From Buxus sempervirens (taxonomy: Eukaryota > Streptophyta > Magnoliopsida > Buxales > Buxaceae): DNA of 64,000 nt. The stretch is taken from contig OX387186.1 in the NCBI GenBank assembly GCA_947561395.2, forward strand, positions 6,809,888-6,873,887. The letters run 5' to 3'. Made by a program: the position numbers and the translations under genes. Below the pieces are notes generated by a model, which searched no databases, was not told where the DNA came from, and was given only the letters and a program-made list of their open reading frames with translations. Positions 1-64,000 of the stretch are shown piece by piece. How positions within the stretch are numbered: position 1 is the first letter of the stretch; every line of letters starts with the position of its first letter.

Positions 1-46
1 TGGAGAGGAAGTAGGATTAGTAACCTCTTCACTTCCACCATTTCCA

Positions 47-1741
47 TCACTTAGCTTGAACATCAATTTCTTCATCCACATCCACATACACTGATTTTTC
101 TTTCTTTTCACTCTCATTCCAATCCCAACATTCTTCTTCATTGAACTTTACATCCCTACTTACAATAAGCTTCTTGGTGATGGGATTGTACAACTTGTAT
201 GCTTTTGAATTCTCACTATAGCCAATAAAAATGCATTTTTCAGATTTCTCATCCAACTTCTTTCTTCTTTCATCCGGCACATGAGAATAAGCAACACTTC
301 CAAAAATTCTCAAGTGACCAACACATGGCTTTTGTCCACTCCAAGCTTCTTGAGGTGTCATATCTTGAACACTTTTGGATGAAGCACGATTCAAAAGATA
401 GATGGCACATGACACGGCTTCAGCCCAAAAAAATTTAGGCACTCTTTTAGCTTTCAACATGCTTCTAGCCAAGTCCATGATTGTTCTATTCTTCCTTTCG
501 GCAACTCCATTTTGTTGAGGTGTATACCGAACAGTAAATTGATGTCTAATACCATTTTCTTCTAGAAAAGCCTCAAATTCATTAGACATATATTCAACAC
601 CACGATTGGAACGCAAAGTTTTCAATTTTAAACCACTTTGCCGTTCAACTAAGGCCTTAAAGCCTTTAAAACATCCAAATGCTTCACATTTTTCTTTAAG
701 AAAAAATACCCATGTTTTTTTGCTATAATCATCAATAAACGTAATAAAATACCGGTTACCTCCAATGGAAGTGGTGTTCATAGGCCCACAAAGATCCGAA
801 TGTATTAGCTCAAGTGGATTCTTTGCTCTCCAAGCCTTCCCAATCGAAAAAGAGCTTCTATGATGCTTTCCAAGTGCACATCCTTCACAAATGTTAGGCA
901 TACCTTCCACAATATTCTTCTTGCACATCAAGGACAAAGTCTTGAAACTCAAATGTCCAAAACGAAAATGCCATAACCATGATTTGTCTTTAATAAAAGT
1001 GTTGAGACAAGAACTAACTTCACTTCTAAACTTCAAGGGAAACAACTTGTTTTGGGTCATTCTCACCTTGGCTATGAGGACCCCAATCTTGTCTTGGATT
1101 TTACAAATATCTTCATTGAAATGGACCTTATATCCCTTCAAAAGAAGTTGTCCAACACTCAAAAGATTGTGCTTGAGGCTGGGCACATAGAAAACATTAG
1201 AGATGCACTTGGCTCCTTTCTTTGTTTGAACAAGTATATCACCATTTCCTTTCACCGAAAGCTTTTTCTCATCACCGGTTCTCGCTTCACTTTGAATTGA
1301 TTCATCCAAGTGTACAAACACCTTCTTATTTCCCGTCATATGATTACTACATCCACTATCAACATACCAAATTTCATCCAAGGTAACTTCTTGTACATTG
1401 CAAGTAAGAAATAAAGTATCATCTTCTTTACCTTGTTCCTTCTCATGCATGAAACTTGAATCTTTCTTGTTTTCTTCCGCCAATCTCTTCCTACAATACT
1501 TTGCAATGTGACCAAATTTGTGACAATAGTGGCATTGAACATGTGCAAAAGAACGTCCTCTCCCTCTTCCTCTATATGAAGAAGACTCACATTCATCTTT
1601 TTGTTTTTCTTGATGTCTTCCTTCGTTGCTTCTTCCTCTTCCACGATAAGAACCTATTCCTCCTCTTCCTCTAGAACCTCCTCTAAAAGAGACTTGAGTT
1701 TGAAATGCTTGCTCTAGAGGTGAAGAATCATATTGCTTCAT
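47..1741 (-). pseudogene. Copia-1 gag-pol segment: zinc knuckle, protease, integrase
   Basis: Open frame of 564 residues. An Arg/Gly-rich stretch precedes a CX2CX4HX4C nucleocapsid knuckle (C70-C83). The aspartic protease motif is WYVDSGCSNHM (D128). Then come the pre-integrase zinc site (H-H-C-C, about 258-288) and the integrase core. Of the DDE triad, D316 (HSDLCGP) and E415 (NGVAERKN) are present, but the middle Asp is Asn (N379, in LRSNRGVEY). That change should abolish integrase catalysis. The frame closes at 47 before any reverse transcriptase motif. Copia identity is certain; loss of activity is inferred. Confidence 0.88.
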
Positions 1742-1758
1742 ACGGACACTACAAAAAA

Positions 1759-1922
1759 AGTGACTTTTAGCGGCGGACCAAAACCGCTGCTAAAAGTCAA
1801 GCGACCGCCGCTAAAAGTCCTGCTGAACGACGCCTGTCCGCCGATGATTCGCCTGTCGCTGATTCTTTCAGCGGCGGTCTTTTTTACTTTTAGTGGCGGT
1901 TCAAGACCGCCGCTAAAAGTCA
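1759..1922. repeat. CACTA-1 left subterminal repeats
   Basis: Several direct and inverted copies of a TTTTAGCGGCGG / CCGCCGCTAAAA unit within about 160 bases of the left terminus; the right end (about 5790-5855) has matching copies. In characterised CACTA elements such repeats bind the element-encoded DNA-binding protein. A pyrimidine-rich, gene-free stretch follows to about 2570. Confidence 0.8.
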
Positions 1923-2579
1923 CTTATTTTCAATTTTTTTTTCCCTAGCCAAATCGACCCACTTTTGTTTTAATTTTTACAACCAGACCCCAAACCCCCC
2001 AAATTTCATCGACCCACTTTTCTTTTAATTTTTACAACCAGACCCCCACCCCCCAAATTTCTATTTTTACAAACAAACCACCCAACCCCACTCGTACGTG
2101 TACCCGACCCCCCACCCAACCCCCATCTCTTTCTTTTTCTCTCTCTTGCCCCCAAGTGCCTAAATTACACGATTAAGCCAAATAAAATAAAAAAATTTAA
2201 TTTGCAATTTGAAAAAAAAAACCATTAATTTGAAACCAGTACTTTCCATTACAATATTTAGTACCAAGCCACAAAAAAAAAAAAAAAAACCTTAAACTTG
2301 TTTCTTGACATTTGATGGTTTAAAATTCATCTACAAACCTTATCAGAAAAAACAGAAAAAAAAAAAATTTTGCTCACAACCATGATTTGATGCTTCAAAA
2401 CCCATCTCCAATTCTTCAAGCTCCACTGCAAAAATAGTCATCTCCAAACCTTCAAATTCATCTACATAAGTAGGATTTCAATAGTATGATTGCGAAAGTC
2501 AAAAAATGTCCATTATTTTACCATCAAAATTTCTACTTTGTATAGTTGATACAGAATGAAAGTATCATGAGGTTTATAC

Positions 2580-3031
2580 CTGGATGGAATGAGAGAATAT
2601 AAGGAATTATCCATATCTGCAGTGGCAATGGGTTATTTCCGGACCATTCAAAAGCTCGAAGAACCTGTTATTATAAAAGAACAGAAGTCAAATAAAATCC
2701 CTCAAGAACTTGTAGAAAATCGACTTGCTATTTAAAACAACAAAGAGCACTATATGAAAAGAGAAGCACTGATGTGTGTTTCCTGATAAAATGCTTTCCT
2801 ATTAAGATGATTTCTTGTGCTTCGGAATACAGAAAATGAGACACGAACAAACAATTAGTTCTTAAATTAAAACAAGACAGACACGCTCCAAAAACCTAAT
2901 AGGCCGCAGTTCAAATTTCAAAGCACTTAATTTTCACTTGCCTGATGATTGTAGAGATAACGGCGTATCTCCTCTTGGTGTTCTTTTGATAAGACTGCAT
3001 TCAGTGGCCCTGCTATGGATAGAGTAATAAC
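2580..3031 (-). pseudogene. Captured exons of an oxidosqualene cyclase (cycloartenol synthase-like)
   Basis: Two exons with splice signals. Exon 2942-3031 reads [19 protein letters not shown] then [11 protein letters not shown], the family segment just before the NEDGGWG repeat. Exon 2580-2664 reads VLRAFEWSGNNPLPLQIW then IIPYILSFHPG, a conserved block further along the same enzyme. The exon between them is missing, so this is a partial copy. The upstream exon ends CAG|GCAAGT, a GC-type donor; the second ends CAG|GTATAA. The intact enzyme cyclises 2,3-oxidosqualene in sterol or triterpene synthesis; these exons lack the catalytic DCTAE region and cannot encode an enzyme. Family call is firm, subfamily is not. 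Confidence 0.82.
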
Positions 3032-3271
3032 CTGTTTCATTGAAATGTATGATTGAAACTCATAACAGAAGTTATGCCTAGGTCTATTCTACGTCTATAT
3101 TCAATACTATGCCCCACAACCAAATATAGCGAATCTGAAACCCAACAGCTTGGATCAAATTATTTTGGTTCGATCCAACTTTCAGGAAAACTTGTGGGTC
3201 TATTCTATAAGGACCCACAAAAGGGATCATTTGGTATGAGTAGAAACCAGACTTCTTAAGGATCAAATTAC

Positions 3272-3362
3272 CTGGGATTGGTGCTTGTCAATTCTTCGGA
3301 TCAAACTAGCAGCTGCTCGTTGATTCAAGTGTTCAACTGTTCTTTGACAGACAATACTGAAC
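3272..3362 (-). other. Exon-like segment of unrecognised origin inside CACTA-1
   Basis: Bounded on the minus strand by TACAG| and CAG|GTAATT. One frame is open through all 91 bases, ending TVEHLNQRAAASLIRRIDKH-QSQ. Its position among four captured gene fragments suggests another captured exon. I do not recognise the family. Confidence 0.45.
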
Positions 3363-3449
3363 CTGTACATCAGGAACATGATCCAATGTAACACCATCAT
3401 GTGACCCAAAAAGACCCGTTCTGTACGGACTCTAAACCCTGATAGGTGC

Positions 3450-3450
<1 letters not shown>

Positions 3451-3482
<32 letters not shown>
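3451..3482. repeat. Poly(C) tract, 32 bases
   Basis: Uninterrupted run of C between the unrecognised exon and a retroposon-like insert in CACTA-1. Long pure C/G runs are rare in plant DNA and error-prone to sequence, so the length is approximate. Confidence 0.9.
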
Positions 3483-3516
3483 ATCCTCCTTTTAGGGGAA
3501 CATCTATATTTTCATT

Positions 3517-3778
3517 GGTACAAGCATATATACAAGGAGGACAAGAGGACTTATGCTTCTAAATATCAGTTATACACTTAAGACTTGCAAGGCTGTTGGT
3601 ACTGTTTTGGTCCTCTATTTGGGGTCCCCTGTTATGTTATGAATATCAGTTATAATAGTTAATTTTTACAGCTTAAGGTTAGGTAGGAAAAGCATGTACA
3701 TCCTATACTTGTTTTTGTAATCTCTGTTGGAAATACTAATACAAACTTCCCTTCTTCCAAAAAAAAAAAAAGTACATA
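3517..3778 (+). mobile_element. Short retroposon-like insert (SINE or LINE 3' end)
   Basis: A roughly 260-base segment ends in an A-rich tail (about 3759-3771) and is flanked by the 9-base direct repeat ATTTTCATT (3508-3516 and 3779-3787). That is the layout left by target-primed retroposition. The few bases between tail and repeat are untidy and no pol III A/B box is evident, so the class is uncertain. Confidence 0.4.
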
Positions 3779-4050
3779 ATTTTCATTTTCTATCTTGAGA
3801 GGTCTTGTGAGTAAGTGAAGTAAGCGTTCAAAAAATGAAATGTATGATTGAAACTCATAATAGAAGTCAATACTAATTACTTATCAATACATTATTTACT
3901 TGTCATTACACTTACAATTATTTAGATTTGCAATACTAAGCTTCAATAGGAACAACGAGAAGTCATCTAACTTGTCATTGTTGAAAGACAAGGTAACTTG
4001 TTGAAGTTCTGCATTTATTTATATGTCATGCAACAAAAGGTGGACCGTAC

Positions 4051-4129
4051 CTGATTGCCTTTATATCTCTCTCTCTTGAGTTGCTTTGATCTTTGGCTGA
4101 AGGTTTTGCATCGCCAGAGTTGAATCAAC
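4051..4129 (-). pseudogene. Captured exon of an ALB3/Oxa1/YidC-type insertase
   Basis: Flanked by ACAG| and CAG|GTACGG, this 79-base exon reads VDSTLAMQNLQPKIKATQER. It matches the highly conserved segment of the thylakoid insertase ALB3 that in the family continues into Y-x-G-N-Q. Here a GAGA tetranucleotide is added inside a GA run, so the frame shifts to a stop right after the motif. The intact protein inserts light-harvesting proteins into thylakoid membranes; this is a non-functional exon copy inside CACTA-1. Confidence 0.78.
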
Positions 4130-4544
4130 CTGTATGTATAATGAATTTTATTATATGATGGCATGTAGCATTATCAAGAGAAATGGATAACAGAAAAGGA
4201 AACAGATTGGAGTTTAACATACCCAATGTTACATCATCTAAAATAAAAAATTAAAATATAGCATAAATTAATCAAAATCCTAATGCAAATAGTTAAAATA
4301 TATGATTAGCAGTTTATAAACTGGTTTGACATTGATACACAAAATCACAAAATATTTGACAAATAGTAGCAGCAGGCTAACCTTCTCACAAATCATTTGT
4401 GCGGCATCCAAAATATCACTTATGCTTCCCGTGCCCGTAGCACATGCTCTCTGCCCTTGCCACTCACCCCAGTAGTGCTCCTATCTCTCTCCATGCACCC
4501 ACTTACCCCTTAAAAAAAGTCTAGCAAGGGCACAATCAACTCAC

Positions 4545-4860
4545 CTTGACCTCTCTATGAGAAAGAAACTTCCCCAAGCTGTGGAGAACCATCCTCAAAT
4601 CTTCAACCTAAAAATGAAGATAGGAATTCTATTAGCCCTATTAAAATTTACCAAGAAGGATAATTGAAAGATTGTGTCATACCTTGATGTAGCCCACTCA
4701 GATTCAATTGAAAAACCTCAAATCTTCAACCTGGAAATGAAGATAGGAATTCTATTAGCCCTATACCAGTCTTAGCATAAAATTTACCAAGAAGGATAAT
4801 TGAAAGATTGTGTCATACCTTGATGTAGCCCACTCGGTTTCGATCGAAAAACCGGAATGC
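4545..4860 (-). pseudogene. Captured EF-hand exons of an RSA1/EMB1579 (CARP1/DBC1-like) gene
   Basis: Exon 4819-4860 reads AFRFFDRNRVGYIK and exon 4545-4607 reads VEDLRMVLHSLGKFLSHREV-K. Both have consensus acceptors and donors (AAG|GTATGA, AAG|GTGAGT) and splice in frame. The joined peptide matches the degenerate EF-hand of the large plant nuclear protein known in Arabidopsis as RSA1/EMB1579, a CARP1/DBC1 relative; I place it from memory of that family. The intron between the exons has a partial tandem duplication that includes a damaged second copy of the first exon. Only a few per cent of the host protein is represented. Confidence 0.6.
4593..4852. repeat. Tandem duplication of about 123-137 bases
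   Basis: Segment 4593-4715 is repeated at 4716-4852 with substitutions and a short indel. Both copies include the intron 5' splice site and part of the 42-base exon. The left copy of the exon is degraded. Confidence 0.85.
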
Positions 4861-5037
4861 CTGTAACAAATATGAAAAGCAGATCAAAGAAACTAATTAA
4901 TATCCCCAATTAACATGCACGAGCAGAAGACAGTACAGAGGAAATGCAATAGAAATGTCCAAGATAATACCTACAACAGTTCCTTGTCAACAGCAGCCTC
5001 CTTCACGATTCATTCCATTCTCTATCTCTCACTTCGC

Positions 5038-5667
5038 TTATATCACTTTCAGGCTTCTGCTCTGTCTCTGTAGTTTTCTTGTCAGTCTTGTCCTGCTTGG
5101 AACTTTCTTTTTCATATTTGTATATGAAGTGCTACAATCATGTACAGAGCACTTCTCTCCGAGGTTCCTCAACACCATATGCAATGCACTAGCTGATATC
5201 AAGCCATTCTTGTCCTTATCGTACATCTCAAATGCATCCTGGAGTTCCATGGGCTCCATCTCGCCCTTTGTGTCGCCATTCACTCCTCCGCAGTGAAGAT
5301 CCGCGAACTCATTCAGATCGATGAATCCATCGCTGTCGGTATTGATCTCCTCCATCATCCACTTTGACTCCTCTGGCGCCACCTCATTGCTGAGAGCGCG
5401 GAGCACATCGACGAGCTCTGCGGCGGAGATCTTCCCATCGCCATTGCTGTCGAACCGTTTGAAAACCTTCTCTAGCTCCTCCTCATTGTCCAAATACACA
5501 GAAGGTTTCGAACTAGGGTTTCCATTCGCACTTTCTAGTATCGTCTCTCTCGAAACGTTGTGCTTTCTCCGGTCAGGATTTCGATTGAAGAAGGTCTTGT
5601 GGCTGTTCAGTTTGGTTTGGTTTGGAGGCTCGTTTATAGAAGCGATGGAAGGGTTTACACTGGTCAC
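5038..5667 (-). CDS. Calmodulin-like EF-hand ORF captured in CACTA-1
   Basis: An unbroken 209-residue frame. Loop 1 (D73-E84, [12 protein letters not shown]) has all Ca2+ ligands. Loop 2 (109-120, [12 protein letters not shown]) has Asn in place of the first Asp. Loop 3 (150-161, [12 protein letters not shown]) has lost the position-12 Glu. The family motif LGEKCSV-DC leads into a fourth loop in the usual four-EF-hand CML, but here homology stops at about residue 178 and a basic 31-residue tail of unrelated sequence follows. It is therefore a CML26/27-type coding sequence truncated before EF-hand 4, inside a transposon. Such proteins are cytosolic Ca2+ sensors; two altered loops and a lost fourth suggest weak function at best. 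Whether it is expressed is unknown. Confidence 0.62.
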
Positions 5668-5870
5668 AACGCGTTTTTAGCCGCGAGAGAGACGGAGAGA
5701 AGATAGCTTTCGCAAGGAGAGAGATTAGGGAAAGAGAGGTGGAGAGAAGATAGAGAGAATAGGTCAGAAAGATATGGAATGGTTTAGGATGACTTTTAGC
5801 GGCGGTCATTAAAAGACCGCTGCTAAAGGTCTACTAAACCCCGCCGCTGAAACCCGGTTTTTTTGTAGTG

Positions 5871-6477
5871 GGAGTTCATGGGATTGAAGTGATCCCAACA
5901 AACTCTCCACCGACAATGTGGACAAATCTTTTGATTCTTCAATTGCAACAACAATGGACTCAAATTTTCGAGTCAAGCTTCTCAGAATTTTCTCCACAAT
6001 TCTTTGATCTTCAACTTTCTCTCCATTTACCCTCAATTGATTCACAATGGAAACCACCCGATTAAAATAATCTTCAATGGATTCCGAATCCTTCATCTTT
6101 AGTGTCTCAAACTCACTTCTAAGGGCTTGTAATCTCACCATCTTTACTTTATCATCACCTTTGTATGATGCATAAAGTACATCCCATGCTTCCTTAGCTG
6201 AAATCACCAACGAAATCCTTTCAAAGATAACCTCATCTACCGCTTGATAGATGAAAAACAATGCTTTCTTGTTCTTCTTACGATTCTCTTTCAACTCAGT
6301 GAGTTGCTGTTGAGTGAGGTTGTTGAATCAACTAGTTCTACATATCCGGTCTCAACAATATCCCATAAATCTTGAGATCCATACAATACCTTCATTTGGA
6401 TGCTCCATTGGTTGTAATTCTTGCCATTGAATCAAGGAATTAAGTTGTGGCTGCAACATGTTGTTGTTGGAAGCCAT
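5871..6477 (-). pseudogene. Copia-1 gag
   Basis: Starts ATGGCTTCC at 6477, just after the primer site, and encodes a UBN2-type Copia gag (WDVLYASYKGDDKVKMVRLQ, then YFNRVVSIVNQLRVNGE). The frame breaks at least twice near the start: once around 6435 before NGKNYNQWSIQMK, and once around 6325 where a missing base separates ELVDSTT from the LTELKENRKK block. The rest is open up to the CACTA-1 junction, across which the frame continues into the zinc-knuckle region. Confidence 0.85.
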
Positions 6478-6494
6478 GATTTACTTTCAACTTA

Positions 6495-6506
6495 GCTCTG
6501 ATACCA
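6495..6506 (-). other. Copia-1 primer-binding site (initiator Met tRNA)
   Basis: TGGTATCAGAGC on the minus strand, three bases inside the LTR end. It is complementary to the 3' end of plant initiator methionine tRNA, the usual Copia primer. Confidence 0.9.
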
Positions 6507-6509
6507 CTT

Positions 6510-6907
6510 TGTTGGGATGAAACCAACAGGTTGGAGGGATGAGGACAAAAAACTCAAGAGAAAGTGTGCTCTTGATGCTAGAAACTTCAAGAAAAGAAGC
6601 CTGACATATTACCCTACAATAATGGCCGGAAATTTCATTGATTCATTTCATGAGGAAGAAGATACAAGACTTAGTTTCTCCTACTACATTCAAAAACGAG
6701 ATTTGACTAACTTAACTAATCAACACATTCCAACACAATAAACCCAACTACTTAAGCATCAAACATAAAGATAGCAACCAACTATTACATTCTCCAAGTG
6801 ACAATTAATACTAGCTAACAACTCCCACTAGAGACTAGCTTATAGACCATAGCAACTATACTCAAACTTAATACACCCAAGAAAGTGTCTAGCTTAAACT
6901 TCTAACA
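6510..6907 (-). repeat. Copia-1 5' LTR
   Basis: 398 bases bounded by TGTTGGG and TCTAACA (inverted TGTT/AACA ends). The inner end abuts the primer site. The outer end abuts GLR coding sequence that matches the second GLR copy. Confidence 0.85.
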
Positions 6908-9255
6908 TCCTCAACATCTGCCGCTGGTGTTGAAGCTGGAAACTGACCATGGGACTGTTGGGATCGAAATTCTAACATTCTAACATCCTCTACATCCTCA
7001 ACATATGGGACTGTTGGGATCGAAATTTCCTTAGTAAGTTAACAAGGTATAGTAGAAAGGCAATCGTCGAAGTACACCCACTGAGAAGAAACAGTCCCCA
7101 GAAGCTATGGAGGGTTAAGATTTCACTTTCAAACCTTGTTGATTTTGAACCACCCTGGGACAGAGACCACTTCTTTTCTATTCTCGCTATCGTCCCATTC
7201 TCTGATAGTCTCAGAATAGCTTCTGAAAGGTCGGTTGCTATAGGAGAGCCTTGTGGAAAGACCTGCAAGTATAACATAAGATGTGAATCAGAGCAACTCT
7301 TATTTATTGTTTTGCTTTTTCTGTGTGTTAGTTACCATTTTGCCAAATCTAGCATAAAATACCTATTCATGAATATATAGGTTCTCCCAAACTACTTACA
7401 AATCCGAATCCTCCAAATCTGTAGGTCGGTTTTATGGCAGTATATCGTCCACGGTTCTCGGGGCGAGAGAGGTAGTATTTTTGATAGTTAAGTTCAATGA
7501 AGGCAGCTTTGACAGCTCCATTTCTGAATTCCTCTGGGAAGTCATTTTCACTTTTAACACGCTTTATGTTCTTTTCATTGAAACCAACAACTTCTTGTAA
7601 GTAATTCGTAACAAATGGGTCGCCATCACAAGCAACAGCTGCATTTTCCTTCTTCAGAGATTCAACCTCTATCATGGTTGGTTCAAGGCGCTGGACTGTG
7701 AGCAGGGACGTGAGACTGGCAGTGTAACTGGAGTTCAAGACCAACACCACGAAGAGCCACACCACCATGACAGCTTTAGTATAGTTGCTACGAACATTTT
7801 CTCCTGTAGGATGGATTAATATGAGTATGAAATCATGAATTCCTAAGAAAATGGGACAGACATTTTATCTTATGAATTTCTCAAAAAGAAAAAGAAATGG
7901 TGGATTGTGCTTACTGTGTGCAAAAAAAAGAGTGGAGATGGTGAACCACAAGGCACTAAAAAATTGATTCCTCCGTGGTCCTCTGAACTCTGGATTGGAT
8001 CCATGTTCCAAAAACCATACAATGAACATTGTGTAGATGACCATGGCACCTGTCATTAGCCACACCTCTGTGGTGAAAGGCTTCATGAACATCCATGCCT
8101 TCTGAGATTCTTCCGACTTCAGCGGGACTAGCAAAGAAAGGCCGGATTCTACAAATGGCTGAGTGAATTCCACGTATTTAGTTCGATTGGCTTGGATTGT
8201 TTTCATCACCGACCACGGCATCAAAACTCTTCCATCAACAACAACGCACAAAACGAATTACACAATCTTTAATAAATCAAAGAATAAGGTGGCAAAGAAG
8301 AAACCAAAAGAGCAAAATAAGATCGTGAAAAGTGAAAAACATTCCCAGTCCTGTCATTACAGAGTCAAAACTAATGCATTTGAAAGGGGCTCTCTCATGG
8401 GGATTAGTCAACTTTTACAAATTATCCGAATTTCATGGAAGACTTCTCATCAAACTATCATGTCCACAAACGAATTTTCATTCTGGTTCATTGTCTGGAG
8501 GTAAGCTGAAAGTTACAAGAGACGCTCAATGATATCCAGACCAATGTCCTAAAACCCAGACCATGTATAGAACAGGAGAGGGGACTAGTGGTTCAAACAA
8601 AGAGAACTGGGATGGATCACAAACAGTAGTAAAAATCCAAAATATTACAGGTCAATCCAGTTGACACCCCTTTTTACCATTTTTTAACTGTCTATATTGG
8701 TTTTATAATCAAAGAAAGACAAGCATTTGAAATGAACCAGGGAAGAATCTGTTGACATTTTGCAACCAGTGAATCCGGTCTGGTTTTATTTGGTCAGTCA
8801 CCTTCATCCACATGGATTGTAGACTGAAAACCAAATCATCCAGAAGAAGCTTAAAAATGTGTGTTTATGAAGCAAGGGAAGATCTGTGAGGCTTAAATCA
8901 ACATATAGTTATGAATCAGTACCTTGTCATGGACCCGATAGACGAGATCGTCATAGGAGCCATTGAACGGCTTATATTCAATGACTAGCGTATAGTTTAA
9001 GAGCTTCACAGCAGCCTCAAAAACATCAATGCAGAAACCTGAAACAAACGGCTTGTTTGGATTCTCAGTTGGCATCACCTTGACATACTTATCGAATATG
9101 GCATTACCCTGAACGCCAATCTTCATTGGCTTTGTATCAGTAGGCATCACCCATCCTTTTGGGACTTCTTGAAAGTCCCCTGGCCAATCCACGGGACCAG
9201 ATGAGATGCCCATCTTCACACCTCCATTCCCCTGATCCCTACTCTTGTTCACAGG
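6908..9255 (-). pseudogene. GLR2-type glutamate receptor-like pseudogene, truncated at both ends
   Basis: Exon pieces, 5' to 3': 8923-9255 (S1 ligand-binding half, [19 protein letters not shown]), 7915-8228 (rest of S1, M1 and pore, [16 protein letters not shown]), 7400-7803 (M3 with [17 protein letters not shown], and S2) and 6908-7262 (end of S2, M4). Homology to the second copy stops at 9255 beside a MITE, so the whole amino-terminal domain is gone. Exon 7915-8228 has one extra base after VVGD relative to the second copy (314 against 313 bases), which shifts the frame. The last exon carries a short local duplication around 6950-7022 and is cut at 6908 by Copia-1. Functional channels are tetramers gated by amino acids; this copy cannot be. 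Confidence 0.9.
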
Positions 9256-9259
9256 TATT

Positions 9260-9612
9260 GGTAAAGTTTTGAATTTTAACTTTTAGTATACCTTTATCAA
9301 AATAATTAATTTTTAGTGTAATTTCATTATTATAAATCACCTATTCCAAGAATGCCCTTACATCACTTATCCAAATGGCTTGTACAAGTCATTTATTCAT
9401 AGTACAAGTCATTTTATTGACTTGTACAAGTTAATTTATTGACTTGTACAAGTCTAAAATGATTTGTACAAGTCAATTTATTGCTTATAGAAGTATCAGA
9501 AGTAAGTTGTATAAGGGTATTTTTGAAAGAATCTTTTTGTAATAGTGGAATGGTATTAAAAATTAATTATTTTGATAAAGATGTACTAAAAGTTAAAACT
9601 CAAAACTTTGCC
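9260..9612. mobile_element. MITE with ~60-bp terminal inverted repeats
   Basis: Left end GGTAAAGTTTTGAATTTTAA is the near-perfect reverse complement of the right end ..AACTCAAAACTTTGCC, and similarity runs about 60 bases inward. The interior is AT-rich with several copies of TTGTACAAGTC and no coding sequence. No clear target duplication was found, so the superfamily is open. It lies exactly where GLR homology ends. Confidence 0.8.
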
Positions 9613-9945
9613 GACTAAATCTTAAATAGTTTGATAAAGTACCATTAAAAATTAATTTCCTTTTTAGATGTTGATGCTATAATCCAATTATCTCGTCTAA
9701 TTGTTAAATAATATTGCAAATATAAAAATTATTTTTTTCTAATTTATAATGCATCCGTATTTAAAAACAGAAGTACCTTAAATTACAATTTTTTTATTTT
9801 TGTATTGTGTAACACAGGTGTTGCCTGGATGATGTAAGGTGGCCTATCAGAGATTCCGAGTAGCTTGTCATAGAGAATCTTTATCTACAATCTGATTTTC
9901 TTGATGAATGGAGATTGGAGAAGTCAGGCCCTCAAATAATACTGC
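9613..9945. other. Intergenic, no gene seen
   Basis: AT-rich to about 9810. From there to 9945 the sequence is less AT-rich and lies just downstream of the second GLR stop codon, so it probably includes that gene's 3' UTR. Confidence 0.5.
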
Positions 9946-12900
9946 TCAGTGCTCACGACTGCTTGGTGTCATTTCGATTTCAATTGATGGGGAGGCCTGT
10001 GGGTTATCAGTATCAGATGTGCCTACCCATCTTGAAGAGTCCCATTCCTCAACATCTGCCACTGGTGTTGAATCTGGAAACTGACCATGGGACTGTTGGG
10101 ATCGAAATTTCATTATTAGTAAGTTAACAAGGTATAGTAGAAAGGCAACCGTTGAAGTACACCCACTGAGAAGGAACAGTCCCCAGAAGCTATTGAGGGT
10201 TAAGATTTCGCTTTCAAACCTCGTTGAGTTTGAAAACTCAGACAGAGACCACTTCTTTTTTATTCTCTCTAACTCTCCATTCTCTGATAGTGTCAGAATA
10301 GCATCTGAAATGTCGGTTGCTATAGGAGAGCCTCGTGGAAAGACCTGCAAGTATAACATAAGATGTGAATCAGAGCAACTCTTATTTATGAAATGCCTAT
10401 TCATGAATATATAGGTTCTCCCAAACTACTTACAAATCCGAATCCTCCAAATCTGCGGGTCGGTTCTATGGCAGTATATCGTCCACGGTTCTCAGGGCGA
10501 GAGAGGAAGTATTTTTGATAGTTGAGTTCAACGAAGGCAGCTTTGATAGTTCCATTGCTGAATTCCCCTAGGAAGTCATTTTCACTTGTAAAACGCTTTA
10601 TGTTCTTTTCATTGAGGCCAACATCCTGTAAGTATTGTACAACAAATGGCTCGCTATCACAACTAACAAGTGCATTTTCCTTCTTCAGAGATTCGACATC
10701 TGGTTCAAGGCGCTGGAATGTGAGCAGGGACGTGAGACTGGCAGTGTAACTGGAGTTCAGGACCAACACCACGAAGAGCCACACCAGCACGACAACTTTA
10801 GTAAAGTTGCTACGAACATTTTCTCCTGAATAGATGTAAACAAACTGATCAGATCATGGAATTCTTATACATAGGAGGAGTAACTGGTGGATTGTGCTTA
10901 CTGTGTGCAAAAAAAAGAGTGGAGATGGTGAACCACAAGGCAGTAAAAAATTGATTCTTCCTTGGTCCTCTGAACTCTGGATTGGATCCATGTTCCAAAA
11001 ACCATACAATGAACATTGTGTAGATGACCATGGCACCTGTCGCTAGCCACACCTCTGTGGTGAAAGGCTTCACGAACATCCATGCCTTCTGAGATTCTTC
11101 CGACTTCAGCGGGACTAGCAAAGAAAGGCCGGTTTCTGCAAATGGCTGAGTGAATTCTCCATATTTAGCTCGATTGGCTAGGATTGTTACATCGCCGACC
11201 ACGGCATCAAAACTCTTCCATCAACAACAACGCACAAAACGAATTACATAATCTTTAATAAATCAAAGAACAAAGTGGCAAAGAAGAAACCAAAAGAGCC
11301 AAATAATATCACGGAAAATGAAAAACATTCCCAGTCCTGTCATTACAGAGTAAAAACTAAGGCATTTGAAAAGGGCTCTCTCATGGGGATTAGTCATCTT
11401 TTACAAAATGTCCGAATTTCATGTAAGACTTCTCATCAAACTATCATGTTCACAATCGAATTTTCATTCTGGTTCATTTTCTGGAGGTAACCTGAGTTAC
11501 AAGAGAAGCTCAATGATGTCCAGACCAATGTTCTAAAACCCAGACCATGTCTAGAACAGGAGAGGGGGCTGTCTGGTGGTTCAAACAAAGAGAACTGGGA
11601 TGGATCACAAACAGTAGTAAAATCCAAAATATTACAGGTCAATCCAGTTTACACCCCTTTTTACCAGTTTTTAACTGTCTATATTGGTTTTATAATCAAA
11701 GAAGACAAGCATTTGAAATGAACCAGGGAGGAATCAGTTTACACCCCTGAGGCCTTGTTTTAGGCTGTTTATTTGGTTGGTCACCTTCATCCACATGGAC
11801 CATAGACTGAAAAACCAAATCATCCAGAAGAAGCTTAAAAATGTGTGCTTATGAAGCAAGGGAAGATTTGCGAGGCTTAAATTCAGCAGATAGTTATGAA
11901 TCAGTACCTTGCCGTGGACCTGATTGACGAGATCGTCATAGGAGCCATTGAACGGCTTATATTCAAAGAGTAGCGTATAGTTTAAGAGCTTCACAGCAGC
12001 CTCAAAAACATCAATGCAGAAACCTGAAACAGACGGCTTGTTTGGATTCTCAGTTGGCCTCACCTTGACAAAATTCTCAAATAAGGCATTACCCGGAACG
12101 CCAATCTTCATTGGCTTTGTACCAGTAGGCATCCACCATCTTTTTGGGACTCCCTGAAAGTCCCCTGGCCAATCCACGGGACCAGATGAGATGCCCATCT
12201 TCACACCTCGGTTCCCCTGCTCCCTACTCTTGTTCACAAGTAGGCTGTCTGAGAAACCATAATCCGGGAACCAGTAGTTGAGCTCCTTGTAACTCTTTCC
12301 AACAACATTAACAACTCTAAAAACTGGTGAACGTGATAATTCCCCATATTCATATTTGAATTGATATTCACCACTTAAACCAGTGAAATTGCTTGAGAGA
12401 ATTCTTTCCAACAACATTTTTGAGGTTACATTGCCGTTTAAGCTCTTCAATGCCTGTGCTACTGCATAAATGGCATCATGTGCTTTAAGAGCGTGAATTC
12501 CTGGCTCGAACTTATCTTCCTCGGGGTATTCTGATCGAAAAAGTCTCTTGAAGTTGACATTGAATTCTTTGAAGGAAGAGCTATTTTCCGAGAAGTATGT
12601 TTTGATTCCAATAACACCTTTCATGGAGGAGATAACTGATGAGTTCATGGTATCAAGAAGGTTTGTAACCACAGTTGTGGTGATCCATACAGAGTCGCTC
12701 CCCATCATTCCCATGAATTTTGCTTCTTTGAACAAGTGGGCTGCTAATGATAAAGATGACCGAACAATGATAAACACCCTTGATTGTTTGCCCTTCATCT
12801 TCTCAAGCCCCTTACGAACTGCATCTTTTGGATCATTGACAGAAGAAAAGGGCGGGAGAACCATTCTGTACTCGATCTTTGATGAGCCTACTTCTTGGAG

Positions 12901-15900
12901 GGCTCTGAGAGAAGTGTGATCATCCCTGAAGTAGCTCCATAGTCATCATCTTCATAGATCACTATGACCCGTCGCCATCTGTAAGAATGTATGATAGCAG
13001 CTACACATCTCATCTCTACAGATTCATCAGCCATTTGAACCAAAAACGGCCATCGTTCTAAGGTCAACGGCGAGGTAATCCCAGCTGCTGCCAAGGAGAT
13101 TACAGGAACTTGTGCTTGCTTTCCAACTTGGGCAACTAACACTGTTTCCTGCCATGTACCCATGCCAAGAATTACTTGCACTTTCTGATTCTTGGTAAGC
13201 TCATCAGCTGCAATCAAAATCCAGAAATCCCAAACTATTACAACAATTCTCCTTTAATCATTAGATAAAGATTTCTATTTGATAACAGAAAATGACTGAA
13301 AAGAATACTTTTGCTTAAACTGTAAAAGATAGATTACATGACTATAAATAGTCTTTACAAAGATATAACAAGCTAACTAACTCCACGTTCCATTCTAAAA
13401 AACCGCCAGGTCAGCAACCAGGCCTTTAACAAACTAACAACCACTAACTCTGTTTCTTAATACCCCCTGTTTCTCAATTCAACCCCTCAAGATGGAGTGT
13501 AAAAATTAACTACACCCATCTTGCCAAGTAAGAAATTGAACTGAGATGTAGTAAGAGCTTTTGTAAAAATATCATTGAGTTGCTGAGTTGTGGAAACATG
13601 ACAAGTCTTTATGAGGCCATTAAGAATCTTCTCCCGAACTAAATGACAATCTAACTCGATGTGTTTAGTTCTCTCACGAAAAACTGGATTAGCAGCTATA
13701 TGAAGGGCTGCTTTGTTATCACAAAATAACCACGTTGCTTGAGGATGAGAGATCTTGAGATCTTGAAGAAGATATACAAGCCATTGTATTTCACAAGAAG
13801 TGGTAGCCATAGATCTATACTCCGCTTCTGCAGATGATCTGGAAACAATGGACTGTTTCTTAGATCTCCAAGATATAAGTGATGAGCCCAAGAATACACA
13901 GTAAGCAGTGATAGATTTTCGTGTGTCTGGACAAGAAGCCCAATCCGAGTCACAATATGCGTTCAACTGAATAGATGATGTAGAGGAGAATGATAAACCT
14001 TGTTCGGGAGTGCCTTTGATGTATCTAAGAACTTTATATGCTGCAGCTAAGTGAGGTTCCCAAGGTTGATGCATAAACTGACTTAAGATTTGAACTGAAT
14101 AAGATATATCTGGCCTAGTAATGGTGAGATATAATAGACGTCCCACCAGTCTTCTATATTGAGAAGGGTCTATGAGAGGAGAACCAGAATCTTTAGAGAG
14201 CTTCAAATTTTGGTCAATTGGAATCTTGGTAGGTCTTGTACCTAGCAAACCGGCATCCTCTGTCCAAAGCATATTTTCTTTGGCATAACTGAATACCTTT
14301 GTTAGTTCTTGAAACTTCTAAACCCCAGAAATATCTTAGACATCCCAAATCCTTTATCTTGAATTGACTATTCAAAAATGACTTAAGCTCATCAATAGTT
14401 TTAAGATTATCACCAGCAACTATTATGTCATCCACATAGACAAGAAGTGCGATAAAAGATTTTCCATCTGATTTGGTGAACAAACTATAATCAGCTTTAG
14501 ATTGTTCAAAACCAAATTGAAGTAAAGTTGTGGAGAATTTAGAAAACCACTGCCTTGAAGCTTGCTTTAAACCTTATAAACTTTTGATCAACTTGCAGAC
14601 TTTATGTTTCTCTTCTATGGCAAAACCAGGTGGGACCTTCATGTACACTTCTTCATTGAGGTCACCATGAAGGAATGCATTGTTTACATCAAGTTGAAAC
14701 AAACTCCAATCCTTGATTGCTGCTATGGCTAATAAACTTCTGATTGTAACAATTTTAGCCACAGGGGAGGTCTCTTGATAATCTAAACCCTCTTTCTGAG
14801 TAAATCCCTTAGCAACTAATCTGGCTTTATGCCTTTCCAAGTTTCCATCAGATTTGTATTTGATTTTATACACCCACTTACATCCTATAGCCTCTTTATC
14901 AGGAGGAAGATCAGTGAGAACCCAATTTTTATTTTCCTCTAGAGCAACTATTTCAGCATTCATAGCCTCAAGCCAATGAGCAGATTTTATAGCATGACTA
15001 AATGAAGTGGGTTCAGATTGATAAGAGAGAGAAGAAGTGAATGCCAAATATGAAGAAGATAATCTGTGATATGATAAAACAGAAAATAAACAGTGAGGAT
15101 TACCTGTTATGCAGTTATCTTGTAACATAGAAGAAGATTGAGATGAATGAGAAGAAGATGGATGTTGACAATGATAACCCTGTAAGTACCCAGGTTGTTT
15201 TCGAATTCTACTTGATTTTCGAATGGGAATAATGGGGTTGTGAATAGGACTTGAAAAATCTGATACATGATGAGATTCATTTTGAGTAGAAGGGTCTGAA
15301 ATAGGTGGTGTGGATATCTCAGAAATGGGAGTAGAAAAAGAAAATTCTGTAATTGGCTGAGGAAGATTTAGCGAAGAATCTTCTAGGTTAGGAACCTTGT
15401 GCTCTGATACCATAACAGAAAATGACTGAAAAAAATACTTTTGCTTAAACTGTAAAAGAGAGATTACATGACTATAAATAGTCTTTACAAAGATATAACA
15501 AGCTAACTAAATCCGCGTTCCATTCTAACAAACTGCCAGGTCAGCAACTAGACCTTTAACAAACTAAAAACCACTAACTCTGTTTCTTCATACACCCCCT
15601 GTTTCTCAATAGGTCCACACCAAATCAAAAGGACTAACGAGAACAAACTTACCAGCAGAAGCAGCTTGAAGAGGATTCTCGTTGGAGTCACGTACATGGA
15701 GGACTAGTTTGTATTTGTTATCCGAACTGTTGTTAATATTTCCAATTGCAATCTCCATTGCTGCCTTGTTTTCTCTGCCAACACGTGAATCAACATCTAA
15801 GATGGCACCTATATTTACTGCTTTGTTATCAGAAGTATCTTCTACTGCTGCAATCAATCCATGAGAAAGTAGAGTGAAGGAGATGAAAGCAAAGATGCAA

Positions 15901-15998
15901 TAGAATTGAGTAGTAATAACAGCAAAGATTGAAAGACCCATTTTGGCTAAAATAAAACTAGAAATTGATAAATTCATAGAGAAAAGATCTGAAGCCAT
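9946..15998 (-). CDS. Glutamate receptor 2-like channel, five exons, one-base frameshift
   Basis: Exons (minus): 15653-15998, 11908-13207, 10902-11214, 10434-10825, 9946-10344, all with GT-AG signals. Exon 1 has a hydrophobic signal segment and [17 protein letters not shown], the start of the GLR2-type amino-terminal domain. Exon 2 completes that domain and S1 ([20 protein letters not shown]). Exon 3 holds M1 and the pore. Exon 4 holds the M3 gate motif [17 protein letters not shown]. Exon 5 holds M4 ([20 protein letters not shown]) and an acidic tail. Splicing gives about 916 codons, normal for the family, only if one base is restored near 12900, where LLSE should run into ALQEVGSSK; as read the frame hits a stop. 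Exon lengths confirm the single missing base. It could be a recent pseudogene or a sequencing error. Copia-2 occupies intron 1. Confidence 0.85.
13283..13476 (-). repeat. Copia-2 3' LTR
   Basis: Pairs with 15413-15608; the two differ at several positions and by two bases in length. On the minus strand it starts TGAGAAACAG, next to a GGGG-containing purine tract. Confidence 0.85.
13487..15412 (-). pseudogene. Copia-2 reverse transcriptase and RNase H
   Basis: Reverse transcriptase blocks are visible: [34 protein letters not shown], and the catalytic YVDD in [13 protein letters not shown]. RNase H follows ([30 protein letters not shown]). The frame is broken by a stop at the Tyr of the usual SLYGLKQA motif (about 14576), a frameshift near 14270, and a missing Phe codon in YQETSPVAK. 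The first ORF opens within the primer site. Remnant, not functional. Confidence 0.85.
15413..15608 (-). repeat. Copia-2 5' LTR
   Basis: Abuts the primer site at 15401-15412. Nearly the same sequence as the 3' LTR. Confidence 0.85.
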
Positions 15999-16690
15999 TT
16001 AAAAGACAGGTACGCCATGTAAAGTCAAATAAATTGAAAATGCTATCCCGAGTGATGGACTTGGTTCACGATTGATTAGTATTTTGAGTGGACTTGGTTT
16101 ATTATCATTCAGAGGTTCACGATTAATAGTAGCGAGCTTGCGTGTGCTCAAGATTTGGATCATTCTTTGACTCTGATCTTTCTTGAGTGGAAATTTAAGG
16201 ATTTTGACTCTTACCAATCCTGGATTCAAATTACCGCATATTCAAGCTTCCAATCCAGGATTCAAATTACCTAACCATCTATTCATCTAGAAATGCCAAA
16301 ATCTTGATCAATCAAACTTATGTAATGGCGTCAAGCAGAAAAGTCGCCAAATTTCATTTTCAGAAATATCCGTCCAAGCACAGCAGTTACTCCGAATATC
16401 TCCTTAGGGAACCAATTGAACGATTAAAAGTCCACATATTTGGAGCAATGTTACATTATTTAGAAACAAGAAAACTTGATCCAATATTCCGATTAACCTG
16501 TTATAACTAGTTCATCATCGGTCATCTGAGGAACCAGCCGCTTACAACTCCTGTCAAGATTCATGAGTGATGTAGCCACGTTGGTATATGTAAAATACCA
16601 GCAAACACTGATGCAGGGGGATGAGTAAAAGTTATATTTGATTTGATATTTGCATGTTTAATGGTATACATCATAAATGTAAGAACAAAG
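15999..16690. other. Upstream region of the second GLR gene, no other gene seen
   Basis: Lies 5' of the GLR start codon on the minus strand, so it should hold its promoter and 5' UTR. I could not pick out a convincing TATA box or other element. Confidence 0.4.
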
Positions 16691-16699
16691 CTAGTCATT

Positions 16700-16925
16700 A
16701 GTCATTTGTCTTCTTCAAAGGAATGACCCAATTTTCCTGGAGGTTGAATAGACTGCTTATTGAACTCAAACAATTGTGTGCCATTTTTCAAGAGGTTAGC
16801 TTCAGAGACATTGTTACAGAGAGAGCAATTTGGCAGCTGACTCATTTGCTAACTTTGCCTTGGACCGATTCACCCGTGAATTTGGTTACCTTCTCCACCT
16901 TCTTGTCTTAATCTTGTATTAGGAA
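16700..16925 (+). pseudogene. LINE-type RNase H remnant
   Basis: In shifting frames the segment reads WRLNRLLIELKQLCAIFQEV and then CYRESNLAADSFANFALDRF, which resembles the C-terminal end of the RNase H domain of plant non-LTR retrotransposons (family form YREANxxADxLA). At least one frameshift separates the two parts. No reverse transcriptase is present nearby. A short relic. Confidence 0.5.
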
Positions 16926-16989
16926 ATGACACTTGTGGTGTATCATTTCCTAGACTCTTCCATTTAATATATTCTATGTTTTCCACCCA

Positions 16990-17814
16990 AAAATAAAAAA
17001 TAAAAAAAATTTACATGTAATAACAAATAAATATTGAATTAGTAAGAGTCTGTTTGGTATAAATTTCCAAATCTACTTTTTAATTTTCAAAGTAGAAAAA
17101 AAAAGAATAAAAATTGTGATGGCATAGAAACATAGATTTAGTTAGCTTATGCAAAATTTGGAATAGTCCTACATTTCAATAAAGATTCAACCTAGTGAAA
17201 AGATTATAAAATACAAATAGACTAAAAGAACAAATTCTAAGGACGTTTTAATTAAACATACATGGAGGAAAGTTTATCGTCATGTCAAGTCATGGTAATG
17301 AATTTAATGAGTTTATTATACATTAGAATGAGAAATTAAATTGTTATATCTATGCTCCTATATCCACCATTTCAATGCATCATCATCCATTTCATCTGTT
17401 AAAGAGGTTTGATCTAGATGGTGATGAAGAACATTATATGTCAAATATATCTCAACCATGTCATTTTTATGATACAGCAAAAAATTTTTAAATTTTTATT
17501 TCTCTCTCTCTCTCTCTCTCTCTGTTTTTTTTTTTGAGTAGTTATGTTATTTAAGTTTGCACTGTTGTTTGGGTTAGCTCAGGTGGGCTGTGGACGGGTC
17601 AAGCTTAGATTTGAAGGTATATTAAAAGGATAAATGATGTGATATGCTCTATTAAAGGCTAATTGATGCGATACAGAAATTATATTTTTCCATGTGAAAA
17701 ATGCTACATATTGATGCTTGATGCTATTTTATTATAAAATGCGTTATGTTGTTTTTTTAATTTTTACTTTTTACTTAATTTCTTGGTTTTTATTCTAATT
17801 TTTTTTGGGTGCAG
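16990..17814. other. AT-rich intergenic sequence, no gene seen
   Basis: Low-complexity, with a CT dinucleotide run near 17503-17523 and T runs. No supported reading frame. Confidence 0.5.
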
Positions 17815-17911
17815 GTTATTCACATTTTTTTAGAGGTTCAAAAACATGATGAGCTCGCAAAGATATTGCAAAAATTACTTCCAAGTGCAAGAGCTTATCA
17901 GTTATACAAGG
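17815..17911 (+). other. Exon-like segment, family not recognised
   Basis: GCAG| acceptor, 97 open bases (IFLEVQKHDELAKILQKLLP then SARAYQLYK), and G|GTGAGT donor. Splice signals and codon structure look like a real exon, but neighbours do not extend it. Possibly a displaced gene fragment. Confidence 0.4.
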
Positions 17912-18675
17912 GTGAGTTCCAAGGTCGATCATTTTTCTCAGGAACATAGTGTTTAAGAGTAAATCCATGGAATAGAAAGTGCTAAAAGTAATTAATTTGA
18001 CATAAGAGAAGAATAGTTTGAACCGAAACAATTAACTAACAAATACTAAAAATCCAAGAAAAATAAACTAATTAAAACCTAACTCTAAGAACTAAAGTAA
18101 CTAAGATGAATTAAAAGGTTATATGTGCAATGGGGATGGATTGCATGCAAACATAGGGGATATGCATGAAAAAGTAAATCAGATCATGGTACCTAATATG
18201 CATGAAGGAAATTCTACCACATCTAAGAAGAATTAAAGAAATAAAGAAAATAAGAATGTCAAAGCACCTCACCTGCATTGAGCACAAAAGTAAATATTTT
18301 TAGCCATGCAGGGTATCAATACATATAGAAAATGGTTAAATTTTTCTTAATATTATTTTGTTTAAAATTTTCGCACATAATTTCCATGCCACATGTCGTT
18401 GTTTATAATATTTTTACATGCAAATCCAAGTCCATATATGGATCAGATCCGGTATAGACATTATTAATTATATAAATCATTTAAAAATTATAAAAAAAAA
18501 GTCCATAATTTCATCTTAAATTATAGATTCGACTTATGGTACTCAAGCTTGTTAAATCATGGAGGCGTCCCTTTTGGGTCAAAATTTCTTCACTCTACTT
18601 TTTTTTATTTTTTATTTTGCCTATTTAGTTATAACCTGTGTGCTTTAATTTTTTTTAAACTCCGTAACCTTGCAG

Positions 18676-18744
18676 ATTGGAGTTTTAATGAAATCTACTA
18701 ATTACACTTTGAGCTATTTAGAGCAATGGATGGCGCCTAAAAGG
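18676..18744 (+). other. Second exon-like segment, family not recognised
   Basis: TTGCAG| acceptor, 69 open bases (MKSTNYTLSYLEQWMAPKR), AGG|GTGAGT donor. It does not join in frame to 17815-17911 and does not resemble a bZIP amino terminus. The 730 bases between the two segments are AT-rich without a gene. Confidence 0.4.
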
Positions 18745-19829
18745 GTGAGTTTCTTCAATTTGAGACGGTTACGGCTTCTTTTATTTCCATCAAGAGCCGA
18801 AGTGCTACCTGAACCTCTGGGTCTTGTTCTTATTTTCTCCTCCTGGAACTTTCCTCTAGTCGGTGAAGCGCAGCGCTCATCGGAGATCGGCGAGCGACTC
18901 AATTGCTTTCCTTGAAGCTCCTGTTATGGAAGAATGTCAAAGCACCTCACCTGCATTGAGGCCTGGAAGCAATGAATTCGACCGGTTGGACGACGAGCAG
19001 CTCATGTCGATGTTGTCCAACGACATTTCGGCCAACGTACCTGCCACGGTGTCCTCATCTAATCCATCCACCCCTTCAGATCACAATAGTATCAATGATG
19101 ACAAGTGTCACGCCCTGAAACCACACATCGTGTATAACTATACACACGTGGGTCCGGACATAACCTTGCTCGTAAGCGAATACAACCTATAAATTAATTT
19201 CGTCTCGAAACATGAAATTCTTATTAATAAACTTAATTATCAGAGTCATAGCGGAATCTAAAAACAATTTTGATAAAAGGCCAAACCACATAGCTATTAC
19301 ATGAAACCAAACATAACACCAAAAAGTTCAAATCCTAAATAGTACATGTTCATAAGATTCACTAAACATCATAAATTCAATAACTTCTCATTTCTTCTCG
19401 TCTCCACGATTACGATAGTTTCCTGTAAAATAGTAAGGGGTGAGTTTACATGAACTCAGTAAGTGGAGTTAATGCACTCCATATGATTACATGCTGAATT
19501 TCCACTTTACTTAATATAAATACAATCAATATTATATATATCTAATAAACTGTACTCATGCATGTGTTCCCTAAATTCATTTATAGTCAATATATATATA
19601 TATAGCATATACATAAATCTCAAATACAAGGGATCATGCTCTCTATCAAATCAACTATTAATTTAACAATTAACATCAAAAGAATTTAACAGAATATATT
19701 AAGAATGAAATTCACCATGAAATTTAACCATTTACCTAATAACCAATAATAACAATAACAATAGACAAAAATAAAGATTTAAATGATTTATTGAACTAAC
19801 CCCACAATAAGATCAGAATGCTAGATCTC

Positions 19830-20350
19830 AACATCCCAAGAGACCATTCGGTCACTGGGTACTCTGACTAGTAATTTACACTAGGAGTATCACATAGCCA
19901 CATTTCCCAGTAGACCCGAAGTCACACCGGGTACTCATACCAGCACCATAAGCCAGGAGTACTCATCAATATTTATATCCCAGTAGGCGTCCCTCACTGG
20001 GTACTCAACTAGGTAACGCCCTAGGAGTACAATCCTCCCATCGGTAATCCTTGCGGGTACTTAACTAGTATGTGGCAAATACTAGAAGTACATCAAATGC
20101 CATCCCACAAGTTTTCCCAATTGGGTACTGAACTAGTATCTCAACTAGCAGTACAATCATCATAAATCTCCCAACGTTTATTCACGGTGGGTACTGTACT
20201 AGTGTTTTAACTAGCAGTACAAACTCATCATAAATCTCCCAACGTTTATTCACGGTGGGTACTGAACTAGTGTGCTAACTAGCAGTACAAATTCATCCCA
20301 GCAATACTCTTACTGGGTACTGAACTAGCAGTTTCTACTACTAGCAGTAC
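19830..20350. repeat. Degenerate GGGTACT-ACTAG-AGTAC repeats in solo LTR A
   Basis: Roughly ten diverged units, each about 45-65 bases, with a GGGTACT..AACTAG..AGTAC core; two adjacent units near 20160-20280 are almost the same. Confidence 0.75.
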
Positions 20351-20560
20351 ACTCATCTCAAGAAATATATTTCAAAATAAAATATCATATAGTTCTCGAC
20401 ACAGTCTTTCCATGTCATTCCTCAATCTCACGGAAATCTCATAATAACTCATAACACACGACACACACGGATGAATGAAAAGTTGCACATGAATCAAAAG
20501 TAAAATAATTAGAAATCAGGTTCCATCAAAAGTTGCTGAAGAGATTAAAGTAAAGTCAAG

Positions 20561-20755
20561 CTTCGAAAGCAACAATCCTACTTTATAAGAATATTTACAA
20601 ATGAGTTTCTCTCCAAAAGAATACTCTTCGAAAGCAACAATTCTACTTTATAAGAATATTTACGAATGAGTTCTCTCCAAAAGAATACTCTTCGAAAGCA
20701 ACAATTATACTTTATAAGAATATTTACGAATAAGTTCTCTCCAAAAGAATACTCT
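20561..20755. repeat. Three 64-65 bp tandem repeats in solo LTR A
   Basis: Units begin at 20561, 20626 and 20690 with CTTCGAAAGCAACAAT and differ by few substitutions. Confidence 0.9.
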
Positions 20756-22579
20756 ATACACCTATAGTAATTTGAATTTGAGTTGTACAATCAAACTTAG
20801 TTCATTTGAAAAGCATTCTCGTCAGATGTCAAATAATTGTAAATAGGTTTACCTAAAGCAAATAACTAGGAATCAATTCAACCCCAATGTATAACAAACT
20901 AATTGAATTTCAGTCCTTCTCTAAATCGTTCATGTTGTACCGAAGCAGTGTGTTCCTTTTTCCTTCGTCAGTCGTTTCACAAGTCAAAGGAAACCATTTG
21001 AATTAAAAATAAGTATTTTAACATAAACAAGGTGCAGAACGAAGAACCCACTTTCCTCATGTGTTTCACGGTTTCGTGATTTCACAAAACATCAAATTTG
21101 CAGTAACATACATTCAACCATATAATAAAAGAAAAACTCCAGATTCCTCTTAACACATGATCTCAAATACTATCATGTTTATAATTCATAAAATATAATA
21201 TTCTTCTCTTAGATTCATGTAATCACATCAAGAGCCTTTCCAAAAATCCAGATTCATACAAAAACAAATAAATGATGATAATAAGAGAGATTAAGCATTA
21301 TAAGCATAAAGAAAGGATTAAAACCACTTACCTTCATAGGTTTAGGGTTGGGTAGCTCCAAAATCACTATTTCTTCACCAAAATCCTCTTCTCCATCCTC
21401 TAAAACTCACCTCCAATGTCAAAAACGAGATTATGGTTTTAAACCCTTGATTAATATATATTTAAAGTCTAATGACCTTTATGCCCTTCATTAGAAAGAT
21501 TTAATCTCAGCCGTTGTTTTAAGTTTGATATTAACACTTAAAAAGATTGATCTGGTGGGTGTGCAGGCACCTATCTCCTGTACAATAACCTATAGGACTT
21601 ATGCAAAACAAGGACTCTTGACTTGGTCAGAGTTGAACCCCATTTATTATTTGAAATTTTGACCAGGTCCTTACAACAAGCCCACCCCATCCGACCAGCA
21701 GCCCAAGAATGAATCCTGTGAAGTGCAAAGCTCATGCAAACCTGACCCACAAGTCCCCCCTCCTTCATCTGCCTCAGGTGATCCCATCATTGGTCCCAAA
21801 CGCGTTAAGAGGTAACAAGAATTCTCAGGATCTCCTCTAACACCCACCAAGAAGTGAAAACAAACTGTACTTCTTCTTGAGCTGAATAATTTTTCTAACC
21901 TAATTATCTTCTGATTTTGTACTAGAATCTTGGCAAATCGACAATCAGCACAGAGGTCACGAGTAAGAAAACTTCAATACATTTCAGAGCTTGAACGTAG
22001 TGTGACCTCGTTACAGGTAACCTTGTGTTTCTGTTGTTAATTATCGTTATCATATGCTTAAGATTACTGAATTTTTTTCTTCTTCAATATTGAATTATGA
22101 GGACGGAAGTATCGGCATGCATTGTCACCCCGAGTTGCATTTCTAGACCGCCAGCGCTTGATTCTTAACGTGGACAACAATGCTCTAAAGCAAAGGATTG
22201 CTGCACTCGCACAAGATAAGATTTTCAAAGATGGTAAGTGACTAACCATGCAATTAAACATGAGAGAATCATGTTAATTAGTTTAATCAGGTTAACATGG
22301 TACTCTTGGTTTATTTTGAATGTATTTAAAAGGACTCAAAAGGCAAACTTGCTTCTTGATAATTAAAGCTAGCATTTCTTGGTTAAGGGAGAGGGCTTAA
22401 TGGATCTACACATTATGGTTTGTGCATGAAATGCAGCTCACCAGGAGGCTTTGAAGAGGGAGATAGAGAGACTAAGGCAAGTCTATCACCACCAAAATCT
22501 TAAGAAGATGGGAAGTAATAATGCAGCACCGGCTTCGGACAACCAAGGTTGTACGGACAAGGAGCAGCTTCCCAACTGA

Positions 22580-22793
22580 GAGGGAAGCTAAGGGAGGATG
22601 AGAGGGTGTGTGGTGCGGTGGATTCTGCTAACCTGCGGAATCACGTGGTGTGTTTCCATTGTTAATGTAGGTGGGCCTCTGACAAGAGTGTATAAGATTA
22701 GAGGGTGGGAGTAGGACACCTGGAATTCTGATTTTTTTAAGGTAAAAATTGGGTTGTGATTGGTGGGAAGATTGTTTACTACTATTAGGTGGG
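22580..22793 (+). other. Probable 3' UTR of the bZIP gene
   Basis: Non-coding sequence directly after the TGA. It is interrupted by the Mutator-like MITE and resumes after 23350. Confidence 0.5.
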
Positions 22794-23341
22794 GAAATGA
22801 GCAGGATCCTCTGTTAAGCGCAATCTAACGGACCAAATTAATTTGGTCCGATCCTCTGTAGGGAGGTACCTTCAGCTTGTAGGGAGGTATCTTTGGTTTA
22901 TATTGGGGTACCTTAGGCTTAAAAGGAGGTACCTTAAACTATTTTTGGTGATTGCATATGGCTTACCATGGGGGGTACCTTAGGCTTATATGGTAGTACT
23001 TTAGACTTACATGAGGGCACCTTGGGCTTACAGTTGGGTACCTTAAATTTATTTTGGAAGGTACCAACCACGATTTAGGAAGGTAGCTTCAGGTTATAGT
23101 GGGGTATTTGAAGTACCCCGTATTTGACAGAGGTACTCCATTGTTAGGCCAAAGGTACTTCCATGAACATGATCGGGTACCCCCATGTGTGCCTGAGGTA
23201 CCATGGTATTTGACAGAGGTACCCTATTGTTTGCCTGAGGTATCCCCATATTTGATATCCTTCCTTTAACTTGATCCAACATTTGGATCGTTGGATTGCG
23301 CTTCACAAACGATCCTCCGCTTCACAGAGGATCTTAAATTG
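22794..23341. mobile_element. Mutator-like MITE carrying GGTACC-rich repeats
   Basis: Flanked by the 9-base direct repeat TTAGGTGGG (22785-22793 and 23342-23350), the length typical of Mutator-like elements. The ends are imperfect inverted repeats sharing ATCCTCTGT-AAGCG and GCGCAATC-AACG. The interior (about 22850-23240) is built from many degenerate units around GGTACCTTAGGCTTA, partly in inverted order. No coding capacity. Confidence 0.8.
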
Positions 23342-23350
23342 TTAGGTGGG

Positions 23351-23984
23351 TCTCAACTGTGTCTTCATCTTCCTTTTTTTCTTTCTCCCTTTGTATTCTA
23401 TTACTGTCATTAATTCCCTTTTGTATTTGTTTAAATTATTTTGGGAGGCAAAAGATGATGGAGTGGTGGTGGTGGTGAGATGGGTGTAGTGTTTTTGGGG
23501 TGTCCGAAAGGAAGTGCTATGTTAGGGGTGTTTGTAAAAGGAATTGTGGTTGTGTTTCTTGGGCACAATAATGTTGTAACCCTTCTGTTTGTAAAAGGAA
23601 AAGAAGGAAAAAATGTAGAATAAGATTCAGAATGTAATTTGCGCTCAAATTGTACTTCCATGGCCTCTTTAACTGTTTCATCTTATTATTATCAGACAAA
23701 CTTGAAATGAGCTTTGAAGCAAGTGAAGTAGTGGGAATTTCACCACATGAACCAAGCTTTAAAGGCATTGGATCCACCAACCAATCAACTAGTCAGATGG
23801 AAGGTGTTTTGTTGAAATGTCAAAAAAAAAAAAAAAATCAAATTAATTACTAGATGGTTGATTGTGGGAAAATCGTCTTAAATTTATACTTGTAGTTTTT
23901 GTTGATTTGTGTGTAGCCTGATCGTATTGGATGCGCAACCACAATTCTCACGAGTCAAGCTTCTACCATTCGAGAAAGATAGTG
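23351..23984. other. No gene seen; likely bZIP 3' flank
   Basis: Continues the sequence interrupted by the MITE. Short frames only; an A run at about 23822-23836. Confidence 0.45.
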
Positions 23985-24030
23985 CACTACAAAAAATTAA
24001 TTTTTTAGTGACATAAATTTTGCGGTGAAC
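23985..24030 (+). other. CACTA-like terminus without a visible partner
   Basis: CACTACAAAAAATTAA followed by TTTTTTAGTGAC, typical of a CACTA left end but with different subterminal sequence from CACTA-1 and CACTA-2. I found no matching TTTTTTGTAGTG end up to 27044 nor in the flanks after 49345. It may mark the left end of an element that carries the HMA1 and SCYL1 exons. Confidence 0.5.
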
Positions 24031-25579
24031 ATAAGTATATGTCTCGATAAATATCATATAGCGACGTACTTGAATGTTCGTGGTTAAAGAAAATAACATT
24101 TGCATTAATAAAAAAATCCTAAAATTTTTTTTGTGGCGTTCATTACAAATCGTCGTCAATTAAAAAATTATCTGCAACACTTGTTTCGCCGCACAGAGCA
24201 TACGCATTTTGTTTCCCGCACCTGCTTGGAAACAAATCGGAGAAGAAAACAGAGGGCGCTCATTCCATTTTGATCACACTCGCTCTTATCCAGGGCAATT
24301 CCTGAGTCTGGTGGGAGAGAAAAATGGATTGCTCCCTTGTCTGGAATACAAGAAACTCGCGTGCTTTCCTTCGATCTGGTTCGACGCGACGACGTCCCGA
24401 GTCTTACCTCTCTCTGGCTATCTTCTTGCACCGACAATTTGAAGGTAAAGTTCTCCAAGTTCCTTGTTCTTGAGTTTCGATTCGGGAAAAAAATTTGGCT
24501 ATGTTATCTCGAATCCTCATTTAATTGATCTAGGAACCATTTGTGAATAGCTATTCTATATCAAGCTCGAACCGATTCTTTTTTGGCTTTAGCTGAAACC
24601 GTCATGTGTTTGAGTAGGAATTCAAACACACGAAGAGACCTCTACTGTGTGTCCTTCTTACTGTAGATTTGATCACTGCGTAAAATCATTTTTCTTGGGA
24701 GCAAGGGAATACTAGAAAATCTCCAACGGGAAATACTAGAAAAATAGGCATCGTTCTAACGGATTTCAAGAAAACCCTAACCTTCATGTTGGAGAGAAGA
24801 ACTGGAGAATCAAACAATGACGTCGGGCTCAAACCAGGTGGGATCGTCAAGTAGGGCGACCGAGAGATCGGAAGTCTAGCGGGTGACATCATTTTATACT
24901 TGGCAGCGTTCGATCCTAGACCAGAGAAGACCCTAGAATCCAATTTTACGGAAAATTCTGTTCAGATCTTCGCCATTTGGAACATTATCAGAAGCACGAA
25001 TGGGATGGTTCCCACCGTTGGAGCACTCAAATCGAAGCTTCGATAAACTGACGTCGTGCAAGGAGAGAACCAAACGAAGAGGACTGTTGAAAGGAGAGAA
25101 CCAAACGAAGAGCTCCTCGGATCCGTTTGACTCTTTTCTCTTTCTACTCTCGCCAATTCGCCTTCTCGTTGAATCGGCATTAGGTGATGTTGATTCATCA
25201 ACTGCATTTATTCTTCCCATAGTCTCCATCGATCTTAACTCACATTGATCCGCGTTTGTCTCATCGCCATTTCGGAGCTCTCTACCTAATCCGACTTCTT
25301 AGCCCCAAATGAAGACGAATAGAGAGAAATTGAGGACCCTTTCAGACGAAGTTTTCTCATTTTTTATTTATTTCCTACTATTTGATGAGGACCTGAGCTC
25401 TGTCTGGTTCTAATGTTCATGACCGTTACCCCCATACATGTTTTTAGTTCATTCTGTTTCATTTATTTTATGTCTCTACTAGGAAATTCTTGCATGTCAT
25501 AAGAAGCTTACTGTTCAATGTAGTGATGTTTTCTTTGTTACTCTTTTTTGGAACTGGTTATCAGTTTCGTTTGTTTCAG
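24031..25579. other. Region between CACTA-like terminus and captured exons
   Basis: A GC-richer stretch at about 24200-24445 ends AAG|GTAAAG and may be a leader exon. A 22-base segment (AAGGAGAGAACCAAACGAAG core) is tandemly repeated near 25059-25112. No recognised protein on either strand. Confidence 0.4.
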
Positions 25580-25685
25580 GGCTGTTGTAGACCACAATGT
25601 AGGGAAAGACCTTCCTTCCATTTTTGTTGAAAGTTTTGAGAGTTTTCCTGGTAGAGGCCTTTTTGCAACATTGACCAGAACTAAG
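25580..25685 (+). pseudogene. Captured exon of an HMA1-type P1B ATPase
   Basis: TTTCAG| acceptor, 106 open bases, AAG|GTAATA donor. It reads AVVDHNVGKDLPSIFVESFE then SFPGRGLFATLTRTK, the conserved segment after the phosphorylation site of the chloroplast-envelope metal ATPase HMA1 (family form VDHSVGKDLPSIFVESFEYF). No other HMA1 exon is nearby, so this is an isolated exon. Confidence 0.78.
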
Positions 25686-26129
25686 GTAATAAGCTCTATA
25701 TAAGCATTTCATTAACTTCATGATGGTTGATTATTTCCCCTTTCTGGAGTTGTTATTTTAGTTGGAAAAATATAACTTTCATATTCTGGATTGAAAATAG
25801 CTCATAACTAACTATAAGGTGTGTATATACTCTGTATTATCTAAGCATTTCTTGAAGTGAATACCTAGATAAATACCACTGGATCGTGAAACTTTCAATT
25901 GAGGCATATTTATTACACCATTATACTGACTATTATCTACGGACTCCCTTTCTGTTTTAATTGCATGTGTCCCATCTACCCTATTATGTTTTGTGGTGTA
26001 AATTTCTCTCTAATTGTCTGGTTATATACTTAATTTCTATTTTATTCTTCTGTTTTTATTTTTATTTTTTTTAATTATATTAACAGATGTCTTTTGAAGT
26101 TTGTTAATCCTTGTGCTGCGTTATTACAG

Positions 26130-26796
26130 GAGTTATGGCTTTATGTGCAACTAGTTCTTACTATGACATAACTGAGATTGCAACTCGCATTCTGCCAAAT
26201 GTTGTTGTACTTTCTATTGATCCTGATAGGTATTCTTTTACATGACTCATAGTTTTCTTTTTTGGACATTTTAATGTTTAGGATCTCACCATCATCACTT
26301 CCAAGCTGAGCCTACCTTTCTATGGTACTTTGATGTAATAGTAATGCAATCATAGTGGCATGAGTGCTCTAGGTCCATCTGAGATCCATTATTATTAAGT
26401 TTATCCTAGATAATGTACCTATATCATGGACCAGTTCTCATTGTGGATATTGTTTCTCCATGGTTCCTGACTCACACATTAATTGGATTAAAGATAGTAG
26501 CACAACCATGTGCTTCATTATTATTGTGCATGGATATTGAGGAAAACGTAAAATCACCTTTAAATCTGTGGCCCAGACCTTAGAGGAAATCAGTCCTTTC
26601 TCCAACAAACACACGGGCACTCTTCAGGGATGACCTTAATTTCAATGATGTTTGTTCAAGTTGTGCAGGATAATTTATTTTTGCTCTTGTGGGAGATAAT
26701 AATGTGTTAATTTGTTCATACTCCAGTGATGTTAGATCAAAGGCATTTCAAGCGGTTGATCAATTTTTGCAGATAGTTAGGCTACATCATGAGAAG
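26130..26796 (+). pseudogene. Captured exons of a SCYL1-like kinase-like HEAT protein
   Basis: Exons 26130-26229 and 26727-26796 have AG acceptors and GT donors and splice in frame: MALCATSSYYDITEIATRIL, PNVVVLSIDPDSDVRSKAFQ, AVDQFLQIVRLHHEK. This matches the HEAT-repeat part of plant SCY1-like proteins (Arabidopsis CTEXP group), which act in trafficking and tRNA export. The kinase domain and other exons are absent. It shares strand with the HMA1 exon 450 bases upstream, which suggests capture into one element. Confidence 0.75.
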
Positions 26797-27044
26797 GTGT
26801 GTCATTAATTTCTTATTGCTTTTGACACCTGTAGTTTTGCAAATAATTCTTCTAGTCTTGTTGCATAAGAGGTCTTGAGAATGTTTTACTTCTTGAAAGA
26901 TAATAATACGCATTTCAAGTAGTGTAAAACAGTTTTAGTTATGTCAAGGGAAATTTTGTTACCTTTCCAATCACCATTTCCCTTTTTTTTTTTCATACAA
27001 TTGCAAAATTAAATTCAATTTCATATTAAAAACTGTGAAACATT

Positions 27045-27525
27045 CACTACAAAAAAGTCGATTTTTACCGGCGGTAGAGTCCCGCCGGTAAAGGTCAAAT
27101 TACCACCGTTAAAGTTTTAACGGCGGTAAACCCTACCGCCGCTTAATATCGAGCCGCTAAACGAATCAGCGACGCCTGCAACGGCGGTAGCAAAATTACC
27201 GCCGCTATTTCGGAGAAATAGGCGGCGGGAATTTAACGGCGGTCATTACTGCCGTTAAATTGCCTTTTTACCGGCGGGTATTACCGCCGCTTAATAAGAA
27301 ATTTTTAACGGCGGTAGCAGTTACCGCCGCTAATATCCTCCATTAGCGGCGGTAACTACCGCCGCTAATATCCTCACGTGCTTCTATATTCCTTTAGCAG
27401 CGGTAGGTACCGCCGCTAATAATTTGTATAAGTAAATGCGACTATGGTTTTAAGCGGCGGTAATTACCGCCGCTTAAAACTTTTGGCTTTTAGCGGCGGT
27501 AATTACCGCCGCTAAAAGCCCTTAC
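27045..27525. repeat. CACTA-2 left subterminal palindromic array
   Basis: About ten units of a GCGGCGGTAATTACCGCCGC-type sequence. Two are long perfect palindromes: 27447-27480 (34 bases) and 27485-27520 (36 bases). The direct-plus-inverted arrangement would let transcripts fold into strong hairpins. Confidence 0.9.
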
Positions 27526-27867
27526 CTGCATATACAAAAACCATAATTAGGTGGACCGAAAATCCTGTAAAATACCTGTAAAATATCTCATTTCGTAACA
27601 AATTTTATAACAAATAGAGCAAAACAATTACAAAGAAGAAAGTGAATTAAAAGAAATTCTAATAAAATTAAAATACTCTAAACATTCATGTCATATAAAT
27701 TAAACTAAAGAACAGTAAATTAATGGTTTCCATTAACAAGTGAAATTGCAACTGGTATCAATTTAATAGCCCTGCATGAAAATAACAATGAATCATGCGT
27801 CACTAAAATTATAAGTAGACAAATCAATTTAGCCAAAAAAAATTAATATATATATATATATATACAA
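27526..27867. other. CACTA-2 left non-coding part
   Basis: AT-rich, no gene, ending in a TA dinucleotide run at about 27846-27866 that borders the pararetrovirus fragment. Confidence 0.5.
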
Positions 27868-28301
27868 AGTCACCTCACTTACAATCAAATAAGAAGAATT
27901 CCTGAAGAAAAGGAAGACGAAGCATCCACATCCCAAGAAATAGAAGAAGTAGGAGAACAAGAAAAATTCTTAGATATAATTTCACAAATCAATTTTAGAA
28001 AATGGTTAATTAAAATCAATTTAATTGTCAACAATGAATTCAAGTTTGAAACAATCGCCTTAGTTGATAGCGGTGCAGACCTCAATTGTATTCAAGAAGG
28101 TATAATACCTTCAAAATACTTTGAGAAAACCAAAGAAAAACTCCATACGGCAAGTGGAGTTGGTATGAAAATCAATTACAAATTGTCAAATGTACACATC
28201 TGCAATGACAATATTTGCTTTAAAACCCCATTTATTTTAATTAGTGATCTTAGTAAACAAGTCATTTTAGGCACTCCCTTCTTAGCATTAATCCAGCCAT
28301 A
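27868..28301 (+). pseudogene. Endogenous pararetrovirus (Caulimoviridae) protease fragment
   Basis: A frame open from about 27870 contains a retropepsin-like motif, VDSGADLNCIQEG (catalytic Asp at 28066-28068), followed by KTPFILISD and ILGTPF, an arrangement typical of the polyprotein of endogenous caulimovirids of the florendovirus/petuvirus type. The upstream part is acidic. Reverse transcriptase, movement and coat segments are absent: about 430 bases only, opposite in strand to the CACTA-2 genes. TA dinucleotide runs bound it on both sides (27846-27866 and 28301-28321). A decayed integrated fragment with no capacity to encode a virus. LTR-element protease is the alternative. Confidence 0.7.
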
Positions 28302-29050
28302 TATATATATATATATATATATAGAACCGAAGCTATCTTGTGTTACTCACCTCAAATAATAAGAATGCATGTCTGTCTAGCTAAAATCCCGAGGAGGACT
28401 ATCATTTGCAGACGTTTCGCTAGGAGACTATAAATTGTAAGAAAGATCATTAAGTGTGGTATTTAAATATAAAGATGATATGAATTTGTGCTATATTTAT
28501 TTTTGTAAGGCATTTATATAATACCTGTGTTTGACGTTTACTCATCATGAAGTTTCTAAATTCTTCAAATTCTCTGGCATGCTGTGCAATAGTTGCTTCA
28601 ATTGTTTGTCGTTGTCGCATCTCTTCTTCTAGCCGCTCCTCTGTACGTTGCAATTGTTCTCGCATCCTATTAAATTCATCCATATCGACATACCGAGATG
28701 ACGTACTTGAGGATGCACTACCACCCCACAGCCTAGTGGGCGTGTGGTCTAACCCACAACACCGCACCCTGCCATGTGTGTCATGCCCCATGACTTGAGT
28801 ATATACATCATCTCGGGCTGTCGAATCTGGCGTGCCTTGTTCCATGATAGTTCGCATTTGATCCTGAAAAAAATATTTATGCAATCATTGAGTTATCAAA
28901 ATAGATGCTAATAAAGTTATTCGTATGCTACAAGTATACCTACAATAAGAGGAAATAACTTACTATCTTGTCGGCTGCTTCATCATTGATTGGCGTGCCA
29001 TCTTTTCAAGTATGCGTTTTTATAAAAGTCTCAGCACGGCCCGCCAATCC

Positions 29051-29479
29051 CTAATGAAAAAATATGGTGTTAATTGATCATAAATCATTTAAACATCCAC
29101 AAGCAGAAATTAATACAATTGATCAGATTAAAAAGATGAAGAAATATAAAAACAAAGAACACATGTAGAGATAAATAAAGAAAAAATAATAAAAATTTCG
29201 ACGGCATCTCCCCTAAAAATAGAGGGTTGTCCAGACCAAATTGGTCTAAAATAAAGCCATTCAACCTGAAAAACAAAAAAGAATGCAAAACGTAGCATTC
29301 ATATACAATCCCCATTCACATAAATATCACATCTTATCATACAAGAAAATAGAAAAGCTACTATACAACTTAGAAGAGATAAGAAAGCAATAAAATAAGA
29401 TCGTACACTATGAAAACCGATCATCAAGTTGATGAGGTGACTAGATTTATAATAGTATATCAAGACATTCATAAGTGGC
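29051..29479. other. CACTA-2 intron sequence
   Basis: AT-rich, no gene. A roughly 55-base segment near 29196-29252 (CATCTCCCCTAAAAATAGAG core) recurs near 46558-46612 in the transposase 5' region. Confidence 0.6.
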
Positions 29480-31933
29480 TGTTAGCACCTGATTTTTGCA
29501 CCCAAAAAAATGCAAAAAAATGAAATTTTAATTAAAAAGTCAAACCCTGAGGGGACCGAAATTTGACTTTTTGATCCAAAGAAAATTGGCCATCAAACTT
29601 CCTTTCATTGAAAAGAGCATTTCGACACGGTTCTAACGCAACCGAGTTTGCCAGAATCGGAGTCCGGATGAGGAAGTTATGGGCCGGTCAAACTTTTGGG
29701 GAAGCGAAAGTTGACTTTTTGCTCGACCCCAATTCAGCTGCCAAACTTAATCCCAGTGGATAATGTGTTCCGAGCTGATTCCAACGACACCAAATTTGCT
29801 GAAATCGGACATCGGACGGAAAAGTTATGGGCAGTTGAAGTTTCAAAGAAAGCTGCCCATGTGGCAAAATAGCAGCAAAAAGCAGAATAGATGAATTAAA
29901 TAAGTAAAAATAATCATATCTTTATTTTTTAATATTATTTTAATAAGAGAATCTCGTTTTATAATAAAATAATCAAAAAATCGGATAAAAATCTTTAAAT
30001 AAACCAAATTGAATAAAGGTTTGAAATCCAAACATTTTAAAAACGTGCTGGACCGTATTTGAAGTACGGGCGAGGCATGCCCGTACTTCAACTACGGGCA
30101 AGCTTCTAGAAGAGGACACGTGGCGGGACACGCGTCCCGTACGGAAGAATCTGCGATAATTGCAAATATTCGTTTTTCGCCCGTATTTGAATTACGGGCA
30201 AGGCACGCCCGTACTTGAAGTACGGGCAAGGCATGCCCGTACTTCAAATACGGGCACGAAAATTTTGCCTATAAATAGAGAGGCCACCCCCCTCATTTGA
30301 AAAAGCCTTCTCCTTGGCCGTCCCCCCTCTCCTTCCTCGACGTTTCCACGTCCAAACTCTGCCCAAACCTTGCCACCCCAATACCTAACCCAAAAAATAC
30401 CTATTTTGCCCCTGGAGTGCTGCCCAACCTCCTCTTTCATCTTGTAAGCATAATCAACCCATCAGAACCTTTGCCAAAACCAAGTTCAAGAATTCAAGGG
30501 GACGCGGAAGCGCTGCCAGGATTCTCGGAGGACCTCAATATCATCCAAACAAAGAGATAAGAGTGTGGTAATGTTTTCTTTTAAATTTCATTTCAATAGA
30601 TACATAAACTTCTTTATTTAAAGAGTATTAAATTTCTGTTGCTTTATTACATTGTCTACTAACCCTTTTGTTTGTTGTTGATAAGATTCCTCTATACAAG
30701 TTTTAATGTCCATATAAAAAGAGAAAGAGGAAATCCAAAGAGAAAGAATGAAAATGTTATAAGATCCATTCAATGGATCCATTTGGAAGGACAAGAAGAA
30801 TCCATCCTCCATGAACCATCCTCTGTAATTTTCCCTTTCCTTCCCTTAAGATTAATCATGAATCACTATAGGAAGGTGTGGTTTTCCAAATAAAAAAAAG
30901 GGGACAAAAGGAAGAAGAAAAATGACATTTTGAAACAAATGAAGTAAGCACAGAATCTGGAGAAGCTGGAAACTTCAACCTCAATTGCAGAAAGCTCCTA
31001 AGAAGGCTACGGGATTGATCCCAAATAGAATCGGCAGCAAAAGTGCAGAATAAGCCTCGCCCGTATACTCAGAGCGGTCCAGGTCTGCCCGTAGTTAACC
31101 TACGGTCCGACCTGAACCGTATTAAAATTACGGTTCAGCCCGGACCGTAAATGAAATACGGTCAAGACTGTAAATAACTAAAAAATGTAATTTTCTAGCC
31201 CGGTTGAACCTAATTCGACCTAAACCGGCCTGAACCAGTCCCTTAAACAATTTGGGCTATCTTAAGCCCATCTTTGGACCATGGGCCCAGATGGGCCCAC
31301 CAAGACCACCCTGGGCCCAACTGTGGAGCCCACTTCGGACCGGCCCAAACCAGGCCCGTTTTCAATAAACGGGCCCAAGGCCACTTGACTTTGGCTAATG
31401 GGCTCTTTCCAAGCCCACTAAGCCCAAACCTAAAGTGTAAATAAATAAAATAATAAAATAACCGAATGGGTTACCCAATAACCCAACTGGGCCCAAGGCC
31501 CAACCATGGCAGCCCACGGGTCTTCCAACGGGACCCGAGTCCGACCCACCCCACTTAGATAAACAAAAAAGATAAAATTAAAATAAAAGGGACCCACACC
31601 TTCAGACGGTCCCCACCAGACCAAATAAGTGTGCATGTTGGCTTAGGAATTGGGTGAAAACTAAGTTGACTCAAGACCAAGGAGACCCACGGGACCTGTC
31701 AATCGACGGGGCGGGCTAGGGTGTCTTCGGGCTTCCCTAGACGTAACCGAGAACTTTCTCAGAACTCTAATAAGCCGCAGACCAGAATAATTAGGCCCGA
31801 ATAGGTGCCCCTTTTGTGTCTGCCTGCACCTCTCAGGCAGTGGCGACTCCAAACCAAAACAGTCCCGAGGCGAGCATCACTTCTTCATGCACCTTGTCGT
31901 GCGGCCCGAAACCGGAATCGGGGGGTGCGCACA
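29480..31933 (+). mobile_element. Solo LTR B (2454 bp), Tat/Ogre-like
   Basis: Starts TGTTAGCACCTGATTTTTGC, ends GGGGTGCGCACA, flanked by GTGGC (29475-29479 and 31934-31938). No internal domain. Blocks near its start (CAAACCCTGA-GGG-CGAAA, GGAGTCCGGATGA) and near its end (GTGGCGACTCC) are shared with solo LTR C, so the two belong to one family. Short CCCGTACTT-AAGTACGGG palindromes cluster at about 30050-30260. Strand assumes the family's usual orientation. Confidence 0.88.
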
Positions 31934-32542
31934 GTGGCCATTTGTTATACCTGTTCGTTTCTGACCCTGGCAAAGCTCTTTGTCCCAGCTGTATGATTAA
32001 GGGTCTGGTTGGCACGATTAGTTTTATTCCTTGCTGACAAGTTCTGCAACATATAATCATACAAAGTCAATAAACAAGGGTGCAGTAGCTTTAGAAGACA
32101 TATTAACTAATTAACAAATTACCTGGGCATTTTGTGAGTTCCAGTACTCTACTATAATTGCCCATTGCTCCTCTACCACATCTGGTGGGCGATGATCTAT
32201 ACGTTCAGCATTTGTTTTGTATGGATCGTAATGGTTCTGCTTCAAATCGGACTTATAGTCCCTCCATTTTTTATTTATTGATTGTAGGATAACATCACGC
32301 AACTTCTTTTCAACCTCAAACTTTTCCTACGGTGCATAACAAATTGAAATTTAAAAGTTAATACCAATTAGCTAAATATGTGGACATTTTGAACAATGAA
32401 CTACATTAAAATTTAGATTATTTACCTTTACAAGTGATCACGCTCGGTCCTTCTCCCTATCTGTGACTTCTCGCCAGCCAAAGCGATTCACGGGTATAAC
32501 ACGTCCATCGCGTGCCAGTGTCCCATAAAAACTAGCCAATTT

Positions 32543-35500
32543 TGTAAAATCCTGAATTTTTAATAGAATTAAAAATTAGAAGTTATGGTGGATTAATTTA
32601 ATTAATTGATGGAAAATCTCATAAATGGGGAAAAAGGGATCAAACCGGAGTTTTTGGGTGAACCGGTTGGATGATTTTATTAAAATAGGTAAGGAGCATG
32701 GGTAAGAAATTCTATTGGTAGATTTTATGGTGATTCAATGGTGTGGCATGTGTAGAATCAAGGTTTCTTAGTTGTGCATGTGTAGAGGAGGATGGTGGAG
32801 TAGCAAACAGCAAAACAAATGGGGTTAAATAAGTCGTGCGGCAAATAGAGGTTATAAAAAAAGAAGAAGAAGAAGATGTTGGTCGGTTGAGGGGTTAGTT
32901 AATAGGAGTTGGGGTCCTCTGGTAAGGTTGGAGTTGAGATCAGATCTGAGAAGGAACCAGAGAGAGAGAGAGGGAGAGTGGAGTCGGTTAATTGGAATTG
33001 AAGTTTGCTGATGGCTGAAACAGCAAAGAGATTCCAATCAGAGAATAGTGTGGTTGACGAAGAAAAGTTGGATTCGAACTCAGAATCATGGATTTGTGGA
33101 TTTCAAGAATTCAGAAATTGATCTGCAGAAGTAAGTAGCACGAATCTGGTTTGATTTAGAATTAATTTACCTTTTCAGTAATCGTTTGGAGTTTGATCTA
33201 GTTAATAGCTTTTGCTGAAAAGGAATGCGTTTAGTTTATCTGATTTAGAATCTGACTGAAGTAGCATTAATCGGATTAAAGAATTCATATCATGTGTGAT
33301 CGGCTTTTTGATTCTAGTTAAGTAAAAATGAAATGCTAGGTTTTGATTGCAGATATCGGTTGGTAGATTACTAGATTAGATGTTTTGCTCTGTTTTTAAT
33401 GGATTATTGATCAAAGAGATGTAGATGATAGATCTGGATGATTGGTTTGTAATCTTTTGTTCTTGCATGCAATAGAAGTTTCGTGTAAGGTTTAGTTAAT
33501 GAAATTGTCTAACAGGAATTATCAGTGTGAATTGATATTAATTTGTTATAGTTTGAGAGATCAACGAAGTTTTGGTTTGTGATGTGTGCTTTCCACGAAT
33601 TGAATCCCAGAGACTGCGAGATTGTATTTTGATGGATGTATGATTTACTTACTTGCTTTGTTTGTTCGTGAGATTGTAATTTGGCAAACATTTTTTTAGC
33701 CTTCTATTTTAGACACACTCAGTTAGGACTGTGGCTCACACCTAAATCATTCTTTTAATGAATAAGAACATTAAACGAATAATGGTTGAGACTTAAAACA
33801 CCACTAAAATGTAAAATCAGCAAGAGGGCTTAAGAAATTTCTTCTTTGTAAGATGATTGATTAATTTAAGAGTCTATATTTTCTTCCTCAATATTAGAGC
33901 TTTGCGTCATCGGTTTGAGCACGGACTGAAAATGGAAAAGAAAACGGACTGTTTCTGTGTGCGCGAGAGGGAAGAAGAAATGTAAAGACATATTTACGTT
34001 TTGATGCAAAAAGGATAAAGTAAATAAAAATTGATGTATTATTTTATAAGATAATTAACTTTTAGTGGAAACCTTATACTGTATTGAGAAATTTGAACAC
34101 AGAACCTACATAATTACTGTTTCATTTAGATTTCAGTTAGATTCAACAAATAAGTTCAACCCGCAAATAAATAATTTCATTTTAGTTACAATTTGAATGA
34201 AAAATCAAAACTCGAGGAAAAAGTGTTTAAAAGTGATTTTAGGATTTATAACTTAATTAAAAAAATAAGAGAAGGTTAATGTAATAATAATAAAGAGAAA
34301 AGAAATAGTTAATATGCAATCTGGCATATTGCACGAAAAGGATTTTGAAGAAGGTGATCAAAGAATTTTGGGAAAGTAGTAGTTGAGGACAACACTTTTA
34401 TTCAAATTGACTCTTAAAGGGGTTTTATGGAAGTTAATGGAGAGAACTTATAAAGTAAATATAAATGAAAATTTTGGTTATCGAAGGGTGTGCCAAGCCT
34501 TTGGAGAACTACAGAAATTAATACTATTTTGTTGGGGCAAGAGAAGGCTTATTTGAACAAACCAAATCAAATTGGAATAAGGAGGAATGGAGTAAAATAC
34601 TATGATGAAACTCTTTATAAAAATTTAACTGTTAAATTAGGTTGGGAAAATACGGTAATTAACAAGGAAAATGTTAGGGGGTTTAAATTGTACTTGGAAA
34701 GATTAAAGGAAAATACTTGAAAAACTTATTAATTAGATAAAGTTGTGTTTATAAATTTCTGATATTGGGATATGGTTAAACCTTGATTATTATCATTGGA
34801 ATGCATCTTAGATTAAATGGGATTGCCAAGATTATGAAATTTTTACATCGAATTGGTTTTATGCGGATTATACGGAAAGAGGATTTTAAATTCAATATGA
34901 ATGTTTGGTTTTTGGGGTTTGGAATTGGTTTTTCCTCCATGTACTAGAGAGACGGATTGTGATGCCGTGTATCTCAGGATGTTGTTACCTCCGTGTATCT
35001 CGGGAATGCCCCGTGTAGCTCGGGATGATATGATTGAGATTGAGATGAGTTGTGCTTACTGGATTTCTCCGTTGGTTTTGGTTTTAGAGTCTAGTGGGCA
35101 TAGCTCGATATGGATCCATGTTAGGAGCTAGATAGTGGGAAGGATTGTCCTTTGCTAGTCGTAACACTTTGTTCACGTACGCGTTCCATCGTGTATCTCG
35201 ATGAGGCCTTCACTGTATCTGGTTGGCTGCGGCTATGATAGGATAGTACATGCCAACTCATTACTGTATCTGGATGGGTTCTCCCGCAATAAGTCGATGA
35301 CCGTGTAGCTCGGCTTCGCTCATAAGCCGGGAGGTGGCATAGTGAGCATGGTCTTACACTAGTTAAAGGCAGTCTTATTTCATGAGTCCTGCGGTGACTT
35401 ATCAACTGCTAATTTGATATTATAGACATGTTTGTTAAACTGGATTACTCTTGTATCTTATACTGTTGATGAATTACTATTGGATTTCTCGGGTTATTCG

Positions 35501-35855
35501 AAACTGAGGTGTTATCACTACTGTTGCATGATTTACAACGGTATCATATTTTAGAACGGATGAACTATATTTTGAGCATGCATGTGCTGCTTACTGGGAT
35601 ATTTGTATCTTACGTTTTGTTTTGTTTTGTTTTCAGATTCGGGTAAGGACGGCACCAGCGGGTATAGGCTTGGTTAATGCGAGTTAGCTCGGTTATGGTA
35701 TTTTATATTGGAGCTTGGGTTATAGTGCACTCTGATTTTATAGTTATTGTTAAATTCATGTTTTTCCTTCACTCTGATTTGCTATCCTGGGTTATATAAT
35801 AACCTTCGGAGATAAGTTACGATTTACCTACGTAACTTGGATCCGGGGTGTTACA
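32543..35855 (+). repeat. LARD 5' LTR
   Basis: 3313 bases, TGTAAAATCC...GGGGTGTTACA. Contains a cluster of CCGTGTATCTCGGGA-like short repeats near 34955-35310. No coding sequence that I recognise. Confidence 0.93.
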
Positions 35856-37619
35856 GATGGTATCAGAGCATATCAGAGTTATGAAAGGAAACATGATATG
35901 GATAGGAAACCCTAGGATGGCCTTGGGGGTTGTGTGCTCGCTAGATATTACCTTTTAAATATGAAATATAGGTTGAAAGTGTTACTTCTATAAATATAGC
36001 AATATTCGTTACCGTTAAATTATAAGCTACTTGTTCTCTTATTCTATATCTATATGTGATAGCGTGAATTATTTTTTATGATGCAGAATATTAATATTAA
36101 TTTTGCATGATTAGAGGAAGGTTATTGAAGTTTTATTCGGAAGGAAATATAAGATCTTGAGGAGTGGATTTATTGATAAATACTAAAATGGAAATTTTGA
36201 AGGTGTGAGATAAATCTCAATTATTGTTGATCATATTTGAAGCATGCAATTGGTGATGGGTGATTAAGCATGCGAGCTATTGTACGCTTAATTGGATGAT
36301 GAGCCAGATGTACATAGCTGTACTTGAGTAGTGTAAGGCATCGGCCAATGCTGAACATATACTTGGGTATTAAGCTTTATACAAATGGGGTATGTAATGT
36401 AATATTTATATATAAACTAGAAATTATTTTGTGCTATATTGCTTAATTTAAGCTAGAAGGGGATCTACATGATTTCTTCCCTATTCTTCATATAGGTGCA
36501 CATATATGAAACGGTGGGTGACAGCAAGTCATGATATTTTCTTCTGAGCTATTTTATTTTGTAGTGAGTATAAATATTGGGAGTAAGAATTTGTGGGTGA
36601 TTAAATTATGAGGAGTATTAGGGATGGATTGGTGATTTGGAAAAAAAAAAATAATAATAATAATAAATAAATAATGAAGGTGCGGTGGAAGCATAGTGGG
36701 TTTAAAGAATAAAGGATGAGATATCTATCATGAGAAAAACTTCTTCTGTCAGGAGTTAGTGTTGGCAATTATGATGTCCACATTTAGAATATTTGGAGGA
36801 AATACTTATGGGAAAATAATATTTAAATATACTTTGATCATAAGGAATTTGAGGTGCATATTATCTCGAGGAAAATTTATGAGAAGAATTTCTCTATCCA
36901 GACTTAGTGTTGGTAATCATGATGTTACAAGTTGGAAACCTTACCTATAGAGGATTGATTGGAGGTATTATAAGTAAAGATTGGGGAGTATAATTTTTCA
37001 ATGAAATTATAAGGATAAGTAAGGGAAAATCATAATGAGAAATTATAAGTAAGGGAAATTATTCAATGAAACTAAATAATTTCTCTTGGAGTGCAATCTC
37101 CATCAATCTTGAGAACGAGGGTTATGGAGGTTATATTAGGTGAATGATATGAGAGTAATTTCCAGGAGATGAGACCATGTGGATGCAGCAGAAAAGAATA
37201 GTAATTCATGCTCTAAAATTATCGCACTTCAAGAGAGAAATTAGAAAAGTATGAATGTGGTGGAAATGGTTGGAATGTGGAGGAATAAATCAGTCTAGGA
37301 GAGGGGAACTAGCTATAGGCATGAAGTATAATTATGGCTGGGTGTTCAGGGTTGCTGACCTGCCTAGGGTTGGTGCCCATGCCAAATTGATATATTTTTG
37401 TTATTGACCCCAGACCCCTAGTTTTTATCGTTCAGATGGTTAAGTCAGCATATGTGTAGTGTTAAATTGTTGTTCCGATTAAGTTTTATTTTAATGGATT
37501 TTGGTTGAGTTAATTAAGAAAAAATAGAGTGAATAAGTGCTACTTATTTCAGAAACTTTTATGGATGGGTTAATATAAAAGAAGGTAAATAGATGCTGAA
37601 ATAAGATTATAAATGACAT

Positions 37620-37677
<58 letters not shown>

Positions 37678-38504
37678 AGAAAAGAAAAGAAGAAAAAGAG
37701 TTTTAGAAGGTATTAGATGAGGTATAAGTATTTCTAAGTGCATTGGTATTGCAAAGGTATAAGTTATAGGAATTTCTTTTTAATAGCAAAATTATGTCTG
37801 GAGTTAATTGGAGATGTATTGAGGAATAAATGCAGAAATCTAAGTTAAATAAGAGAGGTAAAAATTTGGGGTCCTCATTTAAGTAAATTGGAAGTCTTCA
37901 AAGGAAGGAAATATGTTTATTTTTAAAAGGACATAAGGTAGGTTCTAAAAGGAGAAATCTGTTGTTTGATCTTCAAAGTAACTAAACCATTCTGAAATTA
38001 TTAATAGGGTTAAATTCTAAACTGTCAAGGTTTCCAAAGAAATTTTGCGGGAAGAATACCTTCATTAGCTACTCTCATGGCTAAAGAGTGTAGTCTTGTG
38101 AGTATTGTGAGATATTATCTTGAAGGGTTCAACACTCATGGTGGTGGATTGATTATAGCTTGGGTTATGTGGAGCCTGATGTGAATTAATATATTTGGAA
38201 GGGAAAGCCTTTAGATTCAGATTTTGGCACATTAGAGAATGAATATAGAGAAGAAAAGAGATTGCCAGAGATTGATTTCAAGGATAGTTATTGAGGTGTG
38301 GAGGTGTGCTGGATAATGCGAATATTGTAGGTTGTTAGTTAAGGAGAAACGGGCTTAAGTATTGGGTTTGGCATAAGCAAGTACATGGGAAGGGAGAATG
38401 AGATGGAGACTTACCGGATTTGGTTATTAAATCATGAAGGGGAACTTGTGGGCAATAGCATGATATGAAATTTCGAGGGCGAAATTTTTTGAAGGGGGAG
38501 AGTA
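35856..38504 (+). other. LARD internal region, non-coding
   Basis: Begins GA plus the Met-tRNA primer site. No gag, protease, integrase or reverse transcriptase motif in any frame. Contains an A homopolymer of about 55 bases (37622-37676) and ends in the purine tract. Confidence 0.85.
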
Positions 38505-41500
38505 TGTAAAATCCTGAATTTTTAATAGAATTAAAAATTAGAAGTTATGGTGGATTAATTTAATTAATTGATGGAAAATCTCATAAATGGGGAAAAAGGG
38601 ATCAAACCGGAGTTTTTGGGTGAACCGGTTGGATGATTTTATTAAAATAGGTAAGGAGCATGGGTAAGAAATTCTATTGGTAGATTTTATGGTGATTCAA
38701 TGGTGTGGCATGTGTAGAATCAAGGTTTCTTAGTTGTGCATGTGTAGAGGAGGATGGTGGAGTAGCAAACAGCAAAACAAATGGGGTTAAATAAGTCGTG
38801 CGGCAAATAGAGGTTATAAAAAAAGAAGAAGAAGAAGATGTTGGTCGGTTGAGGGGTTAGTTAATAGGAGTTGGGGTCCTCTGGTAAGGTTGGAGTTGAG
38901 ATCAGATCTGAGAAGGAACCAGAGAGAGAGAGAGGGAGAGTGGAGTCGGTTAATTGGAATTGAAGTTTGCTGATGGCTGAAACAGCAAAGAGATTCCAAT
39001 CAGAGAATAGTGTGGTTGACGAAGAAAAGTTGGATTCGAACTCAGAATCATGGATTTGTGGATTTCAAGAATTCAGAAATTGATCTGCAGAAGTAAGTAG
39101 CACGAATCTGGTTTGATTTAGAATTAATTTACCTTTTCAGTAATCGTTTGGAGTTTGATCTAGTTAATAGCTTTTGCTGAAAAGGAATGCGTTTAGTTTA
39201 TCTGATTTAGAATCTGACTGAAGTAGCATTAATCGGATTAAAGAATTCATATCATGTGTGATCGGCTTTTTGATTCTAGTTAAGTAAAAATGAAATGCTA
39301 GGTTTTGATTGCAGATATCGGTTGGTAGATTACTAGATTAGATGTTTTGCTCTGTTTTTAATGGATTATTGATCAAAGAGATGTAGATGATAGATCTGGA
39401 TGATTGGTTTGTAATCTTTTGTTCTTGCATGCAATAGAAGTTTCGTGTAAGGTTTAGTTAATGAAATTGTCTAACAGGAATTATCAGTGTGAATTGATAT
39501 TAATTTGTTATAGTTTGAGAGATCAACGAAGTTTTGGTTTGTGATGTGTGCTTTCCACGAATTGAATCCCAGAGACTGCGAGATTGTATTTTGATGGATG
39601 TATGATTTACTTACTTGCTTTGTTTGTTCGTGAGATTGTAATTTGGCAAACATTTTTTTAGCCTTCTATTTTAGACACACTCAGTTAGGACTGTGGCTCA
39701 CACCTAAATCATTCTTTTAATGAATAAGAACATTAAACGAATAATGGTTGAGACTTAAAACACCACTAAAATGTAAAATCAGCAAGAGGGCTTAAGAAAT
39801 TTCTTCTTTGTAAGATGATTGATTAATTTAAGAGTCTATATTTTCTTCCTCAATATTAGAGCTTTGCGTCATCGGTTTGAGCACGGACTGAAAATGGAAA
39901 AGAAAACGGACTGTTTCTGTGTGCGCGAGAGGGAAGAAGAAATGTAAAGACATATTTACGTTTTGATGCAAAAAGGATAAAGTAAATAAAAATTGATGTA
40001 TTATTTTATAAGATAATTAACTTTTAGTGGAAACCTTATACTGTATTGAGAAATTTGAACACAGAACCTACATAATTACTGTTTCATTTAGATTTCAGTT
40101 AGATTCAACAAATAAGTTCAACCCGCAAATAAATAATTTCATTTTAGTTACAATTTGAATGAAAAATCAAAACTCGAGGAAAAAGTGTTTAAAAGTGATT
40201 TTAGGATTTATAACTTAATTAAAAAAATAAGAGAAGGTTAATGTAATAATAATAAAGAGAAAAGAAATAGTTAATATGCAATCTGGCATATTGCACGAAA
40301 AGGATTTTGAAGAAGGTGATCAAAGAATTTTGGGAAAGTAGTAGTTGAGGACAACACTTTTATTCAAATTGACTCTTAAAGGGGTTTTATGGAAGTTAAT
40401 GGAGAGAACTTATAAAGTAAATATAAATGAAAATTTTGGTTATCGAAGGGTGTGCCAAGCCTTTGGAGAACTACAGAAATTAATACTATTTTGTTGGGGC
40501 AAGAGAAGGCTTATTTGAACAAACCAAATCAAATTGGAATAAGGAGGAATGGAGTAAAATACTATGATGAAACTCTTTATAAAAATTTAACTGTTAAATT
40601 AGGTTGGGAAAATACGGTAATTAACAAGGAAAATGTTAGGGGGTTTAAATTGTACTTGGAAAGATTAAAGGAAAATACTTGAAAAACTTATTAATTAGAT
40701 AAAGTTGTGTTTATAAATTTCTGATATTGGGATATGGTTAAACCTTGATTATTATCATTGGAATGCATCTTAGATTAAATGGGATTGCCAAGATTATGAA
40801 ATTTTTACATCGAATTGGTTTTATGCGGATTATACGGAAAGAGGATTTTAAATTCAATATGAATGTTTGGTTTTTGGGGTTTGGAATTGGTTTTTCCTCC
40901 ATGTACTAGAGAGACGGATTGTGATGCCGTGTATCTCAGGATGTTGTTACCTCCGTGTATCTCGGGAATGCCCCGTGTAGCTCGGGATGATATGATTGAG
41001 ATTGAGATGAGTTGTGCTTACTGGATTTCTCCGTTGGTTTTGGTTTTAGAGTCTAGTGGGCATAGCTCGATATGGATCCATGTTAGGAGCTAGATAGTGG
41101 GAAGGATTGTCCTTTGCTAGTCGTAACACTTTGTTCACGTACGCGTTCCATCGTGTATCTCGATGAGGCCTTCACTGTATCTGGTTGGCTGCGGCTATGA
41201 TAGGATAGTACATGCCAACTCATTACTGTATCTGGATGGGTTCTCCCGCAATAAGTCGATGACCGTGTAGCTCGGCTTCGCTCATAAGCCGGGAGGTGGC
41301 ATAGTGAGCATGGTCTTACACTAGTTAAAGGCAGTCTTATTTCATGAGTCCTGCGGTGACTTATCAACTGCTAATTTGATATTATAGACATGTTTGTTAA
41401 ACTGGATTACTCTTGTATCTTATACTGTTGATGAATTACTATTGGATTTCTCGGGTTATTCGAAACTGAGGTGTTATCACTACTGTTGCATGATTTACAA

Positions 41501-41817
41501 CGGTATCATATTTTAGAACGGATGAACTATATTTTGAGCATGCATGTGCTGCTTACTGGGATATTTGTATCTTACGTTTTGTTTTGTTTTGTTTTCAGAT
41601 TCGGGTAAGGACGGCACCAGCGGGTATAGGCTTGGTTAATGCGAGTTAGCTCGGTTATGGTATTTTATATTGGAGCTTGGGTTATAGTGCACTCTGATTT
41701 TATAGTTATTGTTAAATTCATGTTTTTCCTTCACTCTGATTTGCTATCCTGGGTTATATAATAACCTTCGGAGATAAGTTACGATTTACCTACGTAACTT
41801 GGATCCGGGGTGTTACA
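38505..41817 (+). repeat. LARD 3' LTR
   Basis: Same length and same short frames as the 5' LTR with no indel offset. Confidence 0.93.
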
Positions 41818-42152
41818 AATTTGGAGGCATTTGGTCCAATTGGCTGCCCCAATTCATCTATATCGATGTTGAACTTTTCTCCAGGTCGAAGTTTTAGTAT
41901 ATCAAGGCATCTAGTAGGACCTCTACCCCTCCTAGCTGGCCCACCCTCTGCCATCTAATAAAATACACTATATGCTGTAGAAAATAAAATCATACAAGTC
42001 AATAACAATCTGATTCATCATAAACGGCTATTGTTTGTTAGTTAGTTTAATAGAAGAAAATAGTGTGTCGTATTCAAGACAAAAAATGAGAATGAACATG
42101 ATCACTACAATTCAAATACAATTCATTCATGGTCATCATCAGAATTCGATCC

Positions 42153-45100
42153 CTATTTGTCATGAACAGGATCACTAGAAGATGCGAGCTGTTCTGTACT
42201 CGTATGAGAATGAGCATCAACTGTTGTGCCAGGTACGTCTTCCCTTGCCCAACTCAACCCATCAACCTCTTCTTCATTATTTGTTACAAGTTGGGTAGCA
42301 TATGGCTCGCAATCAATGGGTTGATCATCATTCGTGATCAATTCAAACAAGTCCCTTGGCTTAGTCTTCACAACAACATTCCACTCTTCATCGATTGGAT
42401 CCACCACAAAGAAAACTTGTTCAGCTTGAGATGCGAACACAAACGGATCATCCATGACATGTTGACCAGTATATAATAACCCTTTGAAGTTCACAAGTGT
42501 AAATCCTAACTCATCTGTCTTAATGCCTCTTCCTTGTGTCATGATATCAACCCAATCACACTTAAACAGTACATGTCTAAGCTGCTCTGAATATGCCAAT
42601 TCGACTATATCAGTTAGACGCCCGTAAAAAGACATATAACTTGTTATTGGATTTTTATCTTTCGTACTAGCGTAGCTAGTAGTGCTTGCTTTTACCACAA
42701 CACCGCTATTCTGACTTTTTGAGGATTTCTATTTCTCCATCGTGCAAAAACGATATCCATTACTTATGTATCCCTTGAATTTTTTTGCCATTGATTGTGG
42801 CCCCTGTGACAACAACATAATGTCCTCGGAGACGGCACTATTTGATGCTTTTAGTGTCTCGGCCTATAAATAAGGGGCCAAGTAGGTTAAGAAATGCAAT
42901 ATTAAACAACACATGTGGAGCTAAAACTCTATAAATGAAACAAGGTGTCTTAGATGTTCTTTAAACCACTGCATGAATTCATTATTATGTTTCTTTTGTA
43001 TGTCATGTTCCCTTGCCCTTGGAGTTAACATCTTAAGAAGGCTTAGATGACGCCTGTAATGTAAAATACAATGATTAATTCAAAGAATATGAAAATATTG
43101 TAATATAGAAACAAATGGATGAGGTAAGTAAGTAACTTCTTACATTCGAAAACTTGCAACCCTATCGTCATTGAAAAGCACATAACAATGCGCTTGTGCC
43201 CACTCAATATTGGATAATTTATATGGTTGGGCACTTCCAATTGCAGTTTCATCATAGTTTCTTTGCAGCCGATTAGTTTTTGATTCTACGTTAGGTAAGT
43301 CTCGGGAACAGAATATCATACATTCTTCCGCAATATACCCTTCTGCAATTGACCCCTCCGGTTGTGCTCGATTGCGCACATATGACTTTAGGGTGTACAA
43401 GTACCTATTATGAAAAACAAAAATCTTGATAATCAATATGATTCGATGGCGAAATACAAGGAAACACATTTAATAAGACTGTTGTAATACGTACCTTTCA
43501 ATTTGATACATCCAACGATATTGGACAGGCCCCCCTTCCATAGCTTCATTTGCTAAGTGAATTGGCAAATGCACCATAATATCAAAGAACGATGGGGGGA
43601 AAATCCTCTCCATCTGGCATAATACTTGTGCAATACTATCTTGAAGGCGCTTCAAGTCATCAACTTCACAAACTTTGGAGCACAATTGATGAAAAAAGTT
43701 GCTCAACTCTATCAATACGGATGCTACATTCTTCGGCAACACTTTTCGAATAGCAAGAGGCAATAGTTGATGTAGCAACACATGGAAATCATGACTTTTA
43801 AGACCAAATGTCTTCCGTTCTTTACTACTCACCCGTTTAGCAATGTTGGACGAATAACCATCTGGAACCTTTATACTTTTCAGCACTTTGCAAAATATAT
43901 CTTGTTCCCGTTTGTCTAGTGAGAAGCATGCAGCCGGCAAACATGCTTTCTTTCTATCTGGTAACATCTATGGATGAAGTGCGTGTCTAATACCCATGTC
44001 AACCAAATCCAAGCGCGCCTTAAAGTTTTCCTTCGTTTTTCCATCAATATTTAACAATGTACCAAGTATACTATCACAAACATTCTTCTCAATATGCATC
44101 ACGTCCAAATTATGTTTCAACATAATATCCCTCCAATATGGCAATTCAAAAAATATGCTCTTTTTCTTCCAATTAAAGGGCATCGCTCCTTTACCAGTGT
44201 TTTTAGAGTACTTCTTACTGGTATGCTTCCTGAATACATGTGAACTGTCCCTTAAGTGATCAACAATATCCCACCTGATTAATCCTATTGGAGCTTCCCT
44301 TGTCTCTGTGGTGCCATCGAAGGATTGTTTCTGCTTTCGAAACTTATGATCAAGAGGTAGGAATCGACGATGACCCATATAACAGTGCTTCCGGCTATGA
44401 CGCAAATACTTAGAACACGTGTCTTTATGACAAGAAGGGCATGCAAGTTTCCCTTTAGTGCTCCAACCCGAAAGCATAGCATACCCAGGGAAATCACTAA
44501 TCGTCCAAATTAACCCTGCACGCAAAGTGAAGACCTCCTTTCTTGACGCATTATATGTCTCAACCCCAGAACCCCATAGGTCTTTTAACTTTTCTATAAG
44601 AGGGCGCAAGTACACATCAATATCATTTCCCGGCCCTGGTATGAGTAAAGAAAGGATCATGTTTGGTTGTTTCATGCACAACCATGGTGGCAAGTTATAT
44701 GGAATCAAAATGACTGGCCACGTGCTGTGGGTGATACTCATTGATCTAAATGGATTGAAGCCGTCAGATGCTAAGCCCAGTCTAACATTACGAGGATCAG
44801 AACTGAACTCGCTATTCATAACATCAAAATATTTCCAAGTCATAGAATCCGCAGGATGCCTTAACTTATCATCATCAGTACGACCATCCACATTCCATCT
44901 CATATCATCGGCAATCTTGGAAGACATATACAATCTTTGAAGACGCGGCTTCAAAGGAAAGTGCCTTAATATCTTTGCTGCCTTTTTCTTTCCCTTTTTA
45001 TTGGAATGACTGTCTTCGGATTTCCATCTAGAAGTACCGCAAATATCACATTTTTGTTTTTCACTAGTTTCATTCCAATATAGCTTACAGTCATTTGGGC

Positions 45101-45770
45101 ACGCATCTATTTTGTTATAATTAAAACCCAGGTCCGATATCATCGTCTTGACCTGTGAACTTGTTTCTGGCAATTTTGACACAAACGGAAATGTCTCTCT
45201 CAACAACTCAAGCGTCAAAGTCAATGACTTATTGCTCCATCCACTTAGGCACTTTATATGAAATAGTTTAACAATGAACGACAATTTCGTGTGGCTTTTA
45301 CACCTCGGGTATAACTCTTTTCCAGCATCATGGAACAGTTTCTCAAACTGTGGATTATTACAAGTTGGGGTATCATCTGATGGCCTATGTGAAGAACTCG
45401 CAGATATGTCCATTTCATCCTGCACCCCATAAGCTTCTTTAACCATGAGCCTAACTTCATCACCCACAAATTGTGCATCATCTACTATGGGATTAACACC
45501 GGGGGGGGGGGGGGGGGGGTTGTGAATCGAGAATATCCTCCCCATGATAGTACCATTTTGTGTAGTTTTGATCAAATCCATTGCAAATCATGTGTTCGTA
45601 TGCGACTTCTTGACTTTGATACAACACATTATTACATTTCGGACAAGGACACTTCAACAACCCATTAATAGTTGCCTCGCGAGAACATGCGAACTTGATG
45701 AAACCCAAGACTCCATCTTGATAATCTTGACTAGCCCTATTCCATCCATAGGAAACGTAACCTATTTAGT
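42153..45770 (-). pseudogene. CACTA-2 transposase (TNP2-like)
   Basis: In order: Transpos_assoc-like start (FIKFACSREATINGLLKCPC, about 45740-45493); Transposase_21 core (45581-43968) with NDCKLYW, KILRHFPLKPRLQRLYMS, VRLGLASDGFNPF, YNLPPWLCMKQPNMILSLLI, FPGYAMLSGWSTKGKLACP and LDVMHIEKNVCDSILGTLLN; a DUF4218-like part (43967-43470, FFHQLCSKVCEVDDLKRLQD); a further exon (43140-43469); and a DUF4216-like end (42153-42698). This enzyme cuts the CACTA termini. Lesions: a 19-base G run at 45501-45519 where the frame changes, and an in-frame TAG at 43968-43970. No ATG is in frame at the expected start. Otherwise well preserved. Confidence 0.88.
45501..45519. repeat. Poly(G) tract, 19 bases, inside the transposase frame
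   Basis: On the coding strand a C run encoding polyproline (PPPPPP). Its length decides whether the Transpos_assoc part and the catalytic core share a frame; as read they do not. Confidence 0.85.
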
Positions 45771-45779
45771 TAATAAATA

Positions 45780-48482
45780 TAGATACACACCCTTCATCAA
45801 AACATTAAGAAATTAACATAATAAATACCTAGATCTTTTCATCCACCTTCGATCCATCTATTAGTATGTTGTGAAAGAATTTACCCGTCGCTTTTGAATA
45901 AGATTACTTTCTGCAAAACATATTCTATAAATGAATCTAGCTAATAGCAAACAGTACTTATGTTAATTTTAAAATTTATGCTTGGTTTTACCCATTTAGG
46001 AATACCAAATACATTACTTGTTTGTCATAAGATTCATATATTTCTCCACGAATTCGGCAGCATCTCTGCGCAGTTCTTCAAATACGTAAAGTTTTCTGAC
46101 GTAAAGTCAATAAAACTACGTATTTGAAGAACAAAGAGATAAAACCAAAATTATAAGTAGAGATACATATAAATCACATGTCAACAAGTAATATACTTGA
46201 TATCCCCAAACTGTCAATATGACAATCCAAGATATTACATGTGCAAATCTATGCCTTCATATTTAAATACTAAGAATTATTGCAAACTTACTGCGAAGAT
46301 GCAATATCTTCAAAGTACACAAAATAGGATGGGCATAGTTACACATGTAACCTCTCAGACGGGTATTTGAATTGTTCCCACTTTTTTTATGAGATAAATA
46401 AATATAAAAACAATTACCAGGTTAACCAAAAAATAGAATAAAAAACTGCTAATCATAATATCAATGGTATTGAACAGCATTAGAACAGAAATATCACAAC
46501 AAGGAACTTAAAGAGATAAATAATGGTTTAACCATTATTTATCTCCCCTAAAAATTTCGGCAGCATCTCCCCTAAAAATAGAGGGTTGTCCAGACCAAAT
46601 TGGTCTAAAATAATAATGGTTTAACCTGTAAACAAAAGAAGAGTCGAAGCTTTCATCCATATCCACATTCATATCCAAAAATAGCATTCACATCCATATC
46701 CACATCCATATCCAAAAATAGCATTCACATCTATATCCACATCCATATTCAAAAATAGCATTCACATTTATGTATAGAAAGAAGTGCCCAAATTAATTAG
46801 GGTAGGATAATGAAGTCAAAGCTTTCAAGGAGCTAGCAATGAAAATTTGAAATGAAAACCTAAAAGGAAGACTTACTTGGTTGGTAAGTACCTATTCCTT
46901 TTTTCTTTTAGTTTTTATGTTTATTCTTTACAGACCTCTAGATATCAGAGACTGCAGAGTTATCTAAACCTTTAATTTTAGGAGGCTTTAGTTTAATGGA
47001 ACTTGGGTTATGAAGACAAGAAAGGCGAGTCGTCATCGGCGGCCTTTGTCTTCTTATGAAGTCGTTTCCACAAAACTTATCAACAATAGACCTATGAATT
47101 TTCGTCATGGACTTGACTCTGTCAATTACACCATAGTGCACAAAACCCGCATACGCGCATGGTTTTAACATGGCTTGACTGTTCTAATTGGTTGAAACTC
47201 TTGAACAGGCCATAGCAAGACCTGTAGACTGTCTTACATCTTTTTTTTAAAGTCAAAGATGATTTTGATTTTATTGTGGTTTCTACAGTAAGTCCATTAG
47301 ATTTACCCCCAAAAAAAACAATCATGGGTCTCAATCGCTAATGTTAAATTTAATTCTAGATAGCTATTTCTTCCATTTGATTTGTCTCTTTAATGGAATA
47401 AACTATCATGATGATCTCAATCGTTTTATATTTTATCTTGACAGAGACTTTGGAAGGGCTCTTATCAACTTATATATTATCTCCTTATCGACTTGTAAAT
47501 GATGCATTCACTTAAAATATTCATTATAAATACAAGAATAAAATTAAAAGTTTTAGTGATTAGAGCATCTACTGTAGCAATGACTTTGGAGTTTTGCTAT
47601 GAGTTGTATGTGCTCTTCTTTGATGACACCAAGGTACATATATATATATATATATATATATATCAGGATTTAAATTGTAGATGATCTAGTATATGGAGTA
47701 GCAAGACAGGAATAGGGTGGGCCATAAGTCATAACTCATATCTTAAATTCAAAAGGGCCTAACTTTAGGTTCATATAGTGGAATTAATTGTAATACTATT
47801 GAATTCAAACAAATAAAAAAGGAATTCCAAACAAATAAAAATTGTAAGGTGACATAATTTTAAAAAAGGAACATGATTTTAAGGAAAATCAAACTAAAGC
47901 ACATGCATTGAAGCGCTATATTTATAAAGTCCAATATAAGTAAAAAAGGAAAGTCCAATATAATTGTAAAAAAAAATCACAACCCATTAATATGGGAAAA
48001 TAATTTTAAGGTGACATATATAATCACTAGAACAGTATTTCTAGTGTCTAATAATGTCTGGTTTTTGTAGGAAAAGCCCTTGCTTATGTGACGACAGGTG
48101 AGTCACTACAAAACCAATCCGGCCGACCACATTATACAAACCATTATATCATATTTGTTGCAGAACTTCAAATCTAATTTAGCTATTGAACGGTAGAGAA
48201 GCCAAATATCAGACTTAGATAAAAACTGACTTGGAAGTCAATGTGATGATTTCAATATCAACGACCTATATTCATGAATCTTTCATAGAATGCAGCTTAA
48301 AATTTGAAATGGCATAAGGAACTCAGAGATGCCAAAATAAAATAACATTGCAGGCAATGGGTACATTTCGTGATTACAAAAGAAAAACCATCAAAAACGA
48401 ATCTTCTGAAACTTATTTGCAAAACTTATTTTGCAAATCAAAACATTACATCACAAAATGGTGGGATTTGGCGAGCACTTAC
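45780..48482. other. CACTA-2 region upstream of the transposase
   Basis: No gene. Holds three near-copies of a CATTCACATCCATATCCACA unit (about 46650-46770), a TA run at about 47637-47663, and a CTTCAAATACGTA inverted pair near 46077 and 46127. Probably intron between the 5' leader exon and the coding exons. Confidence 0.6.
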
Positions 48483-48700
48483 CTGCAAACGGCGCTTGGC
48501 GACGGCAGAGAACGGCGACGGCGGAAGCTTGCGACGGCGAACGGCGACGGAGGAGAACGGCGACGGCGGCTTTGTGAATGAAAAGGTCGACAACCAAATT
48601 CCGGCAGCAACACACCCAGATTCGTGAGAGAAATCGGCCGGCAAAAAAAAGATGCAGAGATTTGCGCAGAGAAGAAAACCCCAAATCGCGTGATTTGGGG
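48483..48700 (-). other. Probable leader exon of the CACTA-2 transcript
   Basis: GC-rich segment with repeated GGCGACGG units, ending GCAG|GTAAGTGC on the minus strand at 48483/48482. It sits just inside the right subterminal array, where CACTA transcripts start. Confidence 0.5.
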
Positions 48701-48709
48701 TTTTATACC

Positions 48710-49345
48710 CTTTTAGCGGCGGTAATTAGTTACCGCCGCTAAAAAGCTTTTCGCGGGTCAGGGACGACAACCTTTTAGCGGCGGTAACTAATTCCCGCCG
48801 CTAAAAACCAATTCAACGCGGTTTGACCGTTCTTTTTTAGTGGCGGTAACTAGTTATCGCCGCTAAAACCCATACCACGCAGTTTGACTGATCCTTTTAA
48901 CGGCGGTAACTATTTACCGCCGCTAAAAACCCAATCTACGCGGTTGATAAATTCTTCTCTTTTAGCGGCGGTAATAGATTCCTGCCGCTAAAGTCCATAC
49001 AGGGGAGCCAATTAGTCCCTTTTTAGCGGCGGTAAGCTGTTCCCGCCGCTAAAAAAATATTTTAATTAAGAAAAATAAAACATAAGAAATATTGTTTTAG
49101 CCGGCGGTAGTTTTCGTTATTACCGGCGGTACTACCGCCGGTGAACAAACTCGCCAAGCCTTCCCGCGCGGACATGAAGCGCACGCTATTCATTTTAGCG
49201 GCGGTAGAGCGTTACCGCCGCTAAAAACTTATTTCGACGGCGGTACACTATCTTCCGCCGCTTAAGTATTTATAAGCGCTTTTAGAGGCGGTAATTGTCT
49301 ACCGCCGCAAAAAAAGCGTCGCTAAAACCATGTTTTTTTGTAGTG
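48710..49345. repeat. CACTA-2 right subterminal array
   Basis: About ten inverted pairs of TTTTAGCGGCGGTAA / TTACCGCCGCTAAAA separated by a few bases, ending in TTTTTTTGTAGTG. The same unit occurs at the left end and, shortened, in CACTA-1. Confidence 0.9.
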
Positions 49346-50255
49346 ATTCCATGACTACCCCATTATAATATACATGGGCACAGCATACAGATGCTTACTT
49401 TCTTAAAATTTTTAGTGGCCCGGGTAGGTGTTAGAGGATTTTATGAGGTGGGGTTATTCATTATGTTTAGAAAACCATGCGTCTGTTCCTTGCATATCAC
49501 AAGCTGACTTGTCAAATAAAAATTCAGATTGCATAACCTGTATATTTGATCATTTTTTTTCTTATTGATATTGTGCCTGTTATCACGTTTTATAATACTT
49601 AGAATGTAATTTTAATGAAATTGGCAGTTGAGGTGATAACATGTAAGGACCCAGTCATTTCCAGAGGTAGCCACTTTTATAATCTTCAATCAATTCTCTA
49701 TGAAGGAGGGAGAGGAGAGAGGATATGAAGCGATTTATGGGGCAAGTGATACATTAATGGGATGACTGTAATTTAGACTAAAGACTTTGGAGTTAGATGT
49801 GTCAAATATTGAAGGAATTACGCATATAGGAGTTGCCTTAATGGGAGATTAGAAAAGGGAAAATAGTTTTAGACGGGGACACATAAAATAGAAACCTATG
49901 CAGGTACATATAACATTTGAGGTGTGAGCGGGTGCATATTAAAGGATCTGACAGGACTAGAGGAAGTTAAAAAGGGAACTGGGCGGAGACAGTCAATACT
50001 TGTAATTAGTCGAAGATTTGGAATAGTGGAACAGGATTCATGTTGCCAGCTCCATCTAGCTGTTACAAGGGTGCTTAATTTAAATACTGCTGCAACCATA
50101 TAAAATAAATTTTTCTCAGGTTTGTTAATTACATCTTTGTTTATTTGCTTGTCATGGATTTTATGTCCTAAAATATCATTTTTCATTCTTTAATATTCCC
50201 CTTTTTATTAAGAACTAATTGTTTCGGCTCAAACACGAAAAGATAACAATAAAAG
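49346..50255. other. No gene seen between CACTA-2 and Copia-3
   Basis: Should be the continuation of the sequence left of 27045. I found no exon or transposon end in it. Confidence 0.45.
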
Positions 50256-50586
<331 letters not shown>

Positions 50587-50593
50587 CTCCCCC

Positions 50594-53500
50594 TCAAGAT
50601 GGTGAATGGATATTTATTATTCCCATCTTGTGGAGTAAAGTATTAAAATGATGAGTCCCAAGAGCTTTGGTGAAGATGTCTCCAAGATGATTGTGGGTTG
50701 TAACATGCATAGTCTTGATCATGCCGAGCTGTATTTTTTCTCGTACCAGATGACAATCTATTTCAATGTGTTTAGTTCTTTCGTGAAAAACAGGATTTGC
50801 AGCAATATGCAATGCGGCTTGGTTGTCACAGAATAGCAAGGCATGATGAGACTGAATATCAAAATCTTTCAACAATGATATCAACCAAGTAACTTCACAC
50901 ACAATTGAGGCCATAGCTCTATACTCAGCTTCAGCTGATGATCGTGAAACTGTCTGCTGCTTCTTTGATTTCCAAGAAACAAGTGCATCACCAAGAAAAA
51001 TACAAAATCCAGTAATTGATCTTCTTGTGTCAGGACAGCTTGCCCAATCAGAATCACTGAAAGCTTTAAGTTGTATTTGAGATGTTGAAGGAAAGAGTAA
51101 ACCTTGACCAACAGTCCCTTTTATGTATCTTAGAATTCTATGAGCAGCATCCAAATGTTGTTGAGTAGGCTTATCCATAAATTGACTTAAAACTTGAATT
51201 GAGTAAGAGATATCAGGTCTTGTTATAGTCAAATACAATAGCCTTCCAATCAATCTTCTATATTGTGTAGGATCAGGAAGTAGATTTGTGTCAAACTTTA
51301 AATTTTGCTCCATTGGGGTCTTAGCAGGTCGAACTCCTAAGCAACCAGCATCTTCTAAAACTTCTGAGGCATATTTTCTTTGGGATAAAACAATGCCTTT
51401 GTGAGATCTTGCTACTTCTAACCCCAAAAAATATTTCAGAACTCCTAAATCTTTCAATTTGAAATGATTGTGAAGAAAAATCTTTAAATCATGGACAGCT
51501 GTTGGATTATCACTGGCAATTACAATATCATCAACATACACCAATAATGCCATGAAACAATTATCTGTCTTCTTGATGAACAAAGAATAATCCGATTTTG
51601 ATTGATCAAAACCATAGTCAATGATAGCATGAGAGAGCTTTGAAAACCATTGCCTTGAGGCTTGTTTCAAGCCATACAAGGACTTATTCAACTTGCATAC
51701 TGAATTCTCCCCCTTACATGCAAATCCGGGAGGAAGTTGCATGTATACTTCTTCATGCAAATCACCATGTAGGAAGGCATTATTAACATCTAGTTGAGAT
51801 AAGTGCCAACCTTTAATAGCAGCTAAGGCCAACAAACAACGAACAGTAGTGAGTTTAGCAACTGGAGAAAACGTTTCAGAATAGTCGATTCCTTCAGTTT
51901 GGGTATACCCTTTTGCTACAAGACGGGCTTTATACCTTTCTAGGCTTCCATCAGACTTGTACTTCAACTTATATACCCATTTACAGCCGATGGCATGCTT
52001 ACCAGGTGGTAAAGAGGTGATGGTCCAGGTTTGATTTTCTTCAAGAGCCTTTATTTCTTCAGTCATAGCCTGCTGCCACTTAAGATCTTGCATAGCTTGG
52101 CTATAATTCTTTGGTTCGATCATAGCAGATAAGGCAATAGAGAAATTTTTATGGGAAGGTGAAAGGCAGTTATAAGACAAAAAATGGGAAAGATCATAAG
52201 GTTTACCTGCTGCTGGTGGACTATTCAAAATAGGGGAAGAATGAAGTGGCAGAGAAGAATTGGCCATATTACAATGATATTGCTGTAAATAACTAGGCGG
52301 TCTTCTGATTTGAGTTGTCCTTTGAGGTAAATCAGGTAGTTTAGAAGTGTTAGGAGTAGGATGAGATGATGGGATAGGTTCAGAAGATGTTGAAACTTGG
52401 ATTGGATCATCAATAAAGAGAGGAAATGAAAAAGTATCAGCAGGTTCTTGCAAAGGAACAGCATTGATATTTGAAGACATTGATTTGTATGGGAAAATGT
52501 TCTCATGGAACACCACATCTCGAGAGACAAACACGGTTTGAGTTTTTAGATCAAAAAGTTTATATCCTTTTATGGCAAAGGGATAGCCAAGGAAGATACA
52601 TTTTTTTGCTCGGGAATCAAATTTGGAGCGTTGACGAACAAGAGTGGATGCATATGCTAAACATCCAAAGACTCTTAAATGAGAATAAGAGGGAGGAGTT
52701 TGAAATAAAGCTTCATATGGAGATTTTCCATTTAGAGTTGATGTGGGAGTTCTATTTATGAGATAGGTGGCTGTAAGGACACATTCTCCCCAAAAATGTA
52801 ATGGAAGATTGGAATGAAAACGAAGAGCTCGGGCAACATTCAAAAGATGTTGATGTTTTCGTTCCACAGTACCATTTTGTTGTGGAGTTTCAACACAACT
52901 TCTTTGGTGAATGATGCCTTTAGAAGCAAAAAAAGAGGCCATAAAAAATTCTGTACCATTATCAGTCCTTATGGTTTGAATTTTGACTCCAAATTGAGTC
53001 TCTATTAGAATGTAAAATGACTGTAGAATGGTTTGGGTTTCAGATTTATTTTTCATTAAGTATACCCAAGTAGATTTTGTAAAGTCATCTACAATGGTAA
53101 GGAAAAATTTGGATCCATCAATAGAAGAGGGAAATCTGAAACATGATTAGAAAGATAGAATGGTAATCTTTTCTGCTTTGCAAGAGGACAAACATCACAA
53201 TGAAAATTCGGAGAAACAGAAATATCTGAAAATTCTTTATTAAGCAATGATATCCCAGAGGAAGGAATATGACCTAATCTAAAATGCCATAGGTCAAAGC
53301 AATGTGAATTATGAACTGAAACTGAGCTTACAACAGAACTTCTGAAATCTAAATTACATGGAAAAGACATACTCAAATCAGATGGAATGTGAGATAGCAG
53401 GTAATATAGACCTTCTTTTTCTCTACCCACTCCAATCGTCCTCCATGAAGAAAGGTCCTGGATGAAGCAAAAAGAGGCCAAGAAAATTAGACAACAGCTT

Positions 53501-54948
53501 AGTTGACAAATCAATTTATTGACAGATATAAGGTTGAAGGAGAAGGAAGGAACAAATAGCACATTTCTCAATGTTAAAGAGTCAGAAATCTTAACATTTC
53601 CAATATGAGTCACAGGTTTGGTTGAACCATCCGGTAATTTTACAGAAATGTTTGCAGCAGCAGTAATTTTAGTGAAGAAAGAAAGGGAATTTACCATATG
53701 GTCTGTGGCTCCAGTATCTAAAATCCAAGAACCTTTGTTTTCTATTTTAACTGAATGTGGACGGTGAGAAAATTCTGATGAAAAAACTGAATGTTTATTA
53801 ATGGGATAGGAAAAAGTTTTACCTGAGAGATTGGTTTGAGGAGGTACAGGAATTGTTGTAGGTGTTGGTAAAAGACCAACATGATTAGCAGCTGGTGATC
53901 CAACAGAATTATCTGCCAAGCCAGCATTTCCAGAAGAAGACAGGTCAGGATTTTGCTGAATGAAGTTCAATAACTGCAAGCATTGCTCCTGAGTAATTGG
54001 TAGCTTCAAAGTGTCGGTCACAGACTCCCTCACACTCACTTGATTTGCCAATGCTGAATTTCTGCCTTTTGGTTTGAAACCAGTAGGGTATCCATGTAAC
54101 TTGTAACACTTTTCCACTGTGTGACCGGTGAAACCACAATATGTACAAACAGGTCTATCTTTCTTAAAAAAAGTCTGTTTGCCACTACTTTTAGAATGCC
54201 CAGTCTTAGTCAACATAGCAACTGATTGTACGGAATCCATAGATCCTATATATACTTCTCTATGCTGTTCTTCAGATAAAACTAAAGAAAAGACTTTATT
54301 AATAGGGGGTAATGGATCCATCAAAAGAATCTGTCCTCTTATAGCTGAATATGTGTCATTTAACCCCATAAAAAAACGCATCACATAATCTTGTTGCTGC
54401 TATTCAATAACAGCCTTGAAAACAGCACATTGGCAGACAACATTTACTAAATCACACTTGGGAATAGGTCTATACACTTGCAATTCATCCCATAACCCCT
54501 TCAATTTAGTGTAGTAAGTATTCACTGTCATTTGGCCTTGTGTCAAAGCATTAATCATTTTCTGTAATTCAAAAACACGAGGAGCATTTTTCTGTGCAAA
54601 TCTCTCTTGTAAATCATCCTAGACCTCCTTAACAGAATCAAAATACATCACACTGTTGGCAATTTCTTTTGATACTGAATTCAAAATCCAAGAGAGTATC
54701 ATGCTGTTGCATCTATCCCAAAGCTCAAACAATTCATTGGACTGATCAGTAGGTTTACCAATTTTGCCATTGATGAACCCCAATTTGTTTTTCGCTTTGA
54801 GGGCTACAAGCATTGCACGACTCCATCCTTGATAATTGTCACTAGTAAGAATTTGGGACACTAGGCATAAACCAGGACTGTCGGAGTTATGGAGATGGTA
54901 AGGACTCGCCGAGTTTTCGCTCTCTATGTAAACAGAAGATGGGTTCAT
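50594..54948 (-). pseudogene. Copia-3 gag-pol
   Basis: Gag starts MNPSSVYIES at 54948 and is broken by stops near 54617 and 54400. Then come a CX2CX4HX4C knuckle (CTYCGFTGHTVEKC), protease WILDTGATDHMV, and the pre-integrase zinc site (WHFRLGHIP). Next to this, a short deletion and frame change (about 53130-53150) removes the segment that should hold the first integrase Asp. From 53056 an 820-residue frame covers the rest of integrase (RTDNGTEF, QQNGTVERKH), reverse transcriptase ([24 protein letters not shown]) and RNase H ([18 protein letters not shown]). Reverse transcriptase looks intact. Confidence 0.9.
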
Positions 54949-55390
54949 GGTGAAAGAAGAAAACCCAGATACCCAAGAAACAGAGAGAAAAAAAAAATCA
55001 CGAATCAAGAGTAAGAATCACAATAGGCAAGGTGAGGTGGAGTCACCGAAGTCACGGATCAAGAACTCCAAGCCTTAATAGATGTTCTACGATCCAAAAA
55101 ACAAAGAAAAAAAGGGAGAAGCCCCAAGAACCAATGCAAAGAGTAGCAAGAAACCAAGAAAAAAGAAGAAAGGTCACTAGAAGCACAGACCAGAAGTGAG
55201 TAATGGCGATAATCCTTCCTTGCCTTTTAGTGATTGCAACAGAAACAGATCAGAAACGAGCTGACAGACGAGATCTTTAGAATTCTCAGAAGCGCAGCTA
55301 ACAAGAAACAGTCGGCTCTGCGAAGACGCTGTTGAGAACTCACACGATCGTTCAATCGACAAGAATAAGCAGGAGAACCGCATCAAGATG

Positions 55391-55402
55391 GCTTTGATAC
55401 CA
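55391..55402 (-). other. Copia-3 primer-binding site
   Basis: TGGTATCAAAGC on the minus strand immediately inside the 5' LTR, complementary to initiator Met tRNA with one variant base. Confidence 0.85.
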
Positions 55403-55580
55403 TGTTAGAAACCCTTGTTGACAGAATAGAAAACAGAGGAGAGTTTAGGAGGAAGAGATAGAGAGAGAAATCTGGGATTGAATCTGTAAGAAAAATATTA
55501 TTCATCGTATCTTGTATTGTACATACAGCTGTGTATTTATACACAAAATACAACTGTACTAACCAACTTCATAACAATAA
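55403..55580 (-). repeat. Copia-3 5' LTR, truncated
   Basis: Matches 50256 onward of the 3' LTR apart from the GA run, then stops; about 65 bases of the LTR are missing. Confidence 0.85.
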
Positions 55581-58018
55581 GGGAAAATTTCAAATACGAC
55601 CCTCTTTTGAAAAGTAAATACAAAAACAGACGTTGAAAAGTCTTTCCTACCGAAATATGCAACTTTTCAAAACTATTTACCAAGTGGTCCGAAAACACTG
55701 TAGCATATTTCGAAGACACCATTTTGCCCTTCCCTCTTCGTTCGACTGAAACACCCATCGGTTCATCTTCTCATTTTTGCAAAGCGATTAGGTGCGAAAC
55801 CATGAGCGATACAAAGAACCCCAGAGCGATGGCGAGGCTTGTTCTTGGCGTTGGGCGACAACCGCTGTCATCACTGGCGCTTCCGATTGAGAGAGGTTGA
55901 CCAACATTGTCATCTCCTTCGTCTCTCGTTTGTAGGAGGTCACCGGCGCTTGAGATCTGGTGGAAGCGGTTATAGTGTGCCATTTTCTTCTGTCTGTCGG
56001 AGAAGAAAATGGCAATAGAGAGCCTTGACGAAGCACTTCAGCCAGACATTTCCCTTGTTAGAGGTTGTGAGCAAATCTCCTCAAGGTAAGAACCGATTGT
56101 CCCTAATCTGTTTGCTTTTTAGAATGAAAATTTTTTGGTCTACATTTTTGTTAGGTTTCCATCCATGATGTGGTACATTTCGTTTAGTTATGGATAATCT
56201 AACCTTAGTCTCTAAATCGATGCATTTCAAATGCTTGAAGAAATTCTCGAATGAATCGGAATGTGAACACCATGTAATTTTGGATATGGTGTTCGTAATG
56301 CCCATTTTTTAATAAAAAAAGTTCAGTTGAATGGTTGATTCAACACACCCATCTTATCTGTATTATTTTCTTTGTGATTACAAGGATGCTATTAATGGTA
56401 TGGGAAGATATGTAACATCCTGGATTTGCAGTATCTTACTTATTAATGTGGTTTTCCTAATTTCCCATATTTTGTTATTTGTTGTGGTTCATCTTGATTG
56501 TTTTATTTGAGTTGTCTAATTTTTGTGGCATTTTATGTGCTGTTTTACTGTGCTTTATTTCTTGCCATGATAACTGTTGTGAATTAGCTTGGCTTTCTGT
56601 GCAAGATTGAGTTTCAATTTATTTTAGGCATATTATATTGGATTATTCAATGCGGTGATTGTATGCATTAATTATTTGGCTTGGTGTTTTATTTTGATTT
56701 GTTTTGTATTATGCATGGTCCGGCTTGTTTTGAGTGGATCTGCTTGGTTATGTTAGGTTGAGGCTGCTTAGATGCTCTTGGTTTGCTCTATGATTAGTCT
56801 CTATTATCGTTTACCTGTGCATCAGGGCATTCATTTGGAAGCATAAAACTCATGGTCCGGCTTGTTTTGAGTGGATCTGCTTGGTTATGTTAGGTTGAGG
56901 CTGCTTAGATGCTCTTGGTTTGCTCTGTGATTAGTCTCTATTATCGATTACCTGTGTGCCAAGGCATTCATGAGCGTTGGAAGCATAAAACTTCTTCCCC
57001 TATATTCCTCTGCTCTTGTATGCCTTGTTTCTCTTGTACTTTTGTTGGTGGTGAGCTTTTTGGGCAGATTGAGAGATTGGGAGCTCGCTTCGATTATTTG
57101 TGTTTTTGGTGCTTTTATCCTTGATGTAAGCTTCAACATTTTCTTGGATTTATATGTAAATATAGTTAAACAGCGAAGTGTGTTTCGTTTCACTTGATTT
57201 TTGGGGAATAGTTTTAGGTTCTTCTGCAACTGACTTCTAGTGTCTTTGGAAGAAATTCCTCAATCCTCTCATTTGTTTTCTTATACATTCAAGAACCACT
57301 TATTTGGAATTTTCTACGAATCACATGCAAGTTCTATCTTAATTTACTTTATTTATACTACTATTGAAACAACGTAGATAAATTAAACAAGAAGGAAATG
57401 CTTACAATAATAGATAAGTTAGATTTAACATAAAGCAAGATTGGTGTATCCTTACTTTATTCTTACAAGACGCCGACGAGGTACGAAGCAATGGGTGTCG
57501 TTAAAACTGTGCCTTGTGCAATGTCGAGAACATCTATGGTCCTCGCAAGTTCCCTTATATAGGTCGGTCTTTGAGTATAAAGGATGTTTCTTTGTGAAAT
57601 ATGCTTGCACAAACATGGGACCCATATCTTTTGTCATATCTAAGATAAAATTCATATTATTCTATATTTTTATTAACGTATTTTCCTCTCTTTACTATTC
57701 AGTTCATATGTTTGGTTTTGACCAAGTTGATTAAGGTGCTCATGGTATAGGTTTGTGTGGGTAGATAATTGGTAGCCTAAGTTGTTATTTCGAGTAGTTT
57801 ATATTAATCATGCATTTGCTCACCTTGTTAACATGTTATATGGAGTGCAATATGCCACAACCACCCCCGGAGAATTCGTTGTTTTGCTACTTTCATATAG
57901 ATGGAGAGATAGTTATAGAGCAAGAAAAGTCTGTATCATACCTGGGAGGGGGGGGGGAGTCGTTTAGATGGATTCAATATAAGTGGTAATACAAAGTACG
58001 ATCAATTTGTAAGTGATG
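55581..58018. other. Unassigned region with exon-like pieces
   Basis: A possible first coding exon at 56009-56086 (MAIESLDEALQPDISLVRGC...) runs into AGG|TAAGA without a clear GT-AG fit. A hydrophobic frame at 56970-57122 (VCLVSLVLLLVVSFLGRL) has the look of a membrane segment. Neither matches a family I know. A G run is at about 57945-57957. Confidence 0.35.
56715..56991. repeat. Tandem duplication, about 137 bases
   Basis: CATGGTCCGGCTTGTTTTGA starts both copies (about 56715 and 56852); the copies end GAAGCATAAAACT. Few differences, mostly toward the ends. Confidence 0.88.
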
Positions 58019-58023
58019 CCTGT

Positions 58024-61000
58024 TATAAGCACCTCATTTTTGTGCTCCCGGGAAGTGCCGGAAATGCAAAACCCTGCTAAAAAGTCAAACCCTGAAGGGT
58101 CGAAAGTTGACCTTTCGATCAAATGAAATCTGGCTACCTTGCTGTATCTCAATGGATAGAGAATCCCGACACGGTTCCAACGCAACTGATTTTGCAGGAA
58201 TCGGAGGCCGGATGAGGATTCTGCGGGCGGTCAAACTTGAGGAAGAGCCGAGAGTTGACTTTTCCTCGATTTCCGTGCCAAGTACCTTGCTCTAAACCAT
58301 TGGATAGAGAATCCTGACACGAGTCCAACGCAACTGAGTTTGCTGGAATCGGAGTCCGGATGAAGGTTCTGTGGGCCGGTCAAACTTAAGAATGAGCCGA
58401 AAGTTGACGTTTTGCCGAACCCCGAGCCAGGTGTTTAGCCCAGTCCCAATGGATAGAGGACTTCGATACGATTCCAACGCAATTGAGTTTGCTCAAATCG
58501 GAGTCCGGATGAAAAAGATATGAACAGTCAAAGCTAGGGGCATTTCTGGATTTTTGGCAATGCCACATAGGATGCCACGTGTGCGCATGGGGGCTCCACA
58601 TAGGATGCCACGTGGACACAATGAGGGCTGCACACGTGGCACCTCCTAACCCTTCACCTCCCAACCCTTCACTTCCCCATAAAACCCTTCATGTCCCCAT
58701 AAAGATTCTTCATTTCCCCATGAGACTCTTGATTCCCCCATGAGTCTCTTCACTTCCCAACCAATCCTCCACCTCCCATTAACCCTTCACCTCCCCAACA
58801 CAAACAACCCTCTCTCCATTTTACACATGTCACCTCCCCAATAAAAATCCTCCACCTCCCATTAACCCTTCACCTCCCCAACACAAACAACCCTCTCTCC
58901 ATCTTACACATGTCACCTCCCCAATAAAAATCCTCCACCTCCCATTAACCCTTCACCTCCCCAACACAAACAACCCTCTCTCCATCTTACACATGTCACC
59001 TCCCCAATAAAAATCCTCCACCTCCCATTAACCCTTCACCTCCCCAACACAAACAACCCTCTCTCCATCTTACACATGGCAACCCTCCACTTCCCCAAGA
59101 GAAAAACCCTTGACCTCCCCCAACCTTTCCTCTCCACATGGCAACCATCCACTTTTGAGAAAACTCTCCATCTCCCAAGGATTTTTCAATAACTCTCTAA
59201 ACAAAACCTCTCATCTCTCTCATTACATTCTGGGATTGGCATTTTGATGGAAAAAAAAAAGGACTTGGAATTTTCGAAAATCTCTCCAACCTCTCTCCAA
59301 GAAAACCCATCTCTCCCATCTCTCCCATTCGAACCACTCTTCTCCACCTTCCTTGCTTCCACCACCACCCCACACCACATACAAGTGATCCCAAGCTTCT
59401 TCCCTCTTCTTCTTCTCCACTTGTGCTCCAATAAGAGGAGGCTCCAGTGCTGTTGCTGCAGAAAAGGAGGTTCCCCACTGTTGTTTTGCTTCAAGGAGTG
59501 CCATACACCTCCACCAACAAGCTTAGGATGCCAAGGTAAGGTTCCTGGTTAGATTTGTTTTGACATATATTAAAATGAGTTTTTTTATTGATTTTTCTGC
59601 CCTTGCCTTCCTCTTTTGCATGGGCTCATTCCCATGTGGTTTTAAGTATGCATTTGCTATTCTTTTCATGGCATGAGACCCTACAATGGTAAGAGGTTCA
59701 TGTAGGGTGTCCTTGGGAGTATTGGAGTTTGGTTTTACATATTTTTAGGTGCTCATTAGGTTGCTGTTTTAGCTTTATTCCAGTAATTATTAGAGGAGAA
59801 TGTTCCTCTCTTCTTTGGTCCAATGTACCCCGAAGTAAACCCCCCATTACCCTTCTTGACATTATCTCTTCTCTCACTTTTCGTTTACATTTTCATTTTC
59901 TTTTGGTGTGTTTTTGTTGTGGCCATATCCCTTAGCATGCATCTGTTCCTACATTAAAAAGTATGCTCCTTAACCCCAAATGACCCCCGGGGAAAATCCA
60001 TGAGAGGTGCTGTTGGAGACAGCACCATGTCTTGCTATGTGTTTGCATGAACATGATCCATTACCTCCTTCACCTACTGTTTTTTTGTGGATATGTAGCA
60101 TGCCCCGCTGTTGTGTTTACCGAGCCAAGAGGCCACTATTTTGAATCTCAATATATCTCTGTGTACCCATGTTTTTTTTTACTTGCTGCTCGGTGGTTAG
60201 TAACCATGCCTCCCCATCCTACAGCAGCCCTTCACTTGTCTTTTGGCTTGTGCACACACAAGATATGTCATTGCCGGAGTGGCATGTATGAAGGTCCCCT
60301 TCCCTTCTATAACCTTTATGTTATCTTTGGCCCATCCTTAGCATTGCTTAGCTTCCTTTAAAGGCCATTGTTATTGTCATTTATTTTTCTTATTGTTTGC
60401 TGGGCATGTGTAATTGTTTGGGGGTTATTGGCATTTGTTAGGTCCTTGGCCTTAGGTTGTGTGTTGATATTCGAGGCTTGCTGTATGTGTATGAATTAGG
60501 AGACCAAACAGGGGTGCCAAAACCTCTATCTCACTGCTGTAGGTGGTTGAAAAGTGAGTGGGGGCAGCAGCCCCATACCTCCCTCCTTCCCCCTTCCATG
60601 ATTGCGAAACTCCCGAAAGAGACCAAATGAGGTGCTTCTCCACTACCTAAACCATTGTGGGCCCATGCAGGGGCCCACACAACTACTGAAAGCCCCTAGG
60701 AAGCCCATGAAACCACCCCCATTGCAAAACCCTTAAAATGCATTTTTATGTGTGATCTTTGATTTTCATTGATTTGAATAATCTTATAACTAAACCAAAT
60801 GAACCAATAGTCCAACTTGGAACACTAGTGGGCCTTCCAACGAGGCCCACCAAGCCCACTAAACCGGAAAGCATGCAAATAAGCAAGATTAATCGAAATC
60901 AACCCGTTGAACCGGGCGGGCTAAACCCAATGCGGCCCACCCGAATCTTGTTTGTGGAATGAAGTGTGAAATGCATGGTTTGGCCGAGACTCCGGGTAAG

Positions 61001-61736
61001 GGCCTATCGGGCCCGCCAAGGCCCATTAACTAAACCTAAGAAGGGTGCAAACCCTAAACCTCAAGGAACCGGGCTTTCAAGCCCAAATTTGGACTACAGG
61101 CCCCAAGCCCGATGTCTAATTCATTTTGGCTAATATAAGCAAGATAAGTTAAACCTTTTTTTGGCAACCCACATGGGGGCCCACCCAGGGGCCCGCAAAC
61201 CAATGCCGACTCACTTCTGACATGAAAATTACTTAAGTTCCAAACTTAAACCTTAATATAAAATCAATTCATTTCACCTAAGCCCACAGGGCCTCCTAGG
61301 CTTAGACAGAGGCCCACATGGGTACATGGGCTTACCCAAGCCCACCAAGGACATCGTAGACCTTCCAACGGGGCCCACCCAATCAGACCCAGATCACCTA
61401 AGTAAAGCAAGATAAAATCAACTAAAGGGACCCACACCACTTAGGTGGTCCCGCCAAGACCTAACTAAATGGCATGCTGGATTAGGAATCGGGTGAGAAC
61501 CAAATAGAAAGTTGACTCAATCCTAGGAAACTCTAAGGGACCCGTCAATGGACGGGGCGGATCGGGGTATCTACGGACTTCCTCGAACCGCAACTGAGAC
61601 CTTACTTAGAATCTCAAGCCGTAGACCAACCAATTAGACTAACTTAGGCACCCAGGTGTCCGCCTGCACCCCATCAGGCGGTGGCGACTCCGATTTCCCG
61701 TTTTCTACCAGTGCGACCGTTTTTCAGGCGCGCACA
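58024..61736 (+). mobile_element. Solo LTR C (3713 bp), same family as solo LTR B
   Basis: Flanked by CCTGT (58019-58023 and 61737-61741). It starts TATAAGCACCTC, probably a mutated TGTAAGCACC, and ends GGCGCGCACA. Shares GTCAAACCCTGA and GGAGTCCGGATGA blocks near the start and GGCGGTGGCGACTCC near the end with solo LTR B. No internal retrotransposon domain. A pyrimidine-rich zone (58640-59500) carries an 83-base tandem array. Longer than LTR B by about 1.26 kb. Confidence 0.85.
58771..59102. repeat. 83-bp tandem repeats, about four units, in solo LTR C
   Basis: Unit starts at 58771, 58854, 58937 and 59020 with ACCTCCCATTAACCCTTCAC; spacing is exactly 83 bases. Confidence 0.92.
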
Positions 61737-61741
61737 CCTGT

Positions 61742-62300
61742 AATTTATTTGAAATATCTCCAGTGGGTTTGTTTATGAAGTACTCCTTTATGTACAATAA
61801 GAGTGCATTACTTCCACTTACTGGTACATTCTTCGATTGTCAGGAGGTGGCTGGTCGGCTAGAGCACATGCAGAAAGAGTTACAAATAATGAGTGATGCA
61901 TATCGGAGATCCATCACTGTTATAAGAGACGCATATGGAGGTTGCAATACTAGAGCTGATAAAGGTATAGGTGACTAAGATGTTATTACGTGGTTGGAAT
62001 ATTTTTTTTGGATTGATTATATGCGCTTGCTAGTGACCAAGATGAATTCATTTGAACTGCAGGTACGTAAAGAGTTGCGATGGAATATATTGGATGTGGA
62101 GCAGAGCTTTATGATTGCAACTTTCAGTTACATGTTTCCATGTATTCATTTATGTAATTAATGGAGCATATGTATTTGGGATTTTTGTATGGTGATTACC
62201 CCAAATGTGGTGGATTGTTAGTTTTTTGTATGACAGTTGTGGTTTTTTCACAAATTGTAGATGTTCTTTGAATATAAATAAAATTTTTTGCAACAATTGA
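61742..62300 (+). other. 3' end of an unrecognised gene or element
   Basis: Exon-like 61844-61964 (GTCAG| to AAAG|GTATAG) reads EVAGRLEHMQKELQIMSDAY then RRSITVIRDAYGG, helical and charged. A further piece starts after CTGCAG at about 62062. A polyadenylation-type AATAAA occurs at about 62276. The upstream part is cut off by solo LTR C. Family not recognised. Confidence 0.4.
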
Positions 62301-62539
62301 AATGACATAATCGATTACTCAGTTGTCCAAAATTTGTCTGAAATCGATTGCATGCAATTTGTCTATAACGGTTATTTCTCATGTTTCGATTAATGATGTG
62401 TCGATAACACATAGACCACTGATGATATGAACTCAGAATTTTGAATCGTGAATTAATAGATTAATCGTAAAAATATTGGTTAATCGAGGCGTTGTTATGA
62501 TTATCTGGTAGTAATTTTATATAATGGCCGAAGTGGTTA

Positions 62540-62900
62540 ATCGGCACATTTCGATTAGTCGAGTGTTAATCCTGCAATGAACTTCAGAAAAACAACCAAC
62601 TGTAACTCTAATCGACAAATTATCGATGCACCTTAAAAATAGTGATTAATCGGGAAATAGATACGATTAATCGGTACTAATTGAATGCCATGCGCCCAGT
62701 TTTTCATCGGCAATATCCGATTAATCGACGGTTAATCCTACAATTAGCCTCAGAAAAACAGCACTCTGTGATTCTAATCGAGATTTTCTCGATTAATCTA
62801 AAAAATAGTGGTTAATTGGGAATTAGATACGATTAATCGGTCATCATTGAATGCAATGCGCCCAGTAGTTCATCGGCAAGGTTCGATTAATCGAAGTTTA
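62540..62900. repeat. 166-bp tandem repeat, two units and flanking parts
   Basis: ATCGGCA starts at 62540, 62706 and 62872, an exact 166-base period. Each unit includes GATACGATTAATCGG and ATGCGCCCAGT. Copies are diverged but gap-free. Confidence 0.85.
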
Positions 62901-63009
62901 GTGTTCAATTGCCGATTAACCAACAAATCACTAATTTTATCAGTAATCGAGTTACTTCTGATCAACGAATAGTTAAACAACCTAACTTTGATAATCGCCA
63001 AATATACGA

Positions 63010-64000
63010 TTAATCAATACGTTGCCGATCATTGGAATTTCAAACAACCCATGTAGGTTATCGGCAACTACACGATTAATCAATGTATAGTCGATCAAAT
63101 GACAGCCAACCAACCTTTCATCGTAGGATACCATCTCATTATTCAGGTTGGTCACATGAACATCTATAAGTATCCATCGATTGTCTAAAGAATATCCTAC
63201 GAAGCAAGATTTGTATCCTCAATGCTAATAAGATATCCTCATTAACTTTGCGGATATAATTGTAGTACGCGTAGGATACCATCTTATGCTTCGTGATTGT
63301 TCAACGAAGAACTATTAGTATCCCTTGATTAATATAATTGTATCCCACAACTATAAATTGTATCCATTGATTCATAGCATATTATCCCATGACATAGATT
63401 AATCGAAATTTAAAACCTCGATGAAATGAAATTCGTTGATTAATCGGAAATATTAACGATCAACAGTCCATGTTTCGGGTGATTGAACTTGCAATTTGTA
63501 TCCTCGATGCTAATAAGATATCCTCATAGACCGTTGATCGTTAATATTTCCGATTAATCAACGAATTTCATTGAAATCGAAATGTTCATCGAGGTTTTAA
63601 ATTTCGATTAATCTATATCATGGGATACAATTCATTAAATCAATGGATACAATTTATAGTTGTGGGATACAATTATATTAATCGAGGGATACTAATAGTT
63701 CTTCGTTGAACAATCACGAAGCATAAGATGGTATCTTACGATTACTACAATTATATCCGCAAAGTTAATGAGGATATCTTATTAGCATCAAGGATACAAA
63801 TCTTGCTTCGTAGGATATTCTTTAGACAATCGATGGATACTTATAGATGTTCGTGTGACCAACCTGAATAATGAGATGGTATCCTATGATGAAAGGTTGG
63901 TTGGCTGTCATTTGATCGGCTATACATTGATTAATCGTGTAGTTGCTGATAACCTACATGGGTTGTTTGAAATTTCAATGATCCGCAACGTATTGATTAA
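63010..64000. repeat. Large inverted repeat (foldback) reaching the window edge
   Basis: Left arm 63010-63464 and right arm 63533-64000 are reverse complements with scattered mismatches; the loop is about 68 bases. The outermost visible bases still pair (TTAATCAATACGTTG against CAACGTATTGATTAA), so the structure extends past the right edge. The loop holds a third copy of the arm segment around CTAATAAGATATCCTC. No coding sequence. Confidence 0.9.

Follow-up and report, generated by a model that had tools for sequence, protein, structure and literature searches.

A Pack-CACTA element of Buxus sempervirens with pieces of five or more host genes, probably built by fusion of two older gene-carrying CACTAs

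The gathering of several gene pieces by CACTA transposons has mostly been inferred to date, and Pack-MULEs and gene-carrying Helitrons likewise capture and join host gene fragments. Tgm-Express1 of soybean is a 5.7-kb CACTA whose cargo, exonic as well as intronic, derives from five host genes unrelated to one another. It is inserted in an intron of a host gene and transcribed from the promoter of the latter; its splice sites are kept, spliced chimeric transcripts were demonstrated, and Pack-MULEs and gene-carrying Helitrons are named as comparable capturers (PMC1947982). Pack-CACTAs of Arabidopsis and crops are non-autonomous elements with CACTA ends and captured coding DNA; one element may combine several loci, above all in maize, and joint movement of neighbouring insertions is the proposed means of acquisition (PMC8903248).

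Here we describe such an element in the boxwood Buxus sempervirens, in contig OX387186.1. The window, i.e., the whole stretch of DNA that was analysed, is 64,000 nucleotides long. The element and its surroundings comprise the following features:

50 to 1744, minus strand: Copia gag-integrase reading frame, flanking the insertion on the left (domain search)
1744 to 1746, no strand: left target site duplication (TSD), GGA (flank comparison)
1747 to 5870, minus strand, which is also the cargo strand: complete non-autonomous CACTA element of the Pack-CACTA type (ends, length, TSD, and four further full-length copies)
1747 to 1930, plus strand: left terminal region, consisting of the terminal inverted repeat (TIR) and subterminal TTTTAGCGGCGG repeats (repeat and motif search)
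5786 to 5870, minus strand: right terminal region, consisting of the TIR and subterminal repeats (repeat and motif search)
5871 to 5873, no strand: right TSD, GGA (flank comparison)
5872 to 6327, minus strand: Copia gag reading frame, flanking the insertion on the right (domain search)
6507 to 6907, minus strand: Copia LTR, matching at 97.8% its partner copy, which lies upstream of the window; 5-bp TSD, TCCTC

A first-pass annotation, made from the letters of the window, had reported a CACTA element with clear termini and a TSD. This description held, as the ends pair up, GGA is present on both sides, and the element measures 4124 bp end to end. The TIR is 30 nt long (83% match), with additional subterminal repeats beside it. 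The CACTA TIRs, the subterminal repeats, and the 3-bp TSD, along with host gene fragments that have identifiable parents (five) and copies at separate sites, place the element among the Pack-CACTAs. Pack-MULEs and Helitrons differ from it in their ends and target duplications. Pack-MULEs have long TIRs and 8- to 11-bp duplications, an identity ruled out by the 30-nt TIR and the 3-bp duplication, while Helitrons are without TIRs and without a target duplication, both of which are present here. A Pfam-type domain search of eight pieces of the element returned no match to a transposase, and the longest stop-free stretch on the minus strand is the calmodulin-like one (212 codons). The insertion sits within the Copia gag gene, and the window copy lies in sense orientation downstream of the Copia LTR. 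The cargo, the Copia element, and an adjoining channel gene are all on one strand.

A search of the rest of the genome recovered four additional full-length copies, giving five copies at four insertion sites. The TSDs of the sister copies are CCC, TCA, TTA, and TAA/TTA; the flanks of the last two are 99.5 to 99.7% identical, and these two copies therefore represent one insertion that was later duplicated. Pairwise K2P distances among the five copies were 0.0096 to 0.0156 (ten pairs), i.e., the copies are approximately 1.4% apart.

Across the window, we counted 34 occurrences of the motif TTTTAGCGGCGG (at most one mismatch), compared with 0.12 expected. Eight of these are distributed over both ends of the element, and the remaining 26 are in the ends of a second, tnp2-bearing CACTA located 21 kb away, at 27045 to 49345, so that the subterminal motif is common to both elements. 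A pattern based on CACTACAAGAAAA, which matched 133 times forward and 115 times in reverse (25 and 33 times for the controls), counted another terminal variant and was discarded. Most likely, the finished unit would have been moved to at least four sites by a CACTA transposase acting in trans and recognising the common TTTTAGCGGCGG repeats; we infer that a tnp2-bearing CACTA with the same subterminal motif is a candidate source of this transposase.

By sequence comparison, five or more unrelated host genes contributed fragments to the element, introns included. The cargo, listed from its 5' end, and the arm that contains its 3' part are as follows:

5134 to 5685, minus strand: calmodulin-like (CML) fragment; closest gene found at C10:33497274-33497824, 88% over 552 bp
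4513 to 5113, minus strand: RSA1-like fragment that includes introns as well as exons 4819-4860 and 4545-4607; parent, which we take to be an RSA1-like gene, in C6:46932500-46936500
4428 to 4512, minus strand: stretch beyond the RSA1 match, common to the C21 elements with CML and RSA1 sequence, ending where similarity to the C21 elements stops
4318 to 4437, minus strand: 3-oxoacyl-ACP synthase fragment, exon 4382-4437 plus donor; parent, presumably of the mitochondrial type, in C8:1219000-1222500, 95% over 120 bp
3874 to 4318, minus strand: ALB3 fragment in which exon 4051-4129 keeps its two splice sites; the parent lies in C1:67327683-67331035
3588 to 3870, no strand: repeat-like fragment that matches, at 93%, a likewise repeat-like stretch in C14:34722500-34725800; no named gene
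3272 to 3362, minus strand: exon-like stretch that stayed unnamed; its splice sites in the window copy are canonical
2454 to 3044, minus strand: oxidosqualene cyclase (OSC) fragment, exons 2942-3031 and 2580-2664; parent near C11:2184 kb
1747 to 3566, minus strand: arm common, whole or in part, to several other CACTAs; both bounded relatives differ in 5' cargo

Capture of at least four unrelated host genes, from genomic DNA and in one orientation, had been proposed in the first-pass annotation on the basis of a calmodulin-like open reading frame, RSA1-like exons, an ALB3 insertase exon, two OSC exons, and one exon without a name. Genomic parents were located for all four named genes and for a fifth that had been missed, the 3-oxoacyl-ACP synthase. 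The five named fragments all lie on one strand and carry intron sequence, and the parents were found with introns or flanking sequence, in agreement with capture from genomic DNA. The RSA1-like fragment matches its parent in two pieces (91% and 86%) and includes an internal tandem duplication, while the ALB3 fragment shows 97% and 95% identity to its parent. The window copy is missing approximately 520 to 530 bp at position 3961, in the ALB3 part, which the parent and the four sister copies have kept. The OSC fragment is 95% identical to its parent, and the parent exon lying between both kept exons is absent. As for the calmodulin-like open reading frame, its identity was borne out (552 bp, 88%), but the fragment is not an intact gene: it extends upstream of the parent's start codon, the start codon is lost, the 3' part is absent, and three EF hands are matched versus four in the parent. 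The closest CML gene found is 12% distant and may differ from the true donor.

The exon at 3272 to 3362 has stayed nameless. A Pfam search at E values up to 1 gave no match that would point to a parent, comparison with solved structures gave one match (E, 0.4), and all 11 matches in a genome protein search were copies of the element family, with no parent among them. The parent-side frame of the repeat-like fragment likewise had no Pfam match; judged by eye, our guess is that this fragment is a LINE end.

Several relatives contain parts of the cargo separately. Type A is represented by a complete 2044-bp CACTA (TSD, ATT), which holds the CML and RSA1 pieces but lacks all cargo acquired later. 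Type B, which has the 3' arm in common with our element and different 5' cargo, includes a complete 4280-bp CACTA (TSD, GGA), whose 5' cargo contains, on the opposite strand, a Rab-type GTPase piece, and a 4919-bp CACTA (TSD, TAA/TAG). An element in C22 has an ALB3/repeat breakpoint identical to that of element 1747-5870; its 5' end was looked for and not found, and it may thus be incomplete. Both arms together were present only in the window copy and its four sisters among 61 matches (40 of 73 candidates scored), and no type-A and type-B elements were seen side by side among the candidates scored (again 40 of 73). The C21 elements have an unrelated stretch in place of the CML/RSA1 sequence of element 1747-5870, so no element found is the direct donor. 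The distances to the complete type-A copy disagree, being 0.083 (30/386) for CML versus 0.033 (15/469) for RSA1.

Because these relatives carry parts of the cargo, the element resembles the product of a fusion between earlier CACTAs that already carried genes. The proposal that one CACTA had captured all of the exons is thus retained with respect to multi-gene capture from genomic DNA, but fusion is the likelier route. We consider it probable that the Pack-CACTA was built stepwise, with a last step that fused two older gene-carrying CACTAs. A small older CACTA (type A) would have carried the CML and RSA1-like pieces, and separate CACTAs (type B) would have carried the OSC arm. The final step would have united the type-A 5' arm, a short 3-oxoacyl-ACP synthase piece, the ALB3 piece, and the type-B 3' arm in one unit enclosed between two outer ends, presumably by excision with the outer ends of neighbouring elements. 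This model draws on features that were observed, namely, the element ends, the target duplications, the five copies, the parents of the cargo, type-A and type-B elements that exist separately, and the breakpoint shared with the C22 element. Distances to the parents were 0.127 (CML), 0.092 (RSA1), 0.046 and 0.053 (OSC), and 0.028 (ALB3), compared with approximately 0.014 among sisters; the capture order that they give agrees with fusion, the very short synthase piece excepted. The distance of that piece, 0.052 (6 differences/120), counts against its late capture, unless it arose by chance.

Faulty gap repair after excision, with template switching into one evolving element and no fusion, would fit the short or absent overlaps at the junctions (approximately 7 bp where the type-A part meets the synthase piece, none clear between the synthase and ALB3 pieces) and the shortness of the cargo pieces, which come from several contigs. 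Simple filling of this kind does not lead one to expect what was found, namely, that each half exists apart in complete elements with their own opposite ends, and we regard it as unlikely. Arm exchange by recombination or conversion between two CACTAs at separate loci would account for a 3' arm common to elements that differ in 5' cargo; it is very improbable, given that the arms are separated by pieces of two host genes along with a repeat, an arrangement that simple exchange at a common stretch fails to explain.

The exons had also been thought capable of being spliced into a chimera. Splice dinucleotides are kept at 59 of 60 positions (six exons in five copies; alignment-based count), the sole loss being the acceptor of the unnamed exon in the C1 copy; one exon has a GC donor, which was already present in its parents. 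Because splice sites are kept, spliced chimeric transcripts from the element are possible, and this part of the proposal stands. These sites, and the common strand of the cargo, Copia, and channel gene, would also suit a working chimeric gene under selection, which we nevertheless judge extremely improbable. No start codon lies ahead of the calmodulin-like domain, whose frame enters the RSA1-like sequence out of frame and spans 212 codons in four of the five copies and 132 in the fifth, and the joined exon chain meets a stop soon after its first in-frame joins, within the ALB3 exon. Because of the missing start codon, the early stop, and the frame broken in one of five copies, a useful chimeric protein appears unlikely, and a chimeric gene was dropped as the main reading. 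The cargo is probably passenger sequence that gives, at most, spliced non-coding or truncated chimeric transcripts. With regard to the fusion of two older CACTAs, we suggest tentatively that the relatives with separate halves and the product copies make each building step readable, and that the window copy, lying in sense downstream of the Copia LTR, may be transcribed into spliced chimeric RNA.

We found no description of the Buxus element in the literature consulted, including parts of PMC1947982, PMC8903248, and PMC13317346, which is no proof of its absence from print. The comparisons suggest a known kind of element whose assembly history is unusually traceable here. With parents, partial elements, and five product copies in one genome, the capture order and the joining model become directly testable; the exon-like stretches also serve as a warning, since in such elements they can be annotated as genes. 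The Buxus element has in common with the Pack-CACTAs its non-autonomous state, CACTA ends, and captured multi-locus coding DNA, and it differs in that complete elements with parts of each half were found separately and that parents of five fragments were identified. Tgm-Express1 is the direct precedent, likened by description rather than by sequence, as a CACTA of similar size with a five-gene cargo and retained splice sites. That element lies in a host gene intron, whereas the Buxus element, known from its sequence, lies in a Copia gag gene and, unlike Tgm-Express1, has its parents, five copies, and partial relatives all in one genome.

The composite element, a nonautonomous Pack-CACTA-type element at window positions 1747-5870, begins with CACTACAAAAAAA, ends with TTTTTTTGTAGTG, and is flanked by GGA on both sides. 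Its terminal repeat spans 30 nt (83%), and its subterminal repeats are both inverted and direct. The clear termini and target site duplication (TSD) claimed in the first-pass annotation are thus borne out. Genomic matches were found for five named gene fragments (i.e., the four host genes already proposed and a 3-oxoacyl-ACP synthase), which upholds the claim of host-gene capture.

Gene fragments in the composite element, matching genes (contigs of the same genome, C1, C4, etc.), and distances to parent
5134-5685, minus strand: calmodulin-like (CML); best gene found, C10:33497274-33497824, 88%; 0.127 (44/383)
4513-5113, minus strand: RSA1-like; C6:46.93 Mb, 91% and 86% in two pieces, including introns; 0.092 (23/266)
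4318-4437, minus strand: 3-oxoacyl-ACP synthase; C8:1.22 Mb, 95% over 120 bp; 0.052 (6/120)
3874-4318, minus strand: ALB3; C1:67.33 Mb, two exons seen, 97% and 95%; 0.028 (12/440)
2454-3044, minus strand: oxidosqualene cyclase; C11:2.184 Mb, 95%; 0.046 and 0.053

In the C10 CML gene, a stretch of 170 codons is open and gives four EF-hand matches; the element's CML lacks a start codon at the parent's position, retains three EF-hand matches, and continues into RSA1-like sequence. The C6 gene and its fragment are what we take to be RSA1-like. An RSA1-like exon plus intron is duplicated in tandem at 4593-4853, as in the C21 elements described below, and the parent gene appears to hold this segment once. 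For the synthase, two neighboring exons scanned at C8:1.22 Mb matched ketoacyl-synt (E, 4e-12 in one and 0.00069, below the cutoff, in the other), and the element's exon peptide matched the solved structure 1w0i, a 3-oxoacyl carrier protein synthase (E, 0.0082). The ALB3 domain match (60KD_IMP; E, 7.7e-5) was below the curated cutoff. The oxidosqualene cyclase fragment lacks the parent exon that separates its two retained exons, the first of which gave a match to a terpene cyclase of known structure (E, 0.0041). Given that the C11 locus has one in-frame stop within the family match and that a second locus, on C8, reaches 93%, C11:2.184 Mb is only a candidate donor copy.

The five named fragments share one orientation (minus strand), in keeping with the single strand stated in the annotation. 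This is weak evidence of a rule, because it would arise by chance in 1 of 16 cases; in a relative, the shared arm and a Rab-type GTPase piece are on opposite strands. The exon-like stretch at 3272-3362 has splice sites, and no parent was found among its 11 genome matches, all of which were the five composite copies or six relatives. The repeat-like stretch at 3588-3870 is 93% identical to a C14 stretch. Positions 3451-3482 are 32 consecutive C's, and the longest C run varies from 15 to 32 across the five copies.

A genome search for the element elsewhere, as the annotation had suggested (query, window 2400-5700; 61 matches; 40 of 73 candidates scored), located the whole cargo at four other loci among the matches listed, each a full-length copy.

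Sister copies of the composite element
C8:20.01 Mb, 4591 bp, TSD CCC
C11:5.91 Mb, 4689 bp, TSD TCA
C1:53.20 Mb, 4606 bp, TSD TTA
C4:21.04 Mb, 4559 bp, TSD TAA/TTA

The flanks of the C1 and C4 sisters are near identical (99.5% over 1265 bp and 99.7% over 730 bp), indicating a single insertion that was duplicated afterwards; the five copies therefore represent four insertion sites. The window copy lacks approximately 520 to 530 bp of ALB3 intron that the ALB3 gene and all four sisters retain.

The window copy is flanked by two parts of one Copia gag-integrase gene (minus strand), whose frame resumes unchanged across the target site. The host Copia has a 5-bp duplication (TCCTC), and its LTRs show 9 differences over 401 aligned positions. 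At substitution rates of 0.7 to 1.3e-8 per site per year, this corresponds to about 0.9 to 1.6 million years, an upper bound on the age of the insertion in this window. The K2P distances among the five copies (ten pairs) were 0.0096 to 0.0156; at the same rates, copies at different sites are about 0.5 to 1.0 million years apart. A ligand-gated channel gene is represented by pieces at 6993-9282, past the Copia LTR and likewise on the minus strand; the one piece that was scanned matched Lig_chan (E, 3.2e-14). The Copia is inserted just beyond the gene's apparent end; the name glutamate receptor-like and the gene's extent were judged by eye.

Partial relatives point to how the cargo may have been assembled. 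The CML and RSA1 pieces (type A) occur at three C21 loci within approximately 165 kb, one of them a complete CACTA element (2044 bp; TSD ATT), and the later cargo was absent from the stretches examined. Close to one of these loci, L027 (C21:12917586-12921152) holds a frame for a small secreted cysteine-rich protein, which presumably resembles an antimicrobial peptide. The oxidosqualene-cyclase arm (type B), whole or in part, occurs at fourteen other loci among those fetched, with CML and RSA1 absent from the stretches examined. On the cargo strand, the sharing starts at position 2305 or 2348 in six of these loci, at 3080 in seven, and at 2979 in one. Both ends could be bounded for two of the fourteen, whose 5' cargo differs.

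Arm-sharing CACTA elements
C1:7.70 Mb, 4280 bp, TSD GGA
C8:17.39 Mb, 4919 bp, TSD TAA/TAG

A C22 locus, at which the element's 5' end was not found, shares with the composite element parts of the arm, the ALB3 piece (longer at C22), and the precise point at which ALB3 gives way to the repeat. Among the 61 matches listed, both arms occur together only in the five composite copies. Approximately 7 bp are in common at the type-A/synthase junction, and no clear overlap was seen at the synthase/ALB3 junction. The order of the parent distances (0.049 for the repeat; sister-copy distances, ~0.014) agrees with this nesting of elements, except for the very short synthase piece.

The annotation had also proposed that one transcript could splice the exons into a chimera. 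Of the 60 splice dinucleotides of six exons in the five copies, 59 are retained; the exception is the acceptor of the unnamed exon in the C1 copy. Acceptors are AG, and donors are GT in five exons and GC in one, this GC also being present in the parent genes. When the exons of the window copy are joined in order, a frame begun in the RSA1-like exon ends at a stop in the ALB3 exon, and one frame, without a start codon in the joined chain, runs through the unnamed exon and the two oxidosqualene-cyclase exons. The CML frame has 212 codons in four copies and 132 in the fifth. Judged from these features, a chimeric RNA is possible, and a working chimeric protein is unlikely.

No transposase was found in the minus-strand frames of the composite element or by domain scans of eight of its pieces. 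A likely source would be an element such as the 22.3-kb CACTA at 27045-49345 (TSD ATT), which has matches to tnp2 transposase (E, 2.6e-96), DUF4216, and DUF4218. TTTTAGCGGCGG repeats are numerous in both of its ends: allowing up to one mismatch, the 64-kb window holds 34 occurrences of the motif (versus a mean of 0.12 and a maximum of 2 over 100 shuffles), 26 of them in these ends and 8 in the two ends of the composite element. The large CACTA also contains a retroviral-type protease match (27847-28356). Further CACTAC-type ends lie at 23985 and 36559; their partner ends were not found.

Multigene CACTA elements are an already known kind. Like the composite element, the 5.7-kb soybean CACTA Tgm-Express1 carries fragments of five unrelated host genes; at least 12 distinct transcripts are described for it, 11 with cassette exons (PMC1947982). 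Pack-CACTA elements that combine coding DNA of several loci, above all in maize, are also described, with acquisition via neighboring insertions that move jointly (PMC8903248), a model reviewed in PMC13317346. Beside these systems, the added interest of the composite element is an assembly that can be traced.
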